The translations under genes were made by a program, and so were the position numbers. The notes below the pieces were generated by a model that saw nothing but the letters and a program-made list of their open reading frames with translations, was not told the DNA's origin and did no database searches. From assembly GCF_040954835.1 (NCBI RefSeq), contig NC_090704.1:39994979-40058978 (forward strand): DNA of 64,000 bases. The letters run 5' to 3'. Shown in pieces: positions 1 to 64,000 of this stretch; the first letter of the stretch is position 1, and every line of letters starts with the position of its first letter. Source of the stretch: Lepisosteus oculatus. Taxonomy: Eukaryota > Chordata > Actinopteri > Semionotiformes > Lepisosteidae.

Positions 1-735
1 CCCATTTCTGACTTTAGTGGCTTTAGCTGTGATTAAGGTAACTAAATAAATGACTAATGAAGATTGTGAGTAAGTGTGCCAGGCTAGCTTCCCTGTGACA
101 CTGGAAGGCAAAATATTACCCAAATGTATCATTAGCAATATTGAACATATGAACGCCAGACTTAATCTGATCCAGCAGCGACGCCTAGCGAAATATTTGC
201 AAATTACATGTATTTCAAACACAAATGTACTTCTGCCCAACGTTATAGTCAGTTAAATAATTAGTGCGTGTCAAAAGATCAGTGTTGATACAGGTTGTAT
301 TTTTTGCTGCAACTGGAATGTTAGATTGTCAATGATAAATTTGAGCCTCATAACTACGATCTCCTGCCAACAACAGAGATCTCACATGTTTTAAAACAGC
401 ATCATTTGCGACTACGGTTTGACAACATCTGTTGCCAAATTAATCTGGTGTCGTTATCAGTGCTGTTAAACGACAGACGGTCTTCTGTTGTAACGTGTGT
501 GTGCCATACCGTGGATTTACCGGTCACAACAAAAGGCAGGTGGCATGGGCACTAGCTGTCCATACAATAATAGATATTCATCGGACAACAGCAGAGCTGC
601 ATAGTCGCCTTTCGGAAAGCAGTCGAAAACTGCAAACCCATAAAAAGCAACCGTTTTGTAAGGCAACACTGTAAACGATAGGACATTTCGATCAGTGGCA
701 TTTTTAAAATACCCGACGACGGCCACGTCACTTAC
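1..735 (-). other. COG1: COG1 intron 1 (partial)
   Basis: This is the sequence downstream of the exon 1 donor on the minus strand. It is AT-rich toward the left edge. I see no stretch resembling the conserved second COG1 exon, so the intron probably runs off the window. Confidence 0.6.
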
Positions 736-1044
736 TTCCAACCTGCTGACAGGCAGAGACGGATTTTTTCCTTGTTTGAGTTGGTGACAGTAGCGATGCA
801 TGTCTTGAATCGACTGCACGACGCTCTCCGAGCACTGCCGCATCTCGCCTATCGTATCCGCGGCCTCGATCAAGTCCCGGTAGCGCTCTCCGACCATCTG
901 CCGCAACTCCTCTTTTTTCTGCTCGATCTCGCCCCGCACCCTGCGCTCTATACCTCGAATCTCATCGGCACTGTAACGCTCAAACAGGGCAGTCGGGTCT
1001 CCGATTTCCGAGATCCGGAGCGAATGAGCTGGCACAGCCGCCAT
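736..1044 (-). CDS. COG1: COG1 coding exon 1 (conserved oligomeric Golgi complex subunit 1, N-terminal part)
   Basis: COG1 is a lobe A subunit of the eight-subunit COG tether, which acts at the Golgi in retrograde vesicle traffic and glycosylation-enzyme recycling. The exon encodes 103 residues. After a variable start (MAAVPAHSLR) comes the family block with DPTALFERYSADEIRG (residues 16-31), then KKEELRQMVGERYRDLIEAA (43-62), which I recognise as nearly invariant in vertebrate COG1. This acidic/basic stretch is predicted helical, as expected for the N-terminal coiled-coil region of COG subunits. The ATG at 1044-1042 has G at -3 and G at +4. On the minus strand the exon ends GAA|GTAAGT, with the donor at 735-730, in phase 0. 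The frame stays open to 517, but residues after the donor do not resemble COG1, so they are read as intron. Later exons lie beyond the left edge; no exon 2 was recognised in 1-735. Identity is secure; the exact donor is likely. Confidence 0.93.
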
Positions 1045-1127
1045 AGCTGGAATAACAACCTGACAACCCGGAAGGTCCAGCCTCAGAACAGGATTTTGGA
1101 TGCATAAAGCAGGCAGTCAGACCTTCA

Positions 1128-1135
1128 TCACGTGA
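1128..1135. promoter_or_regulatory. Palindromic E-box in the COG1 promoter
   Basis: The palindrome TCACGTGA lies about 85 bp upstream of the COG1 ATG. It is the core E-box bound by USF and by the MiT/TFE family (TFEB, TFE3, MITF). Its position just upstream of a housekeeping Golgi gene fits a proximal promoter element. The motif is seen directly; binding is inferred. Confidence 0.45.
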
Positions 1136-1216
1136 CAGGGGTAAAGACTTTGTATTTCATTCATAATCCACTAGTTGGAGCCCAAATGTAAGGATTCAGA
1201 TTCGCGGTAGTTATAA

Positions 1217-1340
1217 TTAATTATAATAATTGCTTACACTTATATAGCGCTTTTCTGGACACTCCACTCAAAGCGCTTTACAGGTAATGGGGACTCCCCT
1301 CCACCACTACCAATGTGCAGCATCAACCTGGATGCATTAT
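1217..1340 (-). repeat. Truncated 3' part of the 5S-derived SINE family
   Basis: About 100 bp (TTGCTTACACTTATATAGCG, then the AAGCGCTTTACAGG block and a CTCCACCAC stretch) are nearly identical to 41605-41715. Compared with that longer copy, this one holds only the tail of the element, reading 5' to 3' on the minus strand with an ATT-like tail at its left end. It breaks up after CCTGGATGCATTATGGATGG, where short duplications of GGATGCATTA appear. Confidence 0.75.
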
Positions 1341-4300
1341 GGATGGTTATGGATGCATTAAACAATGTTAAATGTATGATCATTTGCAAAACCACTAAGC
1401 GATGCAAAATTTAAGTTTTAAAACGCTGCATCAGACTGTATAGATTTTGGGTGTTTTTTTCTGATTATTTTGAATGATTCCAAAGCATCTGTTAACTTGA
1501 CATTGCGAAACAGTTTATAGGAAGTCTAAGGCATTATCTTGATTCATTAAAAATCAAGATCAAGGAATACAGTTTCTTTTCGCACGAAGCCCTCCCACGT
1601 GAAAGTATGAAATTTGTTCGAGGAAGCGAGAAATTTCAGTCTTCCTAGTCACTGAGGATCAAATTAAATTAAAATAATTTATGAACCGTGACCAAAAATC
1701 ATATTAATTTGAGATAATGAAACACTTACTGAAGGAATTTTCTAGTTATAATGACATATGCATTTCGTCTAGGCCTGTAATTATGCGGGTCCTATCCCTT
1801 GAGATAATCATTCTGAATTAACTCCACTTCGCCATGAAATGATCTGCCCTTTTCAAATGATGACACATTCATTAGAAGCAGACTTATCTAATCGATGCAT
1901 GCAGTTAATAGACCTTGTAATTGTCACGCATTCAATGGTTTCTAAAATTACTGGGGAAACTACCTGCTTTGATGTGTCCTTGGATCTGTGCATCAGTATT
2001 TCCTTCCCAAAACTGTTGAGTGTGTTAATGATAATTATAAGAATAACCATACAAATCCCTTGCATCTGTACAGCAGTTTCTTTTTATCCAGATGGATCCC
2101 AAAGTGCTTTATATAGAAGAGGGGACCTACTTTCTCAATCATCTGTACAGCACACCCATGGCAACCACTCTGTTGTAACAGTTTACAACAGTTTTTAGTT
2201 CTTCATGAGACAGTAACATTTTTGACAGTGCTGCAAGTTTGTTAATATGTCAGAACACAAAATATCAGGCCAAGAAATAACAAATTACATTAAAAGGGAA
2301 CTGAAGGCCTACTTTCTTGATAACAAAATACATGTATTGATGGTATAGAAAACTTTAATGCATTTCGGATTCACACCAAATCACTATAAATTGCCATGTT
2401 GTTGCAAACTCTTGGTCTTGCCACATGTGAGAGCAGGAGTTCTCACGAATTGTGACGTGATGCTGCCCTTCCTGCTCGCTAGTCACTGTAATGACTAATG
2501 TAAAGGTATGTACGAGCAAATTAAGTACAAATTGTGCAGCGGATATATTACCGTGATCTGCATACATAGTTAACATGTAAGTTCCATTTATCGGCAAAAC
2601 CGTCTTGAAGTAAAGAGCAATATTTCTGTTGGATTAAAAGAGATGTCATCACAAGTCTGCTTCTTTACAATGTCACAGGGCCGCTTCACCTCATCGGAGG
2701 TTTTGTTGCCTTGTTCTGTATTGCAGAACATGGCGGTGTGTTTATTGGGACATTTTGTCAATTTGGTGATATAAATGGGAAGTTTTACAAGTTACTATTA
2801 TCATTTTACATTTACCGTGGTTTGAAACACACTCATCAATGCTGAGCCCAGAATATAAAAATAGCACTGCAGTTTCCTGCAGAGGTGAATTAAAAGGGAA
2901 ATTTTGATTGGCTAGTCTCAAGGGGGATTTAGCCAGGACACAGGTGTCAGCACTCCAGCTACATTTAAATTAATTAATGCAAATTATCATGTAAGTCTAG
3001 CTTTCTAAAACATGGGAAAAGGCAAATAATATGGATCTAATTGCGAAGTCTTGTTTGTTTTTGCTATGAAAACATCTGGGCTAAAATAAATAGAAGTTGA
3101 GTATTGCCTTATCTTGAGTGAAACTACGATCTGGGAAAATCATTACGTAAACCTACAGATGCCACAAGATGTGATTTTGGAATGAAATATTTATTCATCA
3201 TATACATCTTTCAGAATTCTGGATGCATAATGTTCTTTGGTTTTGCTAATTGAACTGTTTGCATTTGTTCAATAGGTGGCACTAGAAATTCAAAAATAGG
3301 AGTTTAAATAAATAATGGGCTACAAACATCCCTGAGCATTGCACTTGGCTTAGTATCTTGCTGGAGTAGTCCTGGAAACCTTCCAGAGCAGAATAATGGA
3401 TAGCACAAGGGAGTACCTCTGCTCTTTTGACTTGCACATTTCCATCAAAGCATTAATGCATTGATGAAAGCCTGTCTCAAGTTTATTCAGGGATAAAAAA
3501 TAACAGGTGTATCAGAAAAAGAGACTGAGCTGAGCAAAATGTGCAAACATAAAAAACCCAATGAGCAGCAAGAGTGCCTCGACCCTGAGATACTGTCTGT
3601 CCACAGTTAAAGGAGAGCATAATAGCTGTTTAATATTTACATTGTACAGGTAAGCGGGAAAAGATATCAGCCTGTGAGCATGACAAGGACTGTGAAGCAG
3701 GCAAACCTCAAATAAGTATATTTTAATATTGCGATAAAGCAAACATCCAGACCCAGAACAGTTCTGGATGGTATTACAAATAATAAAACAAACACAGACC
3801 ACTTGGATTGCTGTTTGCTTGAGAGGAGTATTGCTTACTAACAGTCTGGTATAAAATGAAGTTTTTCAGGGAAGAAAAGAGTAGCCAGACTCCAGAGCCT
3901 GTGCCTTGTGTAGTCTTTTGATGTTTCTTATGTGGTGAAGAATACAGCCATCTGACCGAATGGTTTACTATTAAGAAGCCATGAACAGCATTCATACAGC
4001 TTTTGAGTCACATTGGTTTTGCTTATGCCTATTTTGAAAATACAAACTCCCACTGTTACAACATAAAAGCAAAACACATTTCCTTTATGTTTTATAAACT
4101 CTAAAATCAGCATCCTGAAATATCCATGTCCCTTCCTAACTTCGTGTGTAAGTCTGGTGTGCTGTCATCCTGGAGGGAAAAACAGGTGCTAATTTAACAC
4201 AACAGTGCTGGTAAATGGTGTGTTTTCCTGCATCTAAAACAGTTGTTTGCCACAAGTGAGAGGCACAGATTTCCTCTGTGTTCAGAGCCTACTCTGTTCC

Positions 4301-7300
4301 CAAGCATGTTTGCCCAAGTTAAATGTACAGCTGATGGTGCTGAGTAGCCAGTGGGACTTTCCTTGCTTTGCTTACTGTAGTATTTGCTTAGCAAAGAGGG
4401 TGTCAGCGGACATTGGTACCACCAGTCTTTCATCAGCACAGGATGTTAGTGAAGTTTGGCAGTGCATTGACTACATCTGGTAAGGATTAACCTTGTCACA
4501 CCTTGTGTCTCATATCCCAAAGCATGAACATACAACAGAACTGTTTTTGCTGTTAATTGATTCTCAGGGTAACAATCTAAAATGCATAACTGCACAACTG
4601 AGTACATTGCCTATTGCACTGAAGGTAAATTACAGTATGCCACCAGTACTGTATACTATATAGCATGAATCCATGATTCTGTGTTTCTGTTAATTACTTA
4701 TTAATCCCTGTTAAAAACCTTATTTATTTAAACCCACAAAAATATATACAGGTACCATTAACGTTTTAACCCTAAAGTTTCCCAGACTGTTATAGGTGTA
4801 CATACTATATTAATTATGAGTCTGTCATTATGATTCCAGCCTTTAGATCTCAAATATATAATTTCTTCAGGTGTGCTTAACCTTGGTACTGGAAGTGCTG
4901 TAGCTTACCTCGTGATTTTTAAATTTGCTATCTTGGGCAAATATCAGAAGTCCTTTCTGATTAATGTTGAACAAAGTCCTTTCTGATAAATTTAAAGCAG
5001 GAAAAAGACACTCACAAACTTTAATATGCAGTGCCTTTTTATTTCCAACTAATAACAATCGTAATCATTTCACATATTTACAAAAGCAAAAACATTTGGC
5101 AGGAGCACATATCGGAGACGAGCAGAATTACAGTGTGTAAGTTCTTTTCACTGTACAGAAGCGCAGCTCAGTGTGTGATGAGCATTTGGCAGGAGTCAGT
5201 CAGGGGCTGAATGAGTCAGGGGCACAGAATGAACTACACAAGTTGTCCTTTCCCTGGAGCCTCTGCAGTGTGTCTCGGGCAGTGTGATTACAATTACAAT
5301 TGTATTTTGTGAAATCAGAAAAAAATTGCTTTCTCCCTCATGTATGTTTTTGGCTATGTTAAGTGTTCAGGCACAAATCTATATTTTCTTATTTCACTAC
5401 TGTCTGGTTGCACAATGTGAGTCTTACAGCTCTTATACATCTAATTGCTCATTGTTTTCATTTTCATTCATTGTTTCAATGTTCCCTTGTAAATGAGGCC
5501 AAAGTCTCAATACTGTAAACCCTTAGCTTAATAAAACAAAATACAGCAATATTTTTTGCTTTAAAATCTTTCTCTATATACTGTACATATGTATTTAAAG
5601 TTTCTCAGATGAGTGGCGGGGTAATTTCCCATTTTATTTAAGCACGGTGTGTCATATTTGAGCATTTACAGGGGTCCAAAGCTAGTCTTATGATCAAGTT
5701 AAACAATCTGGGAGGCTTACATACCTCAATAACATAAGATTTCATTGGATATCTGCATGAAATGTGAATAAGCCAATAAAAACACATAAGCATCTAATAA
5801 TTCCCATTGTCTTACAGACTTTAGATGGGATCAACAGCACTGTCTGCACAAATCAAGGTTGTTAATACAGTATACATACAGTATACAGTATGACATGTGC
5901 TGTATGATTTCCTTGTATAATCTTTAATACATCAAAAATCATGCGGCATATTATATTACTATATATCGAGTTCTGTGCTCCACAATATAGTATAAATGAA
6001 GTATCTAATGAGCTAGGTAGTCTCCTGTAGAATGTAGTTACCACCTTTCCTACATCCTTTAGAGCGTGGAATGGAAAATAGAAGAGGGAGAAATAAAGTA
6101 ATCTTTTATTTTATTTTCCATAGATATATAGCATATCAATTTTGGGTTGACCGAAAAAAAAATGTTATTATTTTAAACACTGAAACACAACATTTTTAAA
6201 TATTTTCTGCTATAACATTTGGCCCGTTAAAAATGGACAACTAAAAATTACAATTATTCCAACAGCTTCAAAAGAAAGTTTATATAAGAAAAGTGGTACT
6301 TTACAAAATATTGCAGAGTGCTACAGGGAATTGGGTACTTCTGATGTGTTGCTGGAAATAGAAACAAATTCTGAAAAAGCATTTTGATTATAATCTGGAA
6401 AATTAGAAAATTAATTTGTGGATCTGGATACCCTGTATGTGATGTGCAAAATAAAGAGAAGTCTTTTAAAACAAAAATCCATAGAGATACTATGATAAAC
6501 CTAGGGCATGTTGCTTACCGTCAGCTGTCAGAATAACAGATTTGTCCTTATCTAAATCTAAAATGTATGAGTTCCGCTCCACAAGGGCTTAAACCAATAT
6601 TAGCTTTCCCCAAAGGCTTTCTATCCTAATCCAGCTGACATCCTGTCTGTAAATTGTGTGATTCCTTTAAGTGTGGTGCATTAAACCATGAAAGAATAAT
6701 AAAAACAGAGATGAAAGGAGAGAAGTAAACACGTTCTGTCTGGTTAGATCACAGACCTGGCCAAGTTCTGAAATGAATTCAACATAAGTAATAGGTTCTG
6801 TATAATAAATGTTCCATACATATGCATATAGTGCTCATTTTCCACTCCACTGTTCTGATGTGTGCCATTTGCACACTAATAATGAAACTTTGAGAGATTT
6901 GAACAAAACCAAGATATTTTCACATTCTGAATCTTTGCTCTGCTTTGATGCTAAAAGCCTGTACATAATCACGGACAAATCTTTGTTCTCTTATATGTGA
7001 ATGCATTTTTAGCATCAAAACACACAATTAAATGTTTACAATACGAGTGCATTTTACTTTTTGGTTCACTCATAGATCCTGTGAAAATCCTAATAATCTG
7101 GTGCTTTTATGTTGATGTTTTTGTTGGTCCCGTAGTTTCTACTGAGAAGGAAAATCTTCAGTCCAGAACCAAGGCAATGCTGTTTACTTAAGGACTGAGA
7201 GTCCACGTATACTGAAAATTAAAAATGATAAGTACAGATAGGGTCAACCTAGGGGACTAGTTCATACTTACTAGTAACACCTAGTCAGGAGGAGAACTCA

Positions 7301-10300
7301 TTTAGGATTAGGAATGGAAAACACTTCATTACACTAAGAATTGTGGGTACCCAGGCCCAATCCCTGGGCCTTTTTAGTAGTTTTTGTTCCTATGGTGATG
7401 GAGGGAAATATAAATAAATAGAATTGCCAGCCCTGCAATGATTTTTGTGCATTCTTGGAGCCAAATGGTAAATATTAAAGTCAATATTTTTCCTTGAGGC
7501 TCAGTTTTTACATAAACGTATAATTATTTTAGAAAAAGTATCTATATGAATATATGAGAGATAGAGACGTAAAATACATCTGGATCATGATGGAACATTT
7601 TTGGTGGTATATTGATCAGACAGAAGCAGGACAGTCTTCCTGGAGGATGAGGAGGAGAGGAGGAAGGAGGACTCTGGGCGAGATGGGAGAAGGACAGAGA
7701 GAAGAGAAGAGAGAAAGGAGGAGATCGGCAGAGACTGGATTCTGTATTGGACTTTAAAGAACGAATGCTTTTGTTTGAGAGTTGGAAGCAGAGCTGCTGT
7801 TTGACCTGATAAGGAGATAAAGTAGAAACCTAGTAAGAGTACTAAAGAGGGGTTAGGCTGTTTTTGCAACATAAAAAATGTTGCCGTTCAGTTCACTTCT
7901 GTGTCTAACTGCTTTGTATACTTATATCCTACTTGTTTACATGGCACAGGTATTCTATTCCTCTGAGATATATAAATATATATAGACTGGGACAGTATGT
8001 AGAATTGTCCCACGGCATGAATGTTAATGGTAGTAAAAAGTGTTAGCTTGTTTTTATTAAAAAAAGAGAACAATTGCAGCATTTCAGTCAGCTGCACTCA
8101 CTGGCATGTAGCACTCTGCTGTCTCTAACTCAGGTTCATTACAAATGATTTCTTAATATGTTTCTATTAAAATATATTCTTTGAGCTTAACTAAAGTGAA
8201 GAAGCACTTGCAGTGTGCGATGATTTTTAGCAGGATTTAGGATTTACAATTAGGTTTTTCCAGGCAATGCACTTTTTTAAAAAAAAAGGCAGATTAACAA
8301 GCAATTTCAAAAAGATTAATTAAACAATAAATACAAACAACATATACATTAAAGCAGATATTGAACAGCAAGCTTCAAGACAGAACATGGAGATCAATGC
8401 ATTTAAATGCAATGCATTATCATTAATGTTTTCAGTTACTAGAGATGAAAAGAGCATATTGTGTAAAGTCTTATGTTGCTTGCAACAATCAAAGAATTTA
8501 AGCATGTTTTCACAATTAGAGGTAAAGAATTTTACACCAACTCATGAGCAGGATGTAGCCGGAGAAACAGAATAATGATGAATGCAGGAAAACAGGTCAT
8601 ACTCTCAAGTCTATTATGATAATTACCAGACACAAAAACACAATAATTGTGTAAACAATAGGCAACAATGCGGAAGGGGGAGAATTGAGCAAAACAAAAA
8701 AAGGATGATTCTGGATTTCCTTGAGGGAGGAGTACCAGATAATAAAAGGCACAATTTACAAGTTGTAGGTCCCTGCCATTTATCAAAGTTCGGCAGAATA
8801 GTTGACAAATAGTTGTTAAGTAGGAACGCTGCACTCAAGAGTACATGTTCTAGCCCTTCACAAATTTTAGAGGGATTGGGAGGAGAAAGAGAACTGAACT
8901 TGCAAAGTGTTTTTACTGAGTGAACTAGATCTCTACTAGAACAAGCTATGCTAACATAACTATGGAAGTCATGTTCTTCAACATTTCTCCTTTCTGTTGT
9001 TTTTTTTTACTGTAACAGCAAGGAGACCATCTCAGGGACATGAGAACACAACAGCACATTTTGGGCTGGAACATTCTTTTATACCTTTAGTACACAAGCT
9101 CGTACAAAAACATCTTTCCACATTGCCAGCCTCTCCACATCCGCAAAGATGGCCTAAAACTTCTAGCTTCCCATAAAAAGTCAAAAGCTAGACAAAGATG
9201 TAAATATACTGTACATCATAGAGTGAGTCACAATCGGCATTGTCTTCCTGTTGGTTTCTTTTCCTGTCCAAACTTTCAGTTTCTTCTGGTTTAAACTCAT
9301 CTTTTAACAGAAAATCAGTAAGATATTAACCAAATTCTACTTATCATGCAAGTGCTTTATATACATGAAGTATTTTACACTTGTCACCTCAGGACAGACT
9401 ACATTTTTAGGACAAGATTTTAAAAGAGAATGTTCACCCACAGCCAGGAGATGGAAGTTTGTGGTTACATCTTTTTAGAAATGTAGCCATATGTATATTA
9501 CCAATAGCAACAATCCATCTATTTTCAATCTTTTGTGGAGAGGTCAGCAACGAACAGCAATAATATCAAAGGAAATAAAGTGGCCTACTTGTATAGTATC
9601 AATAGCATTTAAGCCCTGTGGCATCATTTATTCCTTTTTTATCAAAGTACATTTTTTGTTGACTTTGTGCTTGATAAATTCTTTGCACATTTCCATCCTC
9701 TATTCCAGCCTGATTCTCTCTTGAAGGCCCTTTATTTTGATGTTTAACAATCACATCCATTAGCATTATTATAATAATACTTTGCAAGTTCCTCAGTATT
9801 CTGAGAGACAGAATAATTACTATTTTTCTGCAGAGTTAAAGGATTAAAAGCTAACAGTTGACAGTATAAATTACAATCAAGATTTCCACGTATGCTGTTT
9901 AATTTAAATACGCATTTTAAAGTTGTGTTTATATGTATAGTGTACATGTAAAATAACAAAAAGGCTTTTTAATAATAATGGATACAGTGTAACTTATCAC
10001 TCCACATTTATTCCAAACATTTCTTTATGAATTGCTCGGGATGGATCAATATATTGACAAACATCAGAAAACTATGCACAAAAAAACAAAACTTTTGTGT
10101 CAAAAAAAGAATACTATTGCTTTGCTTTTAGATACATGATCATGATTAAATAACATCTATACAGCTTTAACAGGAGAATTGCAGTTTTTACTGTTCTGTG
10201 TAATTACTAGGGATTTAATTTTCCCAGATGTTAATTGTTATTAATGGCAAATTAGAGCAGCCCTAACTGAGAATGGAATTTTAATATAAACGTTATTCCA

Positions 10301-11607
10301 CATTGCAGTACTGGTTGTATAGTTAGTCTGGTTCAAGAAGTGAATCCAGATAGCAGGTGAGCTCATTTGTACATTGCCGAAAGGCTTGGATCACCTGGCA
10401 AAATTAATCAGCTGCTACATGTAACCATAGAACAGCACCAGGACACGCACATTGAATTGCTGATACTTGAAATGCGTCAATGTTATGTTTAATAATTCCA
10501 GATGGTCACTGCTGTCTAACACAGGCTGGAGGTAGCGTCCCCTGCCCAGGATAAAAATGTGGATTTCCACAACATGAGCAACTAACTTTGGTAATGAAGT
10601 AAGGTGCACCCGAAAAAGAGTATTTTCTACTACAAAACAAGAGGACAGCACATTCTAACGTCTTGTGAAAAAAGTGTCAGATAACAGACAGAAGTTCAGC
10701 CCTACTGCAGCAACAGAACACAAATGGTTGTCAAAAGGTAATACCCTTTCTAGGTTTCATCAAATGCTTTTAACCTGAATTACACGCCTCAGCAGTATGA
10801 GTAACAGTGGCAGATTAAACCAGAACAATGCACCATAACACAGACCCACAGGCAAAGTAAAATGCTGCACCCTGCAGATGTCCATGATACTAACAGTAGA
10901 AATTAGAGCCACTTCATGGATACAGTAGTGTTTCTTATTTAAGTGTTGGAAATCTCTTCTGCTGTGATAGTGCTACTGTATTCTTTAAAATAGAAGAAAT
11001 ATTTAAAAATATATTTTTGTCTTCCACAGAGGGGCCTGAGATAAAAACCAGAAATAATGAATATCTCTATAAATGAATTTGCAGTACTGAGAGCATTTTT
11101 TCTATTAAATTGACATTCTTTTTTTAAGATACCTCTATAATGCTTAAATATTTCTGAATGTTAGAAAGACAAAACTTCCAAAATTGCTATTACTGCTTTA
11201 CATTCGGTGAAAGAAGTTTTCATTGTGCAGTCCGTGATTTCTGAATGATCAAGACTCACCTCTCCATATAAACAGTAAAAAGCAGTACGGGTGAATACAT
11301 TATTAATCTTTCTTTCTAAATAAGTTAAAACGTCTGTGTTGAAACCTATAACCTCCTACTGTCCTTGGGAAAGAGTATTACACAACCACAGGGTACAGGA
11401 CCATTCACATTGGACACAGCTTCTTCGGTGTGCACCGTTGCTTGGTGCATCAGACACAAAGGCTTCAAAGTGTCCCAGAGTACCACTGTGTGCAGTAAGT
11501 GTACAGCAAGTCTTCCATCACTTAAGTTCTGACACTTAATCAACCATTTCCATACTGATGGTGGGAGGGGGTGAAACAGATTTTAAACTTGGCAATCCTC
11601 CATTCAC
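1341..11607. other. Intergenic region between COG1 and SSTR2, no gene recognised
   Basis: About 10.3 kb of AT-rich sequence. Short open frames on both strands lack recognisable domains, good start contexts or splice-site structure, and none resembles a known protein. The right part should include the SSTR2 3' UTR, since SSTR2 is read leftward; AATAAA on the minus strand (TTTATT at 10007-10012) is one possible poly(A) signal among several. A purine-rich tract (7634-7742) is listed separately. Short direct repeats are visible, for example CATTTGGCAGGAG twice about 90 bp apart near 5.1-5.2 kb. Confidence 0.6.
7634..7742 (+). repeat. Purine-rich (GA-rich) low-complexity tract
   Basis: About 110 bp made mostly of GGA, AGA and GAG words (for example GAGGAGAGGAGGAAGGAGG), interrupted by few pyrimidines. 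It creates short spurious Arg/Glu-rich frames on the plus strand and Ser/Leu-rich frames on the minus strand. It is not a perfect microsatellite. Such tracts can form triplex structures, but nothing here shows that it does. Confidence 0.6.
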
Positions 11608-12732
11608 TCAGATGCTGGTCTGCAGGTCTCCATTTAGCAGTGTGCTTTGTGTGTCCGTGGCATCATTCATCATCCGGGTCTTGTCCTGCCGACTGTCGCT
11701 CCTGTCTATATCATCCAGGCCTCCCACCTTCTTGAGACACAGGACATTCTGAAAGCTCTTCTTGAAGTTCTCAGACAAGAAGGCATAGAGGATGGGGTTC
11801 GCACAGCTGTTGGCATAGCCCAGGACCACCACAAAATCGAAGGTGGTCTTAAGCACGGGTGTGGTGTTAATGGTGCCGGTCACAGAGGTGACATTGAAGA
11901 CGTAGAATGGTAGCCAGCAAAACACAAAAACAGCCACCACAATGGAGACCATCCTCGTGACCTTCCTCTCTGACTTCTTCCTCTTTGACGATCCCACCCG
12001 GATTCCCGAGGACTTCACCTTGATGATAATCAGCAGGTAGCAGAGGCAGATGACCATCAGGGGCAGAAAGAACCCAAGGAAGAAGGTGTAGAACATGAAG
12101 CCTGTGTAATAGGCCTCTGGCGGATTGGGCCAAATTATGGTGCAGCTGCTTGTGTTGTTCTTTGTCAGCAAGCCACTGTAGATAATAATAGGCAGATTGA
12201 CAAGCAGAGAGATCCCCCAGACTGCCAAGTTTATCATCTTGGCCATGCGGGGCTTCCTCCACTTGGTGGACTTGATGGGATGAACCACAGCCAGGTACCT
12301 GTCGATGCTCATCACTGTCAGGCAGAAGATACTGGTGAACTGATTTAGTCCATCCACTGTCATCACTATGCGGCAGAGGACTTGGCCAAAGGGCCAGTGG
12401 ACAAGCGCGAGCTGGATGGCAAAGAAGGGCAACCCCAGCATGAAGAGCTCATCCGCGATGGCCAGGTTGAGGATATAGATGTTGGTGACGGTCTTCATCT
12501 TGGCATAGCGTAGGATGACGTAGATGACCAAGGTGTTTCCGCAAAGCCCCACTGCACACACCACAAAATACATGAATGTGATGATCATGGTGGTTGTCTT
12601 GTCAAAGTTGTGGTCTGTAAAGATTTCAGTCTTGCCTCCTGTGTTGTTCGTAGACTCATTTCCCATGATTAAGCCATCATACATCCAAGGGTCTGTTAGG
12701 TTTGGGAATGCAGAGAAAGTCTCAGGATCCAT
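11608..12732 (-). CDS. SSTR2: SSTR2, somatostatin receptor type 2 (complete, single coding exon)
   Basis: A Gi/o-coupled class A GPCR at the plasma membrane for somatostatin-14/28, inhibiting adenylyl cyclase and hormone secretion. It is 374 aa; the human protein is 369. The N-terminus carries sequons NLT (11), NES (25) and NNT (30). Seven membrane segments run from about residue 48 to 318. Key residues: D94 (2.50), C120 and C197 (disulfide), ligand-anchoring D127 (3.32) and Q131 (3.36) in DGLNQF, DRY 144-146, W172 (4.50), [10 protein letters not shown] (271-280), and [11 protein letters not shown] (306-316). A juxtamembrane Cys (332) suits palmitoylation. The C-terminus NGDLQTSI matches mammalian SSTR2 and ends in a class I PDZ motif. 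This tail and the position next to COG1 separate it from SSTR3 and SSTR5. The ATG context is good (A at -3, G at +4). Coding sequence is uninterrupted, as in other SSTR2 genes. Confidence 0.97.
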
Positions 12733-12780
12733 TTTGCCTATTCCCTTCAGTTGTTTATTTACTTCATGTATGACATTGGC

Positions 12781-12801
12781 CTAGGAATTAGGTAAGAAAC
12801 A
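12781..12801 (-). other. SSTR2: Putative 3' splice site in the SSTR2 5' UTR
   Basis: Read on the minus strand, TTTCTTACCTAATTCCTAG ends 48 bp upstream of the SSTR2 ATG. It has a pyrimidine-biased run and a terminal CAG-like TAG, so it is a plausible acceptor. Mammalian SSTR2 genes have non-coding 5' exons, so a spliced leader is expected. The motif is seen; its use is inferred. Confidence 0.4.
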
Positions 12802-15800
12802 AGATCGTTAATACAATATGACATAAAGCTGGTTAAGTAAATATCCAGAATCTGACATATTTTCACTTTGCTTTAGCAAACTGATATACCAGTGGACATT
12901 CATAAGCATGTATGCCTTCTGATGCTTTTTAGACTTTTATAACCAAATTAAGATGCATTCTCTTACTCGCTATTGAAACTTGTTAGATATGGGAAGGTAA
13001 CTGTAAGACGATTAGGAATTACAAAAACTGTAACTGGGCTGGTAAACCACAAGCCAAAAGTAGAAGTACCCCTAAGGCCCTATCACTTTATGAGCAGACT
13101 GATAAGTCGCCTGATCACTCAACAGTCTTTAATGCTGGTATAAAACAATTAAGTCAATAAACGACCTCCATAAAAGCTACAGGTTATAAGACCAAGTGGA
13201 AAATATATGAAAAGGCTGATATAATGTAAATGTTTCAAGGTAAAGTGTGGCACTGATTTCCCTGTAGAAGGTCATTATATCATGTGGCAAACCCTAATAT
13301 GTTGATATTCCCTATAGTTGTGCTCAATTTTGGTCACTACTCAACCAAAATGATGCTGCTAATTTGAAAAGACTTTAAGAAATGTGATGCATGGATAGAT
13401 CAGAGAAAACCTATAACGTTTGCATGAGTGAGTTATTTCATTCAAGTACTCTAGATATTAAAAGTTATTGACAAAAGCCCAATCTGCACAGGACTAAAAT
13501 CAATTTATTAACGTTTCTGAATTTTTACTAATATTGGTGCAATTAAGGGTTGAGGAAATTGCTCTTTTTCATTTTATTCCAAACTGGCTTTTCAGAGCTC
13601 ATGTTTTTTTGCATTGGTGCCTCGTGTAAAATTTCAGACTCTGACATGGTGTATCTTTTTAATTGACCGTGTTTCTGTTTGTTAGATTTGAGACAAACAC
13701 TTCCAGTATCTTTTCCTTCTATTCAGGATTTTAATGTTAATGTGCTTTTTGATTTTATTTTGTCTTGCACGTGTAGGGGAAAATAGTATTTACATCTGTC
13801 TAGTAGTTGTTAACAGATTATCTCCGCCGAGCACAACTTGTGTGAAGTTTATATGTTATACCTGTGTTTGTATGGATTTTCAGGTGCAAAATGCAAATGA
13901 CATGGAGGTTAGGTTAGACTGGCTACTCTAAATTCTCCTTCTGAGTTTTGTCCCCTTGGGAAAGGTGTCTAAGGATCCCGCCTTGCATCTCTCTCATGAA
14001 TGAGCCCATAGAACCGGGTATTGATTTCCTATAGTTCCTATTTTTTCATGCATCAGTTTCCAGATCAAACACTTCTTACTAGTTCCTTTTCTTTGTCCAT
14101 TTCAAAGCATTTTTGTTCAGTGAACCTATTATGTAAACCCTATGTTAAACAGTTGGATGCACAGGGACAGTATATAAAATATTATATTAATCAGTGAGGA
14201 TTAAACACTCTCTTTTCAACTTAATTATGGTTTCATCAATATTAACCCGCAAACAACCTTTATGGAATAATCTGATGTTAATTTTTTATGATGTTATTTC
14301 CCAGTTCTGTTTTGTAGCAGTGGGATTTATGCTCTGACATTTTTATTTTCTTTTGATGTTAACAGTCTACAAGTGGTACTGTACATATCAAAATCTGCAC
14401 CGTAATCACAGCCTTTAGCTATCTATGAAGTATGTAGAAACAAAGAACAAAGGCTATACCAGAAGAATTCAAACACAAATACTTTTATTGTTTTCTCGAT
14501 TATCCTGAATTAAAAAAATACTTAATACTAAATACTTGAGATTTTAAATAAATGGCAGTTTATCTGCAGAGATAAGTAGTGGAATCAGCATATCATAACA
14601 CTTGAAGATTCTAATCACCTATGGCAAAATAGATTTATTTAAGGATGATGCTTACAGAAGAATGAAAAATGATCAACATGATTTTACTGCAATTTCAGTG
14701 CTGAATGTTTAATAGAAAACAAATTGGTAGTGAATAGACAACTGTATAATGGAACTGCTGATTCTCGAATAACATACAAGAGAAACTTAATGAATTGCTT
14801 TCTTTATGACATTGCATAAATAAGATGAAGAGAGGGTCTTCTTTATATATATATACTTATGTCTGTACATCAGCATGCAATGTTAATATATTATTAATAT
14901 TAGTAGTACAAGAGTGAATACTTCAATATTTAAAATTTAAAAATGTAATAGATTATTCTGGTTGTGCGGATACTTCTTAGCAGTGTTTTGATAAAGGACT
15001 GGTTTCATGAGTGTACAAAGAAACTTATACCAATTAGTAGCAGTTATCATTAAGTAATTATACATGAATAAGATAAAGGTAACAGTATGAACTGGGGGTC
15101 TCTAATTGATATGCCTGGTTTAGCTCAGGCAACCCTGCAAGTGAAAACTACAGGCATCTGTCATCTGTATGGCAGCTCTCTTAAACTATAGTAAATGAGG
15201 GATATAGAAGGAAACGGTAAACTAGCTCATGATTTTATCATTGTAGCAATAGAAAATGATTCTCAGGTTATAGAAAACTTACCATTAGTGCGCAGCAGTA
15301 TTCCCTTTGCATAGAGTATACAGTTGTAGAGATCTGGGAAATAATTGCTGCAGGCTAAATTTGAGGGCTTTTCTGATGTATGTTCGAGGTAGTGATCTGT
15401 ACTGATTGCTTTTTTTTAAATGTGTGCCATGGGATCTATAAATCTCCTGGGAGAAGACAAGACTATTTGCATTCATTCTCCACTCCCACTGACAAGCACA
15501 ATTTAGAGAATTGACTTAAGATCTGCTTAACATAACATTTTTTGTTCGAGAATTTCAGGACAATACCGTATATATATATCAAGTCAAGGTATTACTTATT
15601 CTAATTAAAGGCAAACATAGCTTAGTAAAAATCTTCCTGTACGTACTGTATTCTCGTTAAGCCAATCCTTTTCATGCAAATATATGCACTTTCAAAAATA
15701 TTTCAAAAGTTTACCAGAAAAGAAAGAATATTATATAGTATAATGAACACAGTATGAGTTAGATTGTAATAAATTACACTTAAGAGATACAGAACAAAAA

Positions 15801-17400
15801 TTATGGTTTAAGAGAATACAAGACAATTTGAACTTGGACCCCTCAAAGTGGCTTATTCTGAAGTAAGCAATTGTATTAGAAACATAGTATAGAACCTTCT
15901 AGTGCGTAATGATGACTCAGGGTCTTGCTAACATAAAAACGTCTGCCCATTTGTAGCCTATTATCTAGATATGACTGCACTATGTTCACTTTATGCTCCA
16001 GTAACACCAAAAACAGAACCTAATGCACTATTTGATTGATGTAATATCAAAACGTTCAAGAAATGGTGGGAAAAAATCTACCCAAATAGTATCAGTTTTT
16101 CTACCAGAAATATCCGTGATTTTTAAGAGATTAGCGAGTGGTTTGTAATAATTGAAGCGCAGTATAAAAGTAAGGACGATTACTATCAGTAAACCAGGAA
16201 AAGAGTGACCAGACTTAGAAACAGTGGTCTATTAAATCGACCGTCTAAACCGCATCTTCAGGGACTGATCATTTTCACAAGTCCGGACAATTGCATTCAA
16301 GTCCTTGGTAGTATGATCCAAAAAAGTCCAGACTTAATCAAACCAGTGCATTGTAACTCTTTGTGAGGTTGTATTATTATTGTTTTTTATCCGTTAGATA
16401 GAATCTTAAATATAATAGATTTCAGAACAATGAGATGACGCACGAAATTCATTTTCAAGATTATTTTTATCAGCCTTTGAAAAATAAAACTGTCATGCAT
16501 TTCTAACCAGAAAATTTCGCACAGAGCGCGCAAAAAAACTAAGAGTACAGTATATAGTCTAACCCCATATGTCATAACCTATTGAATCATTAGTGAACAG
16601 GTTTTACTTTTACATTTAATTGCATCTTATACAACAAACAAGAATCGCGTCGTGCAATGAAATAACATGGACACTTAAAAGTGAAAAACCTTCTTAAATT
16701 CTCACCTGTACATTCTTAAAACCTTACCTGAGAATGGTATTTAAATGTATTCTCTGTTGCGATTCATTTCAAAGCATTATGTCAAGCTGAGCCATTGCAG
16801 TAAACTACTGTACAATACTAAAACAGTCAGTAAAATGAAGTAGTCTTGGTTCAGTTATAACTGAAATAAAATTCAAAAGATTCTTTTGTCCACGAACGTA
16901 TGACATCTCAACTAAATAGCACTTCGAAATTAGTTATGTGTGCTCCTAAGTGAACATATTGCGGAGGCTGAGGAAAATAAAGGAAAGAATTGAGCAAAGC
17001 CTGCATTTGAAGGTATGTTAATTTCACCATAGCAACAGAAAAAAAATCGTTCAGTACATGCTGACAAGTATTAAAGTGAGAAGTTACAGCCACATAAAAG
17101 TGCCTTATTCAACTTCTTACCTTTAGTTAAAAGGATGCAAAACCCTCTTGCCACATGGAATCCATTCTAGTGAGGAAAAAATATACATTGAACATTTTTT
17201 GGTTGGTTAACAGTTATGGAAAAGCCAAAAAATCCGAAGAATGCCACCATTCTGCCTTCAAATCCCTACGGTTCTATGTATTCTTCTTTATCACACACCT
17301 GTGCGCTAAAAGCTCGTATTATAACACTAAAGAAGGATTTCTTCGAAGTGGTACACGATTGCCAAGAAAAAAAGTAACAAGTGCTCTTCCCTGAAAAAAA
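12802..17400 (-). other. SSTR2 upstream region / possible 5' UTR intron
   Basis: No coding sequence recognised. Candidate 5' donors on the minus strand lie at 16722-16727 (CTCAG|GTAAGG), 16700-16705 (TACAG|GTGAGA), 17114-17120 (AAAG|GTAAGA) and 15277-15283 (AATG|GTAAGT). Any could pair with the acceptor at 12781. The rest is AT-rich DNA with short TA runs and no recognised repeat. Confidence 0.35.
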
Positions 17401-17419
17401 ATGACAAAGTCACTATTTG

Positions 17420-17800
17420 TTTCCGAACATATCTTGCCGGTCTAAATGAATATAACCAGATAGCGGTTAAAAGCTCGGAGCCAAAAGAGACTCGTCGTTC
17501 TGCGTCGAAGCCGCCTGTACCCAAAGCCTTTTTGATCTGAAGACGTTCCTTCTATGCTGCCGTGGGAAGAAAGGGAGCGATATCGCGCTCATCTCTTTTT
17601 ACTACCTGATACCATCAGGCGAGTGCGCTTGGAAACAGCTGTGGGCTGCTTTTGCGGTAGGTTCCAGCTTGAAACGCAGATGGAGCTACCGGCACGATGT
17701 CCCTAGCCTCATCTGTTACCAGAGCACCAGAGTCTTCACAGTTCGTCTTGACGTCAGGTTTTCGGGGGACGCTCGATCACCTGCTGCAGAAGCAAATACA
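17420..17800 (-). promoter_or_regulatory. CpG-richer block, candidate SSTR2 promoter / first exon
   Basis: CpG dinucleotides are clearly denser here than in the flanking AT-rich sequence, for example around GATATCGCGCTC (near 17580) and TGACGTCAGG (17750-17759), which contains a full CRE (TGACGTCA). It lies about 5 kb upstream of the SSTR2 ATG on the correct side, close to several consensus minus-strand donors. Promoter identity is inferred from composition and position only. Confidence 0.4.
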
Positions 17801-17899
17801 TTTTATAGGTCTTTTGGGGGTGGGGTGCACACAGTTGTCCAAACGCTGCGGCTTAATTCCTTTTCAGCCCCCCCCCAAAAAAAAACATTTATTTGAGTT

Positions 17900-20800
17900 A
17901 TTTATTTCATTCTCAAGGCTTAACAGCGCAAATTCTTAACTATCTCTGCAGTTCGTTTAACACATTTTTTTAAAACGGGTAACAGATTTGCGGTTCATAT
18001 GTGATCATAATCGCGAATTAACCGTCCCAAACCTAAAACACTACTGTTCTCATTTCGCATTACATTTTTCTATTTTTATATAATGTCCACCAACACAGAA
18101 AACGATTAAATAATGTGGTCAAATAGCAGTGTAGGAGGTTTGTGTGGTACCACGAATTAGTGAGCCATGTCTCCTCTTGATTTTCTCAGTATTTGCAGTA
18201 CATTCTGATACACCCAAATATCCAAGATTTATAGCGCTACTGCACAATGTACGACATATTTGGTCTGAAAGGGGCTGCATTTATATACACAAACGTTTTC
18301 TCAAGAAAAACGTAATGAAAATCAGACAAAAAAAACGTGAAATTCAGTGAAGAAGTGACTCCAGACTGCAGTTAACAGTTGTTTGTGTGACTGAGTTTAG
18401 AAACAGCAATAGATGAGTATTTGAAATAGTTTGAACAAACAGTATTGTATGAATGTGTTAGCTTTTCATTGCTAATTGATTAATACTGACTGGTCAGTTA
18501 TTTTCCCCATATACTGTATATGACTTCAATAAGAGAGAGTGGATGGTGCCCCATTCTTCACTCATTAATTGAACAATAGGGGGCGCCATTGCCTGGCAAG
18601 CTTATGGTTGTTTAGCAGAATGCAATTCAGTACCGTAATGGCTTATCCATTATAATGCCTCCACTTGAGTCTAGGAAATATGTGCCATAGAAATCTTGTG
18701 ATCCTGCACTCTCTAAGCTGCAAAACTTGCACATTGGCTACAAGATCCATACAGGAAAAGCCACTGGAATGGCTAAGGACGTTATTTCCCTGAAGGTCAA
18801 ATTGGCACATTTCCCACTCATTTCAGTGCAAGAGTACTTTTCCCTGAAGAGAAAGTGCCTTTTGTCTTCTCCATCCTAAGCTTTGGTGTTGATCAGAGGT
18901 TTTGACATGAATGTCTTTGGTCCATCAGTGTTTTGTTTCTTCATTTACTGTACTGTACTGTACATGGGTTTTAACAGCCCTTTACAATTTAGTTTGTTCT
19001 GTGTCAAAGCTTAGTGTCTTTGCAGCCACCTAGTCCATCATAGCCTTTACATGGCTACATGTAGACCCAGAAAGATACAGAAAAGCCACATTTATACTGC
19101 CCAATAGCTGCAACTGTTGCCTACTGTGACTTCACGGAGCCTAGCAGATCTGTTCCTTTCAAAATGGGCGCCCACTTTCCATCCACTGTTCTTTTGCAGT
19201 TAAATACATCAACCTATCTGTTTAATTCTCATGTGAATATTCCCTCGATTTCAGATCATAGCTAGGTGATGATTTGATTAAAAACACTGCTCCAAGTCTT
19301 CCCTGGCTTATTTTACTCCAGCTGATCTGTCACATAGCCCAACCACATTCTGTCTGTTTGTTATAGGCTAAATGCACCTCACACTCACACTGTGTACTGT
19401 GGTTTTAGATCCATTTTAAAAGAGCAGATCAATGTTTAAGGCTCCAGGCACCAGGTTCTGAGCAGTCTGTTCACAGGGCTGGCCAAGGGTCACCCTGCGT
19501 GAGCTGTCTCTTACACCAGCCTCCAATGAAATAATCCCAGAAGTAACATTCCCATCTGTCTCACTCTCTGACTCTGAAGAGCTCTAGGAAAGTAAAATAC
19601 TGCAATGCTCAAGCTTCTGATTCCATGAACCACTCTCTCCTCCATAACTTACGGTACCATGAGTTATTTTGTTCCCTGTTTTGTGTCTCCTATAAGCTAT
19701 AGACATGGTGCATAACTTGCGCTGAGATAATACATCTGAAAACCCAATACAAAGAAGTACCATGGATTCCCTGCCCAAAAAAGAGGGGATCTGATTTTAT
19801 GCTGCACAAATCTGTGCAGACTCAATTTGCTTGCAATCAGAGAGATTCATCACCTTCACCTCCCTTTTCTATTGCAGTCATTCACAGAATATATACTTAA
19901 AAGAAGTTAAGCAAGGGTTTAAGTACAAGTGAAACTGGGATTGGAGAATTTAAACTGCATAGAAGAATTGTCCCCATTACTGTGGAAACTGTACTTTTGC
20001 AACACATATAAGCCACATTATTGAGTTGTCTGCTGTGATACAGTGCAAATGACGCCTCTCAAGTCTCACTCGTCCATTTTCTCATTATGGTGCAATACAG
20101 AAATCAGCAGCAGTACAATATCAGCCTGTTATTCAAAAACCTTATACGAGACTTAAACTGAATAACTGAGAAAATGAACAGATATCTGAAATCAACTGCA
20201 AACCCCGAACTTTGTGTGAAGTGCAAAAAGAATACATTTATCTGTCTGTCTTTGCTACAACTACAGGACTATGTTCAAAGCTTCTTATATAGTTCAGCTA
20301 ATTCCAATGTTTAAATGACAAAATAAATGAAAATAAGTAGAACAAAAAGAGCAAGGATGGGGATTGTATTTATTTTTTTTCCATTTTTTGATCTTTTCAG
20401 TTTTGTTCTGGAGCAAAAATGTATTGTGTATTCAAAAAAGTCTTTGTTTTTAGAAACTTGTTCTTTGATTTTTACATTGGAAATAACCAATAATTACTCC
20501 TTATTCTATTCTCCCCTAGTTTGGGACTGCCAGATGTTTGTAAGACTCAATTACCCAGTAAGAGCTCCTTTACTTACTATTCCTTTAGTCTCGCTGGCAT
20601 CGTTCCACCCATTTCCAGTGATGCTCTAACAATCCCTTGGTACCACATCAGAGTTCCAGCTCACTGTCAGCTAGGGGACATGACCCAAGTTCACGTCGGC
20701 AATGCTTGGGTCACAGTGCTCTGTCTGCATTCTGAACTCCTGCCTTTACTAACCCAGCCTGTCAGACTGAGCTTTAGGAGCCCTGAAACAATAATTGTTC

Positions 20801-23800
20801 TAATTGATTTATTATGGAAAGGAAGCTGGCCTTCATTTTATGTGTCATAATATTTTGTATGTACTATATTTAATGTATATCTATATGTAGAATTAAAATG
20901 GTTCTCAGACGTAGTCCTGTTATATGTAATAGGTGTAACTTATTTATTTTTTGTATGGCAAGTCTTGGGGTGACAGACGTCTAAGGACTGGGAAACCTTG
21001 CTGGTGGGCTCTGGGAGACATCAAAAATTAGATTAGCAGGTCAAAATGGGTGGCTGTGCAATACAAAGGGATATTATTTTCACTGTAGCAGTCACAGAGA
21101 ATGTAATATGTTTAGTGTGCAGTGCAAACAATGCCAAATGGCCTACTTCCAAAAGAGCAGAGATTCTAATCCTTGTGTAATGGATAGGTATGGCTATAAA
21201 GATTCAGACTTACAAGATGTCCAGCTGTGAAAGAAAACAGGTGACCAGAAAACAGACTCTCTCTATGACTAAGTACACATATACACCAACATTTATCATT
21301 TGTCTTGACAAATTCCATTGTTGCACTCAATTCCGGATAGTGTGCTGGAACTGAAATGATCTGCGGGATTCTTCTGCTTGCTGTGTGTAATACAGTATAT
21401 TGGACTGTTTAGTTTTGCACTGCAAGTTTCAGTTGCCCCTTTAGGTAAAGCCATTTTGCCAGTTTTCCTAGTGAGGATAAACTGCCCGTATAAGTCATTT
21501 GGGGTTAAGTGGGTTTTATGTACCACAGTGGAAAAATAATAATGTAATTTAACAGTATGTATACACAATGTAACAGATAAAATAACATGTAGAGGCTGAA
21601 AAGACAGGGTTTTATGCTTGTTTGGAATTGAATCTTGCTCGAACAGTTTTTTGTTTTAGAATATGTCTCCACAAAACTATTCTGATGTTATTTTCACATC
21701 TCTAATGCTTTCCTCTAAAAGCATACACAGCTGTCAAAAACTTTCTTTCTGTTGCCCAATAAAACAAATTGTTAATGTAGCTGTCTCTATTGCACTTTTA
21801 ATAATGTCACAGTAGTGCTATCTTTGCTTTAGATCACTCCCTCTTTTGGAGAACTTGGATTGTGTCAGTGTTCTATATTTGGCTGGACCTTATTCCTTGA
21901 ATACGTTATTTTCCGCTTCATGGACTCAGAGTGAAAAATAATGCCACTTTATGCTTTTCCCAGCAGAAATGCTGTCATGTCGTTTAAATAATGCAAAAGT
22001 GTTGTTGCAGTGGCTTGAAATGTTCTTAAAACACAAGCAATTTCAGACCCTGCATTAGGATAAAAGGGAAAACAAATGAAGTCACACGTATAAAATTTGT
22101 CTTTTCTACTATGACATTTTTCTTCATAACTGTGATGTAGGCTCCCACTGCTGGGCGGAATTTATGATCATCTGTAAATATCATGGAGTTTAACTGAGTA
22201 TGAAAGCCTTGTTCTATTAGCCTGTATCACAAGAGATCCAGTATAAATTTGTGTTGATTCTTCATTTTTTGGCATTTGGGTGTAGTACAGTGCTTCGTAA
22301 CACTTTGTTAAAAACATAGTTAACCCCAGCTCCTGGGAATGTCTGTCTGGTGGCCCTGACTATTTCTAGTTGTCATAGATTCAGTGTTTTTGATAAGTTC
22401 ATAGCTTTCAGAATTTCATCCCTGCCTTCGATGGGATTGCACATTCAGTGATCAGTGGTGCTCTTCCCTTTCTGTATTGAGAATTTTCATTACGCACACC
22501 ACTTGTAGCCCCCGGAAAAATAAATTAACCATCAGAACAGATTAAAGCTTAGACGAAAGTCAAACAAACACACATTCCTGTAAAAAAAACAAAGACGAAG
22601 GAATTCATAATCACAGAGTCATGATGCAGAAAAAAATAAAATGGTATCTATAGCAAAGAGATGCTGACATGGATGTTATTGGTAGCTGAAGTGAATATTG
22701 TCTACCATTAGCAGAACACCAAAGTCATTAGAGAGAGTATTGCATTGTAAGAATGTAATCTTTTTTCTTGATAACTTTGTTTGTTTATGTATCACGTGTT
22801 ACTCTACTTATGTTTTAGCACAGAGTGTAAGTCTGGTATTGGTTTATCATTTGTTTTATCAAAATGTCTTTCAGATTTAAGTAGGTAAAACCTTGAGGTG
22901 TGCACAGTGCAGGTCTCGGGAGATTATGTCATTTGCCTATATCCAGGAATCTCAATGCAGTCTGTATTTTACAGTTCTCACTGTAATATTTACTGCTAGT
23001 ATGACAGTCCTCACAAACATGTTCAGAGTGAATGTGGCATTTTGCTTTAAATAAATTGTCATGATTTCTTTCTATATTAATTTTGTTTCTCTGCTTTAGG
23101 ATACTCAGGCTGACCTTTATCAGCAATGGTTATACTGTTTCCAGCCTGTAGGACTGGTATGATATGACTGACAGAGGAATTAGATTATTGAACCTGGTTA
23201 GACAAGAGTGCCACACAAAAGACGCAGATCTGAGATGTGATTTTGGGGATGCTTATTTTTTCACATTCTGTATCTGTACTTAAATAGACTCCATGACATC
23301 ATCCTCGGTGAGCCCTCGTGCTCACCTTACAGCCTCCACATCACAAGACTAAATGCTAAATTATTGCCAATAATATTCTAGATTTCCAGACCCTTTGTAT
23401 AAAATGTGCCACCTTTTAGGCATTTCTGTGAATCCTATTAGGTATTTTCTTAATTAATTGCATAATATGTTACACTATTTACAAGATGCATCATGAGTAA
23501 AAAGGCTTGGCATTTCTACATTATTGTAGGCTATTTGTTCTCAAATGTAGTTACTAGGAAAATATGAAAGGTTACAAATGAGAGGAGAACACTTGGTCCA
23601 TCTATCTTGTCCTTTTATTGGCAGCAAGTTGATCTAAAGATCTTCTTGAACGATGCTAGGGTATCAGCTTTAACAGCATTATACAAAACACTATGTAAAG
23701 AATTGTACCCTATTTTAATAAGCTTCCCAAGCTTCTCTCTCCCTGTCTGTGTGTCTGTGTCTCATGGAGAGCAAGCTGGGGTATGTGAAAAGTCGAATTC

Positions 23801-24660
23801 CTAATGCGAGAAATTGTATAGGGGCTAATAAAGTGATGTTATGTTATGTTAATACGATCAATCAAAGCCACAGCTTTGACATTGCAGCATGAACTACTGT
23901 CTAGAAACCACACCTACATTGGATTCCTCACGAGACAATCTGGTCTGAGAAACCAGAAGACAATATAAATTTAAAGACAATGTGAAGGGACCTACTGTAT
24001 TTCCATATGTTTTAGACAGGATGCGTTAAAGCATGGTAAATGAAGGGTTCCAAGAAACTGATTATCAGTCATTCTTTCAATATCATGGCCTTACATGATA
24101 GCCAATCTCCTTGCTGACTTCAACCATCCATTTGAATGGGAAGACCCCATTTTGTTGAACGTCAGAAATTGTTGTGTGGATCCGTTCCTTTCAAACGGTG
24201 GTCTCTACTGTACATCCATCATCCATCATCTTTAAAAAAGCAAACATGCAGTAAATAAATTGGATTCCAGGAATTCAATCAAATGCAGAAACATTGACCG
24301 TCGTGTGTGTCTCCATGTACTGTAGGCTTTGTCCTAGATTGGCTGAAACCTAGTGACTGCATTTCAAGGAAATATCTTTACTATCAATAAAAAGAAAATC
24401 ACCCAGTAGACATTTTAAAAAGGGGGAAAAATCTATATTTTATGGCCTCATCGTGAGGCTAAAATGCAGGCTCACTATGAAATCTTTTGAAGCAGCTGGA
24501 TAAATGAGAAGTAAACGTTTTTAACAGCGAGAGCATATCCGTTAATCAATGATGGAGTGCCAAACTGCATCTAATGTCTCACAACCCAATAAGCATGACA
24601 CACCCCTGTCTATACCATTAATAAGCAGTCTTATTTTTAACACATACAGTATGAAAAACA
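17900..24660. other. Intergenic region, no gene recognised
   Basis: About 6.8 kb without a supported gene. Short frames here lack domains and do not resemble known proteins. A stretch near 20520-20810 is less AT-rich than its surroundings but matches nothing I recognise. Confidence 0.5.
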
Positions 24661-24893
24661 GAGGGTGGCACAGTTAGAATTGCTGTCTTTCAGTGCTGAG
24701 GCCTTGGGTTCAATTCTGGCCATGGGGTGCTATTTCCATGGAGTTTATAAATTCTCTATGTATTCATGTGGCTTCCCTCCCACTGTCCAAAGACATGCTG
24801 GTAGCATGTCTTAATTGGCTTTTGGAAAGATTGGCCCTGGTGTGAGTGTGTGTCTGTGTGTGCCCTTTGATGGACTGGCACCCTGAATACGTC
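24661..24893 (+). repeat. Diverged tRNA-derived SINE-like element
   Basis: It begins GGTGGCACAGTTAGAATTGC, an A-box-like start, followed by a B box GGTTCAATTC at 24707-24716. The body has GGAGTTTATAAATTCTC, CTCCCACTGTCCAAAGACAT and TTTGATGGACTGGCACCC. This layout is shared with copies at 35905 and 57961 and is very common in fish genomes. It is well diverged and probably inactive. Confidence 0.8.
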
Positions 24894-26982
24894 ATGAAAT
24901 GTTGAATTTTTTTAAAACTGAAACATCCCATTCATGTTATTCATAACATGGTCATCAATGTCAAACACAGTCTGAACCTGGTTTTCCCAAAGCTCTGGCA
25001 TCTATTTAAGGAACTTAAGCATTTTAGATCGTACAGTTGCTACATCTATATTTTTATCCACATTTCTGAGATTTGTGTGGTATCCACTGTGCTTTGTGAA
25101 CAGAGCCTTCCAATTGGAAGGCAGAAAATGAAAGGTAGAATTGTGATTCCTTGATTTATTGATTATCAGAAGTTTTCTCTTTAAATCAATAAATACATTG
25201 CAGCTGATGGCAGCAGTCAAGAGAATCATGGCCCTTAGGCCAAGAAGGGATTATGTTAGCAGTGTGAACATTGTGGGAGATTTGAGTGTTTAAATGGTTG
25301 ATTTTAATTGATAGTGGACATACTCTGCAGATTATCCTTCTCTGTCTAATTTGATTTATTGTACTGTATTTACTTTAACACTCATTAGATAGTTTCTTTT
25401 CATTTGCCAAGAGGTGAGTTTTATGAAAATCTGTCTTGTGCTTGCTGAGATAACCCCTGTATTTACTGATATGCTACTTTTGAGATTTTCACTAGGATTA
25501 AAACCCATTCTGTGTTTCCTGCCATGCATGATGTTCATTTTTCTAGCAATTAAGAGTTTTTGTTTCTATTATTCCAGCTCTGAAATTAATTAATGAAGGC
25601 TTCACCAAACCTCCAAATAATACATTTCCTATCCAGTTTTCATTGGGTAGTCACCAACAGCAGCTGGCAAACAAACCCAGATTTTTAACTCAAGTGATTG
25701 TCAGCAGGGCCAAAGTTGTGACTAGTTTTTGAGCTCCTCTTTTTAAAGAACATCAACACTTGTCTTGATTCTCTGGACTCCAGAAGAAATGTATAGCATT
25801 ATTGTGCTTAGCACTTCTTTTTAGAGATTTTTTGTTTCTCAAAGTCTTTAAACACAGTCCACCCACACAGACAGACAGAGTCCCTTTTGGCGGTGAATCT
25901 CATGGATTAATTGATTGACTTTCACAAGGCCCAGAAGGTTTGTGACTAGTATCTCTAGGGTGCCCCTGCTGTTAGGCCTGTCAAGAAGTCAAGCAGGCAG
26001 CACCAAGCTGCAGCCAGGAAGGGTTAATGTACATGCAGTGGTGCTGCAAACATTAAAACATTATCAAGTAATTAGCTACACTGATATGGCGATAGTGAAG
26101 GCTCAGGAACAGTTGCTGTAAGTTTTGGGAAGAGATAAGAAAAAGCACTTCTACAATACCATTTTAGCAAATGACTTGCGGTAGTAATAACAAATCTTTT
26201 CCATCGACTGCTTCATAAGCATGTTACTAGGTTTAACGGGTACTGAGACAGCACACAGGAAGAATACTAAGTGGAGTATGCGAGGGATCACAAATACATA
26301 TTTTTGCCTGGGCCACAGAGAAAATAAATTCTGTAGGTTTTGAATCCTACAAAACCTGCTTTGCCTGTAACACAACAAAGCTCTTTGTTCAGGATGTCCT
26401 GTCCTCATTTGTGTTTGGAAACTGATTAATAAAGGGACTACAGGCTGCAGGCTTCTTAATTAAGACAAACAAGGAGCAGCACAAAGTCTTTTGAGTTTGT
26501 TCTCTAAACTGAAATTGGTCTTTCCATGTAAATGAAATGAAGCCTCTTTAATTCACATTTATTATTTTCCTAGATGCTGTTTTCTGTCTTTCTCACTATG
26601 CCTCCTTTTTCTTAGGTCCTGCTTTGTGGGAAGAATAATGTATATAAAGCACTTGACATATAACCAATAAAGAAATACCTTCATTGCATCAGCAAAGAAT
26701 TGGATGATTGGAATCCTTTGCCATCCTTTGAGTTTACATTTACATCAGCTGGAACAAATGTCACACTGCAGCAAAAAGCATTTTGTTTACTCATAGTAAT
26801 AAAGAAGTCTAAATATCATATACAGTAATTCAGTTTATAATTCCCTTAGGCCCTATGTCACCATTTGCCAATGTTTTGTGACCCTATAGGGTTAGTAACA
26901 CTGTCATCATATTTTGGAATGGGACATATAAATCTGGATTCTTTTATTTCCTGGCCTTTTCTCATTACATTATCTAATAATT
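24894..26982. other. Intergenic region, no gene recognised
   Basis: AT-rich sequence with only short uninformative frames. No repeat or RNA gene was recognised. Confidence 0.5.
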
Positions 26983-27355
26983 TGTCACAAACCGCACACG
27001 AGCACTTAGATGTCACCGCATTGACCAATGACCCACAAGCACCTCTTACCGTAGACTTTCACGCACTAATCAATCAATTATCATTCCACACGATCTTCCC
27101 TATTTAAACCTTCTCACTCCACTCAGTCTCCGCTCAATATTGAGGGTCCCTCTCACGAGCTCAACCTTCATCCAACCTTTTTGGAAAGACACTTTCATCT
27201 GATCGACTTTTTGGCTCTCGAAACTCTTGCACTTTACCCAGACTACGGCTTCTTTTAAAGTTTTTGGACTTGGATACTTTTGGTATTAAACAGAACATTT
27301 CCAGAAAAGACCTTTCTCATGGTCCAAACCAGCAGCTTTGCTACAATTCCTGACA
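26983..27355. mobile_element. Possible solo LTR of a retrotransposon
   Basis: A 373-bp block has composition unlike its flanks (more C and CpG). It starts TGTCACAAACC and ends TTCCTGACA, giving inverted termini TGTCA...TGACA. Flanking pentamers TAATT and TCATT differ at one base and could be an aged target-site duplication. A TATTTAAA TATA-like box at about 27100 precedes a CTCAGTCTC stretch, as in many LTRs. No gag or pol coding sequence is nearby, so it would be a solo LTR. Orientation is probably plus, from the TATA-like box. Confidence 0.4.
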
Positions 27356-30048
27356 TCATTACCTGATTAGACAACCTGTACTCAAAATATAGACTTCTTA
27401 AAGTACTTATAGACTAGGTTTTAACCACTGGAAATAACTAAAATACATGCCTTTAACATTTGTGAAGGTTCTGCAATTTACTTTTTTGTCTAATAATTAT
27501 ATTGATAATTATGTGCCTTTAATTGCACTGTAACTTTACTTTACCATTTTCATTGTTTTTTTCATTACAGAGGCACTGTAGGATTCAAGGATTGTGAAAG
27601 TGGTATGATTAAAAAAGCAACACACACCTGGAGTTTATTAGTAATTTTAATGTATTTAAAGTTTATACCTACATATGCATTCACAGGAGAACATTTGCAC
27701 TGTATTTAGAAGTTATAATAATAATCCAATTACCTTAAATCAACAGCTGTACTTGTTTCTATAACAAGTTATCACTTTTTAGATTTAGGATCTGTAACAT
27801 CATCTGATTTAAAACGCTGTGCAGAAGTTATCTGCTCTATTTACTTTTAATACAAAACGTCCTTCACATTTTAAAACTAGACATTATAGGAATCAGTTCA
27901 AGTAAGGGATCAGTTTGAGAAACACATACAGCAAAGAGGCAAATCACCACTAAGTCATTAATGCATTAAGTTGACTAATGTGTTTTCATGGTTTTTTTAT
28001 TTTATTTATTGGGCACTTAAATTAAAAATATTTTTTCTTAAACTCTGTCCTGAAAGACACATCTGTTGAAGACATTAATAAAGAGGTAAGAACCTATAAT
28101 TTAGAGGTGTTTTCATGTCATCTAGTGAGAATTGAAAAAGTGAGCTCTAAACATTCACATTTGAACAGCTGAAATGAAATAGGACAGCAAGTAAGAACAT
28201 AGGTAATGAAAATTAATTTGAAAATATTTACATTTTTAAGTCTATTTTACTTTTAAAGCTTACCAGAAAAAAAGCAATGGACTAGTAGAACCATAATTAA
28301 AAAGAAATTAAATATATGTGTCCAATAACTAAAAGGTACAAAAATGTATCTTGATTTTTTTATGAGAATTTGTATTCTTTCTATGTTGCAAGAAAAGTTC
28401 TCTCTGTAAGGGTAAAATCTGTCTGCTTTTTACAGCTGATAAATCTGAGACATTGACTCCAAATAAGAAATATCTTAAACTGATAATGACGGTATAACTC
28501 TGGAAAGAGGTCATTTAAACTCACAAATGCATTTTTAGTTTAATGACCCAAGCACATTACAGTAGACTCTGAACACAAGCTTTAATGACTTGGTCTATTA
28601 GTTTGATGAAATAAAAATGATTCATATTTCCATCAGTCCAAAACCTGAACTAATTTCAAGTGCGGAGTAAATCTAACAGACATACAGTACTTCTTACACC
28701 ATATTTTGATTTAAAAAAAAAACACAGCCTCATAAACATTGCATTTGGTTAGTCATTTCTGTTACTTTCATAACATGTGAAATAACAAGTAATCAAATTG
28801 GCCTAGCTGCTTACAGACAAAAAATGTAACATTGAAAAATAAGTAGAGAATAAAATAAAACAGATTATTTGATTATGAAAAGCTATAAAAATTTGGGGAA
28901 TATTACCAGGAATTTCAAAGACAGACACAGTCCCTAAACATAGGATTGTGGGTCTGCATTCCCACTACAGACACTACTATTTTATCTTTGAGCAAGGTGG
29001 TTAACCCAGTTTCTCCAGTCCACCAGCATTGTTAGGGTTAAATTGGCACCTGGCTAGCTTCATTTCCGGGCTTGTAGTGATGCATGCCTCATCCACATAG
29101 TTCTTCATACTGTAAGTCAGATCAAGCACTGAACCGAGGAGCCAGTAGAATTGAGTAAAGACTTTATTTTTTTCTTAGGGAGCACCCTAATAGTGATATC
29201 TTTAACCCTGAGTTCCATGTCCTGCTCTCCCATTGCATGTGCACAGGCAACCTGAATGTTGCTAGAGAAGGTGATTTCAGGAATGTATGCAATATGTGCC
29301 TGAAAAAGCATGTCATTTGCTTAAGAAGTGACCATGTAAGTGTATGGATGGATGTATGGCAAACAAGGCAGGATTAAAGAAAACATCTTCTAGAACCAGA
29401 GAATATGCAGAGACCATATCTTGACTTTTCTTTGTCTTATTTATCCCGAGAGTGCTACAGTATTGTGAACATCTTTCTTATTGTATCCATTTCATATGCT
29501 GCCATCACTCATATTCCCTTGTTGCTCAGTTGCTGGCTTCTGAAAGACAGATGGGGAGCAGGAAAGCTGGCATGCCAAGTAATTTGCAGTGTTGGTGAAG
29601 TAATGACGCCCTTAACGAGGCATTTCTGTAAATGTTCTTTTTTGTGTTAATACTGAAACTTGTTTTGCTTATTTTTTTCTTTCTGTGTTTCAGATACATA
29701 AATTGATGTGAATTAATAATACAAATGCAGCTAATGTGACACTTTGCAGTATGAGACTAAATACAGCATAATAATACTAAAACATAAAAATAAAATTTAA
29801 TGTCTGTTGATTACAGCATATCATTATTCACATGGATTGTTAGTTACAAAGCCCTTTCAAATGAAGTCTGGGAAAAGGAGTTTCAAAATGTAAAACAAAT
29901 AGTTTTAGCATTAATACAGACGTACAAAAAGGCCAAACTTTGGAAGTGAGTCAAAGGGGAATACTAAAAAGATTATAGGAAATATAATCCAAACCAAAGC
30001 TGGTGTCTGTGCATTCTCAAAAGAGCTCAATGTTGCAGGAGCAATTAT
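27356..30048. other. Non-coding region downstream of the second receptor
   Basis: AT-rich with no supported gene. It should contain the 3' UTR of the receptor at 30049-31092; TTTATT at 29163-29168 (AATAAA on minus) is one possible poly(A) signal. Around 28990-29060 a TTTGAGCAAGGTGGTTAACC stretch resembles a widespread fish repeat, but the match is too short to bound. Confidence 0.45.
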
Positions 30049-31092
30049 CTACACCATACTGATCATCTCCATTCCACTCAAGTCATGCAAGTCATAGCCA
30101 TCGGCATTGGTGTCAAAATGGAGACTTTGGGATCTTTTCTTGGGACACAGAAGTGTGTGAAAGTGTTTCCTGAATTTTTCAGAGAGACAGGCATACAGTA
30201 TGGGGTTAGCACAGCTCCAGGAGTAAGACAGAAGCACAACAAATTCAAAACCCTTTGCAAAGGCTGGTGTTAAATCTTCTGGATGCCGGAGGAAATAGAA
30301 ATTGAAAACATAGAAAGGCAACCAGCATATAGCAAAGACCAACACCACAGCAACAACCATCTTGGTTAGTTTTTTTTCTAGGCGCTGGGTCTCCCTATTC
30401 TGAAATCTACTGATGCCAGACTTTAAATTGACCAGCATTGAAGCATAACATGCTGTCATGACAATAAAAGGTAAAGCAAAGCCAAGAGTAAATGTGTAGA
30501 TAATGAAGGTTAACCACCACATGTCAAACGACCCCGGGGGATTTAAAGAACACGTACTGCCTATCACTGTGAAATGGACCGCCATGGGTAGAACAGGCAA
30601 CAGGGAGAAAAACCACAGAAAGACACTGATCATCTTGGCTCTCCTTGGGGTACACCATTTGGAGAACCTGATGGGATTGACCACTGCCATGTAGCGGTCA
30701 ATACTCATGAAGGTCAAGCAGAATACACTGGTAAACTGGTTGATCCCATCGAGAATCATAACTAGCTTGCATGCCAAGTCGCCAAACACCCAGCGTTGAT
30801 GGAAATTCTGCAGTGCTATAAAGGGCATCCCCACCATAAACAAGCCATCTGCCAAAGCCAGATTGAAGATGTAAACTGTGGTGGCTGATTCCATCTTGTC
30901 CAATTTCAATATGGTAATGATCACCAGGGAGTTCCCAGCAAGTCCCACGACGCAAACGCCCAGGTAGAGGACAGCCATCAGTGCGTCAAACAGGCAGGTC
31001 TGAGGGCCGCTGTCACCGTGGAGGGGATCGCTCGAAGAGTCGAAATGAAACGGGCTATTCTGATCAGTCACTGATGTGTACAAGGATTCCAT
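30049..31092 (-). CDS. Divergent somatostatin receptor family GPCR, tandem neighbour of SSTR2
   Basis: An intact intronless frame of 347 aa with seven membrane segments from about residue 36 to 302. By hand alignment from VGL in TM1 to the AKM after ICL2 it shares 63 of 106 residues with the SSTR2 next door. Retained: D82 (2.50), C108 and C181 (disulfide), D115 (3.32) and Q119 (3.36) in DGINQF, DRY 132-134, W160 (4.50), CWLPFYVFN (256-264), NPILY (296-300) and a palmitoyl-type C316. These mark it as a somatostatin-type peptide receptor, closer to the SSTR2/3/5 group than to SSTR1/4. Odd points: YSWSC replaces YANSC at 290-294, putting W292 at 7.45; ADG replaces ADE after D2.50; the N-terminus has no usable N-glycosylation sequon (NSP only); the tail differs wholly from SSTR2 but ends ISMV, a class I PDZ pattern. 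Start context is good. Orthology is not settled; SSTR3 or SSTR5 ancestry or an old SSTR2 tandem duplicate are all possible. Confidence 0.88.
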   Translation of the reverse strand: MESLYTSVTDQNSPFHFDSSSDPLHGDSGPQTCLFDALMAVLYLGVCVVGLAGNSLVIITILKLDKMESATTVYIFNLALADGLFMVGMPFIALQNFHQRWVFGDLACKLVMILDGINQFTSVFCLTFMSIDRYMAVVNPIRFSKWCTPRRAKMISVFLWFFSLLPVLPMAVHFTVIGSTCSLNPPGSFDMWWLTFIIYTFTLGFALPFIVMTACYASMLVNLKSGISRFQNRETQRLEKKLTKMVVAVVLVFAICWLPFYVFNFYFLRHPEDLTPAFAKGFEFVVLLSYSWSCANPILYACLSEKFRKHFHTLLCPKKRSQSLHFDTNADGYDLHDLSGMEMISMV

Positions 31093-34000
31093 TTTGATTT
31101 TAATCCAGGCTTTTTATTTTTAAAATAAATGTGGTGAAAATGTGTGTCACAAAATGAAAACAGAAGCAGGAGTGGTCCTGTGCTTCTTATAGTACCTTAT
31201 GTCACTGGTATTCCATGGTTTGGAATCACAATGTTCAAACAAAAAATATAAAAAGCACTTCATAACAACCTGTTAGGTCACTCTCCTATCCAAAACACTA
31301 TAGCTGCTTCCAAGTCAAGTGCACATATACCAGCAAAAATGCAATGTTTACATTAATAGAAATAGGTTTAAAAAAGAGAAAAGTACTCCATTGATGAACA
31401 ACTTTGTTTCTCCAACAGGATTTTTCCTTGTAATCTGAGAGGTCTTTATTCTCCAGAAAATGTAAGGTCAAAAATCCCCCCAAAAAGGAGTCTTTTACAG
31501 TCCTGATATAATTGATCTTTCACTTATCATTTTAATTTGACAGAAATTCAAAACATCCAGTCTTCTTCTCAGTCCCTTGTCAGTGCTACTGGCTGCAATG
31601 ATTCCACAGCTCCCAGCTCACGCTGCTTCAAAAGTGCAGATGGTTCTGGCTATTCCAAAACTTTTGTTTCTGTAATCAAACATTCTCGTCGAAGTGGTTT
31701 TCCAGCTTTTTTTTCTACGCATAGTCCTGCTGTGAGTAAAAAGCAAAGCTGTGCAGCAGAGGAGCAGCTGCAGAGTACTCTATTGCCGTCCTTTGACAAA
31801 CATAGCTCTTCAAAGGATGGTCCTTTACCTCTGGCTTTGAATTTATTCAAAAGTAATCTGTAAATAATGGCATAACTGCTCAGTTCTGTGAATTTCTAAA
31901 GCAAAAACAGACCAATACAAAGAAGCCCTCAGCCCCTATTGCCTCGGTCGGGCATCATTGACGTAAGTATACAGACGAAACACACTGGTACACTGTAAAC
32001 ATTACAACATACCTTTGTTATCATAAAATTAAACTGTCTGAACTAAAAAGATGACCAATTAAAGTCCCTATATAAAAAATACGGAAAAATTTATAGGACT
32101 TTTAAATAGTCCAACATTCCTACAGAAATAGTCATTCTTCCCTGTGGAACACACTTTTATGACTCCCTGTAAATTCCACGATGTGCTTTGTGTGGTCTTG
32201 CATGCAGCTCTGGCTTTCAAAAGACACCCTTATGTTTGTTATTCTAGATCTGTCAGGGGTCTTGTATAAATAAAGTATCCTGCAAGGCATGAACTGTTTT
32301 AGTGTCCCAGAGTGCCAGCCCTGCTTTGGCAGGAAATGATTACTCTGACACCTCAACACTAAACCATCCAGCCCTCTTTAAGGCTTTTTGCAGCTGTAGT
32401 CCTGACACTACTTTTACTGGGCATACATATTGCTGATGGATTTCTTGAAGTTACCACCCTTTTCCCCTGTGAATTATTTTTAAAATTCAGGATTTCTAGA
32501 TTTTCTTCTAAAGCAATGACCTTCCCTTGCTGGTGGTGTTGTAAGAGGTGTTACAAGGAGGTAGGCTGAATGAGCTGTTGGTCATGGCAAACAGCAAATG
32601 TCCCACTATTAGACTTTCACTATATTGCAGCTGTAATGTAATGCAAAAGACCAGGTTTTATGGTCAGCATGAAGCACACACCCCTTTGAGACAGACATCT
32701 TGTGAGCCCATGTTTGTGTTTTTCAAAGAAGAGGAACATTAAAATCCAGTTTTCAATCCTCCTAACCAAAATAAGGGTTTTTATGGAGATGATGTACCGT
32801 GAAAGGTGCTAGATGAAATAAAGGTTGTAACTGTGATTATAGTAACAGAATAAGGAGATTGTGAAGGAGCCGCCAAGCTGTTCCCACCCATCCATTCAAC
32901 TTGTTTCACATGCCACAACTTCCACAGTGTCCGAAAGAAACCAGCTAACCCTGAGCTCACAGAACTCCACTGGAGTGAATGCTTTTACTTTTTTAGCAAC
33001 ACTGGACTCTTATTTTTAACTCATTCGGCATTCCACTGTAGTGAGTAGAAATAAATTCTGAATATGACATTTTAAAATTCCAGACTTTTCCAGCCATTGA
33101 TTTGCCAGTCCTAAGGAGCTTAACATACATTTACAGACAACACAGCATTATCATGTTCTACTGATGTTTTAAAATAACTTTCCTTTTAAAAGGTGTTGTA
33201 TCCAGATCTACTGTAGGTGTAAATTGAAGAAGAAGCATGATTCACATTATACCTCTGAAAGGTACAGACTGGTTGCCTTCTTGCAGACTCAAGAGATTTA
33301 CTAATGAACAAATCACAGTTGTGTGATTATACAAAGTCTTTCTCCAGCTGTTCTGTGCAACAGAAGAGATACACTTCAAAGAGTCTTATCAGTGTTAGTG
33401 GCAGGTTAATAATATTCCATACGTATATCCTTATGGATAAATTAATTTTGAAAATGCTATACAAGTCAGTATTCTTCCCTAGTGACTGTTGGTTACTGGC
33501 TTATGTTAATATAGAAGTTAGCAATTATTAAAAGATAATTCTTTACAGAGTTTAAGCAGGGCTTAATGGTTGTACAAACTGAGCACCATAAACACATTAG
33601 CTTCAGAAACCATGGTTCTAGAATACATAATGTGGAAACTAGTGAGGCTTAATGAGGTAAAGTCGTCTCACAGCTCTGTACATTACAAGATTTGTGGCTT
33701 GAAATATTTCTTGTTTCAGTGTGGTGAAAGCACCAGGTTTCTAAAACAGTAACTTAATCATACTAGCTGGTTGATGGCAGTTTTTGTGTTTATTCAGGCT
33801 TGAAACCTCATGATCAATAGACAGGGCTGTAGATGTCAGCACAGAAATCCATACAGATTCACATGAAACCAAGTGCAAAATGAGAAAATCACTTTTGCAT
33901 TTTATGTCAAGTAAACCTATTGCAGTCTATATTCTGATTTATTACAAAAATAATTTAATTATTATGGACCATGCATTTTTGGTAAATTTTCTGAAAAGCT

Positions 34001-35904
34001 GTGAAAAAAGCTACATACATTATTACAAACAGAAGAGCTGAATTTACAATTCACAAGATCTTATCAGCAACAGCTATGAACAAGTGTATTTGATCAAAAT
34101 ATTATAGGAATGACATAATTCTGTGTTGTATATTCCAGGCTGAATGAATTCAAGGTGTATCTTAGTTCCAGCCTTAATTTGTGTTAAACTGCTGCTTGCC
34201 AAACCCGGCTTTGGAGAGGATTGGGAATATCTGCTGGAGAGTAAAAGATGGGTTGAAATTGAAGGGAGCCTGTACAATCAGGACAACATTGACGTTTCAG
34301 TGACACAAAGTGTCCAATTTACTGCTTCACCCATACTGCATGTCAGGCAGGCATTCCAACAAGATCTGCTGATAGATGGCTCTAGTGGTCCACTTATTGT
34401 CTGCAGGGGATGAACCGGTCAGTTCCTCCATTGATGAAAGCTGTCTCTATTGCTGTGTATCATGGTTGAAGGATAGTGAAGACAAAAGCTAATTTCTCAG
34501 AAGTGGCTCTTGTTACAGTGCAAATGTCTTGTACAGCCTGCTACCTTGCCACATGTATCTTGGAAACCAATGTTAGATATCATCCGTTTTGTATTATACA
34601 ATACCAAAGATACATTATGCACAAATCAACCCAATTGGTTAGTACACCCATGAGTCATATGTTCTCTATGTCCTTGACAAATAATACATTATTTAATTAG
34701 TATGCTAAAGGTTTCGAGAACATGATACTGATAAAACATTACAGGGAGTATCTTTGTGAAATCAGCCTGATGTCTTTTAGGCAAAGTCATGGGTCTTCAT
34801 GAGGTGGCTTAACAGATGTTGTTAGTGAAAAATGCATTAACCAAGCGACCATGAGTCTGGATGACTCAGAGGCATGGCAGGGGATGTCAGAATAAAGAAC
34901 ACCTTGTCAATACCTAGTAAGTGATGCAGTTACAAGAAAAAAGACATGTTGGCCTGTGTGAAGCAAGTCATGATACGTTCTCAATCAATGGGGAGTACAG
35001 CTAGGTTCTCTTCTTCCTCAATCAAACATTGATCCAGCCATGTTCTGTCATTCACAACTAAATGTGGCTGTTTTTATCTACCAATACAATCTACAAGGAC
35101 CTTCCAAATTTAGATAACGTTCTAATTCTTTCCACTTTTATCACAGGGCTTGAGACATGGTAGTAACACCTTTTAACTCCATTACTTATTGGATCAAGTC
35201 CTTTCAAATGCCAACAGTGTGAATTTACACAGTGGATTATGACATTTTCTTGAAAATAAAACTTTTTGTCCTTGTAAACCCAGAGAGTCTCTAGGTCCTA
35301 CTAGGTCCTGGTCCTTCTCTCACATGGTTACAACCTGTGATCAAATCCGTGATCACAGAGCTTAACCTCTTTTCGGATGGTCACATTTACTGTTTGAACT
35401 TCTAAGGAGGTCTGACTGCCTACTTTGTTAAGGGAGCGATGCATTTCTGCCTTCACTGGCTGCCCTCCAGGCTCGATGCCCTCATTAAATCTCTGTCCGA
35501 GAGAAAGAAAATTATTATTTTTTATACTCAAAAACATAGTTCTTTTCTTTATTTCCTTTCTTCACACATTCTGAAATCCTAAATTATCCACTCCTTATCA
35601 CAGCTATGCCTTTTTAGATCTTCTTAACATGCTGTGCTCACAGTACACAGTGACGCTTCAGTTTCACAGATACACTGTATGCCTTTGGAAAACAAGGACA
35701 CTAATATATAAAATTAGGACAAAACACCAACTGCAGCAGAGACAAAACATGACTAAAAACTGCACCGAAGAGCCCCAGTCAAGGTGAAACTAGTCTGTAC
35801 AAAATAAATGTGACTGCTTATTTGTTAATGGGACGACTGAACAATATAATAGAATCAGTTTACTTTTTTAACTTTGGGACTAAGCAATTAAATGAAATTT
35901 TCTG
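31093..35904. other. Region between the second receptor and SLC39A11, no gene recognised
   Basis: This holds the upstream region of the leftward receptor gene. No coding sequence is supported. A TGACGTAA bZIP/CRE-like site lies at 31959-31966, about 870 bp upstream of the receptor ATG. No clear TATA box or acceptor was found next to the ATG. Confidence 0.45.
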
Positions 35905-36233
35905 GACAGCATGTTGGCACATTGGTTTGCATTGCTGCCTTGCAGCCCTTGAGCCCAGGCATACTATCTGTCTGTGTGGAATCTTTATGTTCTAGTCATG
36001 CTCGCACGCTCTGGTTTCCTCCCACAGTCCAAAGACATACCTGTACTAGTAGATGAGTTGGCTTCTGGGAAATTTAGCCTTGCTGTAAGAGTGTTTGTGT
36101 GTGTCTGTCCTGTGATGGACTGGTGCACCGGCCAGAATGTATTCCGCTTTCAGCTCATTGCTTGCTGGGATAGACTTTGGCTCTCTTGCAACCCTGAATT
36201 AAAAGGAGCAGTTACTACAAACGGATGGATGAG
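35905..36233 (+). repeat. Diverged tRNA-derived SINE-like element
   Basis: It aligns by eye with 57961-58283. Shared blocks: GCATTGCTGCCTTGCAG, GGTTTCCTCCCACAGTCCA, TTGGCTTCTGGGAAA, CCTGTGATGGACTGG and the terminal GGATGGATGAG. The B box is damaged (GAGCCCAGG instead of GGTTCRANTC), so it is an old copy. Confidence 0.82.
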
Positions 36234-36415
36234 TGTTTACATATATACATACCTTCCTCTATAGTTTTTGAATTTTGAATATGGAAACTAATAGCCTGTA
36301 TTAACCATTTGGTATAAGATAAATGTAGTTTATATTCTAGTCTCCTCTCTGTATGAAATAACAGTTTAAAATAAATGCTGATAAAAAGGATCACCTGTGC
36401 TCCAACAGAGGCGGA

Positions 36416-36521
36416 CAAAACATTAACTTCTCCCTGCTGTTAAGAATCACAGTACACTACACAATTCTTTCTTAAAAGCAGTTGGACAGCAAGCCCTGGA
36501 AATGAACGACAGCTTTGCCAA
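36416..36521 (+). repeat. Copy 1 of a diverged direct duplication upstream of SLC39A11
   Basis: It shares with 37536-37655 an ordered set of blocks: CAAA.C.TTAA, CTGTTAAGAA, ACTACAC, GTTGGACA.CAAG and CCTGGAAAT. Offsets are 1120 bp at the left blocks and about 1127 bp at the right blocks, so one small indel separates them. The flanks outside do not match. No known element was recognised. Confidence 0.65.
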
Positions 36522-37086
36522 TGTAAACCCGTTTAGGGTTTTGACATTTATTAATTAATGTATTTTGTCCTTGGAGCAGATGACTAAAGCAAGCTCTCCT
36601 ATTCGCCAGTAGTTTATCTGTCATCTTGATATTCCTGCTCCAGCTTTCCTTTTAAGAAGATAGTATTACCCATTAATAATCTTTCCTTAGCATAATAAAA
36701 CTTACTTACAGTATGACGTGCTGTACCAACCAATACCACCGCCCCCGACATCCTGTTAATTTTAGTTTTAATCTGAATTTTATTCTAATGGTTTGAGAAT
36801 TCGTTTTTCTTCTGAATCCTGGGAAACGAATTTCTTAATTAAGACCGTTTCCAGTTTAGTTCAGTTTCGTATATCTACAGTGTAACATTTAGCACAATCA
36901 AATGGAGAAAGTAATTCAGAACATCTTATAGGAAAGCTCACTAACTCTGGGAAATTCCGCAAAAATACGTTAAATGTATTGTATTAGCAAAGAGCACTCC
37001 ACAGATTCGGTATCGTCAACTTTAGGGATCTTGATACGATTACCGGAAAACACTTTCCTAAAAAATGCATGCAGACAACATCTGAG

Positions 37087-37115
37087 AACAACAACAACAA
37101 CAACAACAACAACAA
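37087..37115. repeat. (AAC)n microsatellite
   Basis: Nine to ten uninterrupted AAC units followed by AAAATAA. Confidence 0.95.
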
Positions 37116-37535
37116 AATAAACCCAACTCATGTCCTAAAATGTTTAATTGTCGAAAATAACCACCCAGCTTTATTCAGGTAAACAATTTTTTGTAAGTGT
37201 TTTGAAATGTTTACTTTTCGGTAATTTCTAGTTGGAAGTCATTCTTGGACCGTAAGCGTTAAGTCTACATTTCAGTAATTGTGTGTGCTTAGGACGATGA
37301 CGTAAATCAGAACACACCTTTGTAATTGATGTCACAGGTAACTCTTAAACATGTCTTTAATTTAGAGGTCTCAACATACCATTCTTGATTAAAGGGAAAA
37401 GCAAAAGGTGGTTTTTAGATTGACGCATATATGGAAAGTTATCGCCTATAATTGTGTTTTGCAGAGAAACAAGCGTGGTTTTACTTTTTACATTCCACAT
37501 AGTATGAAATTAAATACAGAATTTTGAAAATAGAT

Positions 37536-37655
37536 CAAACCGTTAATGTCTCGCCGCTGTTAAGAACCATACTACACTACATACAGTTATTATTTTATCA
37601 GAGAATAGTTGGACACCAAGTCCTGGAAATTTCGGAATGAATGGCGGCTCTTACC
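37536..37655 (+). repeat. Copy 2 of the direct duplication, abutting the putative SLC39A11 first exon
   Basis: Partner of 36416-36521, about 1.12 kb downstream. It contains CGCTGTTAAGAACCATACTA and TAGTTGGACACCAAGTCCTG. It ends roughly 40 bp before the CpG-containing stretch taken as the start of SLC39A11, so it may lie in the core promoter region. Confidence 0.65.
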
Positions 37656-37689
37656 ACCAGTAGAATTAAAGGAAAAGCTTATTGCTGAG

Positions 37690-37813
37690 TCGCGCTACAT
37701 TAGCAGCCAGTAGCAGTTCGAGATGGGCGGTATTTGGAGGGTTTCGGAGACACGTGTACAGAGAAACAGGAAGTGAGTGCAGTGGACTTTCAGTTGGTGA
37801 ATGGTTCATTACA
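37690..37813 (+). other. SLC39A11: Putative SLC39A11 non-coding first exon and promoter edge
   Basis: The stretch is richer in G and CpG than its flanks and contains an ETS-type AGGAAGTGAG. It ends ATTACA|GTAAGTGC, a near-consensus donor at 37814-37819, on the right strand upstream of the first coding exon, whose acceptor is at 40405. The start coordinate is approximate. Exon status is inferred; a transcript would settle it. Confidence 0.45.
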
Positions 37814-40414
37814 GTAAGTGCTTATTGTGTTTTTTTTCTGTTTAAATGTATTAAAGGTCACATTAAAGCGTTGACACATTGCACATTGTTTATGGCGTAT
37901 GTTTTTCCTAAGCATTTTCAGTCTAACATTGCCCCCCTGGAGTGCGTTTAAATCCAGGTAACAACCTGCTTGCACATTTAAGTATTTTAAACTTAAACAA
38001 TTAGTGGCGAAGTGTATGATTCGATAAGCATTCAGCTGTGTTGTGGGCTTTCTAAAAATGAGATAAGTTATTACAGATCACCTGAATGCAAAACAATACA
38101 CCACCTGTTTGAAAAATGAACTGGTTTTCAGAATACGGGTTTGAGCAGAAGTTTGGATCTGTTTTCATGTATCCTCACATTTCATTCAGCTCCTTATGGT
38201 CTATCATCTGTAAAGAATTAAAAGTACGAGGAAAACGGGACGCTTGCGGCACTATCAAATATGTATTTGTTAAGCTGTTAAATATTAATCAGGGTCCCAG
38301 ATAAAACCACACTTGTGCATTTTTAAGTGAATAACCTGTAAGGAGCACACTAATTGTACTAAATGTGGCTTAAAGTCTGTTTCACAGTTGCAGAGCAGAG
38401 AAACAGGATCTGTGGGCTTTCAGACAGGACAAAGGGAACTTGTACAGCAGGAAAGCTGCATCATTTAACACTTTTGTTTCATGTTGACATTGTGTTCCTT
38501 TTGTTCATTAGTGACTAGATCAACATCTTAGCCTTCCCTGCCCTGACTAGAAGTCAGACTTGTTCAGCACTATGTTTATTTTAGGTGAAGGATGTTAATA
38601 CTGCTTATTAAGTATTCTTTTCCAGAGTAGACCTTGTATATTTCTGTTTGATATCTTCGATTATTTTATCTGATAAGTTGTTTGTGTCCAACATGATATC
38701 TGGTTTCTTTCCCTAAATTGGGTTCTTTTGCATTTTTTGTGTCTTACTAATAAACGTTTAAAGAATTATAAAAAAACAGTTTTCTTTATTAACAAATTAG
38801 GTTCTTGTGAAACAAGAGGAAATCTGCCAGAAACCAAACATGACCTGCAGCATTCACTTCATGAATTCCGATCTTAGAAGGGCAGAGTTTGTATCATTAG
38901 AGGAGAAAAGAATGAAGAAATTCAAACTGCCAAATACCGTCCAGATTTAAAGAACATGATTTTTTATAATGCAAGAATGTATAGTGATTCACAGTAGATG
39001 TAGATTTCATTTCTAAAGAAATCTGTTAGGACTGCCAGATGTTTTGTAATGAATTGTACACAGTTGGCTGCACTGTGCACAAATATTCTAATATAAAATG
39101 TATTATGATGTAAAGGGGTTGATTCAAGATGTCACACTGTATATACCAGTATTGATTTAAAAGTATTTCTGCTTAGATGAGGATTTGCACTTTGATGAAA
39201 TTTTGCATCATTCAGTTAATCCAGAAGTGAATGACATGCGAGGACACAATAAATTAGAGCTGCAACCCTTCGTAAGCTTACAAGCAATTTTCATTGGCAG
39301 AGCGTGTGCGAGTCATTAGTAACCAATTGTTTAACTTAAATCAATTAGCATTCTGTGGGAACAACATCAGGCAAAATCACTGCGCCTTCAGTGAGGTAAT
39401 TTTTTCAAAGTGCAGTGGAGTGCGAGGGCAAATATTTTATTCATAACCTGCAAATATAATATGAACTAGATGCATGCATCATGGTTGTTTGATCGTATTG
39501 TGCATTATTGTCTCTTCAGCTGTATTGTATGAAAGGTCCTCAGGACTGGATACCATCATGGGGAGGGAGAGGGGGTGTCAGTGTTGCAGAGTCCACAACA
39601 TGTAGGCTGCACTGGGTGCTCTGCACAGTGGTCTTCAACACCTCTTCATAACTGGTCTTTAGAAATATTTTATAGTTCTTAGCAGCCTCCTTCAAAGAAT
39701 CTCACTTAACACTTGTTGCTTGATTTGTTTCCAGATGAATCTTCCTGTGCAAATTTTGTTTTGCAAAGTGCATTTTTAAAAACACTTGTCTAAACAAACG
39801 CTCTATCCACAAAACTCCTCAATCATGTCTAGTGAAAGAAGGAGAGGTTTGCACCTCTATCTCCCCTCAGTTCACAGCATGTCATCCAAATATGAGGCCA
39901 AGAAAGACATTTCAGAACCCCAGTTCTCTGTTCTTCATGTACTTATGTGAGCAGAGGCTTATCCCTGAATTTGCAAGCAAGAAATGTGCTTGAGAATGTA
40001 AATTTCTTCAATTTCATTGGTTTAAGTAGGTCAACACAGGAGGGAGCCCAGTTCAAGGAATCCTTTGAGGACCCTTTAAATAGCCTGTTTTGTGTAAATA
40101 ATTAGAGCAGGCATAGTCTACTCTCTTTCCTGAGAGACAGAAATCTTTAGCTTCTGTGAGTCATCGCCTATCATTTTGTACCTGGAACAAATGACAGTTG
40201 TCACCAATTAATGTTCATAATTGAAAGTCAGTGCTTCAGAAGCACTAGGGTTGCCCATGTTATGAGTTAGAAAGCGTGACACAATGGAGACGGAGATGGA
40301 GACGACAATTGGAGACGTCAACAGAGAATGTTTACAGGCAATCTGAACTACTCTTTAAGTGTTGTGACCCTGTTCCTAAGATTGTGTTTGTGTGTGTATC
40401 TCCAGGTGGAAAGT

Positions 40415-40522
40415 ATGATCCCAGGTTACAGCCCAGTGTTCCAGGCCCTGTTGGGAACTCTCTTCACTTGGGGGCTCACAGCTGCAGGAGCTGCCCTGGT
40501 CTTCATTTTCTCCACAGGACAG
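40415..40522 (+). CDS. SLC39A11: SLC39A11 (ZIP11) first coding exon
   Basis: SLC39A11 is a ZIP-family zinc transporter of the GufA subfamily, placed in Golgi or other membranes. The exon probably starts at 40406 after TATCTCCAG; the ATG at 40415 opens MIPGYSPVFQALLGTLFTWG, matching the ZIP11 N-terminus (SSVFQALLGT.FTWG in mammals). The 36 residues hold the first membrane helix (about 9-32: FQALLGT through ALVFIF). The exon ends ACAGGACAG|GTGCCG in phase 0. The protein continues with the exon at 42916. Overlapping frames on both strands are shadows. Confidence 0.93.
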
Positions 40523-41593
40523 GTGCCGTTTATTACATTCATCTTTATCGAGCGACCAGCTTCTGGGGAAACTGAAATACATTGGCAGCTTCTTATTTTG
40601 AAGCATTACTGCATGCCAACGCAAAGCCTCATGTGAGGGCTTGATTAAAGCAGTTTTACACACACTTGCAGTGAAAAGAAGAGGCTGGTTTTGTTGGAAA
40701 GATTCTTGCCAGTACTCCGAGCTGCCTGTTTATTCCCATTTGCTTTCTTTCAGGCCAGCTTGCTTGAGTGTTTTTGATGTAGGAGTTGTGCAGACTGCTT
40801 AATAGCATGCACAATACTGGATACTGGTGCTTTGCTTTAAGCTCCATGAAGGGCAAATGAATACAGTTCATGGTAAATTACTTTCATTACCCTTTCCATG
40901 TTGGGGTATACGCAGTAAATACCAGGCTTCTTTCATGGCTTTGTTTTTGTAGGTAGAAGACCTGTTGTACCTATTTGATCTTATAGAGCAGCTGTTTGCT
41001 TGCCTTCACGGACTCAAGATTTGCGTGTGTGCTCCTTTTTGTCATCTGCCTTGATTTGCCTTGACCGGTTTGCAGTTATGCCAAAGTGTGTTTACAGTAT
41101 ACAGAGTCCAGTAATACTAAACTGTGCCATTTTCTTGCAAAGCTTACCAAACACCTACTGTATAACAAGTTTGAAGTACCAGAAATGTATGTAAACATGC
41201 GGCTTAAGCAGCTGTACACAGAATTTGGATGAAAAAAACTCGATTACAAATTATAAAGAAAGAAGCTAATCTTTTTAATATTAGAATAGTATGAAGTATG
41301 AAGTATTTTCCTTTACCCTATAATCATTGCTATGGTAACTCTATGCATTGTAAGACAAACTTCATTGTTTTTTTTTACATTTGGAATATTTTGTTGTCTT
41401 CTATGAATTTGGCATTACTAATGTTTTGAACTATTTTCTTAAAATATATATGTTGTTCTTTATCCGTCTTTATAGGACTACTGTACAGTAGTGGTTCTAT
41501 AGGTAACTGGATTAGGAGGGAGTGCTTACCCTGGTCCCCTGGCTTAATTCAGCTTCAGGCTTGCACAGTCTTGTCTCCCTAAATCTCCACCTT

Positions 41594-42164
41594 AAATAAT
41601 AATAATAATTGCTTACACTTATATAGCGCTTTTCTGGACACTCCACTCAAAGCGCTTTACAGGTAATGGGGACTCCCCTCCACCACCACCAGTGTGCAGC
41701 CCCACCTGGATGATGCGACGGCAGCCATAGTGCGCCAGAATATCACCACACGTCAGGTATCAGTGGGGAGGAGAGCAGAGTAATGAAGCCAATTCATAGA
41801 TGGGGATTATTAGGAGGCCATGATTGGTAAGGGCCAATGGGGAATTTGGCCAGGAAGCCGGGGTTACACCCCTACTCTTTTCGAGAAACGCCCCGGGATT
41901 TTTAATGACCACAAGGACCTCGGTTTTACGTCTCATCCGAAGGACAGTGCCTGTTTACAGTATAGTGTCCCCGTCACTATACTGGGGCATTAGGACCCAC
42001 ATGGACCACAGGGTGAGCACCCCCTGCTGGTCCCACTAACACCTCTTCCAGCAGCAACCTTAGTTTTCCCCAGGAGGTCTCCCATCCAGGTACTGACCAG
42101 GCTCACACCTGCTTAGCTTCAGTGGGTTGCCAGTTGTGAGTTGCAGGGTGATATGGCTGCTGGC
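41594..42164 (-). mobile_element. 5S rRNA-derived SINE, apparently full length
   Basis: Read on the minus strand, it opens at 42164 with a 97-nt head homologous to 5S rRNA (42164-42068). GCCAGCAGCCATATCACCCT matches the 5S 5' end; GAAGCTAAGCAGG is the internal-promoter A box; CTGGATGGGAGACC is the C box. A unique body of about 400 bp follows, then a tail AAGCGCTATATAAGTGTAAG and an (ATT)n end near 41594-41610. A 5S-type Pol III promoter plus a simple-repeat tail defines SINE3-type elements. Three other fragments in this window (1217, 56790, 58828) share body or tail. No target-site duplication was resolved. Confidence 0.85.
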
Positions 42165-42362
42165 ATCAGTTGATCTGCTAAATCAGTTGATGTAGCAGTT
42201 CTGTGTGTCTCCACCTGAGCTGGTGCAGTGCTGCTGAGGCATAGTGACTGCTGTGTGTCACCCAGGTGGATGCTGCACTTCAGAGATGGATGAATTAATT
42301 CCCCTCCTATATGTGAAGGACTTTGGGATGCAGAGAGCTGCATAAATGACTTATCATTATTC
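42165..42362 (+). repeat. Second SINE-like tail in opposite orientation
   Basis: CACCCAGGTGGATGCTGCAC, then GTGAAGGACTTTGGGATGC, AGAGCTGCATAAATGA and ATCATTATT resemble a diverged relative of the SINE tail. In the plus orientation this mirrors the copy that ends at 42164. The junction at 42164/42165 is abrupt. The 5' part (42165-42250) has no recognised head. Confidence 0.55.
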
Positions 42363-42915
42363 CTTAGTTACCTTTTCATCTTTAGCCTTTTTAGTTTTAA
42401 AGCTGGACTAGAAAATCTTTTTGTGAGTTGTGCACCAATATTAACTATATTACATATAGTTAAAAGGAAGCCGTAATCTAAAATACTTTAAGAATGGGTG
42501 GTGTTCTGTTTTAATTGTATTTTTCATAAGTTCCAAAAAAACATTCTGCCACATCCATTCCACTGATACCGAGAATATGTATTTTGATAAAATGCATTTT
42601 TTACAAACCAGATTTAATAGCTCTGGACGGGAATCCAAATTGACAAATTCTCTGGCAAACTCTGAATGGGATTTCAGGGAATGTGTTGCACAGTGGGGAT
42701 TCTGTCAATTATTGAAAAGTGTAAGAATCACATTTTTGGTTCAGGTGCTGATTGGGGGGAAAAAAAAACAACAACCGTTGGGTGCCTTTTTTATAAGTGA
42801 AAGAGGAAGGATGTTTCACTGTGGAGTCTTGAAAGATATGTTACAGCTTTTGAAACTTGAGGTTTCATTGAGGAAACAGATGGTTGATGTAATTTTTCTT
42901 TTTTTGCCCCCCCAG

Positions 42916-42954
42916 AAAAGAATCCTGGATGGGAGCCTGGGGTTTGCTGCGGGG
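42916..42954 (+). CDS. SLC39A11: SLC39A11 (ZIP11) second coding exon, 39-bp small exon
   Basis: Encodes KRILDGSLGFAAG, the conserved start of ZIP11 helix 2 (RRILDGSLGFAAG in mammals). The acceptor is a pure C/T tract ending CCCCCCCAG and the donor is GGG|GTAAGA. Both boundaries are phase 0, so it joins Q36 upstream with V50 downstream without a split codon. The longer open frame 42577-43023 around it is chance read-through. Confidence 0.93.
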
Positions 42955-43639
42955 GTAAGAGCGGCGTCCTTGAATATTTTATTCTCCTCTCTGGGTGAGA
43001 TCCTTCGCAAGCTTCGAAATTGAAATCCATCTTTTTTTACTAGGAAGGAAAGGATTCCCTGTTTATGCAGTATATAAAGAAGCCTGTAGTGGGACTGAAC
43101 CGGTATTTTGTTGTTGTGTATTGTTGTGTAAATGTATAAAACAAGATGCAGAGAGTTCATTTGGTTCAAAAGCTCACAGGCTATTGGTGCAATTTTCATT
43201 TGCGTTGGCAGTGTACATGCTATCTGATGTCTGCATTTGGTATGGACTGTTGATCTTGGATCGAATGCTGTGGTACTCCCTATAGGTGCACCTTTAAAAT
43301 GTTTTTCTTTTGGCCAGATCCATAATTTTATTCTTGCCAGTGTGTCAGACACTTGCTGCACTAGTTTGCATTGTGAGGAATGTGTGATGAGTCCGGAGAT
43401 CCCAGTCCTTTAAAAGTCTGTTTCGTACTCCTGCCCTTATTGTGTAATGGCTGGTGCTTTGCCGTTTGAGAATGTGGCCTTTTCACTTAAAAAGTTTAAT
43501 ACATTTGACTGAGGTACCCAGTGGCATTGGATGGTCTAACTAAAATTATTTTTATGGTCATGGGTATCTGAGAAGGCTTTGTACTGTATGTTTATTGGAC
43601 AAAATACTGGGAGTTCACATTCAGGTTTAAAAAAATCTG

Positions 43640-43990
43640 GCTCCATCATACATCTCTGAACTCCTTCACTCCTTACACTCCCTCTCACAGGCTCCGTTCC
43701 GTTGAGTCTGGTCCTTTGCTCACTGTATCTAGGACTAAAATCTCAGACTTTTGGTGACCGTTCCCGTTCTGTTGCTGCTCCTTTGTTATGCAATGCCCTT
43801 CATCAGACTCTACAAGGCACAATATCTTTGACTCTCTTCAAATCCAAACTCAAAACTCATCTTTTTGCTAGGGTGTGTGTGTGATTGCCCTACAGTTTCC
43901 CTTCTATATCTGTATGTTCGTGTTTAATCTTGTTATTTTAAGCCACACTGCTAACTAACACTGTGAGGGCCTTTATATAAACCAAAACCT
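43640..43990 (+). mobile_element. LINE 3' fragment (end of reverse transcriptase ORF, decayed)
   Basis: Frame 43702-43884 ends FGDRSRSVAAPLLCNAL, then a short spacer and LTLFKSKLKTHLF, the C-terminal signature of L2/Rex-type and related non-LTR retrotransposon ORF2. The preceding conserved piece (an LRSVESGPLLTVSRTK-like stretch) sits in another frame and meets a TGA, showing a frameshift. About 100 bp of 3' UTR follows. There is no catalytic RT domain, so this is a dead 5'-truncated copy. Confidence 0.75.
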
Positions 43991-46900
43991 TAATAAATTG
44001 AAACATTCCTTTAATCACAATTAATCAAGAATGTGCATTCTAAGGCCTTAACCAACTAATTAACTAATATTCACCCAGTGTGTCTGGACTTGAATAGCAC
44101 TAGAGAGACTTTCACCACCATCTGTGGTCAGAACAATCCCCAGATCTCAATCCATTTAAATTGAAGCAACATGTGGCTTACTTCCACATGCCATTAACTT
44201 ATTCACAACAGCAGGGTGACTTTACTAAAAAAAAACAGGATAGATCACTGCACACACAGTATTTTTTTTTTATCTTCTTGGAACACATGACACACACTTT
44301 CTTTGTTTGGATCCTAATATAGTATATCAGCAGGTGAATGTTTAAAATGCTGTTGAAAAGTGTCTTCTAGCTCTTGGTAGTATTGCCATTTTTCACACCT
44401 TCTATGTGAAATTTGATACTGACTTTAGGTCTTGGGCGTGGGCCACTGAGGATACCTACTAAGATGGTCACAAACCTGTTATTTTATTTTTTATTGTTAA
44501 AAGTGTACTACATGGATTGTCAAAATGTCAAGTTTAATACGGCAGGAAGCATATTCATATTGGCTTTGAGACATGAGACTTTGAGGCATGACAACTGAAA
44601 TTAACCAGAAAGTTTGGTATCTGATTGTGTAAGGTTCAAATGCAAGAAAGTGACTTTATTAGTTTGTAGGATAACTAAACGTCGGGAAGGATGAGCCTTT
44701 AAAAGAAACGGATGGTGATTTTAAAGTGTGATGTGGACAGAGATTCACAAATAAGCACAATCATATTCAAATGGTTTGAAAACCCAGTGCTGAGTATCTG
44801 CTTCTCTTAGTGACTCTTATGTTACCGATCTTTTGGGCATTGTCCATCTGACAGTTTGATACAAATTAATAAACCTCTGACACATTCCTAAAAGCCGAGG
44901 GAACATTAAACTTTAATAGTTTTATCCTATAAGCTAGTGAGTCAAACTTTGTAAAAAGGGATTAGGTGTAATGATCATTTACTTAGGAAATATTATTTTT
45001 TCATTGAGGGAATTCAATGTTCACAGTGACATTTATGTGTAAAGTCTGAAATTTTCAAGTGAAGATTTATGTGATGTATTGAGTTATAATATTTGGTACA
45101 TTTAGGCCTTTATGAGACTTAAAAAGCTGTTAGGAATAAAATTACTGGCAGTGCAGTGGATAAAACCTTTTAGTCCTTGATATTGGTCTATTTAAATTGA
45201 ATTCACTGAACTGTATGCAGCAGGCTAGCAGTCTTTATGTAGTGGTGGTTTCAGCATCCTGCATGCATAATGTACTTAGACTTAGTGGGAAGTAACCTTT
45301 ATCTGACAAAACTACACTTTTCATCTTTATGGATACTTACCTGTTAATTAGACTTGTATGAATGTGTTTCCACTGCAGTGTTGGAGCCTTCAAATATGTT
45401 TTAGTTCCTGAAATTGCAATAACCTTAAATCTTAAATATGTAATGAATTGGCTATATATATATAAACCACCTCTCTCTGGGACCCAGCTGAGTTAAACAC
45501 CCGATTTATCCTAGAGATTTATCCTAAATAAATGCTTATTTTATATTTAATAAGTAATGAATTAGAATTATTGATAATATTATATCTAATACTGTTTACA
45601 GCCTTCATGTTTAGATTAAAATCACTCAACAAACAGATATAGAACCAGTTGCTGATTTATGTAAGTGGACATAAAATTAAGATGGAGTATTCTTTCATCA
45701 CAATTATAGATGCACTGATTAGACACTGTACTGTTCTCAAACATTGCTTATTTTGACAACTAAGGCATCACACATAAGGCGCTGAAATCTCACAATCAAA
45801 TGAATATGGAGTACCCTCCTTTCCCAGCACTTAAGTTTCCAGAATTAAGCTGCGGTAAGTTTCACTTGTTTGACAATCACATCCCACTTTACAGTAGCTG
45901 CTGCAGGCGAAGGTCCAAGTTGGGGAGGTGGAACAATTTTGGAGGTCCTGCGATTCCAGATGGAAGCGTGAGTGGAATGTAGCAATCCCGTATTTCAGCT
46001 CCCACTTCCATAAATTAATTTGATATAGCGTTCCCTGATAGTGGATGGATTGCTCAGTAAAGCACTACTGAACTGCAATTTTAGCCAAAAGGCCACTGAA
46101 GTAATCAAGCAAATATTCCTTAGCACTTAGAACATCTGAAAGTGTAAGACAGCACAATTGTAAACAGAAAATTCTTTTTTACAAGCGAATACTTGGAGAC
46201 ATCAACACATTAACAAAATCCCTTTTATTCTTTGCTCATACTGTACTTATCTCATCAATTCTCTTCCTTGCACCTTTTCATCTGAAGGCTCTTGTACTCT
46301 GTTTCTTTCAACCCGGCTTGGGCATTTCATTCATCTTAACCTTTCCCCTACTTCAATTTTTCTTTTCTTTTTTTTAATTTCCTCTTGTTTCCCCTATACT
46401 TTCTGCATGACATAATACCTGCAGCACATAAGCCTCTGGGCTGTGTTGGGGTTGTTGGATTACATTGTTTTGTTGTTGTTTTTTGTTCATGCATGTGTGT
46501 TCTGTATATATTTCCAACTCTAAAGCCTAACTCAGCCCTACAATATGAGGAAAATCAAACCAGGAGCATACAATATATAGCCTTAACTAATAATTAGTGA
46601 AGGTTAAGAAAAAATCAAATCTTTTATTTTATTGTCACTTTCCAAAAAATGTTGTTTGAAGACCAAACAGCTGCTTTCTGATGCCTGTGATAAGTCATGC
46701 AAATGGCTTTAATTTTGCCTTTAATTTTGATTTATTTCCATCTCCCAAGCGCTTAGATGTTTGCAATATTAATCCTTATTTGCACAGCCTCCTTTGTTGT
46801 TTTATTTTTATTCCACCCTCTTCATTTCGGTGAGACTTTAGCACTTCTGATTAAGCTAAATGTTTCCTCTCTATTATCTGCAGTTTCCAAACCAAAATAA

Positions 46901-49897
46901 CTGTTATTTGCTGAAGTGCTCTATTATTCTATTCTCTGTCTTCCTTTAGAGTACATGTCATTATTTCAGTTCAGACATTTTAAATTCGAGCCTTTATATT
47001 CTGTATATATCCACACCTAATTTCACGCACACACAAATCTAAAAAATATTTATTTTTCCATGTCAGCATCTCACATTGGTACTGTATATGGAGTTTTCTC
47101 AGATTGTTTACCATGTAAATGTACAAGAGTCCCTTATAAAAGCAGTATTCTCAGTTAATTTAATTTGTATTACTTTATTTTACTGGGTAAGTCAAACATA
47201 AAATAATTCTTATTTCTAATGATTTGTTAGAAACACATTAATATGTTGGAGACGCTTTGTGTCTGAGTGAAACAATATTGAGAGAAGCACAGTACCTAGC
47301 TCAAAGACTCACCAACAATGTTCCACCTGAGATTTGAAACTAGACAGGCTCAGAGTTTAATGCTCACCACTTCTCCAAGTTGCTACCTTAAGCTTGTCCT
47401 TGCCATTTTATAGAACAAATACGATAGGTATGATTTTATGTATGATTAATGTTTATCAACAAAACTCTTTAGCAGGAAGTGCATAATGAATATTGCAGAC
47501 TGGTAGCATTTGTGACTGTTGTCGGAAGCAGGACAAGCTGTATAAATACAATCACATACTGGTCTACCAGTTCTATTGAGTTTCCTCTCCCTTCCCCAGT
47601 AAGGAGCTGTACTGCTTCTGTCAAGTGTGGGATTAGATTCACACAGTGCAGCAGAAAGAGCATCTCTGTGTCTGCTTCTTTCCGCTGGAAGTGGGGGTCC
47701 TCTTTGGGCAGCCAGGCCTTCCTGTGTTGCCCTGTTTATATGGACAGGCTGTGGTCACTGAGTCAGTACTTCATCAGGATCAGTTTTTATTTACTGTCTC
47801 TTGCCTAGTTCAGACAATATACAGTGTATATTGTGTTTTTAGGGTCGTGTAGCATTCCAGGTAATGTTGTTTGTACAGTATGTCCGTCTCAATGGGTAAG
47901 GTAGTGTTGTTTGGCATGTGCTATGATTTAGCCTGTGCCTGTAACCTACAGTAGGTGCCTTGGTTTGCACAGCTCATCCCAATGTACAGTAGAACTCATG
48001 TCTGAACAGAGCATAAACATGGCAAAACCTGTCTTGTAGTCATCTCCCAAGAAAGCTGTTGTTAACCGAAAAGCATGAGGATGTTTGTTATAAAGATGGA
48101 ATGATGCAGCAGATGTGGTACCAGGAGTTTACAGATGCAGTGTCAGTAATCAAGGTGCAATAAATCACGAGAAGTGGCATTTTGTAGTGACTTGGCACTG
48201 CTTTACAGACCATCACGCTATGACCTCCCCATCAGTTGATCTTTACTCAACAGTTAGCATAATTTTCTGTATGTCTGAATCGCACTCATTGACGTCCATC
48301 AGGGTTGTCTACACAACCACCTGAGATCTTATTTCAACATTAAGGCATATGCTCTCCTGATAAGCAAGGCATGTTTGATACTTTCTCTGTTTTTTTTTAT
48401 TTTCACCAGCTGTGACATTCAACAGGTTAAATCACCTCAACACCTGTGATCTATCAAATCTGTACATAATGAGAAGGTGTAGTACTTATGCAATAGTCAA
48501 GATCAGTTATGAATGATATATTGATCAAAATAATGCTGAAAATGTTTAATCAATATCCAGAATCTGTATACTTTCCAATTTATACATGGTCAAACAGTAC
48601 TTCTTATTAGGTCTATCTTTGCAAATGTCCGCTGTTGCATTATTAGTAATAGTTTTCTTGTAAAATGTATTATAAGCGATTGGCTTGAGAGACTTCTGTT
48701 TTAATATTTTAATTTTATATGCTTTTGCTATGCAGCATAAAAAGATGAAATTATAATTAATGTTTGCCAATAGTTACAAATGGGAAATATAAAGGAAAGA
48801 AAAGTGCCAGGTTCTGAAGTATTCATTTGTCATGTCTTTATCCTGTATTGTACTAGAAATACATTTTATGTAATATAGGATTCCATTTTACAATTGCTGT
48901 ATGTCTTATGTTTGAACAAAGAAAAAAGGTTCAAAGAAAATGCTGGTCTTTTCAGCTATGTGAAGCAGATACAGAAATGTGCCAGGCTTATTTCAGCTGC
49001 AGCAGAGCATCATTTAAAGAAAAAGATCAATTTCTGTATGACAACAATAATGTCTTATGTATTACTTACTGTGACCTTTTCAAATGTAATAATGCCTTTG
49101 TAATTAATGACAGTAGGAAGCGGATCCTGTTCTTTTGCTGTGACGCACAACATCTGTTTCTTCATTTCTGTTGGTGTTGGGACTAGAATTAAAGATGGCC
49201 TGGCTTCCCTTCAGAATGCCTTTGCCTAATCCCCTATAGCTCCATAATTGTCTTTTTTTGTTGTTTTTCCTGCCCAGATCTCCTCTGTGCAGAGTGGTAG
49301 AACGTATTACCACTTTTGAAAGTTTTCCCAACATTTGTATAGTCTTACACATGCTCGATCTCTATTTGGTTTATGCTGAAGTGAGGAAGACTTTTATCTC
49401 ACTGGAGAGACCTTAAAGTTCTTCACTAAAAGTATACTATAGAGGTACACCAGTCTTTGCTTTAACCATGTCAGTAATTATTTTCAAGGCTGTTGCACTG
49501 GTAGAAATAAGACTTTGTTCAGCAACTTATTCTTATTGTACTTTTATGGGCTCTTCCTAACATTTTACTGATGGAGCCAAAGAATAAGCATATTAAAATC
49601 CAGTAGCTTGCATGAAATATACAGTAGCAAGAGCTGACTTGTGCCACAAGAGCATACAGTTCATAAATCAAAGCAGGGCTCAATTCTTGAAATATAAAAG
49701 CTCTATGCAGAACTGATTTTATTTCTGCTATGCAGCACTCAGTCTCTCTTACCATGAAAGGTCCTGTAAGGAACTGGTGTCGTAGTTTATTTATGTACAT
49801 TTCGATTTATTGTTTTTTTTGTGGTGGAGCAAGTTCTTATTTGGGCATGCCTGGTAGACAGCAACCAGCTTTTGCCATAAATATCATGAGAACAAGT

Positions 49898-49922
49898 GGG
49901 GGTGTGGGGGGGGGTGGGGGGG
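49898..49922 (+). repeat. G-rich tract with G-quadruplex potential
   Basis: G runs of 5, 9 and 7 separated by TGT and T. The 9-base run can supply two tracts, so the pattern satisfies a four-tract quadruplex rule. Confidence 0.7.
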
Positions 49923-49979
49923 AGTGAATTGAATTAGGTGTATGCTGTGGTGTTTGTCAACAATACATTTTGCTAATCA

Positions 49980-50560
49980 GTTTTATCAGACATCCCAGCA
50001 CAGAAGATTGTACGGTGCAATCAGCGAGGCGTTTTTCATTTTCATTAAACGCAGTATGCATGGTTTGATATGGGTGTAATGGCTTAAAAAATAGCTGCAG
50101 TGTCTGTAGCTCAACTCCGAGCAGTAGCACTTTCTCCTCGGGAGTGTAAGCAGGAGATGGGGTGGGGTGGTGAGGGCTGAGCAGTGTTCGTGCTGAGTCG
50201 TGACTGCTCGAGGAAAACGCATATGATACCTGTAAATATACTGTTGATCCTGCCAGAGATCTGTTCTGCTGATTGCTGGCGTTTCCTTTTCAGTGGGATT
50301 AGAGCTGACACCTTGGGGAACAGGGGAGTGTCCAAACACCAAAGGTCATTGAATGGAAAAGCACGGCACAGATAAAGAAAATCACGGACAAATCGGAGAT
50401 CCCATGCTCTCATCCAGCAGCCCACACAGCTGGAAAAAAAACAGCACAGCCAAGATGCATGAAAGAATTAACTAAGGAAGATTGCTTTGAATAATCAGCG
50501 TCTTCAGACGAGCGATTGAACCTCATTATGGTTCAGAGTAGATGCTTACTTTTTTTGTTC
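49980..50560. other. CpG-richer, less AT-rich block inside the SLC39A11 intron
   Basis: Composition stands out from the AT-rich intron, with scattered CpG (for example GCGAGGCG near 50024, CTCGAGGAAAACGC near 50206) and several mid-length open frames on both strands. No protein or repeat was recognised. It could be a regulatory element, an alternative exon or an old insertion. Confidence 0.3.
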
Positions 50561-52010
50561 TGTGCTTGATCGAGAATATTCATCAGCCTTCAGGCAATGC
50601 AAGATACTTCACAGAAGAAAGAATAGGCATGTAAAACAAAAATTGAGTGCCATTGTGTACAACCTGCAAAATTGAAGTAACACATTGAATGAATGAGCCC
50701 TTAGCATCTGGAGGAAGTACTTGAACATCAAGCTGATGTTGCAAAATAAACATTAGCTAGTTTCAAAACAAAACAAATTCCCACAAACATGCATCGTATA
50801 CACTACACAAGAAGCTTTGTACTTGTTTGTTTTCCCTTCGAAATTCAGGGTTTGGGTTTGTTAGTCAGTCTGTCACGAAACTAAATTAGGCTATTAAACT
50901 TGCCCCATTATTAAATTCCTTTTTTTATATTTTCGTCTCTTAACTATCACTCACATTGCAAAGTAAGGTGAAACATTTCCATTTCAAATATACTTGAGGT
51001 ATCTTGTAGAGACCTTGATGTGTAGACCTACTTTGAAAATGAATCACACCATAATGTCCAGATGAAAGGCATTATAGAAAACAACAGGAAAGAGATGGTA
51101 GCACTCTTCAAAATAATTATTTTTATATGTATTTTTCAGGCAAATGAGTAATGGTTGAATATGAAAATATCAGTTTTCTGGTTTTATTCTATTTTTTGGA
51201 TGATCAAATTGATGCCTGAGTCTTCGGACATCAATTAAAAATGAATAACTTAATGTAGCATCCCACTCTGTAGGTACTTGTGCAGTAGTGTGTGGTCAGA
51301 TCTATGCATGTCAGCAAGCACAACTTGTCGGGTCTTACTATCTTTATTAAATATCCATATAGTTCAATGTGTCGGTTGAACAAACAATGCAACCTAGGTC
51401 AGAGATTTTTTAGTTTAAACTGTGCTAATGTCTACAGGTGTGCTGATTTACTGACAGAGCGATCTCCGCTTATTCTAATTGGCAAGAAGATGCAGAGCAA
51501 ATCTTCAGTTGCCAGTGGAAGGTGCAAACTGCTGATTGATCTCATCACAAAAGGTAAAGGGGGCACTCTGTGCAGGAGGGACGTGTCAATTATCCCATTA
51601 GTGGTTGAGCTTTGACTTATCCTCACAGTTCAAAGTATTTGGCTGTACAACAATATAATTAATGCAATCGAAAGCAATAATCAGTCAGTCAATAGTGGGA
51701 AGCATCTCATTGCAATTTGTCAATCAAGCTGCTGAGTGTGTGAAAACCTGACCACAAGAAAAATGGAACAGGGCAGTGCTTGTACTGCTCTTTAATTTTG
51801 ATTGGTTATAGTCTTCTAGTTTGATTGGTCTTTTTATTTGCATGAAGAACTTTATTAGACTATAGACTTTTCTTTTGTCATGATAAAACATCTTATTTTT
51901 CTGTTTTAAATTAGGATATAAAAATGACTTGATTTGAAACAATCTAATTAAGCAATCAGTTCAAATGGACACACCATATTCTACAAATTGACTTGTCTTT
52001 TTTTATTGAC

Positions 52011-52031
52011 TGTCCTGTTGTCAACAGGACA
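52011..52031. repeat. Perfect 21-bp palindrome
   Basis: Arms TGTCCTGTTG and CAACAGGACA are exact reverse complements around a single T at 52021. Confidence 0.9.
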
Positions 52032-53274
52032 AACTGTTGAAGCTTTTTTTGCAAAGTAAATCCTCATAATAAACTATTTATGATACGTGCTTATTTAAAT
52101 TTTGCAGAGCTTTTAAATTTAACTTGCAACCTGGTTGCAATTTGGTTTCACTGTTCCCAGATTAAAAAAAAACATTTTTTTCTCAAATGCATTTGACATC
52201 TTAGTAACTGACCTAATTTTTTTTTTAATTTGAAAGGTAAACTATATCTCAAATACCCTATCATTTTCTGCCTTCATTTTGGTTAAGGACATGGTTTCTC
52301 TAGAGAAATTAAAGATCCCAATGACACCAGTAGCATAAAATCGTTACTTTGTCATATTAGGAAGCTGTGAGAACAATAATCCCCCTATTGCTTGATAAAC
52401 AGAGCAATAATGGGAAAAGGGCCTCCTGCAGTTCATGTTCGGACCCTTATGGTTTCTCCTTAATTTTCACATTATTCACCAGATCTCTCCTGCTGCTTTA
52501 ACTTATTTAGTGGCATTTAGACAGTTTAGCAGAGATCTGCTCTAAATAGCCAGTGATGTTAAATGTAGGGCAATGCATACATCTACAGATATTCTAAAGA
52601 TAGCAAAGATTTATATTATTTACTCATAGCCTACAGTTGCTGCATGCCAGGTTGTGTAGCCTAGTTTTATATATGTTCAATTCCACATACTGTTTGTGCC
52701 TTATTACAACAGGGTTAATCTCAGTTTTGCAGTCCAAAAAACAAAACAGGAATCTTTTAGATCCTGTTTTAAGGGAAAGAGAGGGTTTTTATCTCATTTT
52801 GGTGTTGTTTTGATGAATGCCCCTGTTCAAGAATTCGATACATTGTGGGAAGAATTAATCGTAATCCCTGCTTGAGATGTACCTTGAAATTGCCATTTCC
52901 TCAAAGTGTATTTGCCTTTTACGATCATTTGCATCCAATGTCTAGGTTAACGACAGTGTTTAAACATGGAAAAAAAGGTATAACTGCAATTTTAAGAGTA
53001 TGTCTTCATAGTACCAGAATACGAATGAGTCTCATTCCAATACTGGTCATTTATATTAACACAGAAAATGGAGCTAGCGATTGCATGTTCTCTTGTTCCT
53101 GGCTGAGAGCACAGTGTAGCCTGTGTCAATATTTTAATATTCTACACAGTTCAGAAGAATTCTTATTACATGAAATATTACAAGGACAGAATACAACTGA
53201 AGCCTTTGAGTTTATCATATGTCCTGGTAACAGTGTGGAAATTGAGATTTTTTTATGATTGTGAGGCTGGTGCT

Positions 53275-53320
53275 TAATTTAAATTGCAGTTTAAATTAAA
53301 TTGCAGTTTAATTTAAATTG
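53275..53320. repeat. Short tandem repeat, 17-bp unit
   Basis: AAATTGCAGTTTAAATT at 53281 is repeated at 53298 with small change, flanked by partial TTAATTT units on both sides. Confidence 0.7.
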
Positions 53321-53789
53321 ATAGTCACTTTAAAGGAGTAGCAGTTGTGCATGTCTTCTGAATATTTTGTATGTCTCTGTTGCTGTTTCAGTTCTGCAGA
53401 ACATTTGTGATAATAGCTCAGAGCTTAAAGTTCTTTATGGCTGCTAAGTGCCCATATCACAGAAGAAAATTGAATTGACTCTTCTAGCTAACTGTGAGTA
53501 TGATTCTCGAAGTGGTGACTTGCAGTTGGTGGGTTTGTAGTGTGTGGCTCTGTTAGGTGCCAATAATTTTGTAGTATTTGTCCTCCCTCTGATACCATAA
53601 ATCTTCATGATACCTTCATCCCTCCTGAGGTACTATAAGGTCTGTATAGTAACTGTGTGTAGAAATTAAGAGGAGCCTATATTCAGACTGGCAACTCTGA
53701 ATTATCAGGGTTATCCTTCAGTCTGAGCTGAGCATTGTGAAAGACAATGTATTCAGTACCCCCATTCAAAACCTCCTATTGTATTTATA

Positions 53790-53985
53790 TTATTATTCCT
53801 AATTTAGTGGACTGATGCTCTTATTCAAAGTGTCTTATAGAAATCCCCTATTTATTCCTCTGGGTTTGCTGGAGTAACCTGGGTAAAGTATCTGCCTCAA
53901 GGGTACGGCGAAAATGTCATGACCTGGGATTTGAACCAAACAGCATTCCAGAGCCCTTACCACTGCTCTTCATCGCCACGCTGGA
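53790..53985 (-). repeat. Fragment of a widespread fish dispersed repeat
   Basis: Words ATGCTCTTATTCAAAGTGTC, GGAGTAACCTGGGTAAAGTA, CCTCAAGGGTACGG, CCTGGGATTTGAACC and AGCCCTTACCACTGCTC follow the order seen in the common fish repeat that reads TTATCCAAAGCGACTTA...CAAGGGTAC...GGGATTGAACC. The copy is old. Element class and strand are uncertain. Confidence 0.6.
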
Positions 53986-56789
53986 TTGCTTTTATTTACA
54001 GTGTTTCATCTCTCCAAGGTACGCGCTTTATACCAGGAACAGGCAAAGCTTGTTTACTGGCAGCAAAGTGAGTGGCAGTACTGTAATTCAGATTAAAATA
54101 GAAACAGTGAGTATGGTTCCTCATTGAAACAGTTTAATAAGACTTGTAAATCCTTGTGAGACCTACTGGGGGTATACTGTAACATTTGATCTGAATGCTT
54201 CAGAGCACTCGCATTTATCAGGTGCCATATTAAGCTGTAATATCCTAACTGAAGTAGAATTGTATTGTGATGTGTCAGGATCACATTGTTTATCTGTAAA
54301 AAGCACACACTATGAACATCTATTTGATGCATTTAAAAAAAAAGATTTTTAAGACTTTATGAGCTATACCCAGATGCTGGTCTCATCCACATCTTTCGTC
54401 TTTTATTTTGATTTGCCAGAATAGGTTTTCAATTGTTGATGCACTGTAGGAAATGATTTGTTTCATATTGTGACCTGGCGTACAGCCAAGGGGACCATTA
54501 GCTTTTGTTTGAAATTATAGCCTTTTCCTTATTGTTGAGCCTGTGCTGCACTGAGTTTTATATAAATTTAGTTGACTTCAGTGTTTGTTAAAAAGCCAAG
54601 TGCCTCCTCTAAATTATTGTTTTCAGATTTAGCCCTTATGAACAGCGAAGGGCTATGGCATTGGTCACCATTAGGCACAAAGCAATTTGGCCTGTTGAAA
54701 GATTTTCTCATAACTTTAACAACCCTAAGCATGACCTTTTTGAACTTTACCGTACCTGAGTTGGGTCCCTCCAACCAAAGTGCAGTGTGATTGTGTGATA
54801 TTAGATTCCATAATGGAAGAAAGCACATATGCTTACATCAAAGGTTACGGCCAAGAAATACTTTCCTCATTTCTGCAGTGATGATCATTGTAGGTGATGA
54901 GTTTACTTTGACGTATCTGCGGCATTGAACAATTCACACGCTTAGCTGTATTCACAACAGAGTTGCAGCTTTTATCATCTGTCATTGATTTCAAGGATCT
55001 TTAACCCACTCATGTCTTTATAAGGGATTGTGCCCTGGACTGTCATATGAGCAGGATTTGTGCTCCACTGAATAGCCCTAAGGTAGTTTAGTGTCCTGCA
55101 GATGGTACTTAGAGGGGTGTATGTCCAAAATCCCCCCAGGCAGGAGCTGAACCATTAACTTTGAGTGATTGTGATGTTGTTTACCCCAGTGGGTCTCTGT
55201 CCTGCAGCTGTTGGATGTTCCTGATTGTTAAGAGGTGGGTGGCCTCGCTGGGTAAGAGCTGAATCCAAGACGTGCAAGGTTCACAGGGAGTTCAATCCAC
55301 AATGCAGTAGGTGGCCCCAATCATTTTGAAGACTAAATACTGTATATTCCGGTCTGTGATTTGTCAAGTCAAATGCATCACAACCATCATATTGACTGGA
55401 AAGATGACACAACTCTAAGTTTTATTTTGTAGATACAGTCATTTGTGGCATAATATGGTATTTTTATAATACTTTGGCCAAATAGAGTTCTTGATAAATT
55501 TCCTAATTTCTTTTTCAGTCTAATTTGTCTCCTTTATGATGGTACACACTGCTTGTATCTGAAGGTCTTTTTAAATATAAATTGAATTAGCATAGCAATT
55601 AAGAAGAAATTGATTTTAATATAGTTTACTTATCATTATGGCTTCAGTATGTATGCTCATTCAATTAAAACTAGTAATTCTGTCTTTCACACCCCTTTTC
55701 ATAAGCACCAGGACCTTAAATAAGAAACAGAAGTACTTATTGGTACTGAACATTTATTTTATCTGACAACTAATCTCTTTTTATTAATCTGGCATTTTTG
55801 GTGACAGATGTTATTTACTTATTTTATAGACTGATGTGGCATAAGACATCTCCTGTTTGAGAGTTATCATTACCCCTAGCAAATCATTGTCTGTCAGTCT
55901 GTATTTTTTGGGTATCACTTACCAGAATTAATGATCTCATAATTGAAAAGCTGTATCTGTTCAGCACGGTCAGACCATATCCATTTCTGATTGATTTTTT
56001 AAGATGTTATTGCAATTGCTTCTGAGGCTGTGACTGAAAATATGCTTTTCTTGAAAAACAAATCAGTAGTCAGATTGGCTAAGCTGTCAGGGGATACGAC
56101 GGAAAAGGAAAGGAATATCTAAAGTTTAACCAGAGTACTTCAGAAGTTTTTCAACTATACTGCAAAGACTGAAGTAGTATAATAAATGGGTAATTATGCT
56201 GTTTCCAGACTAACCCTGTCAATTGAGCCTAGTGCAGCATATGAAATCCTAATTAATCATGTGGAACCCTATTTGGAATAAGTTAATGGATAGGCTGGAT
56301 TGAAAAAGAGTGTTAGCTGAATGGAGGAGAGGAAAGGTTCTATCTGATTATGAGACTGTGGTGAACTCTACCTCGACGCTGAAGTGCTCCAGAGGGAAAT
56401 TATCAATTTGAGTTATTTTGTAGTAGTGAAATATTGCTGCTTAATGTATAGATCTTTGCAACAGATCTTGACCAGGTTTTATTGAAATTGATTCTTTCTT
56501 CTCCCTTTAAAATGTTAGTTTGACTGTAGGGACTAGGAAACCTATATCATGTTAGAGGCTTTTTCAAGATGATTTTCTTCTCCCTACTCCCTCTGGCACA
56601 GTCACTGGGGTATTTTTACTTGGTAGGATTTGTCACTAAGTAGGGGTCCTGTGATATCCACAAGACCTGAGAAGCTATCTGCAGTCTAGTTTGATTCAAA
56701 GGAGGCAGGTTCAAATACTACCTGAGCAAATGCCCCCAAGCTCTGGGAAGCTGCCTTTCATTGCCAGAGTTCCCCAGTTATGGAGAACC

Positions 56790-56951
56790 TCAATAATAAT
56801 AAGAATAAGAATAATTCCACCGCCAATGTGAAGTATCCACCTGGATGATGCAGCCAAAGTGTGGACGATATGCTCACCACACATCAGCCACCAGTGGGCA
56901 ACAGAACAGACTGATGAAGCCAATTCACAGATGGGGATTATTAGGAGTTTT
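56790..56951 (-). repeat. Body fragment of the 5S-derived SINE
   Basis: CACCTGGATGATGC, the CTCACCACACATCAGC stretch, ATGAAGCCAATTCACAGATG and GGGATTATTAGGAG match 41705-41818 of the full copy in order. It starts with an AATAATAAGAATAAGAATAA run in place of the tail and stops abruptly at GGAG. The tail block itself is missing. Confidence 0.75.
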
Positions 56952-57960
56952 ATCATCTTGTAACCACTGCCTTTTCTCCAGCATGACAGTCATATCACAC
57001 CATTGCATTGTTGCATTTTGTGTAGTTGCTGGGGTGTGAATGTTTCTCCAGGAGTTTAATGCTGACCGGGTCATGAGTAGATTAATTCCAGGATGATAAT
57101 GTCATTACTCGACCCTGAATTGTGTAAAGACTGCCCCTGGAAACAATTCCTTTGATGTTGACTTCTAATTCAATTCAGTTTTCTGCTTTGCTGTTTGCTT
57201 GCTTTAAAGTTCTCTCTCTTTTACATTTTAAGAGTTGGCAGTGCAACGACTGAAAAAGGCTTTATATCTCACTCAGTTTACTGTGCAACGTATTGGACTG
57301 TCTTTTAGCCGCATGGTTTAAGGTGCACTAGATTAATGAAAATATCTTCACTCTGCTCAATGGGGGTAGGATAATCAATATAAAGTACTGATTCTGGAAG
57401 AAAATCTGAAGTCTTTTGGGTACTTGAGCCTTAGTTTCCAGTTTTGAGACATGGTTAATTAAATTCAATAAGATCACACTAAATTTACATTTACATTACA
57501 TTTATATCTGTTCATCTATAATACAGTGCTCACCATTGTGAAGTGCAGATATTACTAGAGCTGTTTCTCCAAAATTATGTCGAAAAAATCTGAACTCAGA
57601 AGATAGCACACGCATTAGTTTGAATTTGGTTCTTCCATGGAGATAGGAGTGCATGGGTACTGTATTGAATATGCTAATGCTTTGTGACAGAAAAAATAAT
57701 TAAAATGGAAATAAGGCATTTAAATATGCATTTATCTTGTCATTAATTTGTTCTTTCAGTTTCACCCTGGCAGTGACTGAGGCATGCAGGTTGCTAGGAT
57801 TGAAGACACTTAAAACACCTCCCACCCTACCCCCCACCGTTTCACCCTTTTAAAAAAACTCCAAAACAAATTGCCAAAAAGTTCTAATTTGTTCCCTCTG
57901 AATTATTTAGTAAATGGGCTTATGGGAAAAAAAAAATTAAATATAGTAAAATTGTTACAT

Positions 57961-58283
57961 GCGTGGCATGATGGCGCAGTGGGTAGTGTTGCTGCCTTGC
58001 AGTGCTGGGGCCCTGGGTTCAGTTCAGGGAGAGAGGGATGCTGTCTGTGTGGAGTTTGTATGTTCTCCCCATGTTCATGTGGGTTTCCTCTTGGTGCTCC
58101 GGTTTCCTCCCACAGTCTAAAGGCATACTGGTAGATTGGCTTCTGGGAAAATTGTTCCTGCCGTGACTGTGTGTCTATCTCTGTTTGCGTCTGTGTACCT
58201 GCCCTGCGATGGACTTGCGTCCTGTCCAGAGTGTACCCGGGCTTGTACATGTTGATTGCTGGGAGAGGCTGGATGGATGGATG
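57961..58283 (+). repeat. tRNA-derived SINE-like element, best preserved copy
   Basis: A box TGGCGCAGTGGG (57972-57983) and B box GGTTCAGTTC (58016-58025) form a Pol III type 2 promoter. The body includes GTGTGGAGTTTGTATGTTCT, GGTTTCCTCCCACAGTC and CCTGCGATGGACTTGCG, ending in (GGAT)n. It is less diverged than the copies at 24661 and 35905. Confidence 0.85.
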
Positions 58284-58700
58284 AAATTGTTATTGTAGTG
58301 TATCCTGAAAATTCAAGCTTGGTATTATTTAATGTCTGGAAAGAAGAGTGGATTTTGTTTCTTTTCTTTCCTTTGGCACCACTCTAGTTCTCTTTCTCTG
58401 TGTGTTATTGGGTCCTAATTACTTACCAGTCACTTATTCACTTTAAAGTTAATTACTTTTGCACCAAAACTTCTTGTCACGCTTCCCAAGTCCCTCACCA
58501 GACTCCCACCTGCATCCAAATCATCCTAAATGTTACACCCCTTCAACCGTAGACACTTGGGGTCGTAACACTACTGCACAGGAAGAGAAAGGATGTGCAG
58601 ACATACTGTATTCCTACAACCTGCAGACCTGTCAGAGCCAGTCACCTTTGGACACTTGGCAAACCCCACAGTGATTGACAGGAGGATAGGAGGAGTGGAG

Positions 58701-58815
58701 CATCTCTAACTGGTGGATTAGAGATCCAGCATCTCTCACTGGTGGATTAGAGATCCAGCATCTCTAACTGGTGGATTAGAGATCCAGCATCTCTAACTGG
58801 TGGATTAGAGATCCA
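58701..58815. repeat. Minisatellite, four 29-bp units
   Basis: Unit CATCTCTAACTGGTGGATTA + GAGATCCAG at 58701, 58730, 58759 and 58788 (last unit cut by one base). The units are almost identical; the second has CAC for AAC. Each unit holds an 8-bp inverted repeat, ATCTCTAA and TTAGAGAT, around CTGGTGGA. Confidence 0.95.
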
Positions 58816-58937
58816 CCACCAATGTGCAGCATCCAGCCAAGTGGATGTTCCACATTGGTGGTGGTGGGGGGGAGTCCCCATTACCTGCAAAGCGCTTTAA
58901 GTGGAGTGTCCAGAATAGCGCTATATAAGTGTAAGCA

Positions 58938-58977
<40 letters not shown>
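58813..58977 (+). repeat. Foldback junction plus 5S-SINE tail with (ATT)n
   Basis: CCACCACCAATGTG (58813-58826) is the exact reverse complement of CACATTGGTGGTGG (58851-58864), with further pairing inside (GCATCCA and TGGATGT). The right half continues into the SINE tail in plus orientation (CCCCATTACCTG, GCGCTATATAAGTGTAAG) and 13 ATT units (58938-58977). The left half is a short piece of the same element in the opposite orientation. Confidence 0.85.
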
Positions 58978-58980
<3 letters not shown>

Positions 58981-61900
58981 GATGTCAGTTCAGGCTAAAA
59001 ATGTGAAAAGAAACACAGTTGAGTTTTATGCGAAACATTATTAGTCTTCATTTAAGTAAAGAAATGAGTTGATTTAATTAAACTGAATGAAATATGTAAG
59101 ACTTTCAATCTTAAAAACAAGGTGAAATTCAAACTATGAACATGTTTTCTAGTTTATAAACTGCCTTTATATGGTCTTAATTGATAGGACACACAGATGC
59201 ATTTACATGTAATGTACCATAGTAGTTAAGTTAACATGTCCAGCAAAAGGAATTATTTTGTCCTAACATTTATTAACCATGTTTTAACCATTAAAACATG
59301 ATAGTTCAAAATGATCTGGCAAAAAAAATAGTTTTCATAGGAGTTGTAAAGATATACTGATTGTTTAATATCCTAAATGCCACTAACATTTATTTTTATG
59401 TTGTTGATTTTGCTCAAACTGATACTGTGGAAAACCACGATAATTCTTTATATCTTGAATTATGTATGGCAGTGATTCCGAATAAGAATGCTGGAGGTGT
59501 ATTTATATGCTTTCCCTGAATAAGGTCCCTTTTACTGTATTGTTCTGTTTTTAACAGAATAGTTTAGGAATGTGAAGGTCTTGGTTTAATGAAGAAATGC
59601 CAGTTACTAGCACTTGTTTGTGACCCGGTACGAGCATTTCATGAGATGGAAAAAACATGGGTGCTATTATTAGCAGTGTAAAGCGATTAGATATCTGTAG
59701 TGTAAACCAGTTTTGTTCCAGTCACAGTACTGTTCATGATTTTAAAAACATGTCCTGATCTGAATCAGAGCAATATTTAGAGTTTTGCATCGCAGATGTC
59801 AAGTCTGTCAACTCCATCTACTCGCTGTTGGGGAAAAACACTAGTAAGCAAATCAATCTCATCCTTTAAAACAAAAGCAGTGTTGTAAGGTGTGTTGGGA
59901 TGTAACTCAATGAAACGGCTAAAAATTATTGCTTAATATATTTGACATCTTTGAACACAACTTGGAAAGCTTGCATGTTAGAATGTTTTTAGATGATTCA
60001 CATCATTTATGCAGGATGTTTTTTTTAATTTTGAAAGCTGTTGTTTTTAAACTTTTTAAAGGAAAAATATCTTAAACCACTATGAAAATGTAGCCATGCC
60101 ATATATTAAACAGAATTGCCTAAATAAATATGTGTGCCATAATCTCAAGATAAGCAAAAAAATACACGTCCTGTGGCCAGTATGCTACATTGTTATGGAA
60201 AATAAATTAGAATTAATTAGACTTTGATCCTCATTTGAAGAGTGAGCTGTTGTAAGTTGCCTGGTTTCTTGTTTGCCTCTTTTGTATATGATTCTTTGAA
60301 CATTAGTTACTGAGAGATAGGGCATGATAGGGTTGTTTTAATGTAGCTGGAGTAGAGATTAAGCTACCCAGCCATATTGTTAATGCTGATACCCTGGCCT
60401 CTTTCAAAAAACAGATGAGATCCTCTGAACAATTAACTCCTAACCACTAAACAGGATAGAAAGAGTGAATTACCTCTTATTTGTATCGGTTCTTATGATA
60501 CTTGTGAATCATTCATGTACATTTAATTATACAGGAAAGGCAGAAAATGCATGTAAGAAAATATGAAACTATAGCCTACACATACACATGAATCTCTCTA
60601 AAGGCTCAGAACAATATAAAGAATTGTTTTAATAAGAAGCAAAGCAAGATAATCTGTAGTTATATACAACTCGCATAGGTTCTTCATCAGTTTCGTGTTG
60701 CATGTTTACAGAACTTCTGCTCTTTATTGGAATCTAATATTACACCTTTGGTATTACTTGCTTATGGTTAAGATCCTTTAAAGGCACTAACTGATGACAG
60801 TTTATAAGCCATATTTCATTCTTTCCCCAAAATTAAAGCATTTCTGGTTTCTTCATTTAGAAATGGCAAGCCACAATGAGCATTTTGTATGTAACCTTTG
60901 TAGTTTTTGCATTTATATGTTATTTTAGGGAACACATACTGCATGTTTGCACCGAAGAGTCCAGTATTCATGTAAATACATGTGGTAAATGGCATTTATT
61001 ACAGCATATATTAAATTGCTGTTAACACAGATTAATATAATGCCTTTGAACCACATTCTGTTAAAGATGAATTCTCTTTATCATCCCATTAACATAGAGT
61101 AGAAATTGTAGTGCCTCCTTCCCAGTAATTGTGTGATACAAAGTAATTTTGAAAGATGACCTTTAATTTGCATTACCTTTTTGTGAACTTCTTTTTTCTT
61201 CTTTTAGACATTTTTAGAAACCTAGTCCACAGACCATGCAGTTTTATATGATAACACAACATGGGAAATTCCAATTCTTTAAAAGTATCTTCTCTCCTGA
61301 CTGAAATTGGTCTACAATTCTAGATTAAAAGCATGCCCTGAAATGCTATCCAATGACATCTTGTGACTTGCAGACAAGAAACCCGCGTCAAAGACATACC
61401 AAACCTGTGGAGATAATAATGACGTTTAGCCTATTCTGAGTGTGAGCAATAGCTCAATTTACTATAAGACTATTTCTCATACTCCTGAATAGCAGTATCT
61501 CAATCCAATTTAAACTGCATGAGCGAATTTAGATGCAGAGCTGCATCAATCACTTACTACCTCATAACAGACTGAAATAGACATGAATTTCATCATTTTT
61601 TGAAGAACCAACAACTGCCTTGCAGTTTTTTTTTGTTTATAGCATTTAAACACTGCATTGAAACTCCGGAGACTCTGTTTGCCTTTGTTTTTAATTAAAG
61701 TGTTAGATATCCAGGCTGTGTTTTCCATCAAAGATTGGATTATCTTTCATTTGATCTGAAGTTGTTTTGTAAACCCAGTGCAGAGGTGAGCGTGACTCCG
61801 GATATTTGTAAGCATTGAATTGCTGATTAGTACAAGACTTCGGACACTAATATGCTTTTTATTCTTATTGAGAGACTAGAAGGCGATTGAGGATTACGCA

Positions 61901-63633
61901 GAGGTATGACTCTTAGCTAATATGTCAACCACAAATGTGTGGCTCATTTCTGAAGGTGCTAAACTGTCGGATTGTAGCTGTTAGTGCCCCACAGAGCTCC
62001 TTGTGGGCTTGTAAAGAAAGCTGGTTGAACTCTGTCTCCGAAGAGCAAATAAAGACACCCTGCTCAATTAGGGGGCAGAACATGAGATCATAAAGAGTGT
62101 AAGTAAATATAATGGCCTTCCTTTTCAAGACACAGATCTTAACTTTCTTGTGAAGCATGTTAGAACTATTTGCGCTCTGTCATTTGGAACAGAACTGTCA
62201 GTGCTTTTTTTCACTTCTGTAAAACATTTGTTGTTCTATTTAAAGACTGACTAGGTATTGAAAGCTGCATAATTGCCTTGGATCTCATTATGATAAGCAA
62301 ACATTTAAACATTGTCAGTGCTTTCCAGACACTGGTTGAAACATTTGCAACTGTACCCACCTCAACTTATCCACTCTGTGTAATGTTTCAGTGCTAATTT
62401 AGTTGGGTAAACATGCTGGAATGAAGCTAATTATGGGTGCTTTCCTATTGCTTTCTTATGTAGGCTAGAACTGAAAACGGGAAAGTAATTGTGTGTCATG
62501 GAACAGTATAGATAAAATGTTATCTTGTTAATGATTGGTGCCTGAATGTTTTCTGAAGTGAGTTATTTTAATATGGTCAATATTGAAATATGCAATGGTC
62601 AAAGACAAAAGTGGATAGGATAGGATCTTCAAATTCAAATATAATTTTGTAAATTCCCCTTTACTGTTGTTGAACCTGATAACCTGATAGAAATTAAGGT
62701 TACCCAAAGAGGTATACCTTGAGTTGACTTATCACACCTGCAGTTAGCAGCACTTGTACTCATGTGTTAATTTCCTGTAATATACACGAAACCTTATGAG
62801 CAGTATCATTGGGAGAATGAAAGCAATAGTTGTCATTTCTGCTTCATTCCTCTTGGAATTGAAATCCTGATGGTTTCTAGAGAAATAGACACTTAATTCC
62901 TCGATGTGTTATGCCTCAGTGAGCTGTCGGAGCCCTAACGCATGTCATCCTAAGTGCTTTCATTTACTGCCGTCTCGGTGAGCGAAAGGGCTAATTTTAT
63001 TGAAGCAGAGGATGTTTAATTCCTTAGCTGTCAGCATAGACACTGAAGATCTAATTCTGGTGGGAAATATCACAAAGTCTATTGCACTTGTTTCTGGTAT
63101 GTGAACTGTAGAAAACTCTGTTCATTATATACAGACATTTATAACTACTTTTTAGCTGTTGGTTAATTTAAAAATGGTCAGTTTCTGGTAAGCTACATTA
63201 AAATGTCATTGATAATTGAGGCCTCTTCTGCAGTTTAGGTAACTGGATGTTTTTCTTAAGTTATGATATACAGCTCATTTCTTGTAAAGGATTCTGATTT
63301 GTTTAAATAAACTATCCATCCTTTCACTAGTTCTGCGGAGTCCGTATATCAATGCAGAAAGCCATTAATTTGTAAGATATAACAAACCTTGAACAGACAT
63401 TTCGTTTGAGTTCATATTTACATTTGTAAAAGATCCGGCTCTGGGGCTTTTTGTAAAGTCACTAATGATCCCTCTGACTCTTATTGTTATTATTCTAACA
63501 GACACTTTTCCAGTATTTAAACTTTTGCCATTTATTTTTGCTGTCCCTAGACCAGAGACTTGTTTATTCATAGCCCCCAGTTCCTCTGTGAAATCTAGTT
63601 TGTACATGCATCTGTCTTTTATTTTTTTTGCAG
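58978..63633. other. Intronic sequence, no feature recognised
   Basis: AT-rich intron before the 63634 exon. Short frames only. Around 62930-63075 the sequence has a lower AT content with few simple-sequence runs, which could indicate constraint, but this cannot be judged from one genome. Confidence 0.4.
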
Positions 63634-63792
63634 GTGATGCTGGCAGCATCCTATTGGTCGTTACTTGCCCCTGCAATTGACATGGCAGAGGACTCGGGGA
63701 AGTACGGAGCCTATGCATTTGTTCCTGTGGCTGTGGGTTTCACTCTGGGGGCCGCCTTTGTGTACTGTGCTGATCTTCTGATGCCAGCCTTG
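63634..63792 (+). CDS. SLC39A11: SLC39A11 (ZIP11) third coding exon
   Basis: Encodes 53 residues, VMLAASYWSLLAPAIDMAED, then GAYAFVPVAVGFTLGAAFVY and CADLLMPAL, the second half of helix 2 and the third helix of ZIP11, nearly identical to the mammalian protein. Acceptor ATTTTTTTTGCAG|GTG and donor GCCTTG|GTGAGT, both phase 0. With the two earlier exons this gives residues 1-102. The family is about 340 aa, so roughly 70% of the protein, including the metal-site helices, lies beyond the right edge. Confidence 0.95.
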
Positions 63793-64000
63793 GTGAGTCC
63801 AAGAAATCGTAAGCACCAATGACAGCACACTTATCATTAAAACCTCCACGTCACAACCTCATGTAATCCTGTGTTTCAGCAGCCATGATGGAATCCTGAG
63901 TGAGCTCACCCCACATGGCTGACAGGCTGCAGTCACATTACCATTGGCAACCTTTAATACTGCTAACATTTGTAAACAGGCAGTTTTAAATATACAAATG
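63793..64000 (+). other. SLC39A11: SLC39A11 downstream intron (partial)
   Basis: Starts with the donor GTGAGT; no further exon is visible before the window ends. Confidence 0.8.

Follow-up and report, generated by a model that had tools for sequence, protein, structure and literature searches.

What is the second somatostatin-type receptor gene between SSTR2 and SLC39A11 in the spotted gar, when did it arise, and does it still work? The analysis covered 64,000 nucleotides of Lepisosteus oculatus, called the window here, and the receptor is called X. The following features were located in the window.

30049..31092, minus strand: X, a receptor gene of the sstr2-like (SSTRX) type; one coding exon for 347 aa, coordinates including the stop codon
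11608..12732, minus strand: SSTR2; single coding exon, 374 aa
517..1116, minus strand: first coding exon of COG1; open stretch with ATG at 1044, matching Pfam PF08700
40406..40522 (approximate limits), plus strand: coding exon 1 of SLC39A11; open stretch, joined exons matching Pfam Zip below the cut-off
42916..42957 (approximate limits), plus strand: coding exon 2 of SLC39A11; open stretch, same joined-exon match below the cut-off
63637..63819 (approximate limits), plus strand: coding exon 3 of SLC39A11; open stretch, same joined-exon match below the cut-off

X was located upstream of SSTR2 in the direction of SSTR2 transcription, on the same strand and on the SLC39A11 side, with a gap of 17.3 kb. 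The plus-strand exons of SLC39A11 started at approximately 40.4 kb of the window. A Pfam scan of two of these exons singly gave no match, and the three exons joined gave a sub-threshold match to Zip with 29.0 bits (cut-off 35.1). The name SLC39A11 was presumed for them from the human protein. A sequence-only reading of the window had named the same two neighbors, COG1 and SLC39A11, and both were retained, COG1 by its PF08700 match and the plus-strand exons under the presumed name. Several other elements were observed. A full-length match to the 5S rRNA model (53.2 bits) was found at 42046-42164 on the minus strand within the SLC39A11 gene. It was probably a 5S-derived SINE, not a 5S gene, and we assumed the SINE3 type for it. 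Two dispersed repeat pairs were also present, one of 108 nt with 96% identity (1214-1321 and 41593-41700, 40 kb apart) and one of 74 nt with 85% identity (at 41743 and 56874).

The open reading frame of X ran from ATG to TAG over 347 codons with no internal stop, and the start context was AAAATGG. This frame and the distance to SSTR2 confirmed the sequence-only reading, which had described a complete class A GPCR of 347 aa on the strand of SSTR2. Its hand count of 63/106 identical residues from TM1 to ICL2 was slightly high, and five placements gave 59, 59, 61, 61, and 61 of 106. Over residues 36-320, 136 of 285 positions were identical between X and gar SSTR2 (48%), and the identity to SSTR2 of the host and of human was 47-48%. 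Gar and human SSTR2 were 80% identical over the trimmed core. Among solved structures searched by phmmer, human SSTR2 gave the highest score with X (298 bits, E = 7.9e-88), followed by SSTR5 (279 bits), SSTR3 (263 bits), and SSTR4 and SSTR1 (about 228 bits). Full-length SSTR chains scored 225-298 bits, whereas the best opioid receptor reached 201 bits, and X was nearer to the SSTRs than to opioid receptors or the rest of class A. The Pfam 7tm_1 profile was covered at 260/260 positions. Because of the phmmer scores and this full coverage, the likeness of X to the SSTRs is not due to chance. MCHR1 was also weighed, since it has D3.32 and Q3.36 as X does. It was rejected, as two MCHR1-like genes of the host matched X at 165 and 163 bits in the whole-genome search, compared with 282 bits for SSTR2. 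The names opioid, NPBWR, and MCHR1 for host genes are our assumption.

The sequence-only reading had implied that X was new. This did not hold, because the gene has been described before, under the name sstr2-like, from spotted gar and tilapia (PMC11224465, 2024), and SSTRX was reported for the coelacanth (PMC3560075, 2012). According to PMC11224465, no gene lies closer to sstr2 in spotted gar than sstr2-like, which is also kept in teleost paralogon A. The spotted gar block with sstr2-like in that paper also lists a gene printed as slc39a1, which was taken for slc39a11. X was similar to the published sstr2-like in being closest to sstr2, in lying in one block with slc39a11, in its single exon, and in its length, and the two were identified by position and description. 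The tilapia protein is described as 339 aa long with six transmembrane domains and as possibly heading to pseudogenization (PMC11224465). In contrast, X has seven helices by homology and keeps the motifs examined. A tilapia transcript called sstr2-like, linked to the gene by name only, was down in the intestine at 30 g/L salinity (PMC12428277). The "SSTR7" of topmouth culter was set aside, since in the text of PMC9576932 it is the name of a table row and is not shown to be the X gene. That X is an assembly artefact or a misplaced contig can practically be dismissed, and nothing was found in favor of it. Genome-wide, one full-length place with 100% identity was found, on the 47.8 Mb contig that holds the window, and sstr2-like was independently reported as the nearest gene to sstr2 in this species (PMC11224465).

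The motifs of X were then compared with those of the other receptors. The C3.25 and ECL2 cysteines, DRY, Y5.58, P6.50, and NPxxY were kept, and the tail ended in ISMV, which fits the class I PDZ pattern. In human SSTR2, eight deep residues hold the Trp-Lys pair of SST-14 (PMC9343605). The SSTR-family form of this pocket was defined as D3.32, Q/M3.36, F5.38, T5.42, F6.51, N/Q6.55, V/L7.39, and Y7.43. X was identical to the SSTR2/3/5 form at 8/8 positions (D3.32, Q3.36, F5.38, T5.42, F6.51, N6.55, V7.39, and Y7.43). Thus D3.32 and Q3.36, to which the sequence-only reading had pointed, were both present, and X had Q3.36 and N6.55, not M3.36 and Q6.55 of the SSTR1/4/6 type. The 8/8 pocket sites were no excess over expectation when compared with the 92/121 fixed sites kept (p about 0.10), and pocket conservation was not significant as proof of selection. 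At 6.54 and 7.35, X had the states of SSTR2 alone among the paralogues compared (F, F), where SSTR3 and SSTR5 have L or V, and Y.

The outer pocket of X was altered. The SSTR2-type I195 and W197 of ECL2 and Y205 (Y5.35) were absent (human SSTR2 numbering), and X had L, P, and W at these positions. TM7 read YSWSCANP, in which N7.45 was replaced by W. All ten SSTRs with which X was compared have this asparagine (YANSCANP or close). No N-glycosylation sequon was found in X, compared with six pattern matches in SSTR2. X was like SSTR2 in its class A fold, the Q3.36/N6.55-type pocket, F6.54, F7.35, DRY, NPxxY, and the PDZ-type tail. It was unlike SSTR2 in the low identity, the lost ECL2 Trp, W at 7.45, the absent sequons, and the tail, which is shorter and lacks the Thr-rich stretch found in SSTR2. 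We infer that X may bind somatostatin-type peptides at the conserved Trp-Lys anchor site and may signal via Gi to lower cAMP. The changes in ECL2 and the upper pocket, in ICL2 and ICL3, and at N7.45 would be expected to alter which peptides are preferred, the basal activity, and the coupling.

A receptor with such changes might be decaying toward a pseudogene, a possible fate proposed for sstr2-like in PMC11224465. The long branch of X in the tree, the N7.45W change, and the absence of sequons were in line with decay. Of the 89 sites invariant in the ten other SSTRs compared, 16 were broken in X, including N7.45, and several of the broken sites were located in ICL2 or at the cytoplasmic ends of TM5 and TM6. 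When each of the ten was compared with the other nine, the most divergent was human SSTR3 (8/97), and X exceeded all ten. At a cut of 1.4, a simple scan of hydropathy called six helices in X and missed TM7. However, TM7 hydropathy was borderline across the SSTRs, with 1.35 for X, 1.41 for gar SSTR2, and 1.03 to 1.72 for the ten other SSTRs. The six-helix count may therefore be an artefact of the predictor. Based on homology, the 7tm_1 match, and NPxxY, seven helices were the better reading for the X copy, to which the published remark on six transmembrane domains and possible pseudogenization does not fit.

Neutral decay was also simulated, starting from gar SSTR2 and continuing to 48% identity, with indels ignored and uniform mutation assumed. 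Stops appeared in 300/300 runs (mean 7.7, minimum 2), whereas the frame of X was intact. At positions where gar SSTR2, SSTR3, and SSTR5 agree, X differed from their consensus at 54/184 first (29%), 48/221 second (22%), and 60/111 third codon positions (54%). The differences were fewest at the second and most frequent at the third position, as expected under constraint. These results were consistent with the intact receptor under constraint that the sequence-only reading had proposed. The frame was unbroken, and the codon pattern was not relaxed. Together with the kept activation motifs among those examined and the full 7tm_1 match, they made decay an improbable explanation of X.

The position of X within the family was examined by maximum likelihood. 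From the 118 matches of the whole-genome search, six SSTRs, four opioid-type genes (exons), and one NPBWR-like gene were taken, and two MCHR1-like genes (L014 and L015) were excluded. The tree contained 16 sequences, namely gar and human SSTRs and outgroups, and 288 of 424 columns were kept after columns with less than 70% occupancy were dropped. X was placed beside gar and human SSTR2 with weak support (66%), on a branch of 1.29 to 1.33. The pair of gar and human SSTR2 was supported by 84 and 82% with outgroups and by 67% without. The branch of X may be long enough for attraction artefacts. X also kept only 4/22 SSTR2-only states and had 2/6 SSTR3/5-only states, which counted against an origin from SSTR2. 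The AU test was applied to the same trees with LG+G4 and C20, and the p values below are given in the order LG+G4 with and without outgroup, then C20 with and without outgroup. The placement beside SSTR2 gave 0.856, 0.703, 0.791, and 0.761. X within SSTR5 was rejected in all four tests (0.0195, 0.013, 0.024, and 0.012), and X within SSTR3 in the two with LG+G4 (0.032, 0.030, 0.132, and 0.081). The sequence-only reading had held that a firm place in either clade would count against it. SSTR5 was thus discarded throughout, and SSTR3 with LG+G4 and not with C20. X within SSTR1/4/6 was rejected only when outgroups were included (0.023, 0.083, 0.022, and 0.119), and Q3.36 and N6.55 also argued against it. 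Without outgroup, this placement had the same likelihood as a branch outside SSTR2/3/5. At the diagnostic sites, X was of the 2/3/5 type at 6/12 and of the 1/4/6 type at 0/12. These comparisons supported X as a probable SSTR2/3/5-type receptor, best placed next to SSTR2.

X might also have split off before SSTR2 arose, either as the sister group of SSTR2/3/5 or SSTR3+5 or as sister to the whole SSTR family. Such a lineage would date from before or during 2R and would lie beside SSTR2 by chance. The AU test did not reject a branch outside SSTR2/3/5 (0.252, 0.083, 0.251, and 0.119), a sister of SSTR3+5 (0.138, 0.083, 0.252, and 0.121), and, with outgroup, a branch outside all SSTRs (0.426 with LG+G4 and 0.461 with C20). 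X also had 2/6 SSTR3/5-only states, and in the abstract of PMC11224465 tilapia SSTR2-like branches at the root of the SSTR tree instead of next to SSTR2. However, compared with the placement beside SSTR2, the likelihood fell by 3.2 to 6.0 units with X outside SSTR2/3/5 and by 1.9 to 2.5 units with X outside all SSTRs. In addition, X had the SSTR2-type F6.54 and F7.35, its residues 263, 282, 301, and 309 were in states found in SSTR2 only, and it showed no 1/4/6-type state at the diagnostic sites. We therefore regarded the older lineage as unlikely.

The age of the duplication from SSTR2 was the next point. A grouping of X with gar SSTR2 only was not rejected either (0.336, 0.285, 0.46, and 0.534). 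Since this grouping and the branches outside SSTR2/3/5 and outside all SSTRs all remained, the tree alone cannot date the duplication. The individual substitutions gave further information. X had only 1/12 of the gar-specific SSTR2 changes and the human or ancestral state at 5/12. It had 0/16 of the human-specific changes and the gar or ancestral state at 2/16.

The coelacanth gene bears on the same point. SSTRX and SSTR2 are located at 3.47 and 3.45 Mb of one scaffold, about 20 kb apart, in the same orientation (PMC3560075). SSTRX is described as basal in SSTR2, fast-evolving, and on a long branch, and its authors read it as a coelacanth- or lineage-specific duplicate. The spotted gar was searched in that paper with human and coelacanth sequences, and its list for this species gives no SSTRX. 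X was similar to SSTRX in adjoining SSTR2, in orientation, and in its long branch, and the two were matched by position and description, although the authors take SSTRX for coelacanth-specific (PMC3560075). In the main texts of open-licence papers, no statement was found that equates SSTRX with sstr2-like. Since position and tree behavior were alike, one gene was the simplest reading, and SSTRX is most likely the same gene as X and sstr2-like.

A younger duplicate, specific to gar or to ray-finned fishes and fast-evolving, with SSTRX as an independent duplicate, would fit the AU values for X with gar SSTR2 only. It would also fit the published datings, which call SSTRX lineage-specific (PMC3560075) and place sstr2-like potentially in the ray-finned ancestor (PMC11224465). 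However, a single gar-specific change was common to X and gar SSTR2, and the matching place, orientation, and distance in the coelacanth would need two independent events. We considered the younger duplicate possible but clearly the weaker explanation. Of the two origins left by the sequence-only reading, an old and a fish-specific duplicate, the old one was the better reading, because of the 1/12 gar-specific changes and the published genes at the matching spot in coelacanth, gar, and teleosts. The tree alone left a gar-only duplicate unrejected.

The human block is not known to have a receptor at the place of X. Loss in mammals is most likely on this ground and on the SSTR table of PMC3560075, which has seven tetrapods and lists no such gene. 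Based on the above results, our reading, with a probability of roughly 0.6, is that X arose from SSTR2 by tandem duplication, evolves fast, and still works, and that it is identical with sstr2-like and most likely with SSTRX. The duplication would have taken place before the split of ray-finned and lobe-finned fishes, and the duplicate would have been lost later in mammals. It also appears rather probable that SSTRX and the gar and teleost sstr2-like genes are one gene, a seventh SSTR lineage of the bony-vertebrate ancestor that is functional in several fishes and was lost toward mammals. In gar, the receptor of this putative seventh lineage would have a changed outer pocket and, at the sodium site, the replacement W7.45.

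X was thus a real and intact receptor, most likely derived from SSTR2, and already reported. The useful part would be a correction of its age and of the suggested loss of function. Two papers dated the gene separately, as coelacanth-specific (PMC3560075) and to the ray-finned ancestor (PMC11224465), and both dates are too young if there is one gene. The published reports together suggested that it is as old as the bony fishes and was lost by mammals. Should all copies represent one gene, a receptor is missing from surveys of somatostatin physiology in fishes, and the ancestral bony-vertebrate set would be seven receptors, not six. With W7.45 in the otherwise intact X, the sodium site of a family of drug targets can be tested on a natural variant.

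The somatostatin system of the host genome was also surveyed. The best matches of the whole-genome search with X were X itself, SSTR2, SSTR3, SSTR5, SSTR1, and one SSTR4/6-type gene, and no teleost-type a/b pairs of SSTRs were seen among them. The host also had a rhodopsin in one open frame of 359 aa, and ray-finned rhodopsin is intronless. Together with the SSTR set, this fits a gar. Mitochondrial COX1 gave no match in the assembly. Six somatostatin-family peptide matches (L059-L064) were found on C13 (three, all inside 0.3 Mb), C28 (two), and C3 (one). Five were read, and all five ended in a peptide with the Phe/Tyr-Trp-Lys-Thr core. Host SSTR3 (L009, 4315-5964) had an open frame of 550 aa with a very long C-terminal tail in which runs of Glu, Asp, Gln, and Arg abound. 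The second SSTR1/4/6-type gene (L011, 3843-5177, minus strand) is probably SSTR6, a label from the published gar set. It scored 495 bits with human SSTR1 and 448 bits with SSTR4, yet it grouped weakly with human SSTR4 (78%). Its TM7 read YANSGANP, where the others compared, except X, have YANSCANP.
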